This document shows positions 1 to 64,000 of a stretch of DNA of 64,000 bases, one piece after another; position 1 is the first letter of the stretch; every line of letters starts with the position of its first letter. The notes beneath the pieces were generated by a model that saw nothing but the letters and a program-made list of their open reading frames with translations, did no database searches and was not told the origin of the DNA. Source of the DNA: Desulfurococcales archaeon (GTDB taxonomy: Archaea; Thermoproteota; Thermoprotei_A; Sulfolobales; Desulfurococcaceae); assembly GCA_027022365.1 (NCBI GenBank), contig JALVYU010000031.1, positions 248,001-312,000 on the forward strand, read 5' to 3'. Made by a program: the position numbers and the translations under genes.

Positions 1-1206
1 CCCAGGTATGATCACGTAGCCATCGCTTCTCGATAGACTGGACAGTATACCGCTTCCCTTCAGCATGTAGGGCTCCGCATAGATTATATCGTCCCCATAT
101 GTCAGCCTAACCCTTATGAGGCTAGTATACCCGACACGGTTAGGCAGGCTCCTACGGAGAACCGCTACAGCTACAGGTCTCTCCAGCCCCCTTAATCCAT
201 ACTTGTTTATCATGGCTTGTCTCAGGATAAGCTCCAGGCCCGTCCACGCGGCGACAGGGTATCCGCTGAGCATTAGCACGGGCTTATCGTTCACGAGCGC
301 CAAGCTGGTGGGCCTCCCCGGCCTCATCGCCACTCCTCGGAAAACCCATTCTCCCAGATCCTCGACAACATCCCTTACGATATCGCCCTCGCTTACGCTC
401 GTGCCTCCAGTGGTCAATACTATGTCGTAGCGCCATGTAGCGTACTCGATAGCCTCCCGTATCGCATCGTAGTCGTCCGGATAGATCCCGAGGTAATCGG
501 CCTTGAAAAGCCCTGTCTCCTCAAGATACGCTTTGACGAGATATCCTGTGGAGGCATATATTTTCCCCTCAATGTACGGTTTCCCCGGTTCTAGTAGCTC
601 ATTACCAGTACTGATGATCGCGGCCGATAGTCTCCCATATACTCTGACCCTATCAATCCCGTTACTAGCGATTATCCCTATGTGCTGGGCCCTGATCCTC
701 TCGCCTCTCGGAACGATAACTGAGCCTTTGGAGAAGTCCTCGCCTTTCCTCGAGACGTTAGCATACGGGCTGACAGGAGAGTATACCTCTACCTCGTCGC
801 CCATCTTCATTGTGTCCTCATACATTACCACCGCGTCCGCCCCCCTAGGCAGAGGCGCACCAGTATGTATCTCGACGGCTTCTCCAGGGCCAACCACGTG
901 TTTGTCGGGCTTATCCCCCGGCTTCATCGAGCCCACTATTCTGAGCACGGCCGGGTTGTTTACACTGGCTCCTTGGACATCTATCGATCTAACAGCATAG
1001 CCGTCGACAGCACTACGGTCGAACTCCGGCATATCGATCCTCGCCACTATGTCCTCGGCGGAGTAGCACCCCAGCGAATTAATTAGCTCAACACTCCTGA
1101 TAGGAAGATTCTTGGGTAGTACCTTGGCTAATCTATTGATCGCTTCATCCACACCGATTAGTTTCCCTAGGAACCTGGGCATATCTGTCACACCATGTCC
1201 TCTCAT
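1..1206 (-). CDS. moeA: Molybdopterin molybdenumtransferase MoeA, 3' end missing
   Basis: The reverse strand is open from an ATG at 1206 to the window edge, about 402 codons with no stop, so the C-terminus lies outside. The order of motifs is that of MoeA, which inserts molybdate or tungstate into adenylated molybdopterin: DRSAVDGYA near residue 60, HTGAPLPRGADAVV near residue 105, STGNELLEPG in the middle, then TTGGTSVSEGD and GRPTSLAL. The usual LPGNPVS motif reads LSGYPVAA here. An in-frame ATG at 1182 is an alternative start, with GGTG a few bases upstream. The MogA/MoaB-family gene of the same pathway lies about 8 kb away, at 9490. Forward-strand reading frames in this stretch are antisense shadows. 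Confidence 0.93.
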   Translation of the reverse strand, partial: MRGHGVTDMPRFLGKLIGVDEAINRLAKVLPKNLPIRSVELINSLGCYSAEDIVARIDMPEFDRSAVDGYAVRSIDVQGASVNNPAVLRIVGSMKPGDKPDKHVVGPGEAVEIHTGAPLPRGADAVVMYEDTMKMGDEVEVYSPVSPYANVSRKGEDFSKGSVIVPRGERIRAQHIGIIASNGIDRVRVYGRLSAAIISTGNELLEPGKPYIEGKIYASTGYLVKAYLEETGLFKADYLGIYPDDYDAIREAIEYATWRYDIVLTTGGTSVSEGDIVRDVVEDLGEWVFRGVAMRPGRPTSLALVNDKPVLMLSGYPVAAWTGLELILRQAMINKYGLRGLERPVAVAVLRRSLPNRVGYTSLIRVRLTYGDDIIYAEPYMLKGSGILSSLSRSDGYVIIPG

Positions 1207-1310
1207 GGCTTGCCCTTTCCGCTCCTGAATAGGTTTAGCCTGGAAACAATTAATAATAGATATGATATGACTATATGGTTGAAGCCCGTAATTTATGTAA
1301 GTGATGCCAA
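1207..1310. promoter_or_regulatory. Divergent promoter region between moeA and the vWA island
   Basis: This A/T-rich gap of about 100 bases separates the divergent moeA and the first gene of the island. It holds TATA-like stretches such as taatttatg near 1290 for the forward gene and attaataata near 1250 for the reverse one. Assignments are by eye only. Confidence 0.4.
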
Positions 1311-2246
1311 ATGACCAACAAATACATTAAGTTGCTGGCGGCGGCCCTAGTGGGGATAGCCCTCCTTTCAGCAATTATTTATGTATCAATATCCAATAAA
1401 CCTCAGGGAACCAGCAATAGTGTCCAATATGTTCCTAGAGAACTTCTCAAACTCTATGTTTTATCCAGCCTATACCTAGATAGGGCGAGCTCATCACTAT
1501 ACCATACAATCTATGATTTACCTTTATCAACCAACATAACTATGGATAATATAGACCAGCTGCTTTCCCGCTATAAACAAGACGAGAAGTATCTCCCCCT
1601 GGTTCCCGTCACAGGCATTGATCGATATCTCGTTGGAACCTATGAAACATACAGAGAGATAGCGTTCATAGCCAGGGATATAATAACCATAAATAATAGT
1701 GTTTCGGAGATAATGCCGAAAATGAAAAAGACACTAAGATCTCTGGTGAACTGCAACTATACTGAGGCCATGAGGATCTATCAAGGAATCAGAGACAAGG
1801 TAGTCCGCCTCGATGAAAACATCAGTAATACGCTACTTAACCTCACGAGCATCAATACATCCTATATCTTGTCGCCAAAACATGTACAAGTAATCAATAG
1901 GACTATAGCACTGCTCAGACATCTAGACGAAATACTTAACAAATACATCACGATAATGGATGAGATCCAGAAAAACCCGATCATACTGCAAAAAGCATGT
2001 ATGATAACATCAGGGAAACATCCGGGTATCGACAAACAACTGATCGAACAGGCACAGGAACTAGTCAACCAGATGAGTAACTCGCAGCTCGGCGGCCTCG
2101 ATCCCGAGAAGGACGCACTCGTGGCCCTCATAAGCAACATATTGTCTCAGAACAGTAATGGTGGTCAAGGACAATCAAGTGGTAATGCAAGTGGTAATGG
2201 AGAGGGCGGAGGCGCAGGCTCATATAACTACACGGAGACGGACTAG
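1311..2246 (+). CDS. Membrane-anchored extracytoplasmic protein of the MoxR/vWA island
   Basis: I do not recognise a family. The 311-residue product has one N-terminal hydrophobic segment (about residues 8-27), so it is probably a signal anchor with the rest outside the membrane. The middle is helical and rich in N-x-S/T sites, with two cysteines (around 145 and 226). The last 30 residues are Gly/Ser/Asn-rich low complexity and end in an acidic tail. The stop is followed after 2 bases by the first vWA gene, so the three forward genes look co-transcribed. A role as a surface partner of the vWA proteins is inferred from position only. Confidence 0.75.
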   Translation: MTNKYIKLLAAALVGIALLSAIIYVSISNKPQGTSNSVQYVPRELLKLYVLSSLYLDRASSSLYHTIYDLPLSTNITMDNIDQLLSRYKQDEKYLPLVPVTGIDRYLVGTYETYREIAFIARDIITINNSVSEIMPKMKKTLRSLVNCNYTEAMRIYQGIRDKVVRLDENISNTLLNLTSINTSYILSPKHVQVINRTIALLRHLDEILNKYITIMDEIQKNPIILQKACMITSGKHPGIDKQLIEQAQELVNQMSNSQLGGLDPEKDALVALISNILSQNSNGGQGQSSGNASGNGEGGGAGSYNYTETD

Positions 2247-2248
2247 TA

Positions 2249-3163
2249 ATGATGGCTTTCACGAGGCCCTGGATCCTCCCCCTTCTACCAGTTATAGTTG
2301 CGATAATTGTATTCATCCATAAACGATCCACTGGGAGAAAAGCTCGTCTTGCCAGTGCTCTCCAGGGAAAGGTAGGGCCTAGTGCATGGAAGCTATTATC
2401 AGCAGCTATGGCGGCCTCGATGCTGATCATTGCATTGTCCCAGCCAGTTGTCTCTTACCGAGAAAAAATACCTGTTAACTCAATAGAGGATATGATTAAG
2501 TACAATGAAAAGCTTCCAGCCCAGTACATTATACTAGTAGACGTGTCCCCAAGCATGCATACTGGAAACCCTCCACGCCTTGATACCGCGCTGAAAGTTG
2601 TCAGAATGATCGTGGACGATATAAAAGATAATGGAACAATTATGCTGAGTGTTTTCGGTGGCCGTGTAGAACAATTATATGTCGGGGCACCCTCCAACAT
2701 ATCAAGGATACTGTACATGATCAGGAATTATGATATAAAATACACAGCCATAGGGGACGCCATAGGATACGCGGTATCATGCGCCCACGCATCACGCCTC
2801 CCAAGCATTGCAGTGATAATAACTGATGGAGCCAACAACTACGGCCCCGATCCAGTACAGACCTATATTTACGCCAACAAGACACATCTACCCATACTCT
2901 TCATAAGAATAGACAGCGACCCCAGGGCTAACCAGCTGTTCGCGGAGCTAGCAAGGCATGACGCATATATTGTTTCAGCATCAAGTTTTAACCTAAAATC
3001 CCTTGAGCCGGTCATAGAGCATGCGATACAGCGGATGAAATACACTGCATTAGTAGAGACTGGTAAGAACTACATAGTAGTGAACAGGATCACTAATCTT
3101 CCAACAATGATATTAGGCGCAGTGGCAGTGGTAGCCATCATCTTATCGAGGATGACGTGGTGA
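2249..3163 (+). CDS. BatA-like membrane vWA-domain protein
   Basis: The 304-residue protein has two hydrophobic segments near the N-terminus (about 8-24 and 49-68), a vWA domain from about 92 to 270, and a C-terminal segment ending a few residues before the stop. The metal-ion-dependent adhesion site is complete: DVSPSM (DxSxS), a threonine in TAIGDAIG and an aspartate in ITDGANN. This layout is that of the BatA/BatB proteins that accompany MoxR ATPases and DUF58 proteins in bacteria. The gene lies 2 bases after the preceding one and 4 before the next, which encodes a second protein of the same type. The substrate is unknown. Confidence 0.85.
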   Translation: MMAFTRPWILPLLPVIVAIIVFIHKRSTGRKARLASALQGKVGPSAWKLLSAAMAASMLIIALSQPVVSYREKIPVNSIEDMIKYNEKLPAQYIILVDVSPSMHTGNPPRLDTALKVVRMIVDDIKDNGTIMLSVFGGRVEQLYVGAPSNISRILYMIRNYDIKYTAIGDAIGYAVSCAHASRLPSIAVIITDGANNYGPDPVQTYIYANKTHLPILFIRIDSDPRANQLFAELARHDAYIVSASSFNLKSLEPVIEHAIQRMKYTALVETGKNYIVVNRITNLPTMILGAVAVVAIILSRMTW

Positions 3164-3167
3164 GAAA

Positions 3168-4142
3168 ATGATTGTTTTCGAGCACCCAGTAGTGTTCATA
3201 ATCGCTATAGTCTCTGCAGCGACATATTTCGTCGTATCGTTGAGGAAGTCCGAGAAACTCTACATTAAATACAATAGATTCTACAATCCGTTGATAAAGT
3301 ATGTAGAATACAAGACTGGTAGCCGGACAACCAAGACCTTCTTCGAACAAGCCCTGGTCGCCCTATCGATCTTCTTAGTAATATCGGCTCTTGCTAATCC
3401 CTACCTAGTTATCACGGAGTACAAGACAGTCAACATTGTGGCGCAGGCAAACCTTAGGATCAAGGTTAAGCCAGCCATAGTATTGATAATAGATACTTCA
3501 GGCAGCATGTATGGGGAAAAGATCGAGGAAGCTAAACAAGCACTAACAAAGTTTGTCGAGATAATAGATGGCAAAGCCGATATCGGCCTTATATCGTTTG
3601 CTTCAACCGTGAAAACAGCGATACCGCCCACAGGAGATACAGGCTTGATCATCAATGCGATCAACAGGCTCAAAGCAGTAGGAGGAACAATGTACCAGTA
3701 CCCCCTAACAACAGCGCTCAACTGGCTGAAAACCTATAGGTACTTCAACGTATCCGCATATGTCGTATTTGCATCCGATGGACTACCCGCAGATCTTCCA
3801 ATGGCAGAGGATATAGTTAAGCAGTTCGCATCGCTGGGGATACCAATATACACGATATTCATAGGTAAGTCGAACATAGGATATAAGACCCTAGAGGAAA
3901 TAGCTAGGGAAACCCATGGAAAGTGCTTCCGGGCAAAGAATGCCGCCGAGATAATGGAGAAATATATTGAGGCGGCAAAAGATGTTAAAACAAGTATTTT
4001 ACGATCTGTAAACGTCACCGTCACAGATAAAATAAGACTTCAGAAAAAACTATACCTGTCATGGTATTTTTACGTAGGCGGATTAACGGCTTACATTCTA
4101 GCCATAATCATATCTTATAAGACTAGGAGAATCACCTATTAG
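3168..4142 (+). CDS. Second BatA/BatB-like membrane vWA-domain protein
   Basis: The 324-residue product has hydrophobic segments at about 8-25 and 63-83, a vWA domain from about 105 to 275, and a last membrane segment at about 296-317. The MIDAS motif is canonical (DTSGSM), followed by the GGTMYQ threonine and the FASDGLPAD aspartate. GGTGAGAAA directly precedes the ATG. The gene belongs to a tight three-gene forward unit. Its last 11 bases overlap the end of the convergent gene that closes the ABC-transporter unit. Two tandem vWA proteins beside a MoxR/DUF58 pair is the classic Bat arrangement. Confidence 0.87.
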   Translation: MIVFEHPVVFIIAIVSAATYFVVSLRKSEKLYIKYNRFYNPLIKYVEYKTGSRTTKTFFEQALVALSIFLVISALANPYLVITEYKTVNIVAQANLRIKVKPAIVLIIDTSGSMYGEKIEEAKQALTKFVEIIDGKADIGLISFASTVKTAIPPTGDTGLIINAINRLKAVGGTMYQYPLTTALNWLKTYRYFNVSAYVVFASDGLPADLPMAEDIVKQFASLGIPIYTIFIGKSNIGYKTLEEIARETHGKCFRAKNAAEIMEKYIEAAKDVKTSILRSVNVTVTDKIRLQKKLYLSWYFYVGGLTAYILAIIISYKTRRITY

Positions 4143-4950
4143 ATCTCCTTCTTCTCACCAACCACCTAAAAGTCTCCTTGACTGCCTCGGGATCCCTTTT
4201 ATAATCAATAAATATCAGCGCCAAGCCCACGAAAGCCACTGCTGCAGTTCTGAGAACAGCATCCCTGCCTACCTCAATATAGCCTATGAACCGGAACGTT
4301 AAAGGATTGATATAGTAGATATCAATGTTCTTCACAACCGAGTTCAATATTCCATTGGCGGCCCAGCTACCGTTGAGGGCTGAGTCTACCACCTGTCCTA
4401 TACGGTACAGGTTTTGCGACGGCATAACATTAAGATCTCTTACAAGCGTATTCCTATCTACAACATAGATTATCACCATATAAACGTATCGATAGCTTGT
4501 TAACTTGTTCTCGCTGATCCTTAGATCGATGCTCATGCCGGGTAATATATTTACTTCATATATGATATTACTGTAAGCGACTGCGAGAAATCTATTCATA
4601 ATCTGCGGTTTAACAGCACCCGTTATATGTGGAACAGGCATGTAGGTTCCAATGATCAGGAGCTTATTTTCAAGAGGAGTATTAAGGATTACAGGAGAAC
4701 CAGATATCTCTAGGGAAAACACGTAGGGTAGGTTCGGGTTTCCGTAGTTTCTGAGAATACTCTTGAAGTCGGTGCTTACAATTGCGAAGTAGGTTTTATT
4801 CCCTATATTGGATGCTATAGAAGCTATGGTTGATGGGCCGCTTATACTGTACATTGTTAGTTCAGGCTTTTGAAGAGTGGCCACAGCCATTGCTATAATG
4901 CCTACTAGTGATAGCAATATTATTAATATGCCTAGGTAGCGAAGCATCAT
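4132..4950 (-). CDS. Membrane-anchored accessory protein of the ABC-2 transporter
   Basis: The product is about 272 residues from the start chosen here: ATG at 4950, in an ATGA overlap with the permease stop and just after GAGAGGTCGAGGT. An in-frame ATG at 4968 is less likely. It has an N-terminal membrane helix (about 5-23), an external domain of about 200 residues, a C-terminal helix (about 230-248), and an Arg-rich cytoplasmic end. That topology and its place as third gene after an ATPase and an ABC-2 permease recall GldG-type or DUF4350-type partners, but I see no diagnostic motif. The function is not known. Confidence 0.72.
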   Translation of the reverse strand: MMLRYLGILIILLSLVGIIAMAVATLQKPELTMYSISGPSTIASIASNIGNKTYFAIVSTDFKSILRNYGNPNLPYVFSLEISGSPVILNTPLENKLLIIGTYMPVPHITGAVKPQIMNRFLAVAYSNIIYEVNILPGMSIDLRISENKLTSYRYVYMVIIYVVDRNTLVRDLNVMPSQNLYRIGQVVDSALNGSWAANGILNSVVKNIDIYYINPLTFRFIGYIEVGRDAVLRTAAVAFVGLALIFIDYKRDPEAVKETFRWLVRRRRSNR

Positions 4951-5714
4951 ACCTCGACCTCTCTCCAAGACATATAGCTAAGTAATATGAATATAATGTC
5001 AAGAAATACAAGAACAACAGCCGATTCTAAGAAGGGATTCATTCCGAACACGCCTACCATACTATATGAAGATATTGCCACATAGAGTAGCTGATTACAT
5101 ATGAGGGTTATACTCTTAAAGATCCCCTCTCCAAGGCTTGGTGTGAATATTGATGCTAGTAGTCCTACTGAAAAAGGAATTATTACCATAAGCAGAAATA
5201 CTGCGAAAACAGCTAAGGATCTCCGTTTAGTGAAAGCTCCAATAGTCATCCCTATGGTGCCATAATATATCGTCTGTAGAGCACAAATTATGAGAAGTTG
5301 TCCTAGAGATATGTTTAATCCATACTGTCTAACAGGAATAACTAGCATTGATGGATCAATTATTAGTGCTGGTATGGAGTATATGAGTAGAAAGACTATG
5401 GTTTGGAACACTACACCACCAAATAACCAGGCGCTATAATACTCTTTACGTGTCAGTCCGGTTGCCAGATAAACTTGTATAGTCCCCTTAGACAGTTCGT
5501 CAACCGGCTCAGTGGCTAGAGCACTGATCAACGCCACATATATGAAGAAAAAGAATGGGAGAAGGGATAAGCTCATTGATGGTGAGGAATAGAAAGCATA
5601 TGATATTATAGCGGAGAATATGAGTGTAAATACATAAAATATTCTTATCTGTAGCCCAACAATGTAATCTATGTGGTTTATTATTCTTCTAATTGAGTCC
5701 TGCAAGCTTTTCAT
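4947..5714 (-). CDS. ABC-2 type transporter permease
   Basis: This hydrophobic protein of about 255 residues has six predicted membrane helices, the usual content of ABC-2 permeases. I chose the ATG at 5714 (MKSLQDS), preceded by GGTGA at a normal distance. It overlaps the end of the ATPase gene by 26 bases, while an in-frame start at 5741 would overlap by 53. It forms a transporter with the preceding ATPase and probably with the anchored protein that follows. The helix pattern resembles NosY/GldF-like permeases. The substrate cannot be read from the sequence. Confidence 0.83.
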   Translation of the reverse strand: MKSLQDSIRRIINHIDYIVGLQIRIFYVFTLIFSAIISYAFYSSPSMSLSLLPFFFFIYVALISALATEPVDELSKGTIQVYLATGLTRKEYYSAWLFGGVVFQTIVFLLIYSIPALIIDPSMLVIPVRQYGLNISLGQLLIICALQTIYYGTIGMTIGAFTKRRSLAVFAVFLLMVIIPFSVGLLASIFTPSLGEGIFKSITLICNQLLYVAISSYSMVGVFGMNPFLESAVVLVFLDIIFILLSYMSWREVEV

Positions 5715-6600
5715 ATAGTTCACCCAGCTCACTGGATACAAGTTCTAATCTGGTCTCGTCCCCGACGATCTCTCTGAGGAAATACTGGATCTCATCCACG
5801 TCTTCTCCAGTGGCTTTTACGAGCAGGGTATCGCCGGCTATCTCAACGGCTTTTATCTTATCAAATAGAATTAGCTTCGAAGCAAGCCTTCTTGGATCGG
5901 AAACACGTATTCTGAATATGGCTGTAACCCTATATCTTGCAACAATTGTGTTAATGTCGCCGTACTCTACTACTTGGCCCTTTCTGATAAACACTATATA
6001 GTTAGCTACCTGCTGGAGCTCAGGCAAGATATGAGTAGCAATAATAACTGTGACGCCGAGCTCGCTCATGAGATCTCTGATTAAACTTATGATTTCCTTC
6101 CTAGAAATAGGGTCGAGATTAGCGGTAGGCTCGTCGAGAAGCAGTATCTCGGGATCGCCTAGGAGAGCTATTGCTAGGCCAAGTCTTTGGATATATCCTC
6201 TAGACAGAGATTTTATGTTGAAATCAAGATACCTCGTAATACCCGTCAGCCTAGCTATCCTAAACACATCCTGTGAAGCAACGTTCCTAAGCCTGGCGAT
6301 GTGTCTGAGAAGAGTCCACACTTTAACCTGGGGATAAATGGGTTTCTCCTGCAGATACCCTATTTTTGAGCGCACCTTGAGCTCTTCCTTAACAGGGTCT
6401 TGTCCGAATACGTATACTTTTCCACGGGTTGGTTTTATGAACCCTAATATAAGTTTGAAGCTCGTCGTCTTGCCGGAGCCATTTGGTCCGAGAAGGCCAG
6501 CGGCTACGCCGCCCGGGATTTTGAAACTAGCGTTTCTCAATGCGTAGATGCTCCCTGCTCTTGAACGATATATTTTTGTGACATTATCGAACACGATCAA
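5689..6600 (-). CDS. ABC transporter ATP-binding protein
   Basis: The 303-residue ATPase has Walker A GPNGSGKTTS near residue 38, a signature segment LSRGYIQRLGLA near 133 and Walker B ILLLDEPTANLDP near 155, followed by the switch histidine ATHILPE. About 85 extra residues follow the nucleotide-binding core, as is common in ABC-2 drug or polymer exporters. The start is TTG at 6600, and its GGTGA ribosome binding site overlaps the stop of the MoxR gene 7 bases upstream. MoxR, ATPase, permease and anchored protein thus form one reverse operon. Confidence 0.93.
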   Translation of the reverse strand: MIVFDNVTKIYRSRAGSIYALRNASFKIPGGVAAGLLGPNGSGKTTSFKLILGFIKPTRGKVYVFGQDPVKEELKVRSKIGYLQEKPIYPQVKVWTLLRHIARLRNVASQDVFRIARLTGITRYLDFNIKSLSRGYIQRLGLAIALLGDPEILLLDEPTANLDPISRKEIISLIRDLMSELGVTVIIATHILPELQQVANYIVFIRKGQVVEYGDINTIVARYRVTAIFRIRVSDPRRLASKLILFDKIKAVEIAGDTLLVKATGEDVDEIQYFLREIVGDETRLELVSSELGELYEKLAGLN

Positions 6601-6607
6601 TGGGTCT

Positions 6608-7663
6608 TCACCCCGGAGTGTTCTTCAGAACGAACTCGAGCCCCTCTTTTATGACGCGCATTCGTGCCGACGCGGAGCCACCGTACTCTATTATTGTCTC
6701 CATGTTCGGGATGACCCTATGGTTAGCCACAGGGTAGAACACAGCATTGACATCTACGGGCTCCACGATATCCGCTCCCCTCACTGCAGCGTGTGCCTTA
6801 GCAGCTTTCATAAGTGCTATGCCTGCACGTGGGCTCAGCCCTAGCTCGAAATACTTGGATACAGGCTCCATGATCTCTGGTCTTGTTGCTCGGACAAGCC
6901 TAGCAGTGTAGTCGAGCATGTCTTCAGGGACAACTATCTTCTCTGCGACTATTTCCTGGGATTTAACAACCCACTCGGGCTCGACGACTGGTTCGAGCTC
7001 TTCAAGGGGTTCTCCAAGCCTCCTGGAGTGAAGTCTGAGGATTTCCTTCTCTTCCTCGAGGCTCTCTGGATAACCAATTATTATTCTCGTGAGAAACCTG
7101 TCGAGCTGGGCTTCGGGAAGGGGATATGTTCCCTCCTGCTCAATAGGGTTCTGGGTTGCGAGAACAAAGAAGAACTTGTTTCTTGCTCTGTCTTCGAGTG
7201 GGTAGGTCTTGCCCCCTATGGTTACCTCTCGTTCCTGCATCGCCTGTAGCATGGCGGACTGAGTTCTAGGAGTTGCGCGGTTTATCTCATCAGCCAAGAC
7301 TATATAGGCAAAGATCGGACCGAGCCTCGGCTCGAAGTTTAGCGTTTTGGGATTGTATATGAGACTACCTATTATGTCGGATGGCATGAGATCCGGAGTA
7401 AACTGTATTCTAGAGAAACCCTTATAGGGAACACCATTTATCTCAACGATTTCCGTCTCGTCAAGCCCCAGCAGTCTTGTGAGGGATCGAGCCATGGTCG
7501 TCTTGGCTACTCCTGGGACTCCCTCCAACAATACATGTCCATTAGCTAGCAGGGATATGAGGATATACTTGATCTCTTCATCATATCCTATGACTGTTTT
7601 CCTCATATTTTCAAGAATTTCTTTTGCGCCTCTAACCACATAGTCTATATCATGAGATTTCAT
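6608..7663 (-). CDS. MoxR-family AAA+ ATPase
   Basis: The 351-residue protein is a standard MoxR ATPase. It has Walker A EGVPGVAKTTMA near residue 48, Walker B VLADEINRATPRTQ near 122, the AMQEREV segment, sensor ATQNPIEQEGTYPL and arginine finger AQLDRFL, then the helical C-terminal lid. MoxR proteins are thought to act as chaperones that use ATP to mature or insert cofactors into partner proteins together with vWA-domain proteins, and two such proteins are encoded nearby. It is the first gene of the four-gene reverse operon with the ABC transporter, downstream of a 287-residue unknown protein. Confidence 0.95.
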   Translation of the reverse strand: MKSHDIDYVVRGAKEILENMRKTVIGYDEEIKYILISLLANGHVLLEGVPGVAKTTMARSLTRLLGLDETEIVEINGVPYKGFSRIQFTPDLMPSDIIGSLIYNPKTLNFEPRLGPIFAYIVLADEINRATPRTQSAMLQAMQEREVTIGGKTYPLEDRARNKFFFVLATQNPIEQEGTYPLPEAQLDRFLTRIIIGYPESLEEEKEILRLHSRRLGEPLEELEPVVEPEWVVKSQEIVAEKIVVPEDMLDYTARLVRATRPEIMEPVSKYFELGLSPRAGIALMKAAKAHAAVRGADIVEPVDVNAVFYPVANHRVIPNMETIIEYGGSASARMRVIKEGLEFVLKNTPG

Positions 7664-7681
7664 GGTTCCCGTAACACCCTG

Positions 7682-8545
7682 CTACTTTGTCAATATGGTA
7701 TCGCCGATTTTGAGAACTGATGACCAGGGGACATCATGGAATGCGAGAGGAGATTCCTCAACATATTCTTCGAGAATATTCAGGGCATCACCATGTTTAT
7801 GTTTCATGATAATTCTTTTCACATCATCTAGTAAGGCGAGCGGTAACTTCCTATTGATTAGTGGGTCCCGCCACTCCGTTAAAGCCTCGTAGAGCTTTGA
7901 ATATCCTTTTTCCTTCAATCGGCGCAGGAAAGCAAGCCACTTGATCTCGCCCCGTCTCTCTAGGCTTTCACATCTTAATCCGGGCTCGCCTGGGCCAACC
8001 ACTATTTCTTTCGCATACCCCAGTATCCCTTTTTCGAGACTAATTACCAGCTTATCCATGATCACGTCTGGATCCAGAACTGGTTCTGAGCCTCTGCCTC
8101 TCCCCCTGTACCTGGCTTCCCTCGGCGTAGCCAGAACAATTGCAACGAGCTTTCCCGATGGTGTCTGAGACATGGATATTAGTTTGATCTCGTTTGGCTC
8201 AATAAATGATTTTAGTAAGGAAATATTCTGTTTGGCTCTCCTATACGGTATATCGAGGCCTTTCTCCCTTGCAAGAGCGACCAGCTCTTCGAGGCTGGCC
8301 TCGCTCTCTTTTTCTTTGATTCCTAATATGTTTGCGAGCTTCTCATAGTCGGGATACACATTATCCGTCTCGATCTCAACACAAATCTTCAACGTAACCC
8401 TGCCGTTCTTGACTGCTAGGCCGCAAACCTTTCCGAAAAACAATGCCTCGGAGTCGTACACATTGGCATTCATAAGCTCATTAATACTGTAGAACCTCAA
8501 TATTCGCCACCGCCTAGTTATCCATTTATCTAGGAGGAACTTCAT
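7682..8545 (-). CDS. Unknown protein, possibly with an N-terminal PRC-barrel-like fold
   Basis: The 287-residue soluble protein lies 18 bases upstream of moxR on the same strand and opposite the DUF58 gene. The first 55 residues (NANVYDSEALFFGKVCGLAV and the strands that follow) look like a PRC-barrel or similar small beta-barrel, but this is weak. The middle is charged and helical, and the segment around residues 175-260 is rich in Lys/Arg/Leu. No membrane helix and no catalytic motif is visible. The ATG at 8545 has no clear ribosome binding site, so the message may be leaderless. The location suggests a cytoplasmic member of the MoxR island. Confidence 0.68.
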   Translation of the reverse strand: MKFLLDKWITRRWRILRFYSINELMNANVYDSEALFFGKVCGLAVKNGRVTLKICVEIETDNVYPDYEKLANILGIKEKESEASLEELVALAREKGLDIPYRRAKQNISLLKSFIEPNEIKLISMSQTPSGKLVAIVLATPREARYRGRGRGSEPVLDPDVIMDKLVISLEKGILGYAKEIVVGPGEPGLRCESLERRGEIKWLAFLRRLKEKGYSKLYEALTEWRDPLINRKLPLALLDDVKRIIMKHKHGDALNILEEYVEESPLAFHDVPWSSVLKIGDTILTK

Positions 8546-8596
8546 ATAAAAATATGATTCTATATTTGATCATTGTTATAGTTGGTGCGCTGAATC

Positions 8597-9493
8597 ATGA
8601 TCGATATATGCGGTGTATCGAGACAAGCCATTAGGATGGGTGTAGCCGACGTATATGCCTTGCTACAGGGCAGCAGTAGGTCTAGGATCAAGGGGGAGGG
8701 AATGGAGTATGTAGACTTTAGACCCTATGCGCCGGGCGATGATATTAGGTATGTGGATTGGAGAATGAGTGCTAGGAGGACGGGGCCTGGGAAGACAATT
8801 GATTTAGTTGTCAAGGAGTTTATGAGCGAAAAAATGGTCAATACACTTATAGCTGTGGATATGTCGTCTCAGCTGAACTTTAAAGAAAAAATAGCCGGGT
8901 CCTTGTACACGGCATCACTGATGACTAGCCTTGCGGGCATCCTAGAAGACAGAGTTTATGTCGGGATCATCCGGGATGATCGTTACAGGGTCTTCGTTCC
9001 GCATAGGCCGAGAGACGCGATCTACTATCTGGCCAATACTGTGTGTAGGGAAAAACCTAGTGGTGGAGAAATCGATTCTGCAGTGCTATTTGCTGATATG
9101 GTTAGAAAGACTAGGATGATAAGAGGGGGAGTATTGATCACGGATTACTCGCACCGGCCCGACTATATAAAATCGTTGAAAAACCTCTTCAGGGCAAGAA
9201 GGCTTGGTATCGCGCTAATATATATGTATGACTGGGCCGAGATCAATCCTCCCCTCGACAAGGGCTTTATCCCCATATGCAGTCTCAGCGGGGAGTGCAT
9301 AGTGAATGATATTGGAGAGATATACAAGGCTATAAGAGAGCATGTACAAAGAATACGGGCGGTATCGAGACTAGTAACACCATATACGCTCAGCTTGGCT
9401 GGTCTCCAAGGCGCTAGGGCGAACAAGCTAAGGATAATGGATGCATACCTGTCTATAAGGGCGAGGAAACCACCAGTCTTATCGAGGAGATGA
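8597..9493 (+). CDS. DUF58 protein (BatB/MoxR partner)
   Basis: The 298-residue product carries the DUF58 signature near residues 33-60: GEGMEYVDFRPYAPGDD, then RYVDWRMSAR. The rest is a vWA-like alpha/beta fold with the family's degenerate metal site (AVDMSSQ). DUF58 proteins are regular neighbours of MoxR ATPases and probably link them to the vWA partners. Unlike many bacterial versions it has no N-terminal membrane helices, so it should be cytoplasmic. GGTG precedes the ATG. The stop overlaps the ATG of moaB by four bases. Confidence 0.9.
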   Translation: MIDICGVSRQAIRMGVADVYALLQGSSRSRIKGEGMEYVDFRPYAPGDDIRYVDWRMSARRTGPGKTIDLVVKEFMSEKMVNTLIAVDMSSQLNFKEKIAGSLYTASLMTSLAGILEDRVYVGIIRDDRYRVFVPHRPRDAIYYLANTVCREKPSGGEIDSAVLFADMVRKTRMIRGGVLITDYSHRPDYIKSLKNLFRARRLGIALIYMYDWAEINPPLDKGFIPICSLSGECIVNDIGEIYKAIREHVQRIRAVSRLVTPYTLSLAGLQGARANKLRIMDAYLSIRARKPPVLSRR

Positions 9494-10005
9494 CTATGGA
9501 GAATACTCTGAGAGCAGGCATAATAGTTGTAAGCGACACGGTTTATGAGGGGAGCAAACAAGACGTTAGCGGAGAAGTAGCCCGTGAGATCCTCTCATCC
9601 AGAGGCTACCGTGTAGTCGACAAAATAGTTGTCCCCAATAGATACAGGGAAATACTGCGTGCGATCAACGAACTGTCGGGGAAAACAGACTTCATAATAG
9701 CCATAGGAGGCACTGGTCCAAGCCCCAGAGACATAACGGTAGACGTCGTAGAAAGTATTGCATGGAGGAAAATACCGGGATTCGGCGAGATATTCAGGCT
9801 AAGATCCTATGAGGAAATAGGGATGCGAGGAGCAATCTCTAGGGCAGAGCTATTCATACTGGCCAACGGCACCCCGGTCGCTGTAACCCCCGGCTCCACA
9901 GCGGCGGTCAAATTAGCTCTGAGCTTACTCCTAGAAATAATAGATCATCTCGTCGAGGAGTCACGCAGGTATGAGGGACAACACCGTATCTATGTTGAGA
10001 AATAG
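9490..10005 (+). CDS. moaB: MogA/MoaB-family molybdenum cofactor protein
   Basis: The 171-residue protein has the fold and motifs of the MogA/MoaB family, which in archaea adenylates molybdopterin before metal insertion by MoeA. GGTGPSPRDITVD near residue 77 is the pterin-binding loop, and GTPVAVTPGSTAAVK near residue 125 is the second family motif. The start ATG overlaps the DUF58 stop (ATGA) and has GAGGAG just upstream, so it is probably co-transcribed with the island gene. A molybdopterin gene at each end of the MoxR/vWA island is a suggestive, not conclusive, link to metalloenzyme maturation. Confidence 0.9.
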   Translation: MTMENTLRAGIIVVSDTVYEGSKQDVSGEVAREILSSRGYRVVDKIVVPNRYREILRAINELSGKTDFIIAIGGTGPSPRDITVDVVESIAWRKIPGFGEIFRLRSYEEIGMRGAISRAELFILANGTPVAVTPGSTAAVKLALSLLLEIIDHLVEESRRYEGQHRIYVEK

Positions 10006-10020
10006 AAAGAAGAAAAAAGA
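10000..10020 (-). terminator. T-rich terminator for threonine synthase
   Basis: Read on the reverse strand, the gap after the threonine synthase stop is a run rich in T (tcttttttctttctattt). Oligo-T tracts of this kind end archaeal transcription. It also overlaps the 3' end of the convergent moaB. Confidence 0.45.
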
Positions 10021-10037
10021 TGAATAACGTATCTTTA

Positions 10038-11321
10038 TCAACCAGTGATGTTGACGCCGTAGAATTCCTTCGCGGCCCTAAAGAATTCTTCCGGAGAAGC
10101 CGTTATTGTCGGCGCATCCCCAGCCGTCTTCTTGACTATATCGGGGTCCTTTAAGCCGTGACCTGTTACTAGCACAACTATTGTCTCGTCCCTGTCGACC
10201 TTGCCTTCCTTGAGGGCCTTGATCAGGCCTGCAAGGCCTGCGGCGCCGCTGGGCTCGGCAAATATACCCTCCATGCTCGCCAGAAGCTTCATAGCCTCAA
10301 TTATCTCTGGATCACTCACCACTACGCCGTAACCATTGGTTCTATAGAGTGCTCTCAGGCCCGCGTCGCCATCCCATGGGAATGTGTCCTCTAGGCCCGT
10401 TGCGATGGTCTCCGGCGGCTTCTCCCAAGGCCTTATCTTATCCGGGTCGGCACGCTCCATCCAGGCCCTGACGAATGGGTGGTTACCCTCAGGCTGTACT
10501 GCCACCATCTTGGGATACTTGTCTATCCAGCCAACATTGTTCCAGTCCCTAAACCCGTTATAGACTCCAGTTAATAGGCTGGCGGCGCCTGTAGGTATGA
10601 AGACCTGGTCCGGCACCCGTAGCCCTAGCTGCTCAACTATCTCCATGGCAATAGTCTTGGGTCCCTCGATCTGGTATGGGTTGAACGGCCCGAAGCTAGG
10701 GGATGGATAGAACCCATAGTTTTCCGCGAGCAGGCGCATCATCTTAACGGTCGGGTCTTCGGCCTCCGTCCATCTTACCCTGAACACCTTGGCCCCGTAG
10801 AATAGTAGCTGTGCGATCTTGCCGTACCCGGCGAAGTCGGGGACGAAGGCATATACTTCTATCCCGGCCCGAGCACCATAGGCGGCTAGAGCGGCCGCTG
10901 CGTTACCGCTGCTGGCGACCACCGCTCTTTTGAAGCCAAAGTATTTTGCCATGCTCACCGATACACTCATGCATCTATCCTTGAAGCTACCCGTAGGGTT
11001 ACGGGTCTCGTCCTTCAGGTATAGGTTTTTGAGGCCTAGATGCTCGGCAAGCCTCTTAGCTTTTATAAGCGGCGTGTAGCCTTCGCCCAAGCTGATAATG
11101 TATTTCTCGTCGGGTACTGGTAGGAACTCCTTGTATCTCCACATATTCTTGTCTCTCTTCTTGATTTCGTCGAGGCTTACCGCCTCCTTTATAGCCTCAT
11201 AGTCATATATTATGTCGAGTCTCCCCAGATCCTTCTTACGGCACATGACCGGTTTATCTTCCAGCCTATATATGGTTCCACAACGACTACATTTCAGATA
11301 CTGGACATACACTTCATGAAC
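10038..11321 (-). CDS. thrC: Threonine synthase
   Basis: This pyridoxal-phosphate enzyme converts O-phosphohomoserine to threonine. NPTGSFKDRCMS carries the Schiff-base lysine, VASSGNAAAALAA binds the cofactor phosphate, and ATGLEDTFPWDGD follows toward the C-terminus. The N-terminus has a partial zinc ribbon, CSRCG then a single Cys in VMCRKKDLG, so the usual fourth ligand is absent. The open frame extends upstream to 11474, but those 51 residues run into the divergent gene's promoter and do not look like protein. I prefer a GTG at 11321 or 11312, which leaves a product of about 427 residues. Confidence 0.92.
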   Translation of the reverse strand, partial: VHEVYVQYLKCSRCGTIYRLEDKPVMCRKKDLGRLDIIYDYEAIKEAVSLDEIKKRDKNMWRYKEFLPVPDEKYIISLGEGYTPLIKAKRLAEHLGLKNLYLKDETRNPTGSFKDRCMSVSVSMAKYFGFKRAVVASSGNAAAALAAYGARAGIEVYAFVPDFAGYGKIAQLLFYGAKVFRVRWTEAEDPTVKMMRLLAENYGFYPSPSFGPFNPYQIEGPKTIAMEIVEQLGLRVPDQVFIPTGAASLLTGVYNGFRDWNNVGWIDKYPKMVAVQPEGNHPFVRAWMERADPDKIRPWEKPPETIATGLEDTFPWDGDAGLRALYRTNGYGVVVSDPEIIEAMKLLASMEGIFAEPSGAAGLAGLIKALKEGKVDRDETIVVLVTGHGLKDPDIVKKTAGDAPTITASPEEFFRAAKEFYGVNITG

Positions 11322-11368
11322 ACCCGAGCGTTTCTCTATTCCTCTATGGTTGTCGCAGATAGGTATTA

Positions 11369-12166
11369 TTGTTATCCATAGGATCATGGATAACCGTATT
11401 AGCGCTACATGACTATAACCTATCAACAGGGCGCAAGGTATTGGTACGACACGTAAAGAAGGAGAAACATGCAATATGCTTTGAGATCCAGGACGCCATG
11501 AAGCGTACTGGATGCCCTATCTGCAGTATCCTGAGAAATCTAGAAGAGGACACGATCAAGTACATGCTGTACAGCCAGGTAAACGATCCAGCTGTCCGCA
11601 GAAAGCTGAGGCAAAGCCTCGGTCTATGCCCTTATCACGCATGACTTCTAGCAGACATCGTAAGGGGGAATCCAGAAATTGATCTCCTCGGTCCATCGAT
11701 AATATACGAGGATATGCTCAGAACATATCTTGAAGAAAGGAAAGACACTAGTGGTGAGTGCTTCCTATGTGCTAAAACAAGAGAGTTCGAGAGAATTTAT
11801 ATTGAAGAGATGGCTTCATGCATCGAGATAGATCCAACTATGCTCGACGAGTATAGTAGGAGCCGCTCGATACTGTGCCGCAGACACTATGAAATGCTTT
11901 TAAGTCATCTAGACGGGGTACTCAGAGCCAAGCTCAAAGAGATACAGCTCAAGAAACTTAAGAAGATACTACATAATCTCTCAGAATATACAGAATATAT
12001 AAGGAAGCAGGATTACAGGGTCGAAGAAGCCCTAACATACGATGAGGCACGGGCATGGCTGGACGCTATAATATTTCTGAAAGGAGAACGTATATCCACT
12101 AATATCTATTCAAGAGAGGAGGTCAGGGAGAAGCATAGGAGGCGTAGACGTCTATTCTTGTTCTAG
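11369..12166 (+). pseudogene. Tandem CxxC/CxxH protein (DUF6062-like) interrupted by one in-frame TGA
   Basis: Two open segments lie in the same frame, 11369-11641 and 11645-12166, separated only by a TGA at 11642-11644. Together they encode about 265 residues with two matching metal-binding units: CPIC then CPYH in the first half, CFLC then CRRH in the second. The sequence on both sides of the TGA reads smoothly (CPYHA, stop, LLADIVRGNPEID), and a tryptophan (TGG) at the stop would restore the family pattern. The coding sequence shows no other damage. It is either a recent nonsense mutation, a sequencing error or a read-through site. The true start may lie downstream of 11369, for example TTG at 11441. 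Confidence 0.75.
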
Positions 12167-12469
12167 GTAATGCCATGCAGAATTATGTATAGGGCCCTCA
12201 ATACCGGTCTTCAAAAGATCCTCTATCTCCTCTTCAGCCAGAAGTATTCTTGCAAGCTTCAAAACATTTTCCATTGAAGGGTTCCGTCGAACACTCCTAA
12301 TAAGTCCTGGGTGGTATTCTTTAGAGTATATCATTGACTTTATTATGTCTTCGAGTAATCTTCTACCATCACTGTTCAATACATCTCTGCTGAAATATAT
12401 TCTATAGCCCCTCAGTAGTTTCCTCATCAGGTTCTCAGCATATTTTCGATAACCTGTCAATGCTTTCAT
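12152..12469 (-). CDS. Hypothetical protein, 105 residues
   Basis: I do not recognise this small, basic, helical protein. It has no membrane segment, cysteine cluster or enzymatic motif. The C-terminal 5 codons overlap the end of the convergent DUF6062-like gene. A GGATG-type site sits before the start. Its upstream region is shared with the divergent DUF973-like gene at 12526. Confidence 0.5.
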   Translation of the reverse strand: MKALTGYRKYAENLMRKLLRGYRIYFSRDVLNSDGRRLLEDIIKSMIYSKEYHPGLIRSVRRNPSMENVLKLARILLAEEEIEDLLKTGIEGPIHNSAWHYLEQE

Positions 12470-12525
12470 CCATATTCTCGAAAAGATAATAAAATATTGG
12501 GGATTATTATAGCTTAGGTGTAATT

Positions 12526-13158
12526 ATGATCAGCCCTTCAACCGGTCATGTGAGATACGAACTATTTGTAGAAGCCATGGGGAAATTAAAAGAGGCAGCA
12601 CTACTGATGATTATTGGCAATATCTTGGCGTCGATCGGTACTGTTTCAATACTCCCCGCACTCGTTACAGGGTATCATGGCTTAGGCATTGGGCTGATCT
12701 CCGGTGCGGCAGCAATTGTGGGCCTCATCATCATATTGATCGCGCTATACATGCACGTGGTTCCCTCATTTGAGCTATTAAGGGATTACAAGCCCAGCGA
12801 ATACAGTACTGCGGCGACTCTTGTACGAATAGGTTATGTTTGGGGGGCAATACTGTTGATAGTAGGTATTGTTACGTTGATCATATTAATCGGCGCAGTA
12901 TTGTTGTTAATAGGTATAATCCTCTTACTACTCGGTAAAATAGGTATAATCATAGGCATGTTCCAGATAAATAGTGAAACAGGAGAATCAATGTTCTTAG
13001 TTGCAGGCATATTATTTATAATAGGACTATTCGTGCCCTTCCTATCATTTATAGGGTGGATACTGATCTACATTGCAGCGGATTCTGCTATAGCTAGAAT
13101 TAAGGAAAAAATAGGATCTCAACCAAGCACATCGCCAGAGTCAACAGACTTTATCTAA
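12526..13158 (+). CDS. DUF973-like membrane protein
   Basis: The 210-residue protein has about five membrane helices (near 28-50, 57-77, 100-150 as two, and 155-185). The N-terminal stretch FVEAMGKLKEAALLMIIGNI resembles the opening of the crenarchaeal DUF973 family, in which a polar helix precedes the first membrane span. GGTGTAATT precedes the ATG. The function of the family is unknown. The gene is followed by a hairpin and T-run that would serve as terminator. Confidence 0.7.
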   Translation: MISPSTGHVRYELFVEAMGKLKEAALLMIIGNILASIGTVSILPALVTGYHGLGIGLISGAAAIVGLIIILIALYMHVVPSFELLRDYKPSEYSTAATLVRIGYVWGAILLIVGIVTLIILIGAVLLLIGIILLLLGKIGIIIGMFQINSETGESMFLVAGILFIIGLFVPFLSFIGWILIYIAADSAIARIKEKIGSQPSTSPESTDFI

Positions 13159-13169
13159 GACGGCACGAA

Positions 13170-13215
13170 AGCCTAAGCGTTAATGCTAGGCTCAGATACG
13201 AACCGGAAGTTTTTT
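13170..13215 (+). terminator. Hairpin plus T-run between convergent genes
   Basis: AGCCTAAGC and GCTAGGCT (13170-13192) can pair as an 8-bp stem with one bulged A. A run of six T follows at 13210-13215. It lies between the convergent ends at 13158 and 13225, so it probably ends the forward transcript. Confidence 0.55.
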
Positions 13216-13224
13216 GTCACTTCA

Positions 13225-13650
13225 TTAATAACCCCTATTTTTCGGTAGATATATGTGTATTGACACAACCGCAACAAGTATTCTGCATTCCTTGTAACCG
13301 ATGGTTTCTAACCCTCCTTTGACGGGATAGACATATAATTTCATAGGCTTTACTGGTAGTAATTCCCAGATCTTACCCGGATCGATATCCTCTGGTTCGG
13401 GAACTCCCAGATCTATTACTATAACTGAATTCTTAAGCCCATAAGTACCGAGCTCGTCAGGGGCTGGTATGCAAACCCTGTGTATTATATCATTGATTGC
13501 TCTCGCTACGGCAACCATTGTTTCGGCGTGCATTAGATCAATGCCTATACCAGTCTCTATTATAAGGCGTCCATACCCCTTGTTTTTGAGATCAATATGT
13601 ATTTTCAGCCTTTCCTCAGGAGATTTAATTAAAAAATAGTTCTTTTTCAT
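13225..13650 (-). CDS. Hypothetical protein, 141 residues
   Basis: The family is not recognised. The protein is soluble and mixed alpha/beta, with a conserved-looking block GIGIDLMHAETMVAVARAIN near residue 35 and a hydrophobic strand VIVIDLGVPEPEDIDP near residue 75. GAGGTGA precedes the ATG at 13650, which supports the start. It is 24 bases downstream of the M32 carboxypeptidase on the same strand, so the two may share a transcript. Confidence 0.6.
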   Translation of the reverse strand: MKKNYFLIKSPEERLKIHIDLKNKGYGRLIIETGIGIDLMHAETMVAVARAINDIIHRVCIPAPDELGTYGLKNSVIVIDLGVPEPEDIDPGKIWELLPVKPMKLYVYPVKGGLETIGYKECRILVAVVSIHIYLPKNRGY

Positions 13651-13674
13651 CGAGATTATTCACCTCTGAGAAAC

Positions 13675-15171
13675 TTATTGTAGATATTTCCATTCTAGGT
13701 ACTCTATGAAGTATTTGGCCTCGTACTCCTCGCCGAATGCTTTCCTTAGCAGTTCTTTGGGCGCGTAGGTGGAGCCCCACTTATGTATTTTTTCTCTCTG
13801 CCAGTCTTGGATCGGCTTGTACTCCTTGTTCCTTATTTTCTCGTAGAGGTCTGGCATGTCTTTGAGAAGATGGTGTCTCATCTGCGCCGCAACAAGGTTT
13901 CCGAGGGTATATGTTGGGAAGTAGCCTATGCTTCCTATGCTCCAGTGTATGTCTTGTAGGATGCCCTCAGAATAGTTTCTAGGCCTTACGCCTATGAGTT
14001 CCTCCATGTACTGGTTCCATATCTCTGGTAGTTCGTCAACCTTTATTTCACCGGTCAGTAATTGTTTCTCGAGCTTTGTCCTCAATAGTATGTGGAGGTT
14101 GTAGGTTACTTCGTCCGCCTCTGTTCTTATTAGGCTCGGCCTGACTGTATTGAAGTAGTAGTAGATGTCCTCAGCATCATAGTCTTTGAGGAAATCGAGA
14201 TACTGTTTAAGCAGAGGGGTCAGCACTTCTACGAACTCCTTGCTCCTCCCTATAATGTTCTCCCAGAACCTTGATTGTCCCTCGTGTATGCCTAGGCTTA
14301 CACCATTACCTATAGGGGTTGCCATTAACCGCTCATCGATCTGTAGCTGATAGAGTGCGTGGCCGAACTCGTGAACCACACTAAGTATGCTCCGCTTAAA
14401 GTCGAAGCCCTCATACCTAGTGGTGATCCTTACGTCCTTTATCCCCATTGACTGGGTGAAGGGATGGGCTGACTCGTCAAGTCTTGCTCTACTGCCTAAA
14501 GGAAAGCCTAGGATCTCCAATATCCTCTTATTGACGATCCTCAGTTTATCGGGATCATACTTGATCTTCTCGAGCTCATGCTCCGCCGGGTACTTGCCGG
14601 AGCTCATGATCTTCTCGAGTATCCTCCTGATCCTTGGCTCGAGGTACCCGAATACTCTATCAACGTCCCTCGTCCTCAAGCCTTCCTCGAAAAGATCGAG
14701 CAGTGCGTCGTAGGGATGTTCTTCCCAGCCTAGATAATCAGCTATTTTCCGGGCCAGCTGAACGATCTTCTCTAGGTATGGCTTGAATATACTGAAGTCG
14801 TTCTTCTCCTTGGCAACCCTCCAATACTGCGTGGCTTCCTGGCTTATCCTAGCGTACTCAGCTATTACTTCTGGAGGTACTTTCAGCGCCTTCTCTATGT
14901 TCCTCTTAACAACCCTGATAACGCCTTTCTCATAATCGTTAAGGTCTTCCTGTTTCTCGGCTTTCTCGACAAGTTCTCTTATCTCGGGGCTAAGTATGAT
15001 CTTCTGCTTCAGAACAGCTAGTTCCGATTGAGCGATTGCTCGCTCCTGTATTCCCTCTCTAGGCATGTAGGTCTCTGCATCCCATCCCATTAGAGCTGTG
15101 GCGTGATCCAAGGCCCATAGGACGCGTAGCTTATTGGTCAGTTCTTTTATCACGGGGTTCTGGAATACCAA
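13675..15171 (-). CDS. M32 family carboxypeptidase (Taq type)
   Basis: The 498-residue protein is a thermostable metallocarboxypeptidase that removes C-terminal residues from peptides. The zinc motif HEFGH is in SVVHEFGHALYQ near residue 265, and the third ligand lies in GIHEGQSRFWEN about 30 residues later. The length equals the family norm. The start is TTG at 15171, with GGTG seven bases upstream. With the M42 aminopeptidase at 34914 and the CstA-type transporter next to it, it fits a peptide-using metabolism. Confidence 0.95.
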   Translation of the reverse strand: MVFQNPVIKELTNKLRVLWALDHATALMGWDAETYMPREGIQERAIAQSELAVLKQKIILSPEIRELVEKAEKQEDLNDYEKGVIRVVKRNIEKALKVPPEVIAEYARISQEATQYWRVAKEKNDFSIFKPYLEKIVQLARKIADYLGWEEHPYDALLDLFEEGLRTRDVDRVFGYLEPRIRRILEKIMSSGKYPAEHELEKIKYDPDKLRIVNKRILEILGFPLGSRARLDESAHPFTQSMGIKDVRITTRYEGFDFKRSILSVVHEFGHALYQLQIDERLMATPIGNGVSLGIHEGQSRFWENIIGRSKEFVEVLTPLLKQYLDFLKDYDAEDIYYYFNTVRPSLIRTEADEVTYNLHILLRTKLEKQLLTGEIKVDELPEIWNQYMEELIGVRPRNYSEGILQDIHWSIGSIGYFPTYTLGNLVAAQMRHHLLKDMPDLYEKIRNKEYKPIQDWQREKIHKWGSTYAPKELLRKAFGEEYEAKYFIEYLEWKYLQ

Positions 15172-15474
15172 GATCGTGCACCTATTACGTTGTATTAGTT
15201 TTTATCATAACGTATTACTAAGCGATCTCAATATTATAAACAAATTGTTTCAACATCATTCTAATGCCTGTTCATAGCTTGACATATGATCATTTAGTTC
15301 AACTATTGACTCTTAGTTCTCGGCAAACTAATTCTGTGATTATTGATGAGATTAGAATTCATTGATTTAAGCTTGGTCAAAGAAATTATAACGGTTTTAT
15401 AGTCGATAATAAAGCTTATCTTTTATTTCTAAAAAGTATATGTATATACGAAGAATTTTAACTGGGTGTATACG
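15172..15474. promoter_or_regulatory. Divergent regulatory region between M32 carboxypeptidase and cstA
   Basis: No gene is visible in these 300 bases, which are markedly A/T-rich compared with the flanking genes. TATA-like elements occur near 15427-15440 (ctaaaaagtatat) for cstA and near 15205-15235 for the carboxypeptidase. The length is more than two simple promoters need, so extra regulator sites are possible, but I found no clear palindrome. Confidence 0.4.
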
Positions 15475-17325
15475 TTGATAAGTGGCGGCGTATTAATAAT
15501 AATAGCCCTCATAATCTATGCGATCTTCTACTTCACCCACGGCAGGTATCTACAGAACAAGGTCGTCAAGGCGGACCCCAACAGACCAACACCCGCACAG
15601 AAGCTATACGATGGAGTAGACTATGTCCCGGCAAACAAGTATGTCCTATACGGTCATCACTTCGCCTCGATTGCGGGCGCCGGCCCAATAGTTGGCCCGG
15701 CCATCGCGCTTGGCTGGGGATGGCTCCCATCGATCATCTGGATCTGGTTCGGCAACGTCTTCATTGGAGTAGTCCACGACTACCTCGCCCTAATGAGCAG
15801 TGTAAGATATGATGGACGCAGCATCGGATGGGTAGCCGGCGAGATGCTGGGAAGAAGAGCTATGTTTGTATTCAATAGCTATATATGGTTCGCACTAGTC
15901 CTAGTGGTGGCGGCGTTCGGCTTCGTAATATCAGTATTATTCACCGCCACCGAGGGAGCTGGTCTAACGGCACTACTCCTCTTGTTCTTCGCAGTTATAG
16001 TTGGCTTCCTAATGTATAAGTCCCCTGTAGGGTTCAAGGGAGGAACAATCATTGCTTGGATATTCATAATAATAGCGATATATCTCGGCGTGCAGTGCCA
16101 GCTCAACCACTGGCTCAACCTAACCTTCGACGAGTGGCTGATCATACTATTGATCTACATTATTATCGCGGCATCACTGCCCGTATGGGTACTGCTACAG
16201 CCGCGTGACTATATGAACGCCTACATACTATGGGCCAGCCTGGCGATCGGAGGCGGCGCGCTCATATGGCTGGCGATACAGGGCCAGGGAGCACTGGTGT
16301 TCCCGTCCTTCACTAAGTTCGACGCCAACATTGTAGGCGGGCAGCCCTCGCCCTTCTACCCAACAGTCCCGCTAATAATCGCCTGTGGAGCACTGTCTGG
16401 ATTCCACAGCCTAGTGGGAAGCGGTACGACCAGCAAGCAGTTGGCCAATGAGTTGCACGGATTATTCGTAGCATATAGTGGTATGGAGACCGAGGGCTTC
16501 CTATCAACAATGGTAGTAGGCTCAATGGCAGGGTACGGCGTATATGCGTTTGTCGATGGAATAATCAAGAACTGGAGCAAGGTAAGCGGCTTAGTTGATA
16601 GTATTGCCAAGACCCTAGGAATAGGCAGCGTGACTAACACGCCGAGCTCGGTTCAAGCATTCATGAATGCCCTCGTAAACAACCCGTCTGCCTTCGGTAC
16701 ATGGTATGCTAAGCTGGCTGGTGCCGTAAAATGGAGCGTGATCCCGCGGAGCTACGCCTATGCTGTCAACTACGCATTCGGATGGGATATAACAGTCATG
16801 ACGATCTTCGCCACTCTATGGATCACAGGGTTCGCATTGACTTCGCTTGATACCGCTACTAGGCTCGGCAGATATGCATGGCAGGAGCTAATGGTGCCCT
16901 TGAAGGAAAAGGCTACGGGCGCGTATAAGGTACTGGCTAATAAGTGGGTTGCAGCGGCCATACTTGCAATTGTAGGAATAGCTCTGGCCTGGAGCAAGGA
17001 GTTCTTAATAATCTGGCCAGCATTCGCCGGCATGAACCAGTTGCTGAGCAGCCTCGCACTAATGACGGTCGCGGTGTGGGTTGCCAAGGTACAGAAGGCG
17101 AGCGGGCTAGGAAAGTTCCTAGTGATAGCGCCAGCCGTCTTCATGTGGTTCACCGTAACCATTGCGTTGCTGTGGTACGAGGCGGTAGTTGTTCCCCCCA
17201 TGCTAGCCGCTGGCGGTACCAAGGCTGTAACCGCTATTGTGGTAGCCATAGTGACAGCTATCGGTGTTATACTGAACCTGTACCTGTTCATTCTCTGGGT
17301 GCTGAGAATGAGAAAGAGGGAGTGA
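15475..17325 (+). CDS. cstA: CstA family peptide/pyruvate transporter
   Basis: The protein of about 616 residues has roughly 15 membrane helices and the CstA hallmark LYGHHFASIAGAGPIVGPAIA-like block near residue 65, plus SGFHSLVGSGTTSKQL and TSLDTATRLGRY later. Family members import peptides or pyruvate, driven by ions. I prefer TTG at 15475, seven bases after GGGTG, over the in-frame GTG at 15466 that overlaps that site. It is shorter than bacterial CstA (about 700), mainly at the C-terminus. The neighbouring carboxypeptidase suggests peptide use. Confidence 0.93.
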   Translation: MISGGVLIIIALIIYAIFYFTHGRYLQNKVVKADPNRPTPAQKLYDGVDYVPANKYVLYGHHFASIAGAGPIVGPAIALGWGWLPSIIWIWFGNVFIGVVHDYLALMSSVRYDGRSIGWVAGEMLGRRAMFVFNSYIWFALVLVVAAFGFVISVLFTATEGAGLTALLLLFFAVIVGFLMYKSPVGFKGGTIIAWIFIIIAIYLGVQCQLNHWLNLTFDEWLIILLIYIIIAASLPVWVLLQPRDYMNAYILWASLAIGGGALIWLAIQGQGALVFPSFTKFDANIVGGQPSPFYPTVPLIIACGALSGFHSLVGSGTTSKQLANELHGLFVAYSGMETEGFLSTMVVGSMAGYGVYAFVDGIIKNWSKVSGLVDSIAKTLGIGSVTNTPSSVQAFMNALVNNPSAFGTWYAKLAGAVKWSVIPRSYAYAVNYAFGWDITVMTIFATLWITGFALTSLDTATRLGRYAWQELMVPLKEKATGAYKVLANKWVAAAILAIVGIALAWSKEFLIIWPAFAGMNQLLSSLALMTVAVWVAKVQKASGLGKFLVIAPAVFMWFTVTIALLWYEAVVVPPMLAAGGTKAVTAIVVAIVTAIGVILNLYLFILWVLRMRKRE

Positions 17326-17360
17326 ATTAGACTACGCTAGAAAGAACAATGTAAGACTAA

Positions 17361-17371
17361 TTTTGTTTTTT
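17361..17371 (+). terminator. T-rich terminator after cstA
   Basis: The stretch ttttgtttttt lies 36 bases after the cstA stop and 56 before the next start. It has the form of an archaeal oligo-T terminator. Confidence 0.5.
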
Positions 17372-17426
17372 AAGCACCTATAACATACTGTCTGTTATAC
17401 ACAAGTGCTCACGAGGCGGTAGCTGC

Positions 17427-17699
17427 TTGGTTCTCAAGAAGCTATCTGATTTCTTCGATGCAATAGTATCTATTTTCAAGGGCCGTAGTGTTGAGTATAT
17501 TGAGGCAGAGCTTAGGGAGCTCGAGAACGTTTTCGCACTCATAGTCCTCGGCTCATTCATAGGATTACCCAGCCCTCCGTCCACGATAAGCTTGAGGCTC
17601 CTCCCCTACATGGGGAGAGAGCTTCTCGTGATGAGCAGGATAAGTGAGAGGCTAGACGATATGTTGGGAGAAATGGCCGGGTTGTTCGATATAGCCTAG
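17427..17699 (+). CDS. Small conserved-looking protein upstream of Get3-like ATPase
   Basis: The 90-residue protein starts with TTG after GAGGCGGT. It has an amphipathic N-terminus, an acidic helix (EYIEAELRELENVFALIVLG) and a Pro-rich turn SPPST, and ends in an acidic helix. There is a hydrophobic stretch at about 36-50 but no clear membrane span. Only 16 bases separate it from the ATPase gene, so it is probably the first gene of that operon and may be a partner of the ATPase. I cannot name its family. Confidence 0.68.
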   Translation: MVLKKLSDFFDAIVSIFKGRSVEYIEAELRELENVFALIVLGSFIGLPSPPSTISLRLLPYMGRELLVMSRISERLDDMLGEMAGLFDIA

Positions 17700-17715
17700 A
17701 CGTAGGTGGTATGGT

Positions 17716-18699
17716 ATGACACTGATAAGGTTCTTTCTAGGAAAGGGTGGTGTTGGAAAGACTACTTCTGCGGCCGCCTATAGTGTAAACAAGGCTTTAC
17801 AGGGTAAACGTGTACTCGTTGTAAGCCTAGATCCTGCGCATAACCTTGGAGATGTGTTTGATACTGAGCTTGGTGATGACCCGGTTAAACTAATGGATAA
17901 CCTCGTGGCGATCGAAGTAGACTATGATAAGATGATCAAGAAGCACCTAAAGGAGCTTACCGAGAAGATCAAGGACATCTATGGCTACCTGAAAATATTT
18001 AATCTAGACAAGTATGTCGACGTCCTCAAGCACAGCCCGGGAGTCGAGGAGCAGGCTAGCCTTGAGAAGATAATAGAGATAGTCAGAAAGTATGGAGTAG
18101 GCGACAAGGCATTCGATATAATAGTATTCGATACACCGCCAACCGGGTTAACGCTCCGAATAATGGCCCTACCAACTATAAGTCTTATATGGATCGAAAG
18201 ACTCATCAAACTAAGACTAGCTATACTCGAGAGAAGAAAAACTATATCCAGCATAACGGGTGAGCGGTTCGAAATAGAGATCGCTGGGAGGAAGTTCAAG
18301 GTACCAATAAGTGTTAAGGAGGATCCCATATTTAAGGAGCTCATGAAACTTAAAGACGAGTACAATTGGATAAACAAGCGCCTAACCGACCCTAACACGA
18401 CAGCTGCGATCATGGTGATAAATCCTGAAACACTGCCTGTTCTCGAGGCATACAGAGCGGTAAACTTCCTCAAAAAAATAAACGTACCCGTAACCCACCT
18501 GATCGTGAACAAGGTATTAGAGCTAGATACAGTACCCGAACGATTACGGCCGCGGATAGAAGAGCAGGAGATAGCACTAGCCCTTGCCAGGGAGAAGCTT
18601 CCGGGACTAGAAATGATAAAGATACCCTATCTGGAGAGAGAGCCGAGAGGCCTCCAGATGCTGAAAAGAGTGGCGGAGTACTTATCACCTATACCGTGA
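17716..18699 (+). CDS. ArsA/Get3-like ATPase
   Basis: The 327-residue protein has the deviant P-loop GKGGVGKTTSAA at residue 8, switch I SLDPAHNLGDVF and switch II DTPPTGLTLR, the set found in ArsA arsenite-pump ATPases and Get3 tail-anchored-protein factors. There is no ArsB-like pump nearby, and a Get3-type role in membrane-protein targeting is the better guess. No CxxC pair is present, so the eukaryote-type zinc dimer site is missing. The start has GGTGGT upstream. It sits in a four-gene forward run. Confidence 0.9.
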   Translation: MTLIRFFLGKGGVGKTTSAAAYSVNKALQGKRVLVVSLDPAHNLGDVFDTELGDDPVKLMDNLVAIEVDYDKMIKKHLKELTEKIKDIYGYLKIFNLDKYVDVLKHSPGVEEQASLEKIIEIVRKYGVGDKAFDIIVFDTPPTGLTLRIMALPTISLIWIERLIKLRLAILERRKTISSITGERFEIEIAGRKFKVPISVKEDPIFKELMKLKDEYNWINKRLTDPNTTAAIMVINPETLPVLEAYRAVNFLKKINVPVTHLIVNKVLELDTVPERLRPRIEEQEIALALAREKLPGLEMIKIPYLEREPRGLQMLKRVAEYLSPIP

Positions 18700-18726
18700 G
18701 AATATTTTTGTCTGGGTGTACATTCA

Positions 18727-19383
18727 TTGGATCCACTTATAGCGATCTTTGTAGTAGTCATATTGCTCGCAGGAGTCTCCGTGGTATGGTTCTATAGGAA
18801 GAGAAAAGTAAACCTCATGATCCTTGAGAAATCAATTAGGATCCTCGAGAAAGTCTACCAGCCCTACGATAAGAAATACACCGTGATAGGGATCTATGTA
18901 GGCTATTCCGCACTGTACAAGGTTTTGAAGAAAGCCTTGAAAACAATAGAGGTAGTCACTCTTCTCCTGCCTCGCCAAAGCCTCATGTATCTCCCTGTAG
19001 CTAAGCTGACATCGAGGTTCGACAAGATCTTCATAATCTATCACTATGACAAAGAGACGCATTTCCCGGGCGAAGCCCACCTTGTCAGGAAAGGATACTA
19101 TAGGCTCGGGATAAAGAGGGCGATACACGGCATAGAGAAGATGCATGTGGAGAAGACGAGAATAGGCGGTAAAGAATACTACATGGTGTACAACAACAGG
19201 AGAGTAGCGGAGAAACTATTGTCAATGATCCAGAACCTCAAGAACCCGCTACTCATACAGCATGCCGCCGTGGTGCCCAAACTGCACAGGCTCTACATAG
19301 CCGCTAAACTAGATATAAGATACCTAGAAGATCTCGCCTCGAAAACATATGTCTTCGCCCAGGAAATGGTGAGTGGACAATGA
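18727..19383 (+). CDS. Hypothetical protein with N-terminal membrane anchor
   Basis: The 218-residue protein starts with TTG, preceded by GGGTG. Residues 3-21 form one membrane helix followed by Arg/Lys, so the body should be cytoplasmic. The rest is basic and mixed alpha/beta, without cysteines or a known motif. Its stop overlaps the next start by four bases (ATGA), so it is translated together with the methyltransferase. A tail or head anchor next to a Get3-like gene is notable but unexplained. Confidence 0.68.
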   Translation: MDPLIAIFVVVILLAGVSVVWFYRKRKVNLMILEKSIRILEKVYQPYDKKYTVIGIYVGYSALYKVLKKALKTIEVVTLLLPRQSLMYLPVAKLTSRFDKIFIIYHYDKETHFPGEAHLVRKGYYRLGIKRAIHGIEKMHVEKTRIGGKEYYMVYNNRRVAEKLLSMIQNLKNPLLIQHAAVVPKLHRLYIAAKLDIRYLEDLASKTYVFAQEMVSGQ

Positions 19384-20216
19384 GTGGGCTGGAGAGACTA
19401 TACAGGGTTTTCAAGTGGGTCGAAGATATAGACACGCCCGAGGGCCGGAAGAGGCTTCAAGAATCAATAGGTAATATTGGTAAAGCAATAGATCATCCCA
19501 GCATAAAGGATCTACTTGCCAGGAAGGACAAGATCACTATAATCGATGTATGTAGTGGTAAAGGAATAGGCTTCATAGCACTGGCAAAAGCTATTCTCCA
19601 GAAACATGATGTAAAAATTGAGATAATAGCAGTTGACCTCAGGCAGTCAGCCCTTGAAAAAGCAGAGGAGTACGCTGAGAAGGAGCTGGGGATAAAGATC
19701 AAGACATTCGTCTATGATGCGACCAGGCTATGGGAGCTGGGAGTTTCTGCTGACATAGGGTTGCTTTACGGCTTCTCAACTCCTCATTTCAACCCATATG
19801 ATATGGTTAAGCTCGCCGCAAGTATGGCGAGTATTCTCGGCCCAGAAGGAGCCTTCTTGGTGGAAGAAGCTGATAGGGTATATAGTATTTGTCAAAGGAC
19901 CGGCTATAAGGACGTTATCCCGGACTATGTCGATGAAGACAGAGTGATATTATCGATAGAAGCGGGTAGAGAACCACTAAAGGGCGTAAACCGGAGATTA
20001 ATAATAGACTTGATAACGGGGAATCGTGTAATGAGCGAGTTTAGGTTGTGGGATATCGCTGGAACAGCCTCTATTCTCTGGTGCTTCTTCAGGCATGTGG
20101 ACTTCATTAAATACAGGCATCCATATTCTGGTCTTCTAGTAGCATGGAAGCCGAGAGGAATAGAGCCTATGCAGTACGCCGAGTATCCGGAGATAATATC
20201 AGGGAGGAATCGTTGA
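19380..20216 (+). CDS. SAM-dependent methyltransferase
   Basis: The 278-residue protein has a class I methyltransferase core: motif I IDVCSGKGIGFIAL near residue 58, an acidic end of strand 2 (AVDLRQSALEKA) near residue 84, and YDATRLWELG after it. The C-terminal third holds the residues VCSGKG-family enzymes use for substrate choice but gives no clear clue. The substrate is unknown. It is the last gene of the Get3-like operon and is convergent with the GlmS-like gene. Confidence 0.8.
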   Translation: MSGLERLYRVFKWVEDIDTPEGRKRLQESIGNIGKAIDHPSIKDLLARKDKITIIDVCSGKGIGFIALAKAILQKHDVKIEIIAVDLRQSALEKAEEYAEKELGIKIKTFVYDATRLWELGVSADIGLLYGFSTPHFNPYDMVKLAASMASILGPEGAFLVEEADRVYSICQRTGYKDVIPDYVDEDRVILSIEAGREPLKGVNRRLIIDLITGNRVMSEFRLWDIAGTASILWCFFRHVDFIKYRHPYSGLLVAWKPRGIEPMQYAEYPEIISGRNR

Positions 20217-20285
20217 CAGGTTAATGTTATGAATTCCGGGATCAATGTAAAAACAGAACATTATTGGAATTGTAAAGAAATAATG

Positions 20286-22091
20286 CTATGTTGTAACAGC
20301 CTTTGCCAGCCCTGGAGGCGTATCTATCGGCCTACCTAGCTTTACGCCTATCCTGTATGCGAGGAGCTGTAGTGGGATAATGTTCGCTATTGGGGCCAAG
20401 TATTTGATTGTAGGCACTGTACGGACTATATTCTCTCCTTCATCATCCATAGATACGACGAGAAGGTTTGCATCCTTACTCTTTATTTCTCTGACAACCT
20501 TATCATATAGCTCGAGGGCCTGCTCCTCGTATGGCTTTATCAATATAACAGGGAATCCTGGCCTGACGAGCACCATTGGGCCATGCCTTAGCTCGCCCAG
20601 TTGTACTCCCTCACTATGGAGTATAGCGGCTTCCTTCAGCTTGAGCGCTGCCTCCAGTGCTACCGGGTAGTTTATACCGCTACTACTCACGTAGATGTTA
20701 TCCCAATTATTATGAACATCAACGATCCTTGTGACATCTCTATCAATTCTGGATAATTCGTGTTGTAGCCTCTTGGAGAGCTCCTCTATTTCCCCATAGA
20801 TCATTCTGACATCGCCTTGGCCTATCTGGCCTGTATGCACTCCTGTATACGCAGCTAGGATCAAGAGAGTTGCAACGGTTGATGTGAATGTCTTTGTTGC
20901 AGGCACAGCTATTTCGGGCCCCGCGCTTATCGGTAGGTAGACGTTGCTTTCAAGTGTGAGCCTTGAGCCAACCATATTTGTTACCCCGACGACCACGGCT
21001 CCTCTCTGTTTTGCTAGCTTGATGCTTCTTATGACATCGCTTGTCTCGCCGCTCTGGCTCACGGCAATTATGACTGTTCCTGTACCAACGTGTTCAAGGC
21101 CATAGTACGGGAACTCCGCCGCACTGACAACTTCTAGATCGATCTTTGCCAGGTCGGCGAAATAGTAGAGCGAGACCAGGCCGGCGTGAAGGCTTGTACC
21201 GTTCGCGATTACATATACGTTCTTGGCGCCCTGGATGATCATTGCGGCTAGTCTGAGATACTTGTCCATTAGGCCATTGATCGTCTGTCTTAATGCGTGT
21301 GGTATCTCGTATATTTCCTTCAACATGTAATGGGGATAGCCCGCCTTATCCCATAGTCCTGCAGGGTATTTGACCCTCTTTCTTATCAATTGTTTGACTT
21401 CGCCGCCTGTAAGGACATCGTAGACTTTGAATTCATCATGACTAATTACCCCGGCCATATTATCTCCCAGCACGGCAGCTTCTGTGGCGAATCCGTGGAG
21501 GCTTGGGATATCGCTGGATATGAAGAATCCCCTTTGCCCGATACCTATTACGAGGGGCTGACCATGTGTTAGTACATATAACCTGTTATCTCCTTGGAAT
21601 AGAACAGCGAAAGCATATACGCCGTCAATGGTTCTCCCTATACCGATAATATCTTCTATCTTATTTTCTTTCTCTGAGACTGACTCGAGAAGATGCGCGA
21701 GTACCTCTGCGTCTGTCGTGGATGAGAATCTATGTCCTTCCCTGATAAGATCGTCTCGGAGTACTTCATAGTCCTTAATGATGCCGTCCACCACGATAGC
21801 TAGGCTTTCCCTACAATCCTGTAGGGGATGTGTATTATTGTCTTTGGGCCATCCCCTGCTGGCGTATCTTGTATGAGCGATCGCTATCTTGGAGGAGATC
21901 TCCGTTATTCCGATATCCTTCCATATTTTTTCTATATGTCCTGCTTTCTTTCTAACTACGAGTTTACCCTCATCGTCGAGGTAAGCGTAACCGGCTCCAT
22001 CATATCCGCGATATATGAGTCTTCTAAGGCCCTCAAACAATATTTTGCCTGGTAACTTGTCTTTGGAAACAAAACCGAAAATGCCGCCCAT
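20286..22091 (-). CDS. GlmS-like aminotransferase lacking the glutaminase cysteine
   Basis: The 601-residue protein aligns end to end with glutamine-fructose-6-phosphate aminotransferase. The sugar-phosphate isomerase half looks intact: SQSGETSD, AVPATKTFTSTV, LKLKEAAILHSEG, ELRHGPMVLV and the final TPPGLAKAVTT. The glutaminase half is folded-looking but damaged. The N-terminus is MGGIFGF where the family has MCGI, so the nucleophile Cys is Gly. HTRWATHG is HTRYASRG and VHNGIIEN is VVDGIIKD. The start is ATG at 22091, after GGGGTG. It may be an ammonia-dependent synthase or, like the isomerase-only GlmD of Thermococcus, a glucosamine-6-phosphate deaminase. Confidence 0.9.
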   Translation of the reverse strand: MGGIFGFVSKDKLPGKILFEGLRRLIYRGYDGAGYAYLDDEGKLVVRKKAGHIEKIWKDIGITEISSKIAIAHTRYASRGWPKDNNTHPLQDCRESLAIVVDGIIKDYEVLRDDLIREGHRFSSTTDAEVLAHLLESVSEKENKIEDIIGIGRTIDGVYAFAVLFQGDNRLYVLTHGQPLVIGIGQRGFFISSDIPSLHGFATEAAVLGDNMAGVISHDEFKVYDVLTGGEVKQLIRKRVKYPAGLWDKAGYPHYMLKEIYEIPHALRQTINGLMDKYLRLAAMIIQGAKNVYVIANGTSLHAGLVSLYYFADLAKIDLEVVSAAEFPYYGLEHVGTGTVIIAVSQSGETSDVIRSIKLAKQRGAVVVGVTNMVGSRLTLESNVYLPISAGPEIAVPATKTFTSTVATLLILAAYTGVHTGQIGQGDVRMIYGEIEELSKRLQHELSRIDRDVTRIVDVHNNWDNIYVSSSGINYPVALEAALKLKEAAILHSEGVQLGELRHGPMVLVRPGFPVILIKPYEEQALELYDKVVREIKSKDANLLVVSMDDEGENIVRTVPTIKYLAPIANIIPLQLLAYRIGVKLGRPIDTPPGLAKAVTT

Positions 22092-22144
22092 CAGGTACAC
22101 CCCGATTATCGTACAGATGATATACTAATATTTATGAGCTTGTT

Positions 22145-22166
22145 AAAAAATATCGTAATATTTTTT
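22145..22166. repeat. Perfect A/T inverted repeat upstream of the glmS-like gene
   Basis: AAAAAATAT (22145-22153) and ATATTTTTT (22158-22166) form nine perfect pairs, extended by one T-A pair, around a CGTA spacer. It lies about 55 bases before the GlmS-like start, in the long gap to amt. A second perfect palindrome, CAAATATATTTG, is at 22260-22271. They could be operators or simple A/T promoter DNA. Confidence 0.5.
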
Positions 22167-22328
22167 ACACATTCTATTCTTGGTCTTTTACAATATCTAT
22201 TTGTATAAACACATATGTCCACATATATATGTATTTATCCGTTATATAAAGTATACTAGCAAATATATTTGATATATATGACATATTAGGTTAGTCTAAT
22301 CACTCAGTTATAATTGATCTACATAGTA

Positions 22329-22429
22329 TTTCCTAAAGTTAAATTTTTATAAGAAAGTTTTTTATTGCATTCGCACGGATTTTCTATATTAAATGATAAC
22401 TTTAAGGAAAATGTGCGAAGTGACCTATC
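22329..22429 (+). promoter_or_regulatory. Promoter and paired repeat elements of amt
   Basis: Two sequence pairs interleave here. TTTCCTAAAGTTA (22329-22341) is inverted as TAACTTTAAGGAAA (22397-22410) with one extra base. TTCGCAC (22370-22376) is inverted exactly as GTGCGAA (22413-22419). A TATA-like ctatattaaatg lies between them at 22384-22395. The arrangement suggests two regulator sites bracketing the promoter. The 22100-22430 gap has no gene. Confidence 0.5.
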
Positions 22430-23638
22430 TTGATGGACCCCATTAATACTGGAAATACTGCTTTCGTTCTCTTATCTGCCGCACTAGTAATGATAATGAC
22501 GCCCGGGCTAGGATTCTTCTACGGCGGACTTGTAGGCCGAAAGAATGCCCTGACAATACTGATGGAATCCTTCTTCTCGCTTGGATGGGTTACGATACTA
22601 TGGGTATTGTTCGGCTACTCGCTGTCTTTCGGGCCCGACATAGCGGGAGTTATTGGTGGCGCAAAGTATTTCTTTATGAACAATATCTTCGAGACGACGA
22701 GGATGGCCGCATTCCAGGGACCATTATACGCTTATGTTATGTTCCAGCTAATGTTCGCCGTAATAACGCCTGCGCTGATAACAGGTGCTTTCGCCAACAA
22801 GATGAAGTTCACGGCATGGATAGCCTTCCTGACACTATGGTCGTTCCTAGTATACTTCCCGGTCGCCCACTGGGTCTGGGGAGGAGGATTCCTGCAGAAA
22901 TGGGGCGTCGAGGACTTCGCAGGAGGTATCGTCGTACACGCTACAGCTGGCTTCTCAGCATTAGCGGCCGCGCTGTGGTTCGGTGTAAGTAGGGTTAAGA
23001 ACAGGCCTCACAACCTCATGTGGGTGGCCCTAGGAACAGCTCTTCTGTGGTTTGGATGGTTCGGCTTCAACGCTGGGAGTGCTCTACGCGCGGGTGGTGA
23101 TGCAGCAATAGCCTTCACGAACACGCAGATCGCCGCGGCATTCGCCGCCGTAACATGGGTATTCCTAGACGTCGCACGTGGAGGCAAGATATCGGCTTCA
23201 GGATTCTGCACAGGGGCCATCGCTGGTCTAGCGACTGTGACGCCGACAGCGGGCTTTATCATGCCTCAGGCCGCGATGATAGTAGGTATTGTCGCCGCCC
23301 TAGTCTGTTATGCAGCAGTAATGTATAAGAACAAGAAGGGATGGGACGACGTACTGGATGTCTGGGGAGTCCACGGCATAGGAGGCTACACGGGTATATT
23401 AATGCTGGGGCTATTCGGTACAAGCCAGGTGCTCGGAGAGAACGGCCTCTTCTACGGCAACCCTGTGTTCTTCCTCAAGGAATGGGCCGCGGTGACATTC
23501 GTATCTGCGTATAGCTTCGTGGTTACGTTGTTCATACTGTGGATAATATCGAGGTTTACTAGGGTCAAGGTTCCGGAGTCCGAAATGGAGTCAGGGCTGG
23601 ATGAAATAGAGCTCGGTGAAGTAGCTTATCCACAGTAG
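22430..23638 (+). CDS. amt: Ammonium transporter (Amt/MEP/Rh family)
   Basis: The 402-residue channel has about 11 membrane helices and the family residues: GLGFFYGGLVGRKNAL in helix 1-2, the first pore histidine in VVHATAGFSALAAAL near residue 168 and the second in WGVHGIGGYTGIL near residue 315. It takes up ammonium. The start is TTG at 22430 or the next codon ATG at 22433, after a GTGA site. No GlnK-type regulator gene is adjacent, unlike most amt loci. It diverges from the GlmS-like gene, which may produce or use ammonia. Confidence 0.95.
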   Translation: MMDPINTGNTAFVLLSAALVMIMTPGLGFFYGGLVGRKNALTILMESFFSLGWVTILWVLFGYSLSFGPDIAGVIGGAKYFFMNNIFETTRMAAFQGPLYAYVMFQLMFAVITPALITGAFANKMKFTAWIAFLTLWSFLVYFPVAHWVWGGGFLQKWGVEDFAGGIVVHATAGFSALAAALWFGVSRVKNRPHNLMWVALGTALLWFGWFGFNAGSALRAGGDAAIAFTNTQIAAAFAAVTWVFLDVARGGKISASGFCTGAIAGLATVTPTAGFIMPQAAMIVGIVAALVCYAAVMYKNKKGWDDVLDVWGVHGIGGYTGILMLGLFGTSQVLGENGLFYGNPVFFLKEWAAVTFVSAYSFVVTLFILWIISRFTRVKVPESEMESGLDEIELGEVAYPQ

Positions 23639-23790
23639 CGGATTAATGTATCTATGAACCTCTATACGATAAACACATCATTTTTTCATTACTTTCATAT
23701 CATCAGCTGAGTCGTGATTCGGGGAAATGATTAAATTCTCGACATACCAGATAATCAATAGAAGATCTATAGATATAATGATGATCAGTC

Positions 23791-24258
23791 TTGAGCATTA
23801 AGAAGCTGATCCACTACATGGTTGAATATGGTAGAATGCTTATCCTGGCTGTCGATATAGTTATCATAACAGTTATGACTATACTCGTATGCTTAACAAC
23901 CGTGATTATTGTAAGGGATATTATGGGTGTATGGAATTATGAAGCGGTCAGCATAGGAGAGCTACAGATAACGGTTAACGATGTGTTTTTGCTCATAGTT
24001 TTCGCCGAGATTATTAGGAGCATCATAGTTGGTCGCCGTCAGCCCGAGATGTATCTTGTCGCTATAGCGGAAGTAGGTTTTGTAATCAGTATTAGAGAGG
24101 TTATAGCCTCTGTCGTGAGGGGTAGTAAGATCGATATACTCTACGCCTCTATCTCGAGCCTCATTCTAGCAATAGTCCTACTCCTCATGTACAGGTATGT
24201 ATTACCTCATAGGGGAAGCCTTAAAAGGACAAGTTCTACTCATTCCTCTCAGCACTGA
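23791..24258 (+). CDS. PsiE-like small membrane protein
   Basis: The 155-residue protein has four membrane helices (about 18-40, 65-82, 92-110 and 118-136). The pattern, with FAEIIRSIIVGRR between helices 2 and 3 and VISIREVIASVV in helix 3, resembles the PsiE family. The start is TTG at 23791. The last 23 bases overlap the convergent secreted-protein gene. The function of PsiE is not established; in E. coli it responds to phosphate starvation. Confidence 0.65.
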   Translation: MSIKKLIHYMVEYGRMLILAVDIVIITVMTILVCLTTVIIVRDIMGVWNYEAVSIGELQITVNDVFLLIVFAEIIRSIIVGRRQPEMYLVAIAEVGFVISIREVIASVVRGSKIDILYASISSLILAIVLLLMYRYVLPHRGSLKRTSSTHSSQH

Positions 24259-25057
24259 TCTTTTTCCTCAGCAAAATCATGGTTATTGTTATCAGTACAA
24301 TAACCGTGATTACAACTGCAAGAGATTGTTGTCCAAGCAATTCTGGTTGAGACGAGGAAGACGTTGTTGTTATTGATTGTGTTGTGGATGTGTTCAGTAT
24401 AGGTGGAGGAGTTATTGTTGGTGTCGGTGTTGCGGTAGATGTAGTTATCGTCACGGGTGTGAACGATATGTTAACTGCTACGATCATTGATTTGGGAGGA
24501 ATCCCTTGTGAGAGCATTGCGCTTATCTCTCTTCCTGATAGACTTGAATTTGTTACATAGACAACGATCTTATTGAAGACAATCTTGGGTGCCGTAGATG
24601 TTCTGCCCGTGACATTACCGACTACAAGATGTAAAGTTGTTAGCGGGGGTAAGTATACCAAATCATGCTTCCCTGTTTTTCCACCAATATTATATAATAA
24701 AGTATTGTTTTCGAGAATGAGAATATATGCAGTAATATCTTCGCCGATACGGGCATCCCTTATAGGGCCTAGCCAGTGATTTTGATCGCCTGCCATAATG
24801 TAGATTTCAGGGTTTTTATCCGGTGCTTTGAGAATTATTAAACCATAAGCGTAAACACCATTATAAGTCAGGTAGATCGACGCGTAGCCGTAATCACCTA
24901 TATCTTTGACAGTGAATGCCACGGTCAATAATGTATTATTCCCGATAGTGCTTAGCCTTCTTGTCTCATTATAGAGCATACCATGTAGTAGAACATTGCA
25001 TCCAGTTGCAAAGATTAACGACGATAAAAGTATGATCGCTATAATTCTTCTAAGTAT
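24236..25057 (-). CDS. Secreted, C-terminally anchored protein; start codon unclear
   Basis: An ATG at 24979 opens a 247-residue frame, but the same frame continues upstream to encode a clear signal peptide (RRIIAIILLSSLIFATGC). A strong ribosome binding site (AAGGAGGTG, minus strand, 25076-25068) lies just before it. No ATG, GTG or TTG is in that segment; ATA at 25057 or TTA at 25060 sits at the right distance. The mature part is a beta-rich domain of about 150 residues, then a Thr/Pro-rich linker, a membrane helix and a short basic tail. The layout is typical of archaeal cell-surface proteins. The domain is not recognised. Confidence 0.7.
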   Translation of the reverse strand: MLRRIIAIILLSSLIFATGCNVLLHGMLYNETRRLSTIGNNTLLTVAFTVKDIGDYGYASIYLTYNGVYAYGLIILKAPDKNPEIYIMAGDQNHWLGPIRDARIGEDITAYILILENNTLLYNIGGKTGKHDLVYLPPLTTLHLVVGNVTGRTSTAPKIVFNKIVVYVTNSSLSGREISAMLSQGIPPKSMIVAVNISFTPVTITTSTATPTPTITPPPILNTSTTQSITTTSSSSQPELLGQQSLAVVITVIVLITITMILLRKKISAERNE

Positions 25058-25171
25058 TAAGTCGAATCACCTCCTTGGCCGTGGAAATATAGTATATGAA
25101 ATACGTTAATAACTAGTATCTGTTTCTAAGATGGATAACGTGGATGATGAACGGTTAGGAGATGTTAGATC

Positions 25172-25591
25172 ATGGGGTCTATACATGAATGGCTAGTACC
25201 AGCTATACTAACACTAGTGCTTTGGGGTTTATGGGGCTATATGTTGAAATTTGCTGGAACTAGGCTTGATTGGAGAGAAGTATACTTTATCAGTAGCTTG
25301 GCCAGCTTTACTTTGGCATTAATATTCTATCTGTACTCTAAGGGATTTAGTATTAGCCTAAACATCTACGCATTATACGCAGCGATCGCCGGCCTTATGG
25401 GAGGACTCGGATACCTGGCCTTCATGATAGCTATTAGCAAGGGGAAAGCCTCGATAATAATTCCTTTAACAGCACTATATCCAGCTATAACTGCTGTCCT
25501 CGCAGTGTTGTTCCTAGGAGAAAAGCTGAAGCCGACACAGCTCGCGGGAATAATAATGGCGCTCATAGCAGGTATACTCGTATCCCTCTAG
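25172..25591 (+). CDS. EamA-type half-size drug/metabolite transporter
   Basis: The 139-residue protein has five membrane helices and corresponds to one EamA domain. It includes the typical end of the repeat, IPLTALYPAITAVLAVLFL then GEKLKPTQLAGIIMALIAGI. Such half-size members function as dimers in the DMT superfamily. A GGAG site lies upstream of the ATG. It overlaps the convergent gene end by four bases. The substrate cannot be inferred. Confidence 0.82.
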   Translation: MGSIHEWLVPAILTLVLWGLWGYMLKFAGTRLDWREVYFISSLASFTLALIFYLYSKGFSISLNIYALYAAIAGLMGGLGYLAFMIAISKGKASIIIPLTALYPAITAVLAVLFLGEKLKPTQLAGIIMALIAGILVSL

Positions 25592-25899
25592 GCATCGCCG
25601 CTCCATGCCGTAGCGGCTGCTACAGCGTCTATTAGGAAGTCTTTATTGTTGGAATAGTCTTCCTCGATGAGAGAGGCATAGGCTGTCTCGATGATCTTCT
25701 CGTACAGGTTTTCATCGATATCAACTTCTAATCCATTAACACTAACCTCCAGCTTAGCGCCAGGCTGGTAGACCTGGAGGATCCTAGGCTCTATGCCGTC
25801 TTTTCCTAGCTCTGATGCGGCAACCATGACAGCGTTTAGTACTATCGCGTCAATACTTGAGCCGTAAGTTATTGTGATGTTTACAACCGCTTTTGGCAT
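25588..25899 (-). CDS. Hypothetical acidic protein, 103 residues
   Basis: The family is not recognised. The small acidic protein has alternating strands and helices, no cysteines and no membrane segment. The start ATG is preceded by GGTGGTCGC, which supports translation. It diverges from the gene at 26085 and shares with it a region holding a tandem 11-bp repeat. Confidence 0.55.
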   Translation of the reverse strand: MPKAVVNITITYGSSIDAIVLNAVMVAASELGKDGIEPRILQVYQPGAKLEVSVNGLEVDIDENLYEKIIETAYASLIEEDYSNNKDFLIDAVAAATAWSGDA

Positions 25900-25956
25900 T
25901 CCGCGACCACCACTGATCCGATGACATGTTATAGGGATAAAAGAGCGGGGAAGGTA

Positions 25957-25976
25957 TTGTTACCGCGTTGTTACCG
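25957..25976. repeat. Tandem direct repeat TTGTTACCG, 11-bp period
   Basis: TTGTTACCG occurs at 25957-25965 and again at 25968-25976, exactly 11 bases apart, so both copies face the same side of the helix. The elements lie between two divergent genes, upstream of a TATA box at 26021. This is a possible transcription-factor site. Confidence 0.5.
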
Positions 25977-26020
25977 GGAGATATAGGGTCTTATTACAGG
26001 GTTAACACGGTAGCCTCCCT

Positions 26021-26028
26021 ATTATAAA
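26021..26028 (+). promoter_or_regulatory. TATA box of the 26085 gene
   Basis: attataaa follows a C/T-rich stretch and is about 60 bases before the ATG at 26085. It fits an archaeal TATA element with transcription beginning near 26050. Confidence 0.5.
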
Positions 26029-26084
26029 CCCGGGATAAGCCATTCGCTAGATAGAAGATGAAGATGAGAGGTGTGCTTTAGAGT

Positions 26085-26381
26085 ATGAATGTTCAAGCAA
26101 GAGTTTATGACCGTGCCCGTGAGATAAGCAATTTTATCTTATTAAAATATGTGCACGAACTAGAAGAAATAATGGCTAGAGAAGCCAGGCTGGTTTCAAA
26201 GCAGAGCCTTTCCCCGGAGGATAAGGTCGAGCTGGCTGGTATTAGGGCTTTGAAGAAGGTTATAGCTGAGGAGCTCGGAATACCGATCAAGGAGTTCAAC
26301 CCTGAGGAGGAGAAGATCGCACAATCAATACTGAGCATTATGGATATATTCAAGGACGAGGAAGTAGCGCTTGAGGCTTAA
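26085..26381 (+). CDS. Small helical protein, 98 residues
   Basis: The protein is nearly all helix, charged and acidic at the C-terminus, without cysteines or membrane segments. Heptad-like spacing in LLKYVHELEEIMAREARLV suggests a coiled coil. I do not recognise a family. A GAGGTG element is upstream but farther than usual from the ATG. Flanking gaps of nearly 190 bases on both sides, each with TATA-like sequences, suggest a single-gene unit. Confidence 0.6.
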   Translation: MNVQARVYDRAREISNFILLKYVHELEEIMAREARLVSKQSLSPEDKVELAGIRALKKVIAEELGIPIKEFNPEEEKIAQSILSIMDIFKDEEVALEA

Positions 26382-26570
26382 CCCCAAATATACTCGAGCA
26401 CCCGGGAACCCCTATTTCGCCCTAAACGTCTTAAACATTTTTCTAATATAGTTCTTTGCCTAGCCCCTTGAACCCCTTACCAATATTCTATACAATTCTT
26501 TAAGGTAAATAATATATAAACAACTATTATCAAAACCTTCTTAGACGTACAATAGTGTGGATGATATGCG

Positions 26571-27584
26571 TTGCCAGCAGTCATCGAGGCTAGTGATCTC
26601 CACAAGACCTATATCGAGAAGCGAGGCCTAATCCATAGAAAAGTGAGAAGGGTAGAGGCGCTTAAGGGCATAAGTTTCAAGGTGGAAAAAGGCACTGTAT
26701 TCGGTCTACTTGGACCGAATGGTGCGGGGAAGACAACGACCGTCAAAATACTGAGCACCCTACTTATACCTGACAAGGGAAGAGCCTGGATAATGGGTTA
26801 TGATGCCCTAGAAGAACCAGAGAATGTAAGAGAAATAATAGGTGTTTCCCTGAGTGTTGAGCGTGGATTCTTCTGGAAGCTCACAGGCTATGAAAACCTA
26901 AAATACTTCGGGATGCTGCGGGGCCTTAGCGGCCGTGAGCTGGACAAGAGGATAAGGGAGCTCATGGATCTTCTAGGCCTACTAGAGCTTGGAGCAGACA
27001 CTAAGTTCTATGAAGACTTCAGCTTGGGCATGAAGGCGAGGCTGAGTCTTGCACGGGCCCTCATACATGACCCTCCCGTACTAATATTGGATGAACCAAC
27101 CCTAGGCCTCGACCCTGCGAGCTCGAGGCATATAAGGAACCTTATCGTCCGACTGACGCATGAGGAGGGGAAGACAGTCCTCATCACAAGCCACAATATG
27201 TGGGAGGTAGAGGTCATATGCGACTATGTTGCGATAATCAATAAGGGAAGAATAATAGCGATGGGCACAGTGCCTGAGCTAAAGAGAATGGTCAGCAGAG
27301 AAATACCTATTGAAATAACGAGCTATGCAGGAAAACTTGTCTCGGAGGACATTCTCGAGAAGATCGTAAGAGAGACTCTCGGCATCGAACGTGTAGCTGT
27401 TAAGATGGATAAGCAGGGGAAAGTAAGGATCAGAATATTGGTTGAGAACGGCATGGAGGACAGTGTTGTGAACAAGGCGCTCGAAATTCTTAGAGCCAAG
27501 GGGCTCAGGATCCTCGAGGCAAGGATCATGGAGCCTAGCTTAGAGGATGTATTTATCAAGCTGACCAGTGGTGCTAGGTCTTGA
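26571..27584 (+). CDS. ABC transporter ATP-binding protein
   Basis: The 337-residue ATPase has Walker A GPNGAGKTTTVK near residue 52, the signature FSLGMKARLSLA and Walker B VLILDEPTLGLDP, with SHNMWEVE as the switch-histidine region. A C-terminal domain of about 100 residues follows, as in DrrA-type exporters. The start is TTG at 26571. The gene overlaps the first of two permease genes by four bases, which makes a complete ABC-2 exporter of one ATPase and two different permeases. The substrate is not apparent. Confidence 0.93.
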   Translation: MPAVIEASDLHKTYIEKRGLIHRKVRRVEALKGISFKVEKGTVFGLLGPNGAGKTTTVKILSTLLIPDKGRAWIMGYDALEEPENVREIIGVSLSVERGFFWKLTGYENLKYFGMLRGLSGRELDKRIRELMDLLGLLELGADTKFYEDFSLGMKARLSLARALIHDPPVLILDEPTLGLDPASSRHIRNLIVRLTHEEGKTVLITSHNMWEVEVICDYVAIINKGRIIAMGTVPELKRMVSREIPIEITSYAGKLVSEDILEKIVRETLGIERVAVKMDKQGKVRIRILVENGMEDSVVNKALEILRAKGLRILEARIMEPSLEDVFIKLTSGARS

Positions 27585-28399
27585 GCGAGCTAAGATACGC
27601 CAAGATGATAGTGAAGGCAGAGTTCTACGCGTATATGTGCTGGCTGAAGAACAACAAGCTATTCGCATTTATGACTCTCGCTTGGCCATATCTCATGGCA
27701 GCCTTTATACTCGGGCTCGGCACTGCTCTGGGGAGTCTCTCTGTTTTTGCTTCCAAGGTGGGTGTAGGAGACCCGATATTCTACATTGTATTGGCGAGCG
27801 GGGTACTTGTCTCGAGCATCAACGTGGTAGATTATTCTGCGTGGACACTCATCGACCTGAAGTGGCTGGGAGTGCTTCCATATATCATGGCTTCGCCTCC
27901 AGGCCTTAGGCGTGTAACGATGTACGGCTTGATTATACCGGCAATGATAAGTAGCGCGATAAGCCTGACGGCCGTTGCGCCCGTCGCTGTGTTCACTGAG
28001 GGACCACTAGGACTCGTCAAGGTCGTCGTGGTTCTCGGCCTTGTTTATCTCGCCACGATACCTCTAATCGGGATAGCGGTGATCGCGGGGAGCCTCTCGC
28101 TGATATTCAAGGAGGAGAGCTTCGTGTCTTTTCTGAGCCCACTAATGCTGCTTGTTAGCGGTGTTTACTACCCCATAACATTTCTCCCCAAGATACTCCA
28201 GGTTTTCTCCTACATAGTGCCCGTGACGTATGTTGTGGAGGCCGCGAAGATATTGTCGGTCTACGGTGTACCCCCGTTTGACAAGCTCTTCTGGATAATA
28301 GGGGTACTCGTCGCAATGAGCATATCATACAATCTAATAGCGTACCCCGGCCTCAGGAGTGTGGAGAAGAATGTCAGGAAGCACGGCATATCTACGTAA
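27581..28399 (+). CDS. ABC-2 type permease, first of two
   Basis: The 272-residue protein has six membrane helices and the ABC-2 signature region in helices 5-6: SGVYYPITFLPKILQVFSYI, followed by PVTYVVEAAK. It starts with TTG overlapping the ATPase stop, and its end overlaps the second permease. The pair probably forms a heterodimeric pore. Confidence 0.88.
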   Translation: MSELRYAKMIVKAEFYAYMCWLKNNKLFAFMTLAWPYLMAAFILGLGTALGSLSVFASKVGVGDPIFYIVLASGVLVSSINVVDYSAWTLIDLKWLGVLPYIMASPPGLRRVTMYGLIIPAMISSAISLTAVAPVAVFTEGPLGLVKVVVVLGLVYLATIPLIGIAVIAGSLSLIFKEESFVSFLSPLMLLVSGVYYPITFLPKILQVFSYIVPVTYVVEAAKILSVYGVPPFDKLFWIIGVLVAMSISYNLIAYPGLRSVEKNVRKHGIST

Positions 28400-29186
28400 A
28401 GCCCTGGCGATCGTGTGGCTTCATCTTGTGAGGCTGCACAGGTACAAGCTGGGATTCATGAATATGATACTTACCGACATGATATGGTATATCCTGTTGG
28501 CCCTAGGAGCCCTAGCGTTTTCCCCGGCCGGATCTCATAGCGTGACAGCAGTCATTATCTTCTGGGGAATAGTGATGTGGAGCATCATGAACAACACCAT
28601 ATGGCTTATTGTGGGCTGGGTAAGATTTGTTCTCGCGTGGCGTATATTTGAGGATCACATTCTCCACAATACAAACCCCATATTACTGATAAGCGGGAGA
28701 ATAATTACATCAACAATAGTTACAGCGACGGCCGTACCCGTGATCGCTATAGCCTTCTACTTCCTAACCGGGGCGCCGATAATTTTCGTAAAGAATATAG
28801 GGCTCATGGCACTAGGCATAGTACTCCTGATTATCTATGCAGCCCTCTATAGCATGATGCTTGTATGCTTGTCTCTAAGGCTAAGAATACCTGGTGCAAT
28901 GCTGGATATCACGAACATCGCTATGTTCGTGATAGGAGGCCTCGGAGTCCCCCTAGCATGGATGGCGCCTATCATCAGGAATATAGCGTTCTTCATACCA
29001 TACACCTACGCGGCAGAAATTGCAAGAGCCGGAATAGCTGGTATAGAGCCTTATTTCGGCCTCACGGGTACACTATCTATCGGCGGGATATATATGGCGA
29101 TAATGCTCCTTACCACAATTGTCGTTATAAAGTATAGTATTGATTATATTAGGAGGCATGGCGTAAAAGGAGTCGGCATGATGTAA
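28371..29186 (+). CDS. ABC-2 type permease, second of two
   Basis: The product is about 271 residues from the ATG at 28371, which follows GTGGAGA; an in-frame GTG at 28359 is less likely. There are six membrane helices, and the late motif GVPLAWMAPIIRNIAFFIPY matches the equivalent region of the first permease. The gene overlaps the preceding one by 29 bases and is the last of the three-gene exporter operon. Confidence 0.87.
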   Translation: MSGSTAYLRKALAIVWLHLVRLHRYKLGFMNMILTDMIWYILLALGALAFSPAGSHSVTAVIIFWGIVMWSIMNNTIWLIVGWVRFVLAWRIFEDHILHNTNPILLISGRIITSTIVTATAVPVIAIAFYFLTGAPIIFVKNIGLMALGIVLLIIYAALYSMMLVCLSLRLRIPGAMLDITNIAMFVIGGLGVPLAWMAPIIRNIAFFIPYTYAAEIARAGIAGIEPYFGLTGTLSIGGIYMAIMLLTTIVVIKYSIDYIRRHGVKGVGMM

Positions 29187-29282
29187 TAGTAATTAGACGG
29201 TGGCTTACGCTATTTATTCTCGCTCAGTACTAATTATGGTTCTAGAAAAGCAAACGTAACAACACGATAAACGGTGCCAGGG

Positions 29283-30149
29283 TTGAGGCCTAGGCTTCTA
29301 ACGGACTGGCTGGGAATGCTGAGGATAGGCAACGCTGTAGTAATAGGATTTGCAGCCATAACCGGGTACGTGGTAAGCGGCGGGCACCATCTCTGGGAGG
29401 CTCTACTCCTAGCGCTGTCAGCAACACTGATCGGATGTTATGGGAACGTTATAAATGATGTACTCGATGTAGAGATAGATAGGATCAATAAGCCGTGGAG
29501 GCCGCTTCCATCCGGACGGATAAGTCTCTCCTCGGCGAAAACCGGTGCAGCCATACTTCTCATAGCAGGTATAGCTTTATCACTGCTCCTACCACCTGTC
29601 TGCCCGGTCATAGCAGTCATTGCATCGGTTCTCCTCTACGCCTACTCATGGAGGGTCAAGAAGACAGGGTTTCCAGGGAACCTAGTTATAGCATTTCTAT
29701 CATTCATGGTCGTCGTATACGGCGGCCTCGCAGGCCCCGATCCGGGCAGATCACTAGTTCCCGGCCTATATGCCTTCTTCATAATACTCGGTAGAGAAAT
29801 ATACAAGGGTGTAGAGGACGTTGAGGGCGATCGGCGCCATGGGGTTAAGACCATAGCGGCAAGCCTCGGCGTGAAACCGGCTGTGATCATGGGGACAATA
29901 CTATTGTTCACAGTTGTAGCCATCAGTCCCTTCCCTTATTTCTACATGGGGATGAACATAGCATATCTACTATCAGCTTTCATAGGCGTGGATCTACCTA
30001 TTATAATCGCTTTTATAAAGATCATTAAGAACCCTGTCAAACATGCTTGGACATCAACCCGTATCCTTAAGATCCCCTTGTTCATGGGTCTTCTCGCCTT
30101 CTTTCTCGGCTCACTACCTTTAAATCACAGCTATCTACAGTTCACATAA
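29283..30149 (+). CDS. UbiA prenyltransferase, probable DGGGP synthase
   Basis: The protein of about 288 residues has eight or nine membrane helices and both aspartate-rich motifs of UbiA enzymes: NDVLDVEIDRINKPWRPLPS near residue 60 and EDVEGDRRHGVKT near residue 180. In archaea this subfamily adds the second geranylgeranyl chain to geranylgeranylglyceryl phosphate, an essential step of ether-lipid synthesis. I prefer the TTG at 29283, six bases after GGTG, over the in-frame GTG at 29274 that overlaps it. Another lipid or polyprenol enzyme gene follows. Confidence 0.9.
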   Translation: MRPRLLTDWLGMLRIGNAVVIGFAAITGYVVSGGHHLWEALLLALSATLIGCYGNVINDVLDVEIDRINKPWRPLPSGRISLSSAKTGAAILLIAGIALSLLLPPVCPVIAVIASVLLYAYSWRVKKTGFPGNLVIAFLSFMVVVYGGLAGPDPGRSLVPGLYAFFIILGREIYKGVEDVEGDRRHGVKTIAASLGVKPAVIMGTILLFTVVAISPFPYFYMGMNIAYLLSAFIGVDLPIIIAFIKIIKNPVKHAWTSTRILKIPLFMGLLAFFLGSLPLNHSYLQFT

Positions 30150-30184
30150 TACATAGCTTCATAAAACACTGCCAATATTGGGTA

Positions 30185-30370
30185 ATGATAACTAAAAGCA
30201 GGCTTTATGCTACCCGTATTGAAATACGTAGGCCCAAAAGGAACAACCCGTCAAAGGAGCGTGATGAATTAATGAGGATATACGGGCGTAACATTACATA
30301 CAGTATCAGCATACCTGATATTCTTGAAAGGCATAAAAGAAACACTATAACACAGAAAGCTACAGTCTAA
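30185..30370 (+). CDS. Possible small basic protein, 61 residues
   Basis: This short frame lies in the gap between two lipid genes. It encodes a basic peptide with no motif and has no properly spaced ribosome binding site. It could be chance; I keep it only because it fills the gap without conflict. Confidence 0.25.
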   Translation: MITKSRLYATRIEIRRPKRNNPSKERDELMRIYGRNITYSISIPDILERHKRNTITQKATV

Positions 30371-30412
30371 GTGTTTCCGCCCCTATAATTAAAAGTGTCT
30401 GGTGAAAACGCT

Positions 30413-31012
30413 TTGACCACGAAAGAAGATGTGTTGAAGGAAATAAAGCGGAAATCAATACATGTGATCCCCGGGTTCTTCGCTATACCCTTTATTGAAT
30501 GGCTGGGCAAACCATACGCATTAGCTGTCAGCATCTTTTTCTTCACATTATATGCTCTAAACGAATATGCATTGAGAAAGGGTAAGAAGTGGAGTGTACC
30601 TATAGCGGGCCATACCTTCAAGATCATGGCCAGAAAAGAAGAGCTTGAAAAGAGAACTTTTATCGGCACTGTTTACTTCTGGGGACTAACGATACTGATC
30701 ATCGCTTTTCTACCCCCGGCCCAAGCGGCAGCCGCTATCATGATATCGAGTTTCGGGGACGCCGCAGCAGCGATCATAGGTAAGGCTATCGGTGGTCCCC
30801 GCATACCGTATAATAAGAGAAAGACCTTGGCGGGATCGATCGCTATGTTTCTAGTGTCGGTAGCCAGCTGTATAGTGGCTGGGGTACAGCTATATTCAGG
30901 CCTCCTAGCGTCGGGTATCTCCACGATCGCGGAATCGATGACGAGAATATCTGTTAATGACGAGATAACTGTCCCGGTAATAGCGAGTATTTCCCTCTAC
31001 ATATTAGGATGA
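30413..31012 (+). CDS. Polyprenol/dolichol kinase-like membrane protein (SEC59/DGK1 family)
   Basis: The product is about 199 residues from the TTG at 30413, which follows GGTGA by seven bases; a GTG at 30395 is in frame but lacks such a site. The family's opening EIKRKSIHVIPG and the cytosolic block SFGDAAAAIIGKAIG with PYNKRKTLAGSIAMFL are clear, between about five membrane helices. Relatives phosphorylate dolichol, diacylglycerol or phytol with CTP. It could recycle isoprenoid alcohols for the lipid enzyme encoded just upstream, which is an inference. Confidence 0.85.
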   Translation: MTTKEDVLKEIKRKSIHVIPGFFAIPFIEWLGKPYALAVSIFFFTLYALNEYALRKGKKWSVPIAGHTFKIMARKEELEKRTFIGTVYFWGLTILIIAFLPPAQAAAAIMISSFGDAAAAIIGKAIGGPRIPYNKRKTLAGSIAMFLVSVASCIVAGVQLYSGLLASGISTIAESMTRISVNDEITVPVIASISLYILG

Positions 31013-31334
31013 GCCTTGTTATCCCGACTATTTATGGGAACCATGTATTACTCATAGCAAATTATTCGCTGAGAGGATTAATAACAAGTTATCAAGCCCC
31101 CACTATGAAGGGCCTTGAGAATTCCTTGTACTGCATAAATACAATGATCAAAGGTTTTTGAAATACATAACGTGAAACAAAGGAGTGTAATTTTGTCTAA
31201 ATAACTAGTAAAAACGGTGGGTGAAAACAGGCATAAGTACACGTAAACAAATTACTTAGAAAACACAGAATAATCTTCGGGCCTACTATCTCTATTGTGC
31301 AGAGTTAATAGCTCCTCAGTTGTGGGTCGACCCT
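31013..31334. other. Gene-free region of about 320 bases
   Basis: I see no credible gene. Near 31182-31204 there is a ribosome-binding-like GGAGTG followed by TTG and a stop after three codons. Farther on, GGTGGGTGA at 31216-31225 leads to no start. TATA-like A/T-rich stretches lie near 31250-31270 before the sugar isomerase gene. It may be a long leader or the remains of a gene. Confidence 0.35.
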
Positions 31335-32078
31335 ATGGCCTCGGACAAGATCTATGAATACTACGTGAAAGTACAAGAAATTATCAAAAAGATCTACAGC
31401 GCCGAAAAACATAACATCTTAAAATCAGCTGAAATGTTTGCAGATGCGTTGATCTCTGATCATATCATCCACGTGGCTGGAGCAGGGCACTCGGCTATGG
31501 CTGGAGAAGAACTATTCTATAGGGCTGGAGGCCTTGTCCCCGTGGATCCTATGATAGGGAATGATATAACAATAAGTTCAGGAGCCATCAAGTCGACAAT
31601 GATGGAGTCTGTCGTAGGCTATGCTAAGGTATTGCTGAACCATCATAACGTCGGGAGAGACGATGTAGTATTAATAGTATCGACGAGCGGGAAGAACCAG
31701 TTCCCCGTAGAAATGGCTGTTGAGGCCAAAAACCTTGGTGCAAAAACAATAGGCATAACGAGCGTTAAGTACTCGGAGACGCTCGAGCCGAAGAACACTT
31801 ATGGTAAAAGGCTCTTCGAGGTCGTAGATATTGTGATAGACAACCACGTTCCACCCGGCGATGCATCTGTGGAATACGAGGGCTTCCCAATGAAAACCTC
31901 GCCCCTGTCAACAATAGCTAATACATTTATTGTCAACTCTATCGTTGCACAGACAACTCAGATCTTGCTAGAAAAAGGTGTTGAACCACCTGTATGGCTA
32001 AGCGCTCATCTGCCAGGTGCTATGGAGCACAACTTGGAGTTACTCGAAAAATATAGAGGAAGGATCAGGCTGTTATAA
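31335..32078 (+). CDS. SIS-domain sugar isomerase protein (UPF0309-like)
   Basis: The protein of about 247 residues contains one SIS phosphosugar-binding domain: AGAGHSAMAGEELFYRAGG near residue 50, STSGKNQFPVEMAVEA near residue 115 and IGITSVKYS after it. The end AHLPGAMEHN matches the UPF0309 group, often found beside NagA-type genes as here. Its phosphosugar substrate is probably an amino sugar. I prefer ATG at 31335; a TTG at 31320 is also in frame. A gap of 105 bases separates it from nagA. Confidence 0.87.
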   Translation: MASDKIYEYYVKVQEIIKKIYSAEKHNILKSAEMFADALISDHIIHVAGAGHSAMAGEELFYRAGGLVPVDPMIGNDITISSGAIKSTMMESVVGYAKVLLNHHNVGRDDVVLIVSTSGKNQFPVEMAVEAKNLGAKTIGITSVKYSETLEPKNTYGKRLFEVVDIVIDNHVPPGDASVEYEGFPMKTSPLSTIANTFIVNSIVAQTTQILLEKGVEPPVWLSAHLPGAMEHNLELLEKYRGRIRLL

Positions 32079-32183
32079 GCGGTTTTAAATTATGGATTTA
32101 AGTCTTCAATTCCCTAGTGGAGTCTTAAGATTTGGAGGTAAAATGATTCATTAAAATTGCTATGACCAACGCGGTGAGGGAAC

Positions 32184-33359
32184 GTGGCGAGAGAACTTGT
32201 TATTAGACATGCTAGAATCTATACTCCATTAACAGTCATTAGAGAAGGGTATATCGTTGTCGAAGAAGACGCTATAGCAGAAATCGGCAGAGAGCCCTAT
32301 TCGGGAACAATATCCGACCAATTACACGCGGAAGGACTAATAATTGCACCGGGATTCATCGATACACATATTCACGGTTATGGCGGAAGGGATACTGATG
32401 AAGCAGACGTAGAAGCAATATATACGATATCGAAGGGCTTGGTCAAGCATGGTGTGACAAGCTTCGTCCCATCCTCTGTCACTATGCCTCATGAAGCCCT
32501 AGTCGAAATTGCTAAGTCGATCAAAGAAGCGAGGGAGCAGTGGAAGCCTGAAATAGGGGCGAGAGTACTGGGCCTCCACCTTGAAGGACCGTATCTAAGT
32601 GTGGAGAAGGCAGGTGCTCAGAACAAGGAATATATAAGGCCTGCTTCAATCAAGGAGCTGAAACAATACATTGAGGCTAGCGGAGGACTAATAAGACAAA
32701 TAACCGTTGCACCAGAAAATCCCGGCGCACTAGACCTGATAACATATGCTGTATCTCAAGGCATAACAGTATCCATAGGTCATACAAACGCTACCTACGA
32801 GCAGACAAGACTAGCCATCGAGAGAGGAGCAAGGAAGTCAACACATACATTTAACGGTATGAGGGGAATACATCATCGCGAACCAGGCCCGGTTATCGTC
32901 GTTCTCGAAGATAATAGTGTCTATATCGAGCTAATCACCGACTTCATCCACATAAGTCCTCCCGTAGTCAAGTTCGTGATAAGACATGTTGGGCCATACA
33001 GGATGGTCCTCATATCGGACTCAATATGTGCAACGGGTCTCCCTGACGGTGCATACGAGTTAGGCGGGTTAAAGGTAATCGTTAAGAATGGCGTCCCAAG
33101 GCTTGCCGAAACCGGTGCCCTTGCTGGTAGTACATTGACTCTGGACCGTGCTGTAAGGAACGTTCATAGCCTGGGCTTCGATCTAGGAGAAACACTAGTT
33201 ATGGCCAGCTATACCCCGGCGGCATCTATTAACGCTCTCTGCAGGGATAAAGTAGGGTTGTTGGCGCCCGGGTTCAAGGCAGACCTTGTGTTTCTTGATG
33301 ATTCACTCAATGTTGTTAGGACAATGATTGGTGGAGAAATAGTTTATGAAAAGAGCTAA
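32184..33359 (+). CDS. nagA: N-acetylglucosamine-6-phosphate deacetylase
   Basis: The 391-residue amidohydrolase has the complete NagA set: DTHIHGYGG near residue 60, LHLEGPYLS with the metal-binding glutamate near 135, IGHTNATYEQ and THTFNGMRGIHHREPG with the two histidines, and SDSICATGLPDG with the catalytic aspartate. It releases acetate to give glucosamine-6-phosphate. GTG is the start, preceded by GGTGAGG. The product could be the substrate of the cysteine-less GlmS encoded at 20286. The stop overlaps the convergent MATE gene. Confidence 0.95.
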   Translation: MARELVIRHARIYTPLTVIREGYIVVEEDAIAEIGREPYSGTISDQLHAEGLIIAPGFIDTHIHGYGGRDTDEADVEAIYTISKGLVKHGVTSFVPSSVTMPHEALVEIAKSIKEAREQWKPEIGARVLGLHLEGPYLSVEKAGAQNKEYIRPASIKELKQYIEASGGLIRQITVAPENPGALDLITYAVSQGITVSIGHTNATYEQTRLAIERGARKSTHTFNGMRGIHHREPGPVIVVLEDNSVYIELITDFIHISPPVVKFVIRHVGPYRMVLISDSICATGLPDGAYELGGLKVIVKNGVPRLAETGALAGSTLTLDRAVRNVHSLGFDLGETLVMASYTPAASINALCRDKVGLLAPGFKADLVFLDDSLNVVRTMIGGEIVYEKS

Positions 33360-34738
33360 GGCGTTTTTTCAGTCTCTATAACTTTTTTCAGCCACCTACC
33401 ACTCCTTATCCAAGTCAATGATATTATTCCGGCAACTATATTGCTTATTGACATTCCCATGTAAATGCCGGTGCTGCCGAATCCTAGCAGTAGGGCTAGT
33501 AGGTAGCTCAGACCTATTCTCAGAATCCATAGCCTCACAATAGATATTACAGCGAATGCCCTGGTGTGACCAGATCCATTGGCTATTGCTCCCGCTACGA
33601 AGAATAAGCCGAAGAACGGTATGCTCCACACGAATATGCTTATGAGCCGCGAACCCTCAGCTATGACCATCGGGTCATTAATGAATATGGATACAAGGCC
33701 CTCACGGAAGAAATAGATTAGGATCCCGCCTAGAACTAGGCTTGAAAATACGAGTAGCAATCCGGTCTCTGATATCTTCCTAGCTCTATCGTATTTCTCT
33801 GCACCGATGTTCTGCCCAATCATGATCGACACGGCTCTACTGATTGATCCAACAAACGCCGTCAGGATGTCTATGATCCTGATCGCCACGCCATAAGCCG
33901 CTACAACAACACTGCCAAACATGCTTACGAGGCTCATCATGACCGTGAAGCCCAGCGCATTGCTGCTCTGCTGTATTGCGAGCGGTGTACCTATACGAAA
34001 TATTTTCTTGAGCCACCACTTCTCGATACGCATGTATTTCAGCTCTATCTTCACTCCCCTGATCCCTTTTGCGAGAAAGTATCCGCCGATAATGCTAAGA
34101 AGAGATCTTGAAAGTATTGTCGCGACAGCTGCACCTACAACACCTAGTTGGGGGGCATCTAGTAACCCAAATATCAGTACGGGATCGAGGATCATGTTGG
34201 CTATACTAGAAATTATGCTTAGCATTGTCGGTGTCCTGGTGTCCCCCATGCTATTTGCTATAATCATGTACGCGAAGCCAAGGAAAACAAGGGGGATCCC
34301 GATGAAAATAGTCCTTGTGTATTGTACGGCTAATGGATAGATATTCTTGGGGACATGCATCCATGAGAGGAAATATGGGCTGCCAACATATCCTACTAGA
34401 CTGAATGTCACGGCTAAAATAAGCGCGAACCCGACAAACATGCTCGCGGATTTTTTAACCATTACCTCGTCTCCTGCACCATGATACTGGCTTATCAAGC
34501 TTATCGCGGCATTCATATAGCCTAGCCCGACCGAGTAGACAAGCATTATTAGCGGCCAGGAGACAGTGGGTGCTCCGAACGCGTACCGGCCAAGGCGTCC
34601 AAGCCATAGTGCGTCCACCAGATTATAGGATATGTTAACTAGGTTTGCTAGGAAGACAGGCCAGGCTAGCCACAGGACTGTACGTAGTATTGGTGCCTCC
34701 AGTATTCTTTGTCTGAAAATCCTTGTCCTAGCATCCAT
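33356..34738 (-). CDS. MATE family efflux transporter
   Basis: The protein of about 460 residues has twelve membrane helices in two related halves. The MATE hallmarks are WLAWPVFLANLVNISYNLVD in helix 1, GAPTVSWPLIMLV in helix 2, and the equivalent IRIIDILTAFVGSISRAVS in the second half. Members expel organic cations or flavins using Na+ or H+. The ATG at 34738 follows GGTG by six bases; an in-frame TTG at 34750 overlaps that site. The substrate is unknown. Confidence 0.93.
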   Translation of the reverse strand: MDARTRIFRQRILEAPILRTVLWLAWPVFLANLVNISYNLVDALWLGRLGRYAFGAPTVSWPLIMLVYSVGLGYMNAAISLISQYHGAGDEVMVKKSASMFVGFALILAVTFSLVGYVGSPYFLSWMHVPKNIYPLAVQYTRTIFIGIPLVFLGFAYMIIANSMGDTRTPTMLSIISSIANMILDPVLIFGLLDAPQLGVVGAAVATILSRSLLSIIGGYFLAKGIRGVKIELKYMRIEKWWLKKIFRIGTPLAIQQSSNALGFTVMMSLVSMFGSVVVAAYGVAIRIIDILTAFVGSISRAVSIMIGQNIGAEKYDRARKISETGLLLVFSSLVLGGILIYFFREGLVSIFINDPMVIAEGSRLISIFVWSIPFFGLFFVAGAIANGSGHTRAFAVISIVRLWILRIGLSYLLALLLGFGSTGIYMGMSISNIVAGIISLTWIRSGRWLKKVIETEKTP

Positions 34739-34913
34739 CTGCGGCACCAATAATACGGTGTTATATAGAGCATAGTTGACCTGGTCGAAAAATACGGTTC
34801 ATGAGTCCTAATAATAGTATCTCTATAACTGATGAGTACCCATGATAAATTTGATAAATTGTTCAAAACATAGCAAGAAGTGTACCTAGACCTATTACGG
34901 GGTGATACCCTTC

Positions 34914-36023
34914 ATGAGCTATAGAACAGATAAGGACAAGCTCTTCCAAACCCTAAAGAAGCTGACAGACGTGCCATCGCCATCCGGGTTCGAGGACAAA
35001 ATACGAGAAGTAGTGATCGAGGAGCTGAAGCCCTACGCCGACAAGATATGGGTAGACAGCATGGGAAATGTAATCGCCCTAAAGAAGGGATCCGGGGAAG
35101 GAAAACTGATGCTTGCCGCACACATGGACGAGATCGCGCTCATGGTGAAAGCCATCGATAAGAACGGGTTCATAAGATTCGTACCCATAGGAGGCTGGTC
35201 TCCCAGAATACTCCCAGGCCAGAGAGTCGTAATAGTGACTCTAGACGGTAAGACGATCAGAGGGGTGATCGGTAGCAAGCCTCCGCACATCATGAAGCCC
35301 GAGGAGCAGAACAAGGTCATCCCAATACACGAGCTATTCATAGACATCGGCGTAACGAGTAGAGAGGAAGCCGAGAAGCTCGGAGTAACCATAGGCAGTG
35401 TCATTGTAATGGATAGAGAGACCGTGAGGATAGGGAATGGCGACATAGTTACTGGTAGAGCACTGGACGATAAAATCGGAGTAGCTGTAATGATTGAATC
35501 ATTCAAAGAGCTCGAGAACCCAGCAGTAGATGTTTACGCCGTGGCCACAGTACAGGAAGAAGTGGGGCTAAAGGGAGCAAGGACGGCCGCCTACAGCATT
35601 TCCCCCGACCTAGCAATAGCCCTCGATGTTACAGTAGCCTCGGACATACCAGGTGTACCGGAGGAGGACTACGTGACGAGAGTTGGGAAGGGCCCAGCAA
35701 TCAAGATAATGGATGGTAGAGCGGGGACAGGGCAGATAGTGCCTAAACCAATAAGGGACCTACTGATTAGGACCGCCAAGGAGGATAATATACCGTACCA
35801 GCTCGAAGTACTGCCTGGCGGAACAACCGATGCTGCGGCAATACAGCTGACTAAATCCGGTATTCCTGCCGGCACGGTGAGCATACCGACGAGATATCTG
35901 CACAGCCCCGTAGAGCTACTGAGCCTTGAAGACAGCTTCAATGCGGTTCGATTGATCAACGGGTTCATTAAGAGGCTAAATAAGGACTGGGTAAACAATG
36001 TCCTCAGACGCGAAGTCAAATAA
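34914..36023 (+). CDS. M42 family aminopeptidase
   Basis: The protein of about 369 residues is a TET-type metallo-aminopeptidase. The two-metal site is formed by AAHMDEIALMV near residue 65, GRALDDKIG near 182, VQEEVGLKGARTA near 212, ALDVTVASD near 234 and the histidine in RYLHSPVE near 320. It shortens peptides from the N-terminus in the cytoplasm. The ATG at 34914 follows GGGGTGA; the in-frame GTG at 34902 is part of that site. It complements the M32 carboxypeptidase. Confidence 0.94.
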   Translation: MSYRTDKDKLFQTLKKLTDVPSPSGFEDKIREVVIEELKPYADKIWVDSMGNVIALKKGSGEGKLMLAAHMDEIALMVKAIDKNGFIRFVPIGGWSPRILPGQRVVIVTLDGKTIRGVIGSKPPHIMKPEEQNKVIPIHELFIDIGVTSREEAEKLGVTIGSVIVMDRETVRIGNGDIVTGRALDDKIGVAVMIESFKELENPAVDVYAVATVQEEVGLKGARTAAYSISPDLAIALDVTVASDIPGVPEEDYVTRVGKGPAIKIMDGRAGTGQIVPKPIRDLLIRTAKEDNIPYQLEVLPGGTTDAAAIQLTKSGIPAGTVSIPTRYLHSPVELLSLEDSFNAVRLINGFIKRLNKDWVNNVLRREVK

Positions 36024-36071
36024 TGTTTTTATAGCACATTATATGCCCCTATCTATAAATGGTAAACAATC

Positions 36072-37394
36072 TTGGAGAAAAACACTAGACACAGGATAGT
36101 GCTCGTATCACTCATTATGGCTGGTCTAGTAATAAGGTCTATTCTAGCCCCATATACTACCGGGAGCGATATAGCCCAGTTCGCCGGCTTCGCGGATACC
36201 TTCCTGAGACACGGCATTTGCTTCTACAAGTATAGCGGCTCTGCCTCCTTCATCGCCGAAAACTGGCCATACGATTGGCCCTACGTATATGGTCCGCCAC
36301 TCATATTGTTTCTTGGATTGCTCCGATTATTCGTTCATGATAAAGTGATCCACTACTATGACACATTAGGCCATTATTACGTCTACGTACCAGTGAATTG
36401 GATCGTAGCTTGCAAGGCATTATTCATACTATTCGATACCCTGTCGGCGATCATGGTATATCTGATAATAAAGAGGATTACGGGTCGTGCCAGTAAGGCG
36501 CTGCTCGGCATGACTGTATACTACTTCAACCCAATGACAATCTATGTATCATCCATATATGGGATGTTCGACCCAATAGCATTCTTCTTCCTGCTAGCAT
36601 CACTATACTTCATAATCAACAACAAGAGAATTCTGGGCGCTCTTTCAATGGGGTTATCGCTGGTAATTAAGCAAACAATGTTATTTCCGACAATCTATTA
36701 TTTGTTGTATACTCTCCGGAGCGACGGTATAAAGAGATCCATTAGGGATGCTGTACTAATAGTCCTTCCCGGAATAGTTTTCATGGTTCCTTTCATGCTT
36801 TGCCCTAGATCGATGGATGTTTTTCTAGAGGATCTAAAGATGGTCAGTAACCCGTCATATACTTATCCTATATCATATAGCTTTAACGGATTTTCGAGCC
36901 TAGCCACCTACCTTAACAGCATAAGCGGTTCAAACACATTATGGGTTATAAAATACTGGTTCGTTCCAGCACTATTACTGACGATAGTTTATGTTTTCGT
37001 GCTCGCGAGAAAAGGAGGTGATCCGCTGTTATCTATTGTCATAGGATATCTGGTCTACATCGCTACCTATTGGAGGATTAATGCACAGTACTTATTGCCT
37101 GCTATAGGGCTCCTGGCTGTAGCGTTTTTTCACCCCCTAATAACTGGTAGGGCAAGAATAGCTGTAGCGGCATCCATATTCCTCATCGGATTCTGGCCCA
37201 TAATGTTCCCGACGAGCTGGTGGGCACACGTACATATAAGGAGCCCCAATATGTTAATCTGGAGGCTTCTAGACTTCTTCAGCTTGATGGTGTTTGATCG
37301 CCTATACTATGTCTGCTACAGTATACTATTGACATTAACACTTTATGTTACCATAATCACATTAATATCTAGAATACATAGAAGAATAATATAG
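36072..37394 (+). CDS. Membrane glycosyltransferase-like protein
   Basis: The 440-residue protein has about ten membrane helices. The first external loop holds the acidic GSDIAQFAGFAD and a Trp/Tyr-rich segment (ENWPYDWPYVYGPPLILFL), which resembles polyprenyl-phosphate-sugar-dependent mannosyl- or glucosyltransferases of the GT-C type. TTG is the start, with GGTAAAC upstream and a TATA element (tctataaatg) just before that. The donor and acceptor are unknown. It could act in surface glycan or N-glycan assembly. Confidence 0.72.
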   Translation: MEKNTRHRIVLVSLIMAGLVIRSILAPYTTGSDIAQFAGFADTFLRHGICFYKYSGSASFIAENWPYDWPYVYGPPLILFLGLLRLFVHDKVIHYYDTLGHYYVYVPVNWIVACKALFILFDTLSAIMVYLIIKRITGRASKALLGMTVYYFNPMTIYVSSIYGMFDPIAFFFLLASLYFIINNKRILGALSMGLSLVIKQTMLFPTIYYLLYTLRSDGIKRSIRDAVLIVLPGIVFMVPFMLCPRSMDVFLEDLKMVSNPSYTYPISYSFNGFSSLATYLNSISGSNTLWVIKYWFVPALLLTIVYVFVLARKGGDPLLSIVIGYLVYIATYWRINAQYLLPAIGLLAVAFFHPLITGRARIAVAASIFLIGFWPIMFPTSWWAHVHIRSPNMLIWRLLDFFSLMVFDRLYYVCYSILLTLTLYVTIITLISRIHRRII

Positions 37395-37415
37395 GTCATC
37401 GCCTGACCGTAACCG

Positions 37416-38693
37416 GTGGTGCAACTCTTGTCAACACACTCTCTCAGGAAGATCATAGAAGACACGTTGATGCAAATGATATCTTCAGGAGGCGCTATGG
37501 CAGGTATTGCTGGACTATTGTGGGGTCTGAGAGAACAAGTATTTGTCGAAACAGTAACAGGGGGGGCACCACTCATTACTGATGGCATCTATATAGGTGT
37601 TGACCCGATAAAGCTATCGTCTTTGAACATAGATGTGAGGGCCCGCCTACTTTATCATGTCGGTCTACACATGCTGGATGGTGATCCCCCGATTATCTAT
37701 GGACGTGGAATATATAGCGGGCTGGCCGAGGCAGTGATAGATCCCTATCTCAGATACGGAGAAGTGGAGGAGCTTGTCGATTACTTTGTCAAAAAGATCA
37801 GAAAAGAAACGGGTCTGCTAGTCTATACCGACGAGTTTGACCCATACCTTGAAGACCCGGGCATACTCTATGGTGTACTTAAATCGCTTTGTCTTAGGAA
37901 CAAGGTTGATCCGAACACTATTTTCGATTTGGAACGACACGTTGTCCCGCCCGGAAGTATATCGGGGAAAGGCCTTGACGGCAAAACGAAGAATCCGCCG
38001 GAAAAACCATATATTGTCGCTGTGAACATGTCGAGGCGTATGGTGTCTGATCTAAGAAGGAACGCCGATACGCAATCCTTGTTTCTCGTCGAGAACCTTC
38101 CATCAATGAGAAGGCCTAAGAAGACATGGGTCGAAAGGATCAGAGATATAGTATCGAGTCTTTCAGGCGAGAAGGCAAGCTTGATACTAGTTATTGATCT
38201 TCCGGGCGTTACCGATGAAGAAGCAGAGATATTCACGGGTACCATAAAGGTCGCGGTCGGTGAAGCAGGCTATAATCTCGATATTGTTAGAACCATGTGT
38301 GTAGCAGATACGCTATGTACATCATACATCGGCCTAACGCCCAGGTATAAGGAGATAAATGAGAAATGCCGAAGATCCGGAGAAACTCTGATGACGGAGC
38401 CTATGAGACTTGTAAAATCTATGACTTTCGAAGCAGCCATAATATTTACTGACGGCTACTGGGGAGACGAGTACGAGGAAGAGCTGCTCAAGGACGCTAA
38501 AAGCGTATGTACTAAGTTCAGAAAACCAGTAAAGAAAGGATTCTTCTTCAAGAGAGTTCTTCCCCGTACAGTAGACACACTCGTTTTAACGACAGGGCTG
38601 GAACCCGGGGGATTAAAGGATGCTGGCTGGGAAATACTGTTTTTCTATGAAGGCATGTATAATGGGCTGAGAGAAGTATTCATCAAACGCTAA
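37416..38693 (+). CDS. DUF2201-like protein with vWA-like C-terminal domain
   Basis: The 425-residue soluble protein begins with a helical domain whose ARLLYHVGLHMLDG resembles the metallopeptidase-like helix of DUF2201 proteins, with only part of the HExxH motif left. The last 160 residues form a vWA-like alpha/beta fold with a degenerate metal site (VIDLPGVTD in place of DxSxS). It could be a partner of an AAA+ ATPase such as the MoxR protein encoded 30 kb away, but no ATPase is adjacent. GTG at 37416 or TTG at 37428 (after GGTGGTG) is the start. Confidence 0.62.
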   Translation: MVQLLSTHSLRKIIEDTLMQMISSGGAMAGIAGLLWGLREQVFVETVTGGAPLITDGIYIGVDPIKLSSLNIDVRARLLYHVGLHMLDGDPPIIYGRGIYSGLAEAVIDPYLRYGEVEELVDYFVKKIRKETGLLVYTDEFDPYLEDPGILYGVLKSLCLRNKVDPNTIFDLERHVVPPGSISGKGLDGKTKNPPEKPYIVAVNMSRRMVSDLRRNADTQSLFLVENLPSMRRPKKTWVERIRDIVSSLSGEKASLILVIDLPGVTDEEAEIFTGTIKVAVGEAGYNLDIVRTMCVADTLCTSYIGLTPRYKEINEKCRRSGETLMTEPMRLVKSMTFEAAIIFTDGYWGDEYEEELLKDAKSVCTKFRKPVKKGFFFKRVLPRTVDTLVLTTGLEPGGLKDAGWEILFFYEGMYNGLREVFIKR

Positions 38694-38790
38694 CAGACTA
38701 CATATTTCTTTGTTGAACGTGCAGTAATATTAATTCGATACATTCAGACTGTATAATCTAGTATAGATAATCTATACATGGGTGGAGATC

Positions 38791-39495
38791 TTGATTAAGG
38801 CTGTAACATTTGATGTATGGAATACTCTCCTAAGACTAGATGTCATGAGAGAACGGATGGCCGAGGGAATAGCCGAGGTCGTTGGTCGAGATCCCCTTGA
38901 GATGAGGCTCGTCGTCGAGGAACTAGTACGCGATATAAAGGCTAAAAGGCAGAGGCTCGAGGTAACAGATCCTCTTGAAGCCTCTTGGGAACTGCTTGCC
39001 GAAAGACTAGAGTGTAGAATTAATGATATTAAGAACGGGGTTGCTAGGGGGCTGCTTAGAGTCCTTGAGGATCCCGAGCCCCTCTTGTTCTCGGATACGC
39101 TGGGCGTTATTAGGTCTCTAAGGGATGATATGGAGAAACTAGCGGTAATAGGCAATGTACTCCTATGGCCCGGAAGCTATACTAGAGTCATACTTGAGAG
39201 GCTCGGTATAGCTGAGTACATGGACCTGATTGTATTCGCGGACGAGGCGGGAGCCATGAAGCCTGACAGAAGGCTATTCTTGAATGTTTTAAAACAACTT
39301 GGGATAGAGCCGTCCGAGGCAATACATGTTGGTGACGGGATAATAGAGGATCTAGGCGGAGCACTATCTTCCGGGATGAAAGCAGCTATAATAAGACCAG
39401 AAACCGGAAGAACCACGGTAATTAAGGAACTAGGTATAGCGATCATACCGAACATAGGCTTTCTCCCGGAGGCCATCTACATGCTTAATAGATAA
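38791..39495 (+). CDS. HAD-superfamily hydrolase with altered motif I
   Basis: The protein of about 234 residues has the HAD core with a four-helix cap. Motif I is FDVWNTLL, so the nucleophile Asp is present, but the second Asp of the phosphatase DxD pattern is Trp. Lys in MKPDRRLF and the acidic motif HVGDGIIEDLGGA are intact. Loss of the acid/base Asp is known in haloacid dehalogenase-like members and makes a simple phosphatase less certain. TTG at 38791 follows GGTGGAG. Confidence 0.85.
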   Translation: MIKAVTFDVWNTLLRLDVMRERMAEGIAEVVGRDPLEMRLVVEELVRDIKAKRQRLEVTDPLEASWELLAERLECRINDIKNGVARGLLRVLEDPEPLLFSDTLGVIRSLRDDMEKLAVIGNVLLWPGSYTRVILERLGIAEYMDLIVFADEAGAMKPDRRLFLNVLKQLGIEPSEAIHVGDGIIEDLGGALSSGMKAAIIRPETGRTTVIKELGIAIIPNIGFLPEAIYMLNR

Positions 39496-39564
39496 AGGAC
39501 AAGCCGTACCCGGCAACTACCAATAACTCGGTTCTCAGTCTTAATTTATGTATGGGTGAATAAC

Positions 39565-39915
39565 GTGCAACCACTGATTAAATCCTATAGTTTCGGAAAA
39601 ATCATCATAGACGGTGAGGTATATACACATGATATAATCATACTTCCTGATAGAATAATTGATAATTGGTGGAGGAAAGAAGGCCATTATCTCCAACTCG
39701 ACGATCTAAAGGATATAGGGGAGATCATAGCCGATGCGGCCGTTATAGGGACTGGATACTATGGACTAATGCGTGTCGACAAGGAAGTGATCGAGTACTT
39801 CAAGGAGAAGGGCATGGAGGTATACGTGGCTGAGACGAGGAAAGCCGTTGAGAAATACAATGAGCTTGTCAAGAAGGGTAAGAAGGTGATCGGATTATTC
39901 CACTTGACCTGCTAG
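39565..39915 (+). CDS. Mth938-like domain protein
   Basis: The protein of about 116 residues matches the Mth938/NDUFAF3 fold. It has KIIIDGEVYTHDIIILPD at the start, then VIGTGYYGLMRVDKEVIEYF and VAETRKAVEKYNELVKKGK. It is a small single-domain family that occurs in archaea and as a complex I assembly factor in mitochondria; its archaeal function is unknown. GTG at 39565 follows GGTGA; an in-frame GTG at 39556 overlaps that site. Its stop overlaps the convergent acetyltransferase gene. Confidence 0.85.
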   Translation: MQPLIKSYSFGKIIIDGEVYTHDIIILPDRIIDNWWRKEGHYLQLDDLKDIGEIIADAAVIGTGYYGLMRVDKEVIEYFKEKGMEVYVAETRKAVEKYNELVKKGKKVIGLFHLTC

Positions 39916-40856
39916 TTTCCGCCCAAGCTCACTATCATATAGTTTAGCGTTTTTGGTAATTGCTCAATACTATATTCTATATTGATATATCTCCGCAATA
40001 TCTTGAACCCGCACCTCATATAGTAGTCGACAACCTCAGGGTAAGCGTCGAGATAAACTATTTCTAGTCCCGCCTCCCTAAGCTTCCTTAGTGCTTCGGC
40101 GAGTAATTTCCGGCCTATCCCCATGCCATGGTACTTCTTCTTAACAGCTAAAGTATAAATATAGCCCGCCTTGACGCCTATTCCTCTAGTCATAAAATCT
40201 ACGTATCCTACGGGCTCGCCGTCCAGCATGGCTATGAGGGCCCTGATCCTCCCTGACCTATACATCTTCGCTACGTCAGCCGGACTGATCGGTGTGAACC
40301 ATGGATACAGCGAGAAAGCATCATTATAAATACTGGCCACAGCCTCCTCTAAGCCAGGCCTATAATCTATTATCTCAACAACGGGTTCTCCACCGATCCT
40401 AATTCTTCTCGGGGCTAACATAATATATGTAGAGTAAATACTGCGCCCAACACCGAGTATTTCCTGGACAGCGCGGTGGAGAATACCGTATTCTGGCCCG
40501 GCGAATACCTGGACAATATATGAGTCTTTCTCTAAACCTTTTAGCCTAGTCCATGAGAGCATTATTTCGAGTACATCGATGAATAAACCCCTGGGGAGAC
40601 GGGGATCAATATATGGGTTTATTCTAATCCTTCCGTTTCTCCACCATATAAATGCGAATCCGGCGGGCCTACCCATAACATATAGCGTTATGAATTTATC
40701 CGGCTCGAACCACGAGGCGTCAAACCATTGTCTTATCATCTCGTCGCCACTCATATCCTCAGCTATCCACGGTATATCATACGATGTAGCCTCACGGTAT
40801 ATCTCTGCCAATAAATCGATCCTCCACGGCCTACTAGTATCCGTCAACACGATCAA
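39912..40856 (-). CDS. GNAT N-acetyltransferase, two-domain type
   Basis: The 314-residue protein has a clear C-terminal GNAT domain with the acetyl-CoA loop KYHGMGIGRKLLAEAL near residue 245. The N-terminal half probably holds a second, degenerate GNAT domain, as in mycothiol-synthase-like proteins. The substrate is unknown. TTG is the start, with GGTGAG upstream. It is convergent with the Mth938-like gene and divergent from the RNA methyltransferase. Confidence 0.85.
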   Translation of the reverse strand: MIVLTDTSRPWRIDLLAEIYREATSYDIPWIAEDMSGDEMIRQWFDASWFEPDKFITLYVMGRPAGFAFIWWRNGRIRINPYIDPRLPRGLFIDVLEIMLSWTRLKGLEKDSYIVQVFAGPEYGILHRAVQEILGVGRSIYSTYIMLAPRRIRIGGEPVVEIIDYRPGLEEAVASIYNDAFSLYPWFTPISPADVAKMYRSGRIRALIAMLDGEPVGYVDFMTRGIGVKAGYIYTLAVKKKYHGMGIGRKLLAEALRKLREAGLEIVYLDAYPEVVDYYMRCGFKILRRYINIEYSIEQLPKTLNYMIVSLGGN

Positions 40857-40982
40857 ATAGTCTCACCCCCTTCACAATTATTGATCACTATCCATGCACT
40901 CGAACAGGACAGTCTTGCCTTTACCATAATACAATAATATAATAACAATACGCCATAATTTATTACTCTGAAAAACATTATC

Positions 40983-42026
40983 TTGAGGCCATCCACCGAT
41001 ATGAGGAAAACAATCAGCGTTGACGAGATAATAAGAGACATATATGTGTCGCCGAGCAAACCAGCCATCAGGCTAGCAAGAAAGTACGGGTACCTCCCCT
41101 ACATGGTTGAACGATACATACGTATTATAGGCCTCAGAGAGACCACTAAGCTCCTGGAGGCTTTCGAGAAACCCCTCGCGCCCGTAATAAGGACAAACAC
41201 AGTCCTTATTGAGCCGGAGAAGCTGACGAAAAAACTGGAAAGCCTTGGCTTCAATCTAGAACCTATAGCCTGGCTCCCCTACGCATTCAGAGTCGTGAGG
41301 GCGCCAAGATCACCTAGTATCGGTAGTACACACGAGTATTTGAAGGGGCTGTATTATGTCCATAGGGATGCAGCCGCACTACTTCCCCCGGTTCTCTTGA
41401 TCGACGACCGCTACGAAGGCGATGCTCTCGATATGTGTGCGGCACCCGGCGGGAAGGCTACACATTTAGCCCAGCTACTATATGGGCGGGGAAGGGTTAT
41501 CGCTAACGATCTTGTGCTCTACAGGATAAAGTCGCTTATAGGCCACGTCATGAGGATGAGGCTAGACAATGTCGATGTGACATGGGCAGACGCCCGTAAA
41601 CTCCCCAGTATAATGAAAAGAAGATTCAAGAGAATACTCCTCGATGCACCATGTAGTGGGGAAGGAACGATAATGTTTGACCCCGGCAGGAAGACCAGGA
41701 CGACGATTAACGATTTAGCTGTGATCGTTAAGCGTGAAATAGAGCTCCTCAATGCAGCCCTAGATATGCTTGAGCCCGGCGGCATCCTTGCCTACTCCAC
41801 ATGTAGTATAGCTCCGGAGGAAAACGAGTATGTGATCTACAGGCTGATGATGATAAGGGATGACTTTGAAATAGTTGAACCGCGCAACAAATTATTTGAA
41901 TGGTCTACATGGCTTACCAGTTATAAGGACATGGATTACCCGGACGACTACATGAAATGTGTGAGGATATGGCCACACAGACACGGAATGATAGGATTCA
42001 CAGTCTGCCTGCTAAGGAAGACCTAG
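40983..42026 (+). CDS. NOL1/NOP2/Sun family RNA m5C methyltransferase
   Basis: The 347-residue protein methylates C5 of cytosine in RNA. It has both catalytic cysteine motifs, DAPCSGEGTIMFDPGRKT near residue 222 and AYSTCSIAPEENE near 269, and the SAM motif ALDMCAAPGGKATHLAQLL near 150. The N-terminal 140 residues form the usual RNA-binding extension. The start is TTG at 40983, close to where a TATA box near 40956 would place the transcript start, or ATG at 41001. It converges on a PUA-domain gene, also RNA-related. Confidence 0.93.
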   Translation: MRPSTDMRKTISVDEIIRDIYVSPSKPAIRLARKYGYLPYMVERYIRIIGLRETTKLLEAFEKPLAPVIRTNTVLIEPEKLTKKLESLGFNLEPIAWLPYAFRVVRAPRSPSIGSTHEYLKGLYYVHRDAAALLPPVLLIDDRYEGDALDMCAAPGGKATHLAQLLYGRGRVIANDLVLYRIKSLIGHVMRMRLDNVDVTWADARKLPSIMKRRFKRILLDAPCSGEGTIMFDPGRKTRTTINDLAVIVKREIELLNAALDMLEPGGILAYSTCSIAPEENEYVIYRLMMIRDDFEIVEPRNKLFEWSTWLTSYKDMDYPDDYMKCVRIWPHRHGMIGFTVCLLRKT

Positions 42027-42571
42027 CCTAGAGCTCTGAGGAACAAGCCTAGATCGTAGATGTTCCTATAAATCCTCTTCCGTGGATCCCATCGTACGAC
42101 CCCGATTACTCTATAATCACTACTATCGATAACAGCCAATGGATGCTTCTTTGGCCCATAGACTTTCTGTACGCTCACAGGGAGTAGATCATTACCGTAA
42201 AGGAAAGCCTTGACGCCTTTATCCCGGGCTATCACGGCCGCTCTGAACCCGTGCTCCATATATATTTCCTCGTAAAGCACTGGTGATAGGTAGGGATAAT
42301 CATCTATGATAAGTCCTACCCAGCGCCCGCTATAGAGTGTTGTAGCTGGATAAGTATTTCTCCCTTCATGAATGATGCATGTTTTACCGAGGCAAGTCAC
42401 CATGAGGCTATTGCCGATATAGTTGCTTGGATAGGCTCTCAGTGATTTACGAACATAGTTTTTCAGAATGAAGAGATGCCTTCTCGCTAATCTCTTCGAT
42501 TCATAGGTTATTTTTTGTTCTATACCTTGTTTTCTGTACTTCATGGTTTTTACCTGGTTATTCTTATACAT
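42023..42571 (-). CDS. PUA-domain, NIP7-like RNA-binding protein
   Basis: The 182-residue protein ends in a likely PUA domain. AVIARDKGVKAFLYGNDLLP and the following VIDSSDYRVIGVVRWD match the spacing and residues of NIP7-type proteins of ribosome assembly. The N-terminal 100 residues are basic and less clear. ATG at 42571 or at 42544 (after GGTAAAAACC) could be the start. Overlap of its end with the m5C methyltransferase gene fits a joint role in RNA modification. Confidence 0.65.
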   Translation of the reverse strand: MYKNNQVKTMKYRKQGIEQKITYESKRLARRHLFILKNYVRKSLRAYPSNYIGNSLMVTCLGKTCIIHEGRNTYPATTLYSGRWVGLIIDDYPYLSPVLYEEIYMEHGFRAAVIARDKGVKAFLYGNDLLPVSVQKVYGPKKHPLAVIDSSDYRVIGVVRWDPRKRIYRNIYDLGLFLRALG

Positions 42572-42758
42572 ATCTATGTTTTACCCTATATGCGTAGATA
42601 TTTACGATCATATATTTGTCGTCGGTTATTATATAGATGTAAATGTAGATTGTATCCCACTATTTCTACCATAATATTTTATAGTTCCTCATGACACTAC
42701 GTTATCACGAAGTAATTAACACTTTATAATCAATAATAACTCGTTCATGGTGAATAAT

Positions 42759-43826
42759 TTGAGGTTTACCTGGATGTGTAAAGAGCCCGAGAACGTGCCG
42801 GGCCGTTCTAAGACAAAGATATCCATCATTGGCGCAGGCCCGGCCGGACTAGCTGCTGCAGGCTTTCTCGCCTGTAAGGGCTACAGTATAACCATGTATG
42901 ATAAGCAGCCTCTAGCGGGAGGCCTAATGGTCTTCGCAATACCCAAGATAAGGATAAGGGATGAGACAGTATTTGTTGGTGTCGACGAGCTCCGCGACAA
43001 GTTTGGCATAGAGTTTAAGCTCGCCACGAAAGTATTCGCGGATCCGACGCCCAGGAAGGATGAAGGAGAAGAACTAGTCAAGGAGAACTTGCCCCTCAAG
43101 GAGATAATTGAGAAAAGCGACGCCGTAATGATAACAACGGGTACGTGGAGGAGTAGAAGACTAGGTCTACCCGGCGAAGACGGGCCCGGAGTGCTGAGCG
43201 CTCTCGATTTCCTATACGCGATAAGACTCTACGAGAAAGGATTGACAAGCCACAAGCCCAGAATAGGTAGACGTGTAGTAGTAATAGGAGCTGGCCTCAG
43301 CGCCGTGGACGCTGCAATGGAGGCGTGGGACAGGGGTGCACAAGAAGTAATCATCGCCTATAGGAGAACGATCAAGCAGGCCCCGGCAGGAGTCTACGAG
43401 ATAAACCAGCTGATCAGGAAGGGCATAAAATGGATCGAGCTGGCAAGCCCCCTTGAGATAATACGTGAGAATGGCGTGGTGAAAGCAATAAAGCTCCAGA
43501 GGATGAGGCTCGGAGAACCGGATGCAAGTGGAAGGCCAAGGCCAATACCAATACCGGGGAGCGAGTTCACCCTTGAGGCAGATACCGTGATCCTAGCGGT
43601 GGGCGAGCTCGCGACACCACCGTTTGAGAAGGAGAATCTCGGCATAACTGTTGATAGGAAAGGGAGGATACAAGTCGATCAGTACTATAGGACCACGAAC
43701 CCGAAGGTATGGGCAGCTGGAGATGTTGTCACGGGGCCTAGCTTCATCGGCAATGCTGTGAAGACCGCCTTATATGCTGCGAAGGCCATGCATATCCACT
43801 TAAGTGGGAAGAAATTACTGTATTAG
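42759..43826 (+). CDS. GltD-like FAD/NAD(P)-dependent oxidoreductase
   Basis: The protein of about 355 residues has an FAD-binding motif IIGAGPAGLAAAGFLA near residue 27 with the downstream DKQPLAGGLMVFAIP, an NAD(P)-binding motif VVVIGAGLSAVDAAMEAWD near residue 175, and the C-terminal AAGDVVTGPSFIGNAVKTA that closes on FAD. This is the fold of the glutamate synthase small subunit and SudA-like enzymes, but the N-terminal iron-sulfur domain is almost absent (one Cys). TTG at 42759 follows GGTGA. A four-cluster ferredoxin gene follows after 104 bases and could supply the missing clusters. Confidence 0.88.
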   Translation: MRFTWMCKEPENVPGRSKTKISIIGAGPAGLAAAGFLACKGYSITMYDKQPLAGGLMVFAIPKIRIRDETVFVGVDELRDKFGIEFKLATKVFADPTPRKDEGEELVKENLPLKEIIEKSDAVMITTGTWRSRRLGLPGEDGPGVLSALDFLYAIRLYEKGLTSHKPRIGRRVVVIGAGLSAVDAAMEAWDRGAQEVIIAYRRTIKQAPAGVYEINQLIRKGIKWIELASPLEIIRENGVVKAIKLQRMRLGEPDASGRPRPIPIPGSEFTLEADTVILAVGELATPPFEKENLGITVDRKGRIQVDQYYRTTNPKVWAAGDVVTGPSFIGNAVKTALYAAKAMHIHLSGKKLLY

Positions 43827-43930
43827 TACTTGTTTTTGACCAGGTTTACAATACATTAGAATCTGTATGTTACAAAATAAGTATATAATACGTAATAAAC
43901 AAAGTTCAAAACCTGGGATGGAGGAGAACC

Positions 43931-44449
43931 GTGATGGCGGAAGAAGGGGTTAAGGGGAGGAACACTTTCCTAAGGTATATTGATCTCGATAAGTGCATGG
44001 GATGCTACACCTGCCAGGCCGTTTGTGACTTCATACATGATGGGAAACCCTATATAATCGTCTACGAGACGAGCATCGGGCTGAAAACACCTATCTCTTG
44101 TATGCACTGTAGCCGTGCTCCATGTGTAGAGGTATGCCCGACAGGGGCCATGACGCGGGATGAGAGCGGCGCGGTCTATGTTGATACAATGAAATGCATT
44201 GGCTGTATGGCTTGCCTATATGCCTGTCCTTTTGGGATACCGGAGCTAGACCCTGAGCTGAGAGTTGCGACAAAATGTGATCTCTGTAGGCCGTTGAGGA
44301 AGCAGGGCCTAGACCCCGCTTGCTACGCGATGTGCCCAGCCGAGGCAATAATCTACGGCGAGACGAAAGAGGTAGCAGACAAGATTAAAAGGAGGAAAGC
44401 TGAGCAGCTCGTCCGTGCCAAGATGCTGGACTATTTTCCCAGTGCATAA
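43931..44449 (+). CDS. Four-cluster ferredoxin, DmsB/HycB type
   Basis: The 172-residue protein has sixteen cysteines in four groups: CMGCYTCQAVC, CMHCSRAPCVEVCP, CIGCMACLYACP, and CDLC with CYAMCP. They would hold four [4Fe-4S] clusters. Such proteins pass electrons between a catalytic subunit and a partner. It lies between the GltD-like gene and the hydrogenase operon, 42 bases before the first hydrogenase gene, and could link NAD(P)H or ferredoxin pools to the complex. GTG at 43931 or the next ATG is the start, after GGAGGAG. Confidence 0.93.
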   Translation: MMAEEGVKGRNTFLRYIDLDKCMGCYTCQAVCDFIHDGKPYIIVYETSIGLKTPISCMHCSRAPCVEVCPTGAMTRDESGAVYVDTMKCIGCMACLYACPFGIPELDPELRVATKCDLCRPLRKQGLDPACYAMCPAEAIIYGETKEVADKIKRRKAEQLVRAKMLDYFPSA

Positions 44450-44490
44450 TACTTATTGTTTTCAGCCTATGAGGCCAACCGGGATCAACG

Positions 44491-45966
44491 ATGTTAAGCC
44501 TTGAGTACTTCGTGTTATTTACGATCATTTCTTATATACTCATATTTATACCTATTAAGAACAAGGCTCTACAGATCGTTCTACGCATAACCTCATATCT
44601 ATTAATACTGGCCGCAATACCTTTCGGTTTTCTCGATTTCCTATCACTTATTTTCTTAGGTTTAGCGATCCCTGTAAGTCTTCTCACAAGCCTCTACAAT
44701 CTCTGGTATGGAGAGGCGAAGTACAGGGGCAAGAACCTGCAGGGCTTGATAGATGTCTTCAACTTATCGATCATATATACTTTCGCGGCACCCAACATGA
44801 TAGCCTTCATATCCCTCTGGACGCTGTCCGAGATAGTGGGTTTCCTACTGGTAAGCTTTGAGGGCGGCGACGAAGCATTCCGCGCTGGCTACAGGTTCTT
44901 CTTTCTCAAGAGCATGACATTCGAGCTGAGCGCTCTCACAGCCGTGATAATACTTGCTTATCACATAGGAATAGTTAATGCCCTGCTACTTCCGTTCGAC
45001 AAGCTACAGCCGATCAATATCGGGCTTATCTACTCGACACTAACGATTATCGGGTTCACGACCACCGCGGCCATAGCACCCTTCCATTTCTGGCTGCCAC
45101 ACGCACACAGCACAGCCCCGAGCAGCGGCTCAGCCGTGCTCAGCGGATTAACGGTGAAGATGGGGTTCTACGCCATCATTAGATTTGCGGGATTCTTTAA
45201 CTATCCGTCGAGTCTATGGTACATCATACTGGGGCTCAGTGCCGTGACGGCCTTCTACGGCTTCACAGTCCTCTTGGGTCAGAGGGATATCAAGAGACTC
45301 CTCGCCTACAGCACTATGGGCAATACAGGATTCATGATGGTGTTGCTAGCCATATATGCGCTGACAAACAATAATCTCGTATTCTACGCACTAATAGCGA
45401 ACATCTATGCCCATGGACTCTACAAGGCGAGCCTGTTCTTGAATACCGGCACAATACTTGTCCTCGCCCACACCCGCGACATGACGAGGTTGTCGGCCCT
45501 TGCAGCCTTCACGCCCACCAGTAGTCTCGGAGTCTTACTGACTGTATTGAGCGTGATAGGGGTTCCACCAACAATCGGCTTTACGGGCAAGCTATTAGCG
45601 ATAATTGCCTTAATAACGATCCAGTCGAAATCGCTGGAAATACTGGGCCTAGTGGTCACAGCCTACGCCATATTGGTTAGCATAGTCTACGGCTTCAATA
45701 TCATGGGTATTCATTGGAGAGCCGGCACAATAGGTTTCAAGCCGCGCAGCATACCAATGTATCCTCAAATAATAGAGCTCATACTTTCCACGCTTAGTAT
45801 TATTTATGGAATAGTCCTACTCATGTTCTTCAACCTTGGAGCCCTACAAGTCCTAGTAATAATAAACTCCTTTAGCCTCCTCCTAGTCCTCGGGCTTGTA
45901 GCTGTCTTCTACTACAACATAAAGCCGAGACTATCAAGGGAGCTGAGCGTATATGCCGGCGCCTGA
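44491..45966 (+). CDS. Antiporter-like membrane subunit 1 (NuoL/M/N, MrpD family)
   Basis: The 491-residue protein has about 14 membrane helices and the proton-translocating family core, including APFHFWLPHAHSTAPSSGS and RLLAYSTMGNTGFM. The helix-5 glutamate (LWTLSEIVGF) is present. The helix-7 lysine, usually in a [AF]K[SA]A motif before PxHxWLP, is replaced: the segment reads GFTTTAAIAPFHFW. It is the first gene of the hydrogenase operon and overlaps the next by 14 bases. It may be a structural or altered pump module. Confidence 0.92.
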   Translation: MLSLEYFVLFTIISYILIFIPIKNKALQIVLRITSYLLILAAIPFGFLDFLSLIFLGLAIPVSLLTSLYNLWYGEAKYRGKNLQGLIDVFNLSIIYTFAAPNMIAFISLWTLSEIVGFLLVSFEGGDEAFRAGYRFFFLKSMTFELSALTAVIILAYHIGIVNALLLPFDKLQPINIGLIYSTLTIIGFTTTAAIAPFHFWLPHAHSTAPSSGSAVLSGLTVKMGFYAIIRFAGFFNYPSSLWYIILGLSAVTAFYGFTVLLGQRDIKRLLAYSTMGNTGFMMVLLAIYALTNNNLVFYALIANIYAHGLYKASLFLNTGTILVLAHTRDMTRLSALAAFTPTSSLGVLLTVLSVIGVPPTIGFTGKLLAIIALITIQSKSLEILGLVVTAYAILVSIVYGFNIMGIHWRAGTIGFKPRSIPMYPQIIELILSTLSIIYGIVLLMFFNLGALQVLVIINSFSLLLVLGLVAVFYYNIKPRLSRELSVYAGA

Positions 45967-47512
45967 CCCGTTTCAGGGCCTCACAGCCATACTTGGCATT
46001 AAGTACGTGTTGTTGTTAGTGGCTATTGCCCCGCTAATAGCTGGTAGCCTACTAGTGGACGGGATGAGGAGACTGGGCCGTGGGCTCAGGTTGTTCGCTT
46101 ATTCCTTCATGATATTCCTCGCCATAGCAGATTATCTGTGGCTACACATACTTCTACCGCTATCATACCCGTTCCTCGTACTACTCGGCGCTGTGGGCTT
46201 AGCCATCACGCTTTACACGGAAGGATACTCAAGAGTACTACTAGGCATGGCCCGCCCCCTACAGATCATCGTGGAGATACTCTCGGTCTCACTTCTCCTC
46301 CTATTCACCTCGACACTCCTCATAGAATTTGTAATGTACTGGATACTAACGGAGCTCATAGGCTTCATCATAATCATATTTGATGGGACAAGGGAGTCCT
46401 GGAGAGCAGCGATTACCTATCTCGTGATAGGTGCATTGACAGCCGATTTCAGCCTCTTCACCCTACTAGCGGTGGTGGCGGAGAAGGTCGGCTTGACTGC
46501 TCTCTTTTCAATGACCCTCCAAGCGGTCATGTTTCAAGGCATACATGTCGGGCCGTTCTTGACTATATTGATACTGCTTGGATTCATAGCAAAATCAGCG
46601 CTTGTCCCCCTGCATTTCTGGCTCCCAGAAGCGTACACGCTTGCCCCTAGTCCTGCCTCGGCGAGTTTCAGTGGGATCATGGAGAAGATGAGTATTTTTG
46701 GAGTACTCTTAGTGACTAGATTGGTCGGGCTCGACCCACGGGTCACTATTGGCTTATTCTTAGGGCTTGGAACCATAACGATATTTTACGCGGCAACACA
46801 AGCTATGCTGCAGACCGACGCTAAGAAGCTGTTAAGCTATAGTACGATGGCTTACAGCGGTTGCCTCATGACGCTCCTAGCACTATACCTTGCATCCGGC
46901 ATGAGCTTCACAATGTACCTAGCCATAATATTCCTAATGTTTGCTCATGGCTTATCTAAGAGCCTCTTATTCCTCAATGCTGGGACCATGGAGATACTAG
47001 CTAACACCCGCGAGATATATAGACTAGGATACCTTGCTAGGATAGACCGCAACGGCGCTTTCTCGATCGTTATTGGCGGGATAAGCCTACTGGGAGTCCC
47101 CTCGACGATAGGATTTGTCGGGAAGCTCTACGCTATAATAGCTTTGATCACCACGTATTTCAGCGTGGGATCAATAGTTCTTCCAGCAATAGTGGCATTC
47201 ATCTATTTATCATCGACAGGCATAGTCTACACTCTAAAGTATCTCGGCTGCTATTATGGAGGCTATAAACCCCTTATAAGTGGTGTAGAGAAATACTACC
47301 TTCTAGACCTAGGTGAAGCGCTTGGCGTTGCATCGATAATAGTGTTCGGTGCAGCGAGCTCAATATACTTGTATCTGCTAGGTCTAACACCATACATTAT
47401 AGTGGCTAACCTTGCCATGCTGGCGATCCTCGGTGTAATGCTCTACATTGTGAGGAAGAAGGGGATACAGTACCGTGAAGACGAGCCCTGGCTGGGAGGT
47501 GCATACCCGTGA
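45953..47512 (+). CDS. Antiporter-like membrane subunit 2 (NuoL/M/N, MrpD family)
   Basis: The 519-residue protein has about 14 membrane helices. The helix-5 glutamate (MYWILTELIGF) and the helix-7 lysine (GFIAKSALVPLHFWLPEA) are both present, as is KKLLSYSTMAYSGC, so it should be a competent ion-pumping module. It overlaps both neighbours. It is the second of three antiporter-like subunits in the operon. Confidence 0.93.
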   Translation: MPAPDPFQGLTAILGIKYVLLLVAIAPLIAGSLLVDGMRRLGRGLRLFAYSFMIFLAIADYLWLHILLPLSYPFLVLLGAVGLAITLYTEGYSRVLLGMARPLQIIVEILSVSLLLLFTSTLLIEFVMYWILTELIGFIIIIFDGTRESWRAAITYLVIGALTADFSLFTLLAVVAEKVGLTALFSMTLQAVMFQGIHVGPFLTILILLGFIAKSALVPLHFWLPEAYTLAPSPASASFSGIMEKMSIFGVLLVTRLVGLDPRVTIGLFLGLGTITIFYAATQAMLQTDAKKLLSYSTMAYSGCLMTLLALYLASGMSFTMYLAIIFLMFAHGLSKSLLFLNAGTMEILANTREIYRLGYLARIDRNGAFSIVIGGISLLGVPSTIGFVGKLYAIIALITTYFSVGSIVLPAIVAFIYLSSTGIVYTLKYLGCYYGGYKPLISGVEKYYLLDLGEALGVASIIVFGAASSIYLYLLGLTPYIIVANLAMLAILGVMLYIVRKKGIQYREDEPWLGGAYP

Positions 47513-47814
47513 GCTATACCCGGGCTTCAATAGTTTATGGTATCGATAAGTTGTTGGAGAAGATTAAGAAGGGAGTCGCTAAGCTAAAGGGCCCTATCGG
47601 CAGGATAGCGGCGACCATCGTCGTTGCACCCGTCATCCTTGGACAGAAAACGGAGAACGCGATCATATCATTCTCTAATAAGCTGGCCCGGAAGATCAAC
47701 GAGGCCCAGAGAAGCCTCGAGGAAAGCCTAACAATGGCGAGCCTCTATATAGGCTTCCTCATGACAACAGCAATAGTGCTTGCAACGGTGATCATGTATG
47801 TGGCTGGCCATTAG
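47509..47814 (+). CDS. Small membrane subunit, MbhI-like candidate
   Basis: The 101-residue protein has a basic amphipathic N-terminal half, a long charged helix (ENAIISFSNKLARKINEAQR) and one C-terminal membrane helix (about 77-97). A long amphipathic helix plus an end anchor recalls the lateral helix of NuoL-like subunits, which MbhI supplies as a separate protein in the archaeal membrane-bound hydrogenase. That match is by layout, not sequence. It starts with GTG overlapping the previous stop, and overlaps the NuoH-like gene by 17 bases. Confidence 0.65.
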   Translation: MSYTRASIVYGIDKLLEKIKKGVAKLKGPIGRIAATIVVAPVILGQKTENAIISFSNKLARKINEAQRSLEESLTMASLYIGFLMTTAIVLATVIMYVAGH

Positions 47815-48703
47815 CCTCTACATAGTGTTCCTGCTGGTCTTCCTGCTCATACCGCCGCTCTATGACGGTATTGAGAGGAAGATACGTGCTAAGCTACACA
47901 GCCGTATAGGTCCTCCAACCCTGCTCCAGACTTGGTACGATATACTTAAACTGTTCAAGAAAGAACTAGTGATAACCGATACTGGTTTGGCCTCGGTGCT
48001 CTTATCAGGCCTCCTAATAGCGACAGTTATAATCACAGCATCCACTCTCCCGCTAGGCTTCAGCACGCCTATAACCAGCAGTGGATCCAGCCTTGTCCTA
48101 TTCACAGTACTCTTGATCGGGTGTCAGCTCCTATGGGTCAGTCTGACCCTAACGCCCGGTAATCCATATGCTACTATAGGTGTTTTCAGGGAAGCCTTGA
48201 TCGGTATGATCAATGAGTTCTTCCTTGTGATGGGCCTCGTGGCCTTGATGTTCTATACCGGTTCGCCAAGCTTTGATGGGATGATATGGGCGAGGCCTAG
48301 TTTAACATACTTGCTTATCTTTATCCTCTTAGCTGTATCAGCCTTTATCGGGTCAGGCAGAATACCGTATGACATCGCTGAGGCTGAGCCGGAGCTCGCT
48401 AGCGGCGTTCTCATAGAGTTCTCTGGCCCCCTCCTAGGTATAACCTTGTATAGCCATTACCTGAAGCGGGCTATACTCTACGGGTTATTGGCTGACATGA
48501 TATTATTGCCTCTAACAAGGATCATCGGGGTAGCGGTGTCCGCATTAATTTATCCAGTCATGGTTCTCGCAATATGGATAGTGTTCGCCGTGATAAGCGT
48601 TATGCTTGGCAGGACACGTGTCGATATAGCCCCCAGATCCATGCTTAAGATCTATATTCCATTAACGATCGCCATGCTAATCGCATGGCTAGCAGGAGTG
48701 TGA
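47798..48703 (+). CDS. NuoH/HyfC/MbhM-like membrane subunit
   Basis: The 301-residue protein has about eight membrane helices. The family loops are clear: ERKIRAKLHSRIGPP near residue 25 and SGRIPYDIAEAEPELASGV near residue 185, then IEFSGPLLG. This subunit connects the hydrophilic arm to the pumping subunits and carries the glutamates that couple electron transfer to ion movement. The gene ends 5 bases before the large-subunit start chosen below. Confidence 0.95.
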   Translation: MWLAISLYIVFLLVFLLIPPLYDGIERKIRAKLHSRIGPPTLLQTWYDILKLFKKELVITDTGLASVLLSGLLIATVIITASTLPLGFSTPITSSGSSLVLFTVLLIGCQLLWVSLTLTPGNPYATIGVFREALIGMINEFFLVMGLVALMFYTGSPSFDGMIWARPSLTYLLIFILLAVSAFIGSGRIPYDIAEAEPELASGVLIEFSGPLLGITLYSHYLKRAILYGLLADMILLPLTRIIGVAVSALIYPVMVLAIWIVFAVISVMLGRTRVDIAPRSMLKIYIPLTIAMLIAWLAGV

Positions 48704-48708
48704 TCATT

Positions 48709-50358
48709 ATGAGCGTCGAAGAAATACTGGATATAATTAGAGAGAAGCTCGGAGGCATAGCCGAGGACATAAGGTACGTGGAGTCAGCAGGAATAATAGT
48801 GCGCGTGAAGCCAGTCAATTTGCGCGAGGCCTCACATATAGTACATGATGTATTGGATGCCTACTTCAGGACGATGATGGCTGTTGATGAGCGCCCGATA
48901 AACAATACTTTTGCCGCATACTATGTGTATGGCCTAGACGATAAAGGCATAAACATCATCATAGAGACACATGCAGATCCATACACGCCTGTGCTCCCAA
49001 GCATAGCGGACATTGTGCCCGCCGCAGACTGGTATGAGCTAGAAGCATGGGATCTCCTCGGTATAAGGTTCAAGGACAGGAAGCTCTATAGATTCGTTCT
49101 ACCGGACGACTGGCCCGAAGGCCTATATCCTCTGAGGAAGGATGTCGACTACACTGCGCGTCCAAGCCCGAGGATAACCTATAAGCCACCCCTCCAGGGC
49201 CCGAGGCTACCGGTTGGCCCGTATCACCCAGCGCTCCACGAGCCCGAGTACTTCGAGCTATTCGTTGAGGGGGAAAGAGTAGTAGATGTGGAGTACAACG
49301 GCTTCCACGTACACCGCGGCATCGAGAAGCTGGCTGAGAGCCCGAGGTTCACATACCAGAAGGTCCCGTTCCTAGCTGAGCGTATATGTGGTATATGCGG
49401 CTTCGTCCACAGCGTAGCCTATACGCTGAGCGTTGAAAACGCTGCAAAAATAGAGGTTCCGGAGCGGGCGCAGTATATCCGCAGTATCGTCCTCGAGGTG
49501 GAGAGGCTTCACAGCCACCTGCTCTGGCTTGGAGTAGCCTGCCACCTCTTAGGCTACGACGCGGGCTTCATGCATTCTTGGAGGATCCGTGAGAAAGTAA
49601 TGGTACTAGCCGAGCTCCTCACAGGCAGCAGGAAGACCTATGGCATAAACCTTGTGGGCGGCGTGAGGAAGGATATCAACATGGACAAGATAACTGCAAT
49701 AAGGAACACGCTCGCATGGCTCCGCAGCGAGTTCGCTAAGCTAGCAGACCTGGTGACGAGCGTCCCCCAGATAGTTAGGAGGGCTAGGGGTACAGGAGTA
49801 CTGCCCAGAGATGAGGCGAGGAAGCTGAGCGTAGTCGGGCCTGTTGCAAGGGCTTCCGGGCTGGACAGGGATGTCAGGCGTGACTACCCGTACTGCGCTT
49901 ACAAGGACGTGTCATTCAGGGTGCCGGTCTATACTGAGGGCGATAACCTCGCGAGATTAATGGTCAGGGTTGAAGAAATCTTTGAGTCCATGGACATAAT
50001 AGATCAGCTACTAGACAAGCTGCCGGGTGGATCGATAATGGCTGAGAAGATAGAGGTGCCGGAGGGACTCATAGGCATTGGCAACGTGGAGGCGCCTCGT
50101 GGAGAAGACATACATGTCGTAATAACCGGGCGGGGCAGACCATATCGTTGGAGGGTCCGCGCACCAACATATCAGAACATCCCGGCCCTTAAGGTCATGC
50201 TACGGGACACGCCCCTAGCGGATGCGCCTCTGACGATCGCCAGCATAGATCCTTGTTTCTCGTGCACTGATAGAATAGTAGTGATCGATCTAAAGACGGG
50301 CAAGAAGGAGAAGCTACAAACAGTATCAATACCTGGTGGATGCGGGTGTGAGATATGA
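48709..50358 (+). CDS. Group 4 [NiFe]-hydrogenase large subunit, NuoC-NuoD fusion
   Basis: The product is about 549 residues. The first 155 are the NuoC-like domain (ADWYELEAWDLLGIRF) and the rest is the NuoD-like large subunit. All four nickel-site cysteines are present: RICGIC (Cys 227 and 230) and DPCFSC (Cys 516 and 519). It should therefore be a true hydrogenase, unlike the related Mbx/MBS sulfane reductases that have lost some of them. A tail of 30 residues follows the last Cys and may be cleaved on maturation. ATG at 48709 follows GGAGTG; an earlier ATG at 48685 overlaps the previous gene. No hyp maturation gene is in the window. Confidence 0.95.
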   Translation: MSVEEILDIIREKLGGIAEDIRYVESAGIIVRVKPVNLREASHIVHDVLDAYFRTMMAVDERPINNTFAAYYVYGLDDKGINIIIETHADPYTPVLPSIADIVPAADWYELEAWDLLGIRFKDRKLYRFVLPDDWPEGLYPLRKDVDYTARPSPRITYKPPLQGPRLPVGPYHPALHEPEYFELFVEGERVVDVEYNGFHVHRGIEKLAESPRFTYQKVPFLAERICGICGFVHSVAYTLSVENAAKIEVPERAQYIRSIVLEVERLHSHLLWLGVACHLLGYDAGFMHSWRIREKVMVLAELLTGSRKTYGINLVGGVRKDINMDKITAIRNTLAWLRSEFAKLADLVTSVPQIVRRARGTGVLPRDEARKLSVVGPVARASGLDRDVRRDYPYCAYKDVSFRVPVYTEGDNLARLMVRVEEIFESMDIIDQLLDKLPGGSIMAEKIEVPEGLIGIGNVEAPRGEDIHVVITGRGRPYRWRVRAPTYQNIPALKVMLRDTPLADAPLTIASIDPCFSCTDRIVVIDLKTGKKEKLQTVSIPGGCGCEI

Positions 50359-50894
50359 GTCTCAAGAAGCTCCTCAAACCCTTCAAGCTGATCAGCATTG
50401 CGCGCAGGAGCGGAGTGGTCACCGTACTCTATCCCTACCAGAAGTCATTGATAACCACCGAGTTCCGTGGGAAGATAAGCATCGACGCCACAAAGTGTAT
50501 GGGCTGTGGCGCATGCGTAAATGCCTGTCCACCGAACGCACTAACTCTATCACGAAGAGATGACACAATCATACTAAACTATTTCATAGGAAGATGTATT
50601 TTCTGCGGACGCTGTGCAGAGGTATGTCCCGTCGGAGCAATAACGGTTACACACGAATTCGAGCTGGCATCAACAAGTACTAGGGATCTGAACGAGAGCC
50701 TCGTTCACCGTATTGAGAGGTGCAGTGGTTGCGGCGGAGGACTAGGGGCTACGAGCAGGATGCTACAATACGTGATCCTGCATAGCCCGGCCTCCGAGAA
50801 CTACGTACACCTATGTCCCGACTGCAGGAAGAAGAAGCTCATACAATCCCTGGCAATGAAGATGGGTGCGAGGACTGAAGACTATGAGGGTTGA
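50355..50894 (+). CDS. NuoI/HycF-like two-cluster ferredoxin subunit
   Basis: The 179-residue protein has two [4Fe-4S] motifs, CMGCGACVNACPPNA and CIFCGRCAEVCPVGA (residues 48-96), which carry electrons from ferredoxin to the hydrogenase. The C-terminal 50 residues hold a further CSGCGG and LCPDCRKKK pair, similar in layout to the end of HycF/HyfH, and may bind zinc or iron. It starts with ATG overlapping the large subunit's stop (ATGA). Confidence 0.94.
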   Translation: MSLKKLLKPFKLISIARRSGVVTVLYPYQKSLITTEFRGKISIDATKCMGCGACVNACPPNALTLSRRDDTIILNYFIGRCIFCGRCAEVCPVGAITVTHEFELASTSTRDLNESLVHRIERCSGCGGGLGATSRMLQYVILHSPASENYVHLCPDCRKKKLIQSLAMKMGARTEDYEG

Positions 50895-51357
50895 CCCGCT
50901 CAAGAAGAGCATATGGGTTTTCCACCTGAACACTGGTAGCTGTAACGCCTGCGACATAGAAATACTCGATGCACTAACACCATATTTTGACGTTGAGAGG
51001 TTCGGGATAAAGCTCGTCGCCTCCCCACGGCACGCGGACCTAGTACTCCTTACTGGGCCGATAACTAGGAAGACTCTCCCTAAAGTGATCAATGCTCTGC
51101 GCGCTGTTCCCCGTCCACGCTATGTCTTAGCCATAGGGGCGTGTGCCGTAGGCGGGGGAATATGGTATGATACCTACAGCGTGATAGGCGGTGTTGAGGA
51201 GCTGAAGAAGATACTCGAGGAGAACGGGATCGAGATAGATAGGATAGTCTATGTACCCGGATGCCCTGCCAGGCCTGAGGCGATAATATATGGTGTGGCA
51301 GTACTCCTCGGCCTCGTCGAGCAGAAAGTTCACGGGGAGGTGAAGATCGCTGAGTAA
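50884..51357 (+). CDS. NuoB/MbhJ-like hydrogenase small subunit
   Basis: The product is about 157 residues from the ATG at 50884; a GTG at 50866 is also in frame. The proximal [4Fe-4S] ligands are in GSCNACDIEILD, GACAVGGGIWYD and VPGCPARPEAI. This subunit hands electrons to the nickel site. It overlaps the ferredoxin gene by 11 bases and the following CTG-start gene by 8. Confidence 0.94.
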   Translation: MRVDPLKKSIWVFHLNTGSCNACDIEILDALTPYFDVERFGIKLVASPRHADLVLLTGPITRKTLPKVINALRAVPRPRYVLAIGACAVGGGIWYDTYSVIGGVEELKKILEENGIEIDRIVYVPGCPARPEAIIYGVAVLLGLVEQKVHGEVKIAE

Positions 51358-51610
51358 AGTCAAGATATACCTCTGCACTTACCATGACGAGAAACCAGAG
51401 CTTTCGGCAAGACATTTCATATCGTCGATAGGGCACTGCTACCACGTTGCCGATGCAGAGCTCGCGGAGCTAGGCCTCGATGAGAAAACATTAGAGAAGC
51501 TTAGGCTCCGCGGCGAGGTAAACCTCTACGAAAACAAATACTTCGAGAAAATACTGGGTCGGCCACATGAGGACCTTGAATATCTGAAGATCAGGCTCGC
51601 GGAGGGCTGA
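51350..51610 (+). CDS. Small unknown protein of the hydrogenase operon with a CTG start
   Basis: An open frame of 87 codons fills the 260 bases between the NuoB-like and MrpF-like genes, but it has no ATG, GTG or TTG at its beginning. CTG at 51350 lies six bases after GGTGA (51339-51343), the same site and spacing used by many genes here, so a CTG start is likely. The product of 86 residues is soluble and begins LSKVKIYLCTYHDEKPEL, with a Cys/His group (LCTYH, GHCYHV) that could bind a metal, then charged helices. I do not know the family. It may be a peripheral subunit or assembly factor. Confidence 0.7.
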   Translation: MSKVKIYLCTYHDEKPELSARHFISSIGHCYHVADAELAELGLDEKTLEKLRLRGEVNLYENKYFEKILGRPHEDLEYLKIRLAEG

Positions 51611-51617
51611 AAGGATC

Positions 51618-51905
51618 GTGATATCCCTTCACGACGAGGTAACCCTGTTCATCATGATTGTGTTTCCGTTATACCTACTTGCCTTCACGCTCTACATCAT
51701 AAGAGCTGTCCGGGGACCCACTATACCTGATACTGTCCTCGCGATAGATGCGCTGAGCTTTGATATAGCGGCATTCCTAGCACTACTAGCAATAATATAC
51801 CAGTCTCCAATCCTGATCGCCTGCACGATAGTCTTGGCTCTCTGGGTCTACGCCCTCGACATCTATGTATCCAAGTACTTCACAGCCGAGGAGATGGGTG
51901 ATTAG
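51618..51905 (+). CDS. MrpF/MnhF-like antiporter subunit
   Basis: The 95-residue protein has three membrane helices and the family's RAVRGPTIPDTVLAIDALS motif between helices 1 and 2. It is a small core subunit of the Mrp Na+/H+ antiporter module. The start is GTG. It leads the Mrp part of the operon, 2 bases before the MrpG-like gene. Confidence 0.93.
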   Translation: MISLHDEVTLFIMIVFPLYLLAFTLYIIRAVRGPTIPDTVLAIDALSFDIAAFLALLAIIYQSPILIACTIVLALWVYALDIYVSKYFTAEEMGD

Positions 51906-51907
51906 AC

Positions 51908-52288
51908 ATGTTACTCAACGCCCTGCTCATATTTATCGGTGAGGCCCTAGTAGCGATAGGGGTATTCTGCGACCTAGCCGCCAGCATAGGCATGATAAGA
52001 TTCCCGAACTTCTATACCAGGCTCCACGCGGCCACGGTAGGCACGATAGGCGGAGCGGTTGTCCCGCTGATCGGCGTAGCGCTCATGGCTCTAGGCGCAG
52101 ACTGGCTCGGCAACTACAGGTTCTTCTTGGCGGGTGCTAGTATTGTCGCAGGGATATTGATCCTCCTCCTAGCCCCCGTGGGCTCCCACGTACTTGCACA
52201 GGCCGCCCATAAGGCTGGGCTGGCTTCCCATGAACCTATTGCTTTCGATCACCTCGAGGAGGATCGTAGGAGGGGTGAGAAGGAGTGA
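51908..52288 (+). CDS. MrpG/MnhG-like antiporter subunit
   Basis: The 126-residue protein has three membrane helices and the MrpG motif GMIRFPNFYTRLHAATVGT near residue 30. A charged tail of about 25 residues faces the cytoplasm. Its stop overlaps the following start by four bases. Confidence 0.93.
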   Translation: MLLNALLIFIGEALVAIGVFCDLAASIGMIRFPNFYTRLHAATVGTIGGAVVPLIGVALMALGADWLGNYRFFLAGASIVAGILILLLAPVGSHVLAQAAHKAGLASHEPIAFDHLEEDRRRGEKE

Positions 52289-52542
52289 TCGAGGTATTCA
52301 CTCTAGCCTTCCTGATGCTGGTAAGCGTGGCGAGCGTTGTAGCCGCTTATCTAGCGATACGTGAACGGGACATGGTTAAAGCCATCGTGTACTCCGCAAT
52401 ACAGAGCGCCATGTATGCCCTGATCTTCTATGTCCTTATGGCGCCCGACATAGTGCTGGTCTACATACCCGTCTCTGTAGGGATAACCCCGGCTGTACTG
52501 CTCTTTGTAACGAAGAAGACCGAGAGATATGATGGTGATTAG
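52285..52542 (+). CDS. MbhD-like subunit (DUF4040, part of MrpA)
   Basis: The 85-residue protein has three membrane helices. AYLAIRERDMVKAIVYSAIQ and APDIVLVYIPVSVGITPAVLL-type segments mark it as the piece equivalent to the C-terminal part of MrpA (MbhD in Thermococcales). The start is GTG overlapping the mrpG-like stop. Confidence 0.88.
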   Translation: MIEVFTLAFLMLVSVASVVAAYLAIRERDMVKAIVYSAIQSAMYALIFYVLMAPDIVLVYIPVSVGITPAVLLFVTKKTERYDGD

Positions 52543-52544
52543 CT

Positions 52545-53342
52545 ATGAAGGCCAGCGAATTATTCGTGCTGGTATCGATAATAGTGTTCATATTCAGCCT
52601 GGCCTACATCACAAGCCTTGGGGGCCTGGGCCAGCTACCCCCAGTAAATGTTAGATTGCTTGCTCAACGCTACCTTGAGCTCACATGGAATCCGCTCAAA
52701 CCATTCATGAGTAGCAGCGGCTACGAGAGCGTAACGGCTATTGTATGGGATTTCCGCGGCCTAGACACTTTCTTCGAAACAGCTGTGTTCTACGGCGCGA
52801 TCATAGCCGCCATAGCGATCTATAGGGGAGTCAAGATAACCGGTAAGGGGAGAACAACCGGTATGAGCCCGATAGCAAGGACGATCACGAGGCTCAGCAT
52901 AATACTGATACCAACGGTTGCGGCCAGCATAGCGCTTCACGGACACCTTACCCCGGGCGGAGGCTTCCAAGCAGGTAGCGTCGCGACAGTAGTCGTGGTG
53001 CTTATCATTATGGTCTTCGGAAGGAAAGCCCTGATCCGGAAGGGGATGACGAAGGCCCGAATACTGCTGTTCAGGAGCCTCGGCCTCCTGGGAATAGGTT
53101 TCACCGCAGTAGCGATACTACTGGCAGGCATCATCCTAGGTCTAAACGCCTATATATTCCAGAACCAGCCAAAACCATTCGCGCCGCTCGGATTCCCCAA
53201 GCTATACGACGGCATGATACTCGGTGGAAGCCTGCTCCTCTTCAACCTCTTCGAGTTCATAGCAGTAACCGCTGGCTTCACGCTTGTACTCCTACTGCTT
53301 AGCCTTGGAGAAGAAGAAGTGAGGGGTGTGGTGGAGAAGTGA
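52545..53342 (+). CDS. MbhE-MbhF fusion (MnhB domain)
   Basis: The 265-residue protein joins two subunits that are separate in Thermococcus Mbh. Residues 1-95 match the MbhE type (VTAIVWDFRGLDTFFETAVF before a helix). Residues 108-260 form the MnhB domain with HGHLTPGGGFQAGSVAT and four helices. The MnhB motif is intact. The gene overlaps the MrpC-like gene by four bases. Confidence 0.88.
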   Translation: MKASELFVLVSIIVFIFSLAYITSLGGLGQLPPVNVRLLAQRYLELTWNPLKPFMSSSGYESVTAIVWDFRGLDTFFETAVFYGAIIAAIAIYRGVKITGKGRTTGMSPIARTITRLSIILIPTVAASIALHGHLTPGGGFQAGSVATVVVVLIIMVFGRKALIRKGMTKARILLFRSLGLLGIGFTAVAILLAGIILGLNAYIFQNQPKPFAPLGFPKLYDGMILGGSLLLFNLFEFIAVTAGFTLVLLLLSLGEEEVRGVVEK

Positions 53343-53728
53343 ACCTGTCGCTAATGACTGCCTATGTGGTCGTTATAAGCCTCTACGTGAACCTAGGCAT
53401 AGCTCTCTATGGCGTATTCGCCAGGCCGAGCCTGGTCAAGAAGCTACTGGCCATAACGATCCTCAGCGACACCGCCAACGCTTTCGCCGTACTGGTCGGC
53501 TATCGGTGGCCTGCATCGGGGACGCCTAAACCGCCCGTATATACTAACACGACGTTCAATAACCAGACACTCCACTACTATGTCAGCCACGCCGTGGATC
53601 CTCTCCCGCAAGCCCTTGTGCTTACCGCTATTGTGATAGGCTTGGCTGTCACTATGTTCATAGCCTTCATCATAATCCAGTACTATAGGCTTCACGGAAC
53701 AGTGGATGTCCGTAAAGCCCGGAGGTGA
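53339..53728 (+). CDS. MrpC/MnhC-like antiporter subunit
   Basis: The 129-residue protein has three membrane helices with LGIALYGVFARPSLVKKLLA near the first, and DPLPQALVLTAIVIGLAVT near the last; the latter is a strong MrpC/NuoK feature. An insert of about 20 polar residues (TPKPPVYTNTTFNNQ) widens the loop between helices 2 and 3. It starts with GTG and overlaps both neighbours. Confidence 0.93.
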   Translation: MNLSLMTAYVVVISLYVNLGIALYGVFARPSLVKKLLAITILSDTANAFAVLVGYRWPASGTPKPPVYTNTTFNNQTLHYYVSHAVDPLPQALVLTAIVIGLAVTMFIAFIIIQYYRLHGTVDVRKARR

Positions 53729-53733
53729 TCGTG

Positions 53734-54237
53734 GTGAACCTGAAGTCGGCGATACCCGCCATGATATTGTCGTTCATAGTATACATAGTCTACACGGGAA
53801 GCATCGACCCCTATGACCTATTAACAGGGGCAATAGTAGCAGTAATAATCGGGCTCCTTACAGGAGAGATCGTTATTAAGGATCCTGGGAAGGCCTTTGA
53901 CCCTAAGAGGCTCTACTGGCTGATCAAGTACACGATATGGTACTTCCTAGTAGCGGAGGTGAAGGCCCACGTCGACGTGATTAAGAGGGCTCTAAGCCCG
54001 AGAATCCCGCTCAACCCCGCGATCGTACGCGTCCCATATTATGTTGAGACGGACTACGCAATGACAACAATCGCGAACAGCATAACCAATACCCCGGGCA
54101 CCGTCGTCGTGGACATAGACTATGGCCGCAAAATATTCTACGTACACTGGATAGACGCTAAGACAAGCGATCCGGGGGAAGCCCGGAAGATGATCAGCCT
54201 CGATTTCGAAGAGCATGCAAGGAAGATATTCGATTAG
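53734..54237 (+). CDS. MrpE/MnhE-like antiporter subunit
   Basis: The protein of about 167 residues has two or three N-terminal membrane helices, then the MrpE cytoplasmic domain with ANSITNTPGTVVVDIDYGRK and FYVHWIDAKT. GGAGGTGATC precedes two possible GTG starts at 53731 and 53734; an in-frame GTG at 53725 lies inside the site. Here mrpE sits between mrpC and mrpD, whereas in Thermococcus Mbh it is the first gene. Confidence 0.9.
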   Translation: MNLKSAIPAMILSFIVYIVYTGSIDPYDLLTGAIVAVIIGLLTGEIVIKDPGKAFDPKRLYWLIKYTIWYFLVAEVKAHVDVIKRALSPRIPLNPAIVRVPYYVETDYAMTTIANSITNTPGTVVVDIDYGRKIFYVHWIDAKTSDPGEARKMISLDFEEHARKIFD

Positions 54238-54255
54238 ACCGTGAGGTGTTAGAAA

Positions 54256-55917
54256 ATGATGATCTATACACCGCTCGGAATAGTCCCCCTAATGCTCACG
54301 TTCGCGGCTTTCGCCATACCCTTACTAACACTAATTATTAAGAAGGAGTGGTTCTATCACCTGTACGCCCTGGTCTTCAGCATCATAGCCCTCTGCTATA
54401 CTGCCGAGAACTTCTGGCTAGTAGTATACGGTGTCAAGCAGCCAGTATCCTATTTGTTCGGTGGATGGATTGCGCCTCTAGGCATAGTATATACGGTCGA
54501 CGGCCTTGGCGCTGTTCTCGGCCTCCTAGTAGGCATTGACATGGTGCTAATAGTACTGTACAGCATATGGTACATGAGGGGAGAGGAGGGCATAGAATGG
54601 TATTATACCCTCCTACTCCTGCTCGAGTCGGCCATGATAGGGATCGTGTATACGGGCGACATATTCAACCTCTTCGTAATGATCGAGCTCCTAGCAATAA
54701 GCGCCTACGGCCTTGTGGGGTTTTATAGGCACAAGAAGGAAGCCATAGAGGCGGCGATAAAGTATGCATTAATAGGAGCCACAGCGACAACTATGTTCTT
54801 CCTATCAATAGTCTATATCTATGGGACTTACGGCACCGTCAACATGGCGGATCTAGCGCTTAAGGCGAGGCTACCGTGGATAACACGGTATATACCGCAG
54901 GCGGCCGCATATTTTGCTCATCTCAGCGGAACAGGCTACGGGAACCCGATAGTGGCAACAGCTATAGCAATAGCGCTAGCACTATGGGCCTTCACGTTTA
55001 AAGCAGCAGTGTTCCCCAACTATTTCTGGCTCCCGGACGCCCACCCCGAGGCCCCTACCCCGGTGTCCGCGGCTCTCTCGGGGCTAGTGGTGAAGATGGG
55101 TGCGTATGCTACTATAAGGCTTCTTTACACGATCTTCGGTGTCGGGTCACTGATAGATGCATCAGCTGCTGGCGGCTGGAGCCTCCGCGATGTAATACTC
55201 TTCATCATATTGTTACTGGGCGCTGTATCGGCAATGATAGGGAGCCTGGTAATGATCATCCAGAACGATATCAAGAGAATCCTAGCTTACTCGACAATAG
55301 ATCATCTTGGAATAATATTCATGGGAATAGGCGTAGCCATGCATAGTGTGAGTCAAGCAGTGGTAGCCATAGCCCTGACGGGAGTGGTACTCCACATGAT
55401 AAACCATAGCTTCGGCAAAACAATGCTCTTCATGGCGAGCGGAATATACATCAAGAACAGCGGTACGAGAGACATAACGAGAATGAGGGGTATTGGCAGG
55501 CTATTGCCGGTGACGAGCCTGGTCATGATAATCGGGCTGCTACACTTACTAGGAGTTCCTCCCTTCGGAGGATTCTTCAGCAAGCTCCTAATATATAATG
55601 CCCTGATAGGGGCTGGGCAAGTAGTCTTCGCGCTAATACTCATCCTATCAACGGCGATAAGCATGCTGGGATATATGAGGATAATAGTTAACTTGATCCT
55701 GCCTCCGAGGCCTCCGGAACTAATTGGGAAGGCGAGGGAGAGCATACCTGCCACGACAATACTCTGCGTATTAGCGGCTATCATAATAATCATAGGCATC
55801 TATTGCCTTACAGGAGGGATAAACACCCTACAGTCAATAATAGAGCCTTCAACAACGCTTAAGGGACTAGTTCAATACATAGATTCTACATTCTCTACAT
55901 ACATGCTTCCAAGATAA
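54256..55917 (+). CDS. Antiporter-like membrane subunit 3 (MrpD/MbhH type)
   Basis: The 553-residue protein has about 14 membrane helices. The helix-5 glutamate (FNLFVMIELLAISAYG) and the helix-7 lysine (FTFKAAVFPNYFWLPDAHPE) are present, with IKRILAYSTIDHLG later. It closely fits the MrpD/MbhH subfamily. It is the last gene of the hydrogenase-Mrp run; about 140 bases separate it from the next gene. Confidence 0.94.
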   Translation: MMIYTPLGIVPLMLTFAAFAIPLLTLIIKKEWFYHLYALVFSIIALCYTAENFWLVVYGVKQPVSYLFGGWIAPLGIVYTVDGLGAVLGLLVGIDMVLIVLYSIWYMRGEEGIEWYYTLLLLLESAMIGIVYTGDIFNLFVMIELLAISAYGLVGFYRHKKEAIEAAIKYALIGATATTMFFLSIVYIYGTYGTVNMADLALKARLPWITRYIPQAAAYFAHLSGTGYGNPIVATAIAIALALWAFTFKAAVFPNYFWLPDAHPEAPTPVSAALSGLVVKMGAYATIRLLYTIFGVGSLIDASAAGGWSLRDVILFIILLLGAVSAMIGSLVMIIQNDIKRILAYSTIDHLGIIFMGIGVAMHSVSQAVVAIALTGVVLHMINHSFGKTMLFMASGIYIKNSGTRDITRMRGIGRLLPVTSLVMIIGLLHLLGVPPFGGFFSKLLIYNALIGAGQVVFALILILSTAISMLGYMRIIVNLILPPRPPELIGKARESIPATTILCVLAAIIIIIGIYCLTGGINTLQSIIEPSTTLKGLVQYIDSTFSTYMLPR

Positions 55918-56056
55918 ACTGTCCTTTTAACCGGGATGATCGTTTAAACCTTGCTGGCGATAATCTGTACCCGTTGCCCTTATTTTCCGTAGCCACATAA
56001 TTTACAGTGTAATAATTAATCCCACAGGATTACCACGGATACATCCTGGTGGTAAG

Positions 56057-57352
56057 ATGGGTGAGGAACCCCGCGGTATATCTTCTCTCAAAGCTCTTGT
56101 CTACGGCGCTGGCACCCTCATGGGCGTTGGCAGCAGTATGATCGTATCATGGCTAATGTACTACTACTGCCCCCCGCCAGAGGCTGGGCTTATCGCGCTA
56201 GCACCCGTTTTCGCGATGGGAGTAGTTATATTGTTTGGAAGATTCATAGACGCTATAAGCGACCCTATTATCGGGTGGTGGAGCGACCGAACGGTAACCC
56301 GTTGGGGACGGAGAAGGCCCTTCATATTCTTCGGTTTCTTGGCGATGTTGTTCAGCCAGATATTGATCTGGATCCCCCTTGTGCACCAGGTATCATTAAT
56401 CAATGTTCTATACGCAGCGGTTATGGATGGTATATTCTGGTTCGGATATACTGCCGCTATAAATCCATACCTAGCCCTTATACCAGAGATCGCTAGAAAC
56501 CCTAATGATAGAGTTAAACTCACCACATTCCAAGCCTTCTTCAGCCAGATAAGCCTCGTGATAGGCGGTGTGATAGTACCCCTATTACTTGCGGCTATAG
56601 GATTCATTAGCACAGCAGTTGTTCTGGGGGCTATAGGATTCGCCGTGATGCTACCCCTCCTCATAGTGATTAAGGAGAAGCCGCCGGAAGATAAGAAGAT
56701 AGCTACGGGTATGGGAATCTACCGTGCTCTCCTACTAACGTTCAAGAACAGGACATTCCTCCTCTACTTGATCCCTACAGCCATACTATTCCTGAGCGCC
56801 ACGATGATCCAGATGGAGATACCCTACGCAGTCAATGTATTGGCCGGGCTCAACAAGAAGGATGTCTCGCTCTTCTACCTACCACTAATAATCACAGCGA
56901 TCATATCACTTCCTTTCTACAAGAAGCTCGCCTCGAAATATGGTAAGAAAAAACTATACCTGATGGCCATGACATGCTTCATGATACCAGCCTTCCTCAC
57001 AGCATTCATAGGAATAATACCCGTTAGCCCGCGCATAATGATCATAGGCCTCGGAGCGCTGGCAGGAGTATTCGTAGCGCCGCTCTACATTTTCCCCAAC
57101 GCGATCATAGCGGACATAACTGATATAGATGAGCAGATGACGGGATACAGGAGAGAAGCAATTTACTTCGGATCACAGGGACTGATCACAAAAACAATGG
57201 CGGGGCTAGCCGGGGTACTAACAGGGACACTAATGTGGAAACTAGGATACAGTCCAGGCAACGACCTCGGAATAAGAGCATCATTCATACTAGCAGCACT
57301 AGTACTAATAATAGCCGCACTAATATTCAGAAAGTATCCTATCGAAAAATAA
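56057..57352 (+). CDS. GPH family sugar:cation symporter
   Basis: The 431-residue protein has twelve membrane helices and the MelB-type signature RFIDAISDPIIGWWSDRTV followed by WGRRRPFIFFG near residues 50-80. Members import galactosides, glucuronides, xylosides or pentoses with Na+ or H+. GGTGGTAAG precedes the ATG. Its neighbours encode a second transporter, a deacetylase and a GH84-like hydrolase, so a glycoside substrate is a fair guess. Confidence 0.93.
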   Translation: MGEEPRGISSLKALVYGAGTLMGVGSSMIVSWLMYYYCPPPEAGLIALAPVFAMGVVILFGRFIDAISDPIIGWWSDRTVTRWGRRRPFIFFGFLAMLFSQILIWIPLVHQVSLINVLYAAVMDGIFWFGYTAAINPYLALIPEIARNPNDRVKLTTFQAFFSQISLVIGGVIVPLLLAAIGFISTAVVLGAIGFAVMLPLLIVIKEKPPEDKKIATGMGIYRALLLTFKNRTFLLYLIPTAILFLSATMIQMEIPYAVNVLAGLNKKDVSLFYLPLIITAIISLPFYKKLASKYGKKKLYLMAMTCFMIPAFLTAFIGIIPVSPRIMIIGLGALAGVFVAPLYIFPNAIIADITDIDEQMTGYRREAIYFGSQGLITKTMAGLAGVLTGTLMWKLGYSPGNDLGIRASFILAALVLIIAALIFRKYPIEK

Positions 57353-57713
57353 CGTCTCATCGAAATCGCTGGTATAGCCACACAAGTTTTTAAAAACAAT
57401 TAGCACTCGTCCAGGGGTAAAAGGGAGACTAAGGGAGAGGCGAGATAAAACATAATCTATAGGACAACTACCAGGAGAGCCGGGCTTTAGAATAAAGTAA
57501 TAATGCATTATACATAGCGCCTGCTGAGGAAAAGACCTACCCTTATTTTGCTCCGGAGGAGAAGCAAGCGAGAAACCGCTAAAGGACTCGGTGTAAAGAC
57601 AGTTCATATTGACCATAAGGAAAATAATTAGTGTTCATCAACAAATGTGTTCCGACAATACAGCGTCACGGAAGTGTCATTGAAAAACTATCTAGTGATC
57701 CGCCAGTGGTGCT
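57353..57713. other. Gene-free region of about 360 bases
   Basis: I find no supported gene. A TATA-like tttttaaaaac near 57387 is followed by a purine-rich stretch (57410-57560) that has no matching protein gene downstream, so a non-coding transcript is possible. Compositional evidence is weak, and I could not draw a convincing fold or a box C/D pattern. A reverse frame at 57320-57616 overlaps the symporter end and looks random. Confidence 0.3.
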
Positions 57714-58901
57714 ATGGAAATGCGTTTTCAAGAGCTCCCCGTCAGTGCCCGTAGATACATATTGTATCACGCTCTTGTCTCACCGGTTCTTATTACCTGG
57801 TATTTGTTACCATATTATCTGTTGTTGACCGGGTATAGTGTCCTAGAGGTAGGCGCTATATTTACGGCGGTAAATGTTCTAAGTGTTCCTCTAACTCTTT
57901 GGCTCGGCAAGAAGTTCCAAAGCATTGATATTAGGAAGGGATTAGCGACTATCGACGTGCTTGAATCCATGTCGAATGTAGCATACGGCTTTGCCTACGG
58001 TCCCATAGCGCCCTTAATGATCGTTCTTGGCGGGCTTACCGAGAAAGCTAGCGGCACCTTATATTTTCTATACCCGGCCTACGAGAGGATAATATATCCC
58101 GAGGACAGGATGAAGGAAGCACTGTCTATTCATTTGAGGATACCAGAGCTAACAATAATTCTCACATATCCCGTCATAGGGTTCATGCTCGGCTACGTAT
58201 GGTCTTCCCCAGCCTCAATAAGGTACTCTTTTCTCATGTTCGCCGCATACCAGTTTGCACTAGTACCCTATATATTATGGTTCTTTAGACCCGTAAAGAT
58301 ATCCCGCGAAGAGGAAGACAGCCCTAACACCTCTAAGCCTTCCTTAGGCCGTCTACCCAGAAAGTACTTGGCTTACATCATAGCCGATGTACTGTTTATT
58401 CTGGCTTGGCTACTCGCACCCAATCTAGCTCTCGTGTATTATGTCCTCAAATGGCTGCATGGAAACATATTCCATGTAGCATTGATTGAGGCCAGTATAT
58501 CTACAGCTACAATTATCGGTACCTTCATAGTTGATAGGCTAGCAAGAGACAAGCCCGGGCGATACTTGGCAGCGGGAACACTCATAACAGTAGCAGGTTT
58601 AGGGATGGCCGTAGCAACCAGTATATTTCCAATCATACTGCTTGCCTTCTTCATAGTTAGGCTGGGGGATAGTATCGTGTTTGTCTACAAGCGGTTATGG
58701 CTATACAGCATAATGAGTAGAGGAGAAGCATCCATAGCATCCGCATTGATCTCGAGCATAAGGCGGACAATATCATTGTTCTCTCCCGGCCTAGCATCCC
58801 TACTTTCAACATTGAATCCCCGTGCACCATACATCGCGTGCTTGACACTGTTACTCGTGACTATACCAGTGTATCTATCATTTCTGGCAAAGAAAAAATA
58901 G
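57714..58901 (+). CDS. MFS transporter
   Basis: The 395-residue protein has about twelve membrane helices in two halves, an acidic linker between helices 6 and 7 (REEEDSPNTS), and a loose MFS pattern. Motif A after helix 2 reads LWLGKKFQSIDIRKG, near the GxLxDRxGRK consensus. AGTGGTGCT precedes the ATG. The substrate is unknown; placement between a GPH symporter and a deacetylase suggests a sugar or peptide. Confidence 0.8.
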   Translation: MEMRFQELPVSARRYILYHALVSPVLITWYLLPYYLLLTGYSVLEVGAIFTAVNVLSVPLTLWLGKKFQSIDIRKGLATIDVLESMSNVAYGFAYGPIAPLMIVLGGLTEKASGTLYFLYPAYERIIYPEDRMKEALSIHLRIPELTIILTYPVIGFMLGYVWSSPASIRYSFLMFAAYQFALVPYILWFFRPVKISREEEDSPNTSKPSLGRLPRKYLAYIIADVLFILAWLLAPNLALVYYVLKWLHGNIFHVALIEASISTATIIGTFIVDRLARDKPGRYLAAGTLITVAGLGMAVATSIFPIILLAFFIVRLGDSIVFVYKRLWLYSIMSRGEASIASALISSIRRTISLFSPGLASLLSTLNPRAPYIACLTLLLVTIPVYLSFLAKKK

Positions 58902-59168
58902 AGAGGCCATGAGAACCACATAATGTATCTATAATGTTCAAAACATATACCAAGGATTCTCCTAGAGAGCTGACATCGTACGAGATACAGTCATCCCCAA
59001 CGAATTTTGGACTAGACCATCATTTCTACTGAGACCCGGGAAACAGGATCACTGTTGTCTATAGTGTTAATCTAGTATTTGTTGTTCTCGCTACGTTCAT
59101 TACATGGTTATATAATAAATACATACAATACTTATATAGTGATTACAATAGCGTCAGGTGCCCGCGTC

Positions 59169-59954
59169 TTGTCCTATGAAGAAATTAGTAGATTGGCGGA
59201 TTTGATACGCTCTTATTTAAAACAATATGGCTACGATATAGACGAAGCCCCATACACTGCTAATCGAATACTCTGTATTGCTCCTCACCCTGACGATTGT
59301 GAAGTTGGAGCCGGAGGCCTGCTGGCTAAGGCATCGGATCACGGGACAGAAACCTACATCCTCGTCCTCACAGATGGGTCAATGGGCACTAGCAGGCCGG
59401 GCATAAGTAGGGATGAACTAGCGCTGAGAAGACGTAGAGAGCAGGAGGAGGCTGCGAAAGTCTTAGGGGTTAAGAAGGTTTACTGGCTAGGCTACAGGGA
59501 TGGCTTCCTCCCATATACTGATGAGGCTCGATTAAGGATAGCCACCATAATACGGCGGGTTAAACCCGATCTCGTATTGGCCCCCGATCCATGGATGATG
59601 TATGAGGCCCACCCAGATCATCGGAGAGCAGGACTACTGGTTTCAGAGGCCTTCCTCTACTCTGGCTTCCCCCTCTACGGTCCCGAGACCGGTGATCCCT
59701 GGAGCCCCCGGTATATCGCCTACTACTACACTGGCAGGCCGAACGTCTACGTTGACATAACGGGTTATCTGGAAAAGAAGCTTGAAGCCTTAAAGAAGCA
59801 TGAAAGCCAGCTAGAAGGCCTAGAACCACTTCTCAAACTCCTAGTCGTCTATGCAGAGCAAGCTGGGAAGAAAATAGGCGTCAAATACGCAGAACCACTA
59901 AAGATCCTGCCAAGAATACTCGTGCACGCCATACCCCTCGCAGAGATAATCTAA
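59169..59954 (+). CDS. PIG-L/LmbE-type N-acetylglucosaminyl deacetylase
   Basis: The protein of about 261 residues has the zinc motif APHPDDCEVGAGGLL near residue 38 and the third ligand in YEAHPDHRRAGLLV near residue 140. The family removes acetyl groups from GlcNAc or its glycosides; archaeal members include the diacetylchitobiose deacetylase of Thermococcus. An in-frame ATG at 59079 would add 30 residues of unlikely sequence, while TTG at 59169 follows GGTG by eight bases. It is 14 bases before the GH84-like gene, so the two probably act on the same glycans. Confidence 0.9.
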   Translation: MSYEEISRLADLIRSYLKQYGYDIDEAPYTANRILCIAPHPDDCEVGAGGLLAKASDHGTETYILVLTDGSMGTSRPGISRDELALRRRREQEEAAKVLGVKKVYWLGYRDGFLPYTDEARLRIATIIRRVKPDLVLAPDPWMMYEAHPDHRRAGLLVSEAFLYSGFPLYGPETGDPWSPRYIAYYYTGRPNVYVDITGYLEKKLEALKKHESQLEGLEPLLKLLVVYAEQAGKKIGVKYAEPLKILPRILVHAIPLAEII

Positions 59955-59967
59955 GAGGGCACAGGAA

Positions 59968-61113
59968 ATGATCAAGGGAGTAGTAGAGGGGTTCTACGGG
60001 CCTACATGGGACCTGCTCGACAGGCTCTCAATAATAGACCTACTGTCTTATCTCGAGATGAACACATACGTGTATGCGCCGAAATGGGATCCCTACCATA
60101 GGGAGAGGTGGAGGAGCCCCTACCCCGAAAACATCCTCCTCGAACTGGAAATACTCTCTGACCATGCCAGGAGGAGAAGAGTAGAACCAGTATACGCGTT
60201 ATCCCCGGGACTAGACATAGATTATTCGAGCAGAGAAGACCTAGGAGCACTACTGAGGAAATACCAGCAGGTAATGAATGCTGGCTACGACTCGATAGCG
60301 CTGCTCCTAGATGATATCCCCCCAGTACTGAGGGGTAAAGGCTATAAAACACTAGCAGAGGCCCAGGCAAGCTTGGCGAACAAAGTCTACAAGGAGCTAA
60401 AGCCGAAGATAATGATGTTATGTCCAACACACTATTGGGGATACCATGAAGACTACCTAAGGGAGCTCGGCGAGAAACTAGACCCCGAGGTAAAGATATT
60501 TTGGACAGGGCCCGGAATAGTATCCCGTAAAATAACGGTAGAAGGCGTCAAGAAATTCATCGAGATCACGGGTAGAAAGCCACTGATCTGGGATAACTAT
60601 CCGGTAAACGACTACTTCTTAGTAAAAGGCTACTATCGCCTACACCTAGGACCATACAAGGGCAGAGACCCCAAAATACTAGACATGGCCGAGGGGATCC
60701 TATTGAACCCGATGAACCAGGCAGAACTATCGAAAATCCCGATCCACACAGCGGGAATATTTCTACAAGACCCACAGCACTACAACCCCCTGCAGGCTTT
60801 AGAGGAAGCAATAACACACAACATAAACCCCGAGGCAAGAAGAGCCTTCAGAATCATAGTTATGCTACAACAATCAACGCCAATGGATCCCCAGGCAGAC
60901 CACAAGCCTAGACCCGAAGAAGCGGACACATTATTAAAAGCAGTGATGGAGCTACAGACAAAATTAACAAACAAGAAGATGCTACATGAACTAGCCTATT
61001 TACTACAAGGAGTACAACAACTAGTTCAAAGCCTCGAAGGAAAAGCGGAACCCCACCCAAGGATATTGCTGGCAGGAAAATACCTAGTTCAACTCATACC
61101 GGGGTATAAGTAA
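59968..61113 (+). CDS. GH84-like beta-N-acetylglucosaminidase
   Basis: The 381-residue protein starts like GH84 catalytic domains: VVEGFYGPTWDLLDRL at residue 5 and YAPKWDPYHRERWRSPYP near 36. ALLLDDIPP carries the adjacent aspartates 115-116 expected to be the catalytic pair of this substrate-assisted family, and IWDNYPVND lies near residue 207. It has no signal peptide, so it works in the cytoplasm, and no extra carbohydrate-binding modules. Bacterial and eukaryotic relatives cleave GlcNAc from proteins or oligosaccharides. With the deacetylase next to it, breakdown of imported chitooligomers or of the cell's own glycans is plausible. Confidence 0.88.
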   Translation: MIKGVVEGFYGPTWDLLDRLSIIDLLSYLEMNTYVYAPKWDPYHRERWRSPYPENILLELEILSDHARRRRVEPVYALSPGLDIDYSSREDLGALLRKYQQVMNAGYDSIALLLDDIPPVLRGKGYKTLAEAQASLANKVYKELKPKIMMLCPTHYWGYHEDYLRELGEKLDPEVKIFWTGPGIVSRKITVEGVKKFIEITGRKPLIWDNYPVNDYFLVKGYYRLHLGPYKGRDPKILDMAEGILLNPMNQAELSKIPIHTAGIFLQDPQHYNPLQALEEAITHNINPEARRAFRIIVMLQQSTPMDPQADHKPRPEEADTLLKAVMELQTKLTNKKMLHELAYLLQGVQQLVQSLEGKAEPHPRILLAGKYLVQLIPGYK

Positions 61114-61267
61114 TATGTAAGGATAAATGATCCTAACATGGTATAATTTTTCCCATTAAATCAGTATAAGATATCAGATGTTTATCTTCTTTACCTCCTC
61201 GAGCTGTTTTACGATATGATCTATTCTCTGTTCCTTGGTATAGTTGTGGATCTAACTACTTTTGTTT

Positions 61268-62173
61268 TCATAAAACCTTGCTATAGATCAAGTATTCCCT
61301 TATATCCGTGACTCCCGGTATCCATGCATAGAAGAACAGGTGTGTTGTCCATGGGATGATCGCGTACCGTATTCCTAGGAGTCTCATAGAGTCCAGTGTA
61401 TGTAGTAGGAGGATCTTTCCTAAGCCTCGGCCCCGGTATTTCTCGTCGACGCCTATTGGGCCGAACCTGTACCTGTGGCTTGCACTGTGTACGGCGAATC
61501 CAGCTATCCCGTTGTTTGTTTCAGCCACGTATATTCTGCCGTATTTTTTCTCTAGGGCTAGCTGGGCCTCTATACTCCATTGCAGCGAGAAGTTCTTCTC
61601 GATCCACTTGAATACGGGATCATTTCTGCTCGTCGATTCTCTGATCTCTACGTCATCTGTTCTAATCCTTATGTCTTGTCTCTCGATCCAGTATCGCTCT
61701 AGATCTACTGTGTAATCAACTGCTCTTGATACTATCTTGTAGCCTCGGTCTTTAAGCCGTTCTCGTAGCCTGTAGTTCCTAGAGTTTACCCCGGTGAGGA
61801 AGTACCAGGGAGCATACCCGTATATTCTGACGCCTCTTTTACCCTTTTTCTCCGCGAGCTCCTCGATATAGGATAGTAGTTTTTCGAAGCATTCTTCGGA
61901 GTCTTTATCGACGGCTAGCAGCTTGACCCATAAGTATTCGAGTGCTTGTCTAGGTGGTTTTAGGCCGGGCAGTGCTGCGGGCTCTGCATAGACGAGCAAC
62001 CCCTTAGTATCACCGTTTTCTATGCAGGCTATAATGTAGTCGGGTTTTGTGAATGGGTCTTTATGGATACATGTTTCTACGTGTTCATAGTCAATAAAGT
62101 CGTGGGGAAGGAGCTTGTTTGCCGTAGTGACTATCTCGTGGTCGTTTAACCCCTTGATGATCTTGATGGTCAT
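61268..62173 (-). CDS. GNAT family N-acetyltransferase
   Basis: The 301-residue protein has a clear C-terminal GNAT domain with GVDEKYRGRGLGKILLLHTL near residue 243. The N-terminal 150 residues are probably a second, divergent GNAT-like domain, similar in plan to the protein encoded at 39912. The substrate is unknown; amino sugars or protein N-termini are both possible. It converges on the glycosidase gene. Confidence 0.85.
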   Translation of the reverse strand: MTIKIIKGLNDHEIVTTANKLLPHDFIDYEHVETCIHKDPFTKPDYIIACIENGDTKGLLVYAEPAALPGLKPPRQALEYLWVKLLAVDKDSEECFEKLLSYIEELAEKKGKRGVRIYGYAPWYFLTGVNSRNYRLRERLKDRGYKIVSRAVDYTVDLERYWIERQDIRIRTDDVEIRESTSRNDPVFKWIEKNFSLQWSIEAQLALEKKYGRIYVAETNNGIAGFAVHSASHRYRFGPIGVDEKYRGRGLGKILLLHTLDSMRLLGIRYAIIPWTTHLFFYAWIPGVTDIREYLIYSKVL

Positions 62174-62351
62174 ATTATCACATGGTTAATAGTAATTGCT
62201 AGAGGAATAATTGCTTTCGTATAATAGCACGGCTTAAAAGGGATTTGTACATTATAGATAGTAGTTTTCTATTAGAGTGGCTTCTAGAACAAATCAATAT
62301 TAATACGATGGTTCACAAAACATTACTCTGTATACTGCGGTGTATGTAGAC

Positions 62352-62840
62352 TTGGCGACAACTTCGCCTCCCTCATCACCAGTAGTTCTCGGTAGGGTGT
62401 CTTGGTTCTACTATTATCCTATTGAGGGGATTGTTTATGATCTTAACTTCTCCGGAGATGTGGCTGTTCTTCATACCAATCATGGTGCTCTGAGATATAG
62501 ATATACAGGTATTTCTGTCAAGTACCTTAGAATTCCGGATCCGAGGATCACGAAGATCACTATGATTTTCACCGCAATAATGTTCGTAATTATCGCATTG
62601 ATCGTGCTCAGCTCCGTGAACACAGGCTTCGGACTATTATTCGGGTCAAGCCCATCTGGGTTCTTCCGGCTCTTCACTCTCCTCATCATCGTCTCAGCGA
62701 TATTCGCGGCTTTCACTCTCGTATCAGCTTGTAGATCTAAGCCCGTCCTCGCCCTAATCGATCATGCTGGTGTTGAGCATTATTATATCGTCGATTCTAA
62801 GAGCAGGGATAGAATTCTCCGTAATGTTGTCTCTCTGTAA
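62352..62840 (+). CDS. Small membrane protein of unknown function
   Basis: The protein of about 162 residues has a beta-rich N-terminal domain of about 65 residues, two membrane helices (about 75-95 and 108-128), and a short soluble end. I do not recognise the family. TTG at 62352 follows GGTG by eight bases; an in-frame GTG at 62340 is part of that site. It stands alone between the GNAT gene and trpB. Confidence 0.6.
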   Translation: MATTSPPSSPVVLGRVSWFYYYPIEGIVYDLNFSGDVAVLHTNHGALRYRYTGISVKYLRIPDPRITKITMIFTAIMFVIIALIVLSSVNTGFGLLFGSSPSGFFRLFTLLIIVSAIFAAFTLVSACRSKPVLALIDHAGVEHYYIVDSKSRDRILRNVVSL

Positions 62841-62940
62841 TAGTTTTTGTCGGTTAGATATGCTGATTGTTTTCTATAACGTTGTAACACTATTCAATTA
62901 TTCTTAACAGTTCAAGAAAAAATTGAAACATGACGTAAGG

Positions 62941-62948
62941 CTTAAATA
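62941..62948 (+). promoter_or_regulatory. TATA box of trpB
   Basis: cttaaata lies about 28 bases before the TTG at 62973, where an archaeal transcript would begin. It points to a nearly leaderless message for the trpB gene. Confidence 0.5.
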
Positions 62949-62972
62949 CTGTTATGGGACAAAATGGTGGGT

Positions 62973-64000
62973 TTGAGGTGGTATTTTGCAGCGCCAATGG
63001 CGTTAAGAGCTAGTCAAGTCCCGGATTATCTCCCTTCCTCATGGTATAATATCCTCGCAGACCTGCCCGGAGAACTGCCCCCTATGAAGCTGCCCAACGG
63101 CCAAATAGTCGAGAAGCTCATGCTGGAAAAACTATTCGCTAAAACACTTGTCGAGCAGGAATATAGCCGCGAGAGATACATACAGATACCTGCCGAGCTA
63201 CGCAGCAAATATCTTGAGCTCGGAAGACCTACACCTCTTCTGCGCGCCAAGAACCTAGAAGAATACCTTGGGACACCAGCGATAATACTCTATAAGTATG
63301 AAGGAGTAACGCCAACTGGTAGCCACAAGATAAACACAGCTCTAGCCCAGGCCTATTATAATAAGCTCGAGGGGACAGAGACAATAGTGACAGAGACAGG
63401 GGCTGGGCAGTGGGGTTCAGCGCTTAGCCTCGCTGGGGCACTGACCGGAATACATGTCAGGGTGTACATGGTTAGAGTGAGCTACTATCAGAAGCCTTAC
63501 CGCGGAGTACTCATGAGAATATATGGTGCCGAGGTATATCCTAGCCCGAGCAACAGGACGAGCTTCGGACGCAAGCTCTTGGAGCAAAACCCTGAACACC
63601 CGGGTAGCCTAGGCATAGCAATTAGTGAAGCCATAGAAGACGTAGTGATGAGCGGCGGTAAGGCAAAATACTGTCTAGGTAGCGTGTTGAACCACGTCCT
63701 CCTCCACCAAACAGTAATAGGGCTCGAAGCCAAGAAGCAAGTGGAGGAACTAGGACTCTACCCCGACGTCGTCATAGGATGTGTCGGCGGGGGAAGCAAC
63801 TACGCGGGGCTCAGCTACCCTTTCATATATGATAGGCTGAAGGGATCAAGCGATACAAGGTTTATAGCAGCCGAGCCAAAGGCTGTTCCAAGCATGACCC
63901 GCGGAGAATACAGGTATGACTACGGAGATACGGCGGGCATGACCCCTATGATCAAGATGCATACTCTTGGCCACGAGTTCACGCCGCCACCGATCCACGC
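62973..64000 (+). CDS. trpB: Tryptophan synthase beta chain, TrpB2 type, 3' end missing
   Basis: The frame is open to the window edge, about 342 codons. The enzyme joins indole and serine to form tryptophan with pyridoxal phosphate: the Schiff-base lysine is in [18 protein letters not shown] near residue 115, [17 protein letters not shown] follows, and [16 protein letters not shown] binds the phosphate. The longer N-terminus (about 80 residues before the core) and [10 protein letters not shown] are features of TrpB2. TTG at 62973 fits the TATA box; ATG at 62964 or 62997 are alternatives. Reverse frames here are shadows. Confidence 0.93.

Follow-up and report, generated by a model that had tools for sequence, protein, structure and literature searches.

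The locus

The window (the 64,000-nucleotide stretch of DNA that was analysed, from a Desulfurococcales archaeon) contains a full-length homologue of GlmS whose translation begins MGGIFGF (Table 1). GGGGTG precedes its ATG by a few bases. Pfam assigns two SIS domains to the protein, along with glutamine amidotransferase domains, and its top matches among solved structures are E. coli GlmS, at about 33% identity. Its score against the NCBIfam model for GlmS is above the cut-off (TIGR01135; 498.4 bits, cut-off 418, residues 3-600), and its scores against the models for GlmD and NagB-II are far under theirs (NF041128, 86.3/580 bits; NF046059, 121.1/430 bits).

In the numbering of mature E. coli GlmS, the protein has the changes C1->G, W74->Y, T76->S, H77->R, H97->V, and N98->D, so that the motifs of the glutaminase pocket read HTRYASRG and VVDGIIKD. 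From established GlmS biochemistry, we take C1 to be the nucleophile of the glutaminase and N98 to form the oxyanion hole. R73, G99, and D123, which presumably hold the amino and carboxylate groups of glutamine as in GlmS, are unchanged, as are E488, H504, and K603, which we take to be the catalytic residues of the isomerase. The isomerase motifs GTS, SQSGET, KLKE, GELRHGP, and LAK are all intact. The translation therefore bears out what had been noticed from the sequence alone: Cys to Gly at the nucleophile, other changes in the same pocket, and an isomerase domain with its motifs kept. A search for another, intact GlmS found a Cys-type copy elsewhere in this genome (L008:5260-7098, minus strand), with a TTG start followed by CGIIGIT and with HTRWATHG, HNGI, and SDTDTE. 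We refer to the window's protein and its orthologues as dead GlmS.

Table 1. Features of the window that are discussed in the text
Feature	Position	Strand	Details
GlmS paralogue, catalytically dead glutaminase domain, predicted glucosamine-6-phosphate deaminase	20286..22091	-	601 aa, sequence
N-terminal Ntn-glutaminase-like domain, about residues 1-254	21330..22091	-	C1->G, N98->D, W74->Y, H77->R; R73, G99, D123 retained; AF2 model
SIS-SIS isomerase domain	20286..21329	-	E488, H504, K603 equivalents retained
Ammonium transporter Amt	22430..23638	+	PF00909, E 6e-104; divergent from the GlmS paralogue, 338-bp gap
SIS_2 sugar isomerase-domain protein	31320..32078	+	recurs beside NagA and dead GlmS across genera
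NagA, N-acetylglucosamine-6-phosphate deacetylase, predicted substrate supplier	32184..33359	+	TIGR00221, 318 bits vs cut-off 226
PIG-L family deacetylase, beside GH84	59079..59954	+	
GH84-type beta-N-acetylglucosaminidase, possible GlcNAc source	59968..61113	+	PF07555, E 2.5e-91

The gene does diverge from amt, as the sequence-only reading had it. At 56057-61113 of the window, two transporter-like proteins, the PIG-L deacetylase, and the GH84 glucosaminidase form a row, which is perhaps a cluster for the use of GlcNAc-containing glycans. BadF-type and ROK kinases are encoded elsewhere in the genome.

Dead GlmS is a conserved lineage

Searching 229 genomes of the class gave two tiers of proteins, the dead GlmS family and Cys-type GlmS, for which we fetched about 80 and 20 loci. 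Among heat-loving archaea, about 80 genomes carry dead GlmS. They belong to 9 families, and carriers also occur in Thermoproteales and Thermofilales; scanning GTDB contigs brought in Thermoproteus, Vulcanisaeta, Caldivirga, Thermocladium, and Thermofilum. Every dead GlmS with a readable N-terminus starts with Gly-Gly, and every Cys-type GlmS starts with Cys-Gly. In the alignment from which we took counts, all 61 rows of dead GlmS that could be scored at position 1 have Gly there. (Two rows could not be scored: one is truncated, and the other, L202, was trimmed by the choice of start; in register it reads GGVCG, with the other pocket residues as in the rest of the family.) Position 98 is Asp in 62 of 63 rows (98%) and Glu in the other, and E488, H504, and K603 are retained in 63/63. 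The orthologues thus have the same substitutions as the window's protein, and judging from this alignment the changes at positions 1 and 98 are far beyond chance. A sequencing error in the Cys codon, which the sequence-only reading had allowed for, is excluded because Gly is common to all scorable orthologues.

In a quick tree (without bootstrap), which was built from the isomerase domain alone so that the trait itself was left out, a branch with SH-aLRT 98 separates dead GlmS from everything else, and another with SH-aLRT 99 does so for the Cys-type archaeal GlmS. On this tree, dead GlmS is one ancient lineage. Most genomes with dead GlmS, including the window's, also hold an intact GlmS. In two near-complete genomes, G125 and G133 (loci L114 and L099), dead GlmS is the sole full-length GlmS and no Cys-type GlmS was found; a SIS-only homologue is also present. 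Searching at the level of titles and abstracts, with subscription journals mostly outside the search, we found no publication on this protein.

We also note two other kinds of altered GlmS. In G004, dead GlmS is interrupted (L096:2956-4772; two frames, one TGA) and broken pieces of NagA lie nearby; this copy may be in decay, or the assembly may be at fault. Several Bacillales (L221, L222, L225, L227, L229, and L238) have a separate GlmS homologue that starts with MSGIVGYIG (Cys1->Ser), with a glutaminase pocket that is otherwise largely intact (HTRWASHG, HNGI, DTDTE). In the tree it is separate from the crenarchaeal dead GlmS.

The glutaminase domain

The N-domain of dead GlmS evolves faster than the isomerase domain (the identity ratio is 0.76-0.81, vs 0.99 in intact GlmS). 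In most close pairs its dN/dS is about 0.05-0.17, ignoring saturated dS values. By these measures it is under purifying selection and is no relic. There are 50 columns in the N-domain that are invariant in Cys-type GlmS: 17 of these are retained in dead GlmS, R73, G99, and D123 among them. Just two, C1->G and N98->D, have switched to another conserved residue. The C-terminal tail (599-608) is also invariant in Cys-type GlmS and is loosened in dead GlmS, with K603 still invariant. The pattern of columns points to a site that lost catalysis and retained amino-acid binding, and the residues are strong evidence that glutaminase function is lost. So the earlier description of this domain as dead holds for catalysis, to the extent that residues show this, but not if it is taken to mean a relic, given the invariant amino-acid-recognition residues and the purifying selection.

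With R73, G99, and D123 invariant and purifying selection acting on the domain, a role in amino-acid sensing is possible. We suggest tentatively, as the less likely side of the question, that the N-domain might be a sensor that binds glutamate or glutamine and that controls a GlmS-derived deaminase by nitrogen status across crenarchaea.

The AF2 model of the window's protein, a monomer prediction (pLDDT 93, pTM 0.92), matches E. coli GlmS with a TM of about 0.55. The model of the intact paralogue, from a shallower alignment (pLDDT 89.6), reaches 0.85-0.90 to 2J6H and 1JXA, but this control reaches only about 0.54 to 3OOJ. The models suggest that the N-domain of dead GlmS docks differently, but this is a lead only, because these are monomer predictions and the domains of GlmS move about a hinge.

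Dead GlmS is linked to NagA

Of 81 fetched loci, 24 have NagA within 3 kb of dead GlmS, and in 19 the two are within 200 bp of each other. The gene orders vary (tandem, divergent, or convergent). The two genes also co-occur: the two-by-two table is 57/25/16/131 by genome (229 genomes, p = 8e-20) and 25/3/6/53 by genus (p = 4e-13), with both genes in 25 of the 28 genera with dead GlmS, where the p-values are from Fisher tests that ignore shared ancestry. Subsets of the loci also have GH84, AnmK, a BadF-type kinase, a MupG-like protein, or the SIS_2 protein nearby, and a motif scan of the fetched neighbourhoods found no GlmM- or GlmU-like motifs. By contrast with the linkage to NagA, amt adjoins dead GlmS at just 4 loci, all of them from the window's genus, and we reject Amt as a functional partner of the family as a whole.

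Three genera (g13, g24, and g54) have dead GlmS and no detected NagA. We considered PIG-L deacetylase as a general substitute for NagA in these genera and rejected it, as it is present in some of the genomes only.

Classical NagB (TIGR00502) had no match in the window's genome or in the 229 genomes of the class, while the controls matched. Searching the class with the GlmD model at E <= 1e-60 gave 0 matches, but its control was equally silent, so this result does not speak for absence.

Some genomes without dead GlmS link NagA to other isomerase domains. In G007, G009, and G010, NagA is fused to a SIS-only domain that resembles GlmS or NagB-II (L152:769-3084, L153:7452-9806, and L154; one protein of ~770-785 aa), and in G206 a SIS-only protein of this kind adjoins NagA. 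This is an independent link of NagA to a GlmS-type isomerase domain. At L106, L109, and L156, a separate SIS-only homologue is also beside NagA.

Predicted function

We propose that dead GlmS is a GlmS-derived enzyme without glutamine hydrolysis and that it probably acts mainly as a glucosamine-6-phosphate (GlcN6P) deaminase downstream of NagA. Deamination is more probable than amination because the residue that splits glutamine is lost and a gene for amino-sugar breakdown is adjacent. Our reasons for this proposal are the missing nucleophile, the altered oxyanion hole, the complete isomerase site, the single ancient lineage, the conserved linkage to NagA, and the failure to find NagB in the class. 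NagA would supply GlcN6P, which dead GlmS would convert with water to Fru6P and NH3. SIS-only deaminases such as GlmD and NagB-II are thought to run the half-reaction of GlmS backwards, and the isomerase domain of dead GlmS may do the same, using H504 for ring opening, E488 for proton transfer between C1 and C2, and K603. The relaxed C-terminal tail would no longer seal the channel to the glutaminase, and the N-domain could be retained for structural reasons or to bind an amino acid. If dead GlmS is a deaminase, then the pathway from GlcNAc to Fru6P can be drawn in full for the window's genome, which encodes GH84, the BadF-type and ROK kinases, and NagA, plus the separate intact GlmS.

Several observations count against a deaminase. 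The protein passes the cut-off of the GlmS equivalog model and is far from reaching those for GlmD and NagB-II; G125 and G133 have it as their sole full-length GlmS; three genera lack a detected NagA; and at L106, L109, and L156 the SIS-only homologue could be the deaminase.

The sequence-only reading had offered two ways of using ammonia. Its second option, a deaminase after NagA, is strongly supported, and NagA is the recurrent neighbour. Its first, a GlcN6P synthase that uses free NH4+ supplied by Amt, by analogy with carbamoyl phosphate synthetase I, whose glutaminase lost its Cys, now seems unlikely. The intact isomerase domain, the divergent amt in the window's genus, the lack of a Cys-type GlmS in G125 and G133, and the three genera without NagA would all fit a synthase. 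However, the linkage to amt is genus-specific, most genomes (the window's included) also have an intact GlmS, and NagA, the conserved partner, is a deacetylase with a catabolic role.

We also think it improbable that dead GlmS is a deaminase or isomerase for another amino-sugar phosphate (such as GalN6P or a sugar of the muramic type) and that NagA uses the corresponding N-acetylated sugar. A400->P, near the sugar site, is specific to the family and invariant in it, some loci have AnmK- and MupG-like neighbours, and in some genomes a SIS-only homologue sits beside NagA, all of which could indicate a different substrate. But the linked NagA scores above the cut-off for GlcNAc6P deacetylase, and the catalytic residues match those of GlmS.

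Coexistence with intact GlmS in most genomes would be consistent with a non-enzymatic regulatory partner in mixed oligomers, but this is very improbable: the isomerase's catalytic residues are invariant, the linkage is to NagA rather than to glmS, and G125 and G133 have dead GlmS without intact GlmS. Finally, a sequencing error or a pseudogene drifting after duplication might account for the faster N-domain, but is ruled out by the Gly that all scorable members from many families share, the open frames, the low dN/dS, and the single group on the tree.

Comparison with known systems

Dead GlmS resembles GlmS/GFAT, glutamine--fructose-6-phosphate aminotransferase (EC 2.6.1.16; TIGR01135; E. coli structures 1JXA, 2J6H, 3OOJ), in its two-domain architecture, its isomerase catalytic residues, and its score above the family cut-off. 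Unlike GlmS/GFAT, it has Cys1->Gly, N98->D, a relaxed tail, and linkage to NagA, and its AF2 model has another arrangement of the domains. Because it passes the equivalog model, automatic annotation would name it a glutamine-dependent synthase, although the residue that is needed is absent, its residues predict no glutamine-dependent synthesis of GlcN6P, and the opposite reaction is probable.

PDB 3OOJ is E. coli GlmS C1A, which also lacks the nucleophile, and its title indicates that glutamate is still bound, so a glutaminase domain without the nucleophile can retain an amino acid. It is an engineered single mutant, whereas dead GlmS is natural, also has N98->D, and forms a conserved lineage.

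Carbamoyl phosphate synthetase I is ammonia-dependent and, like dead GlmS, has kept a glutaminase domain that is catalytically dead, on an enzyme that still works. It is unrelated to dead GlmS, its glutaminase is of class I rather than class II, and it works in the synthetic direction. Dead GlmS would offer an example from nature of a glutaminase domain that selection has preserved although its catalysis was lost.

GlmD from Thermococcus and NagB-II from Shewanella are glucosamine-6-phosphate deaminases. Like dead GlmS, they have a GlmS-type SIS-SIS catalytic domain, and we predict the same deamination. The genomic coupling to GlcNAc/GlcN6P catabolism that marks these enzymes is also seen for dead GlmS, in its adjacency to and co-occurrence with NagA. 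They differ from dead GlmS in having no N-terminal glutaminase domain; dead GlmS also branches apart from the SIS-only homologues that we sampled and is below the cut-offs of the GlmD and NagB-II models. Judging from its sequence, then, dead GlmS belongs to the GlmS family by descent, with neither the defining catalytic feature of GlmS nor the domain make-up of GlmD and NagB-II, and most likely it works like a GlcN6P deaminase of the GlmD/NagB-II kind. If so, it would provide crenarchaea, in which we found no NagB, with a deamination step in the catabolism of GlcNAc.
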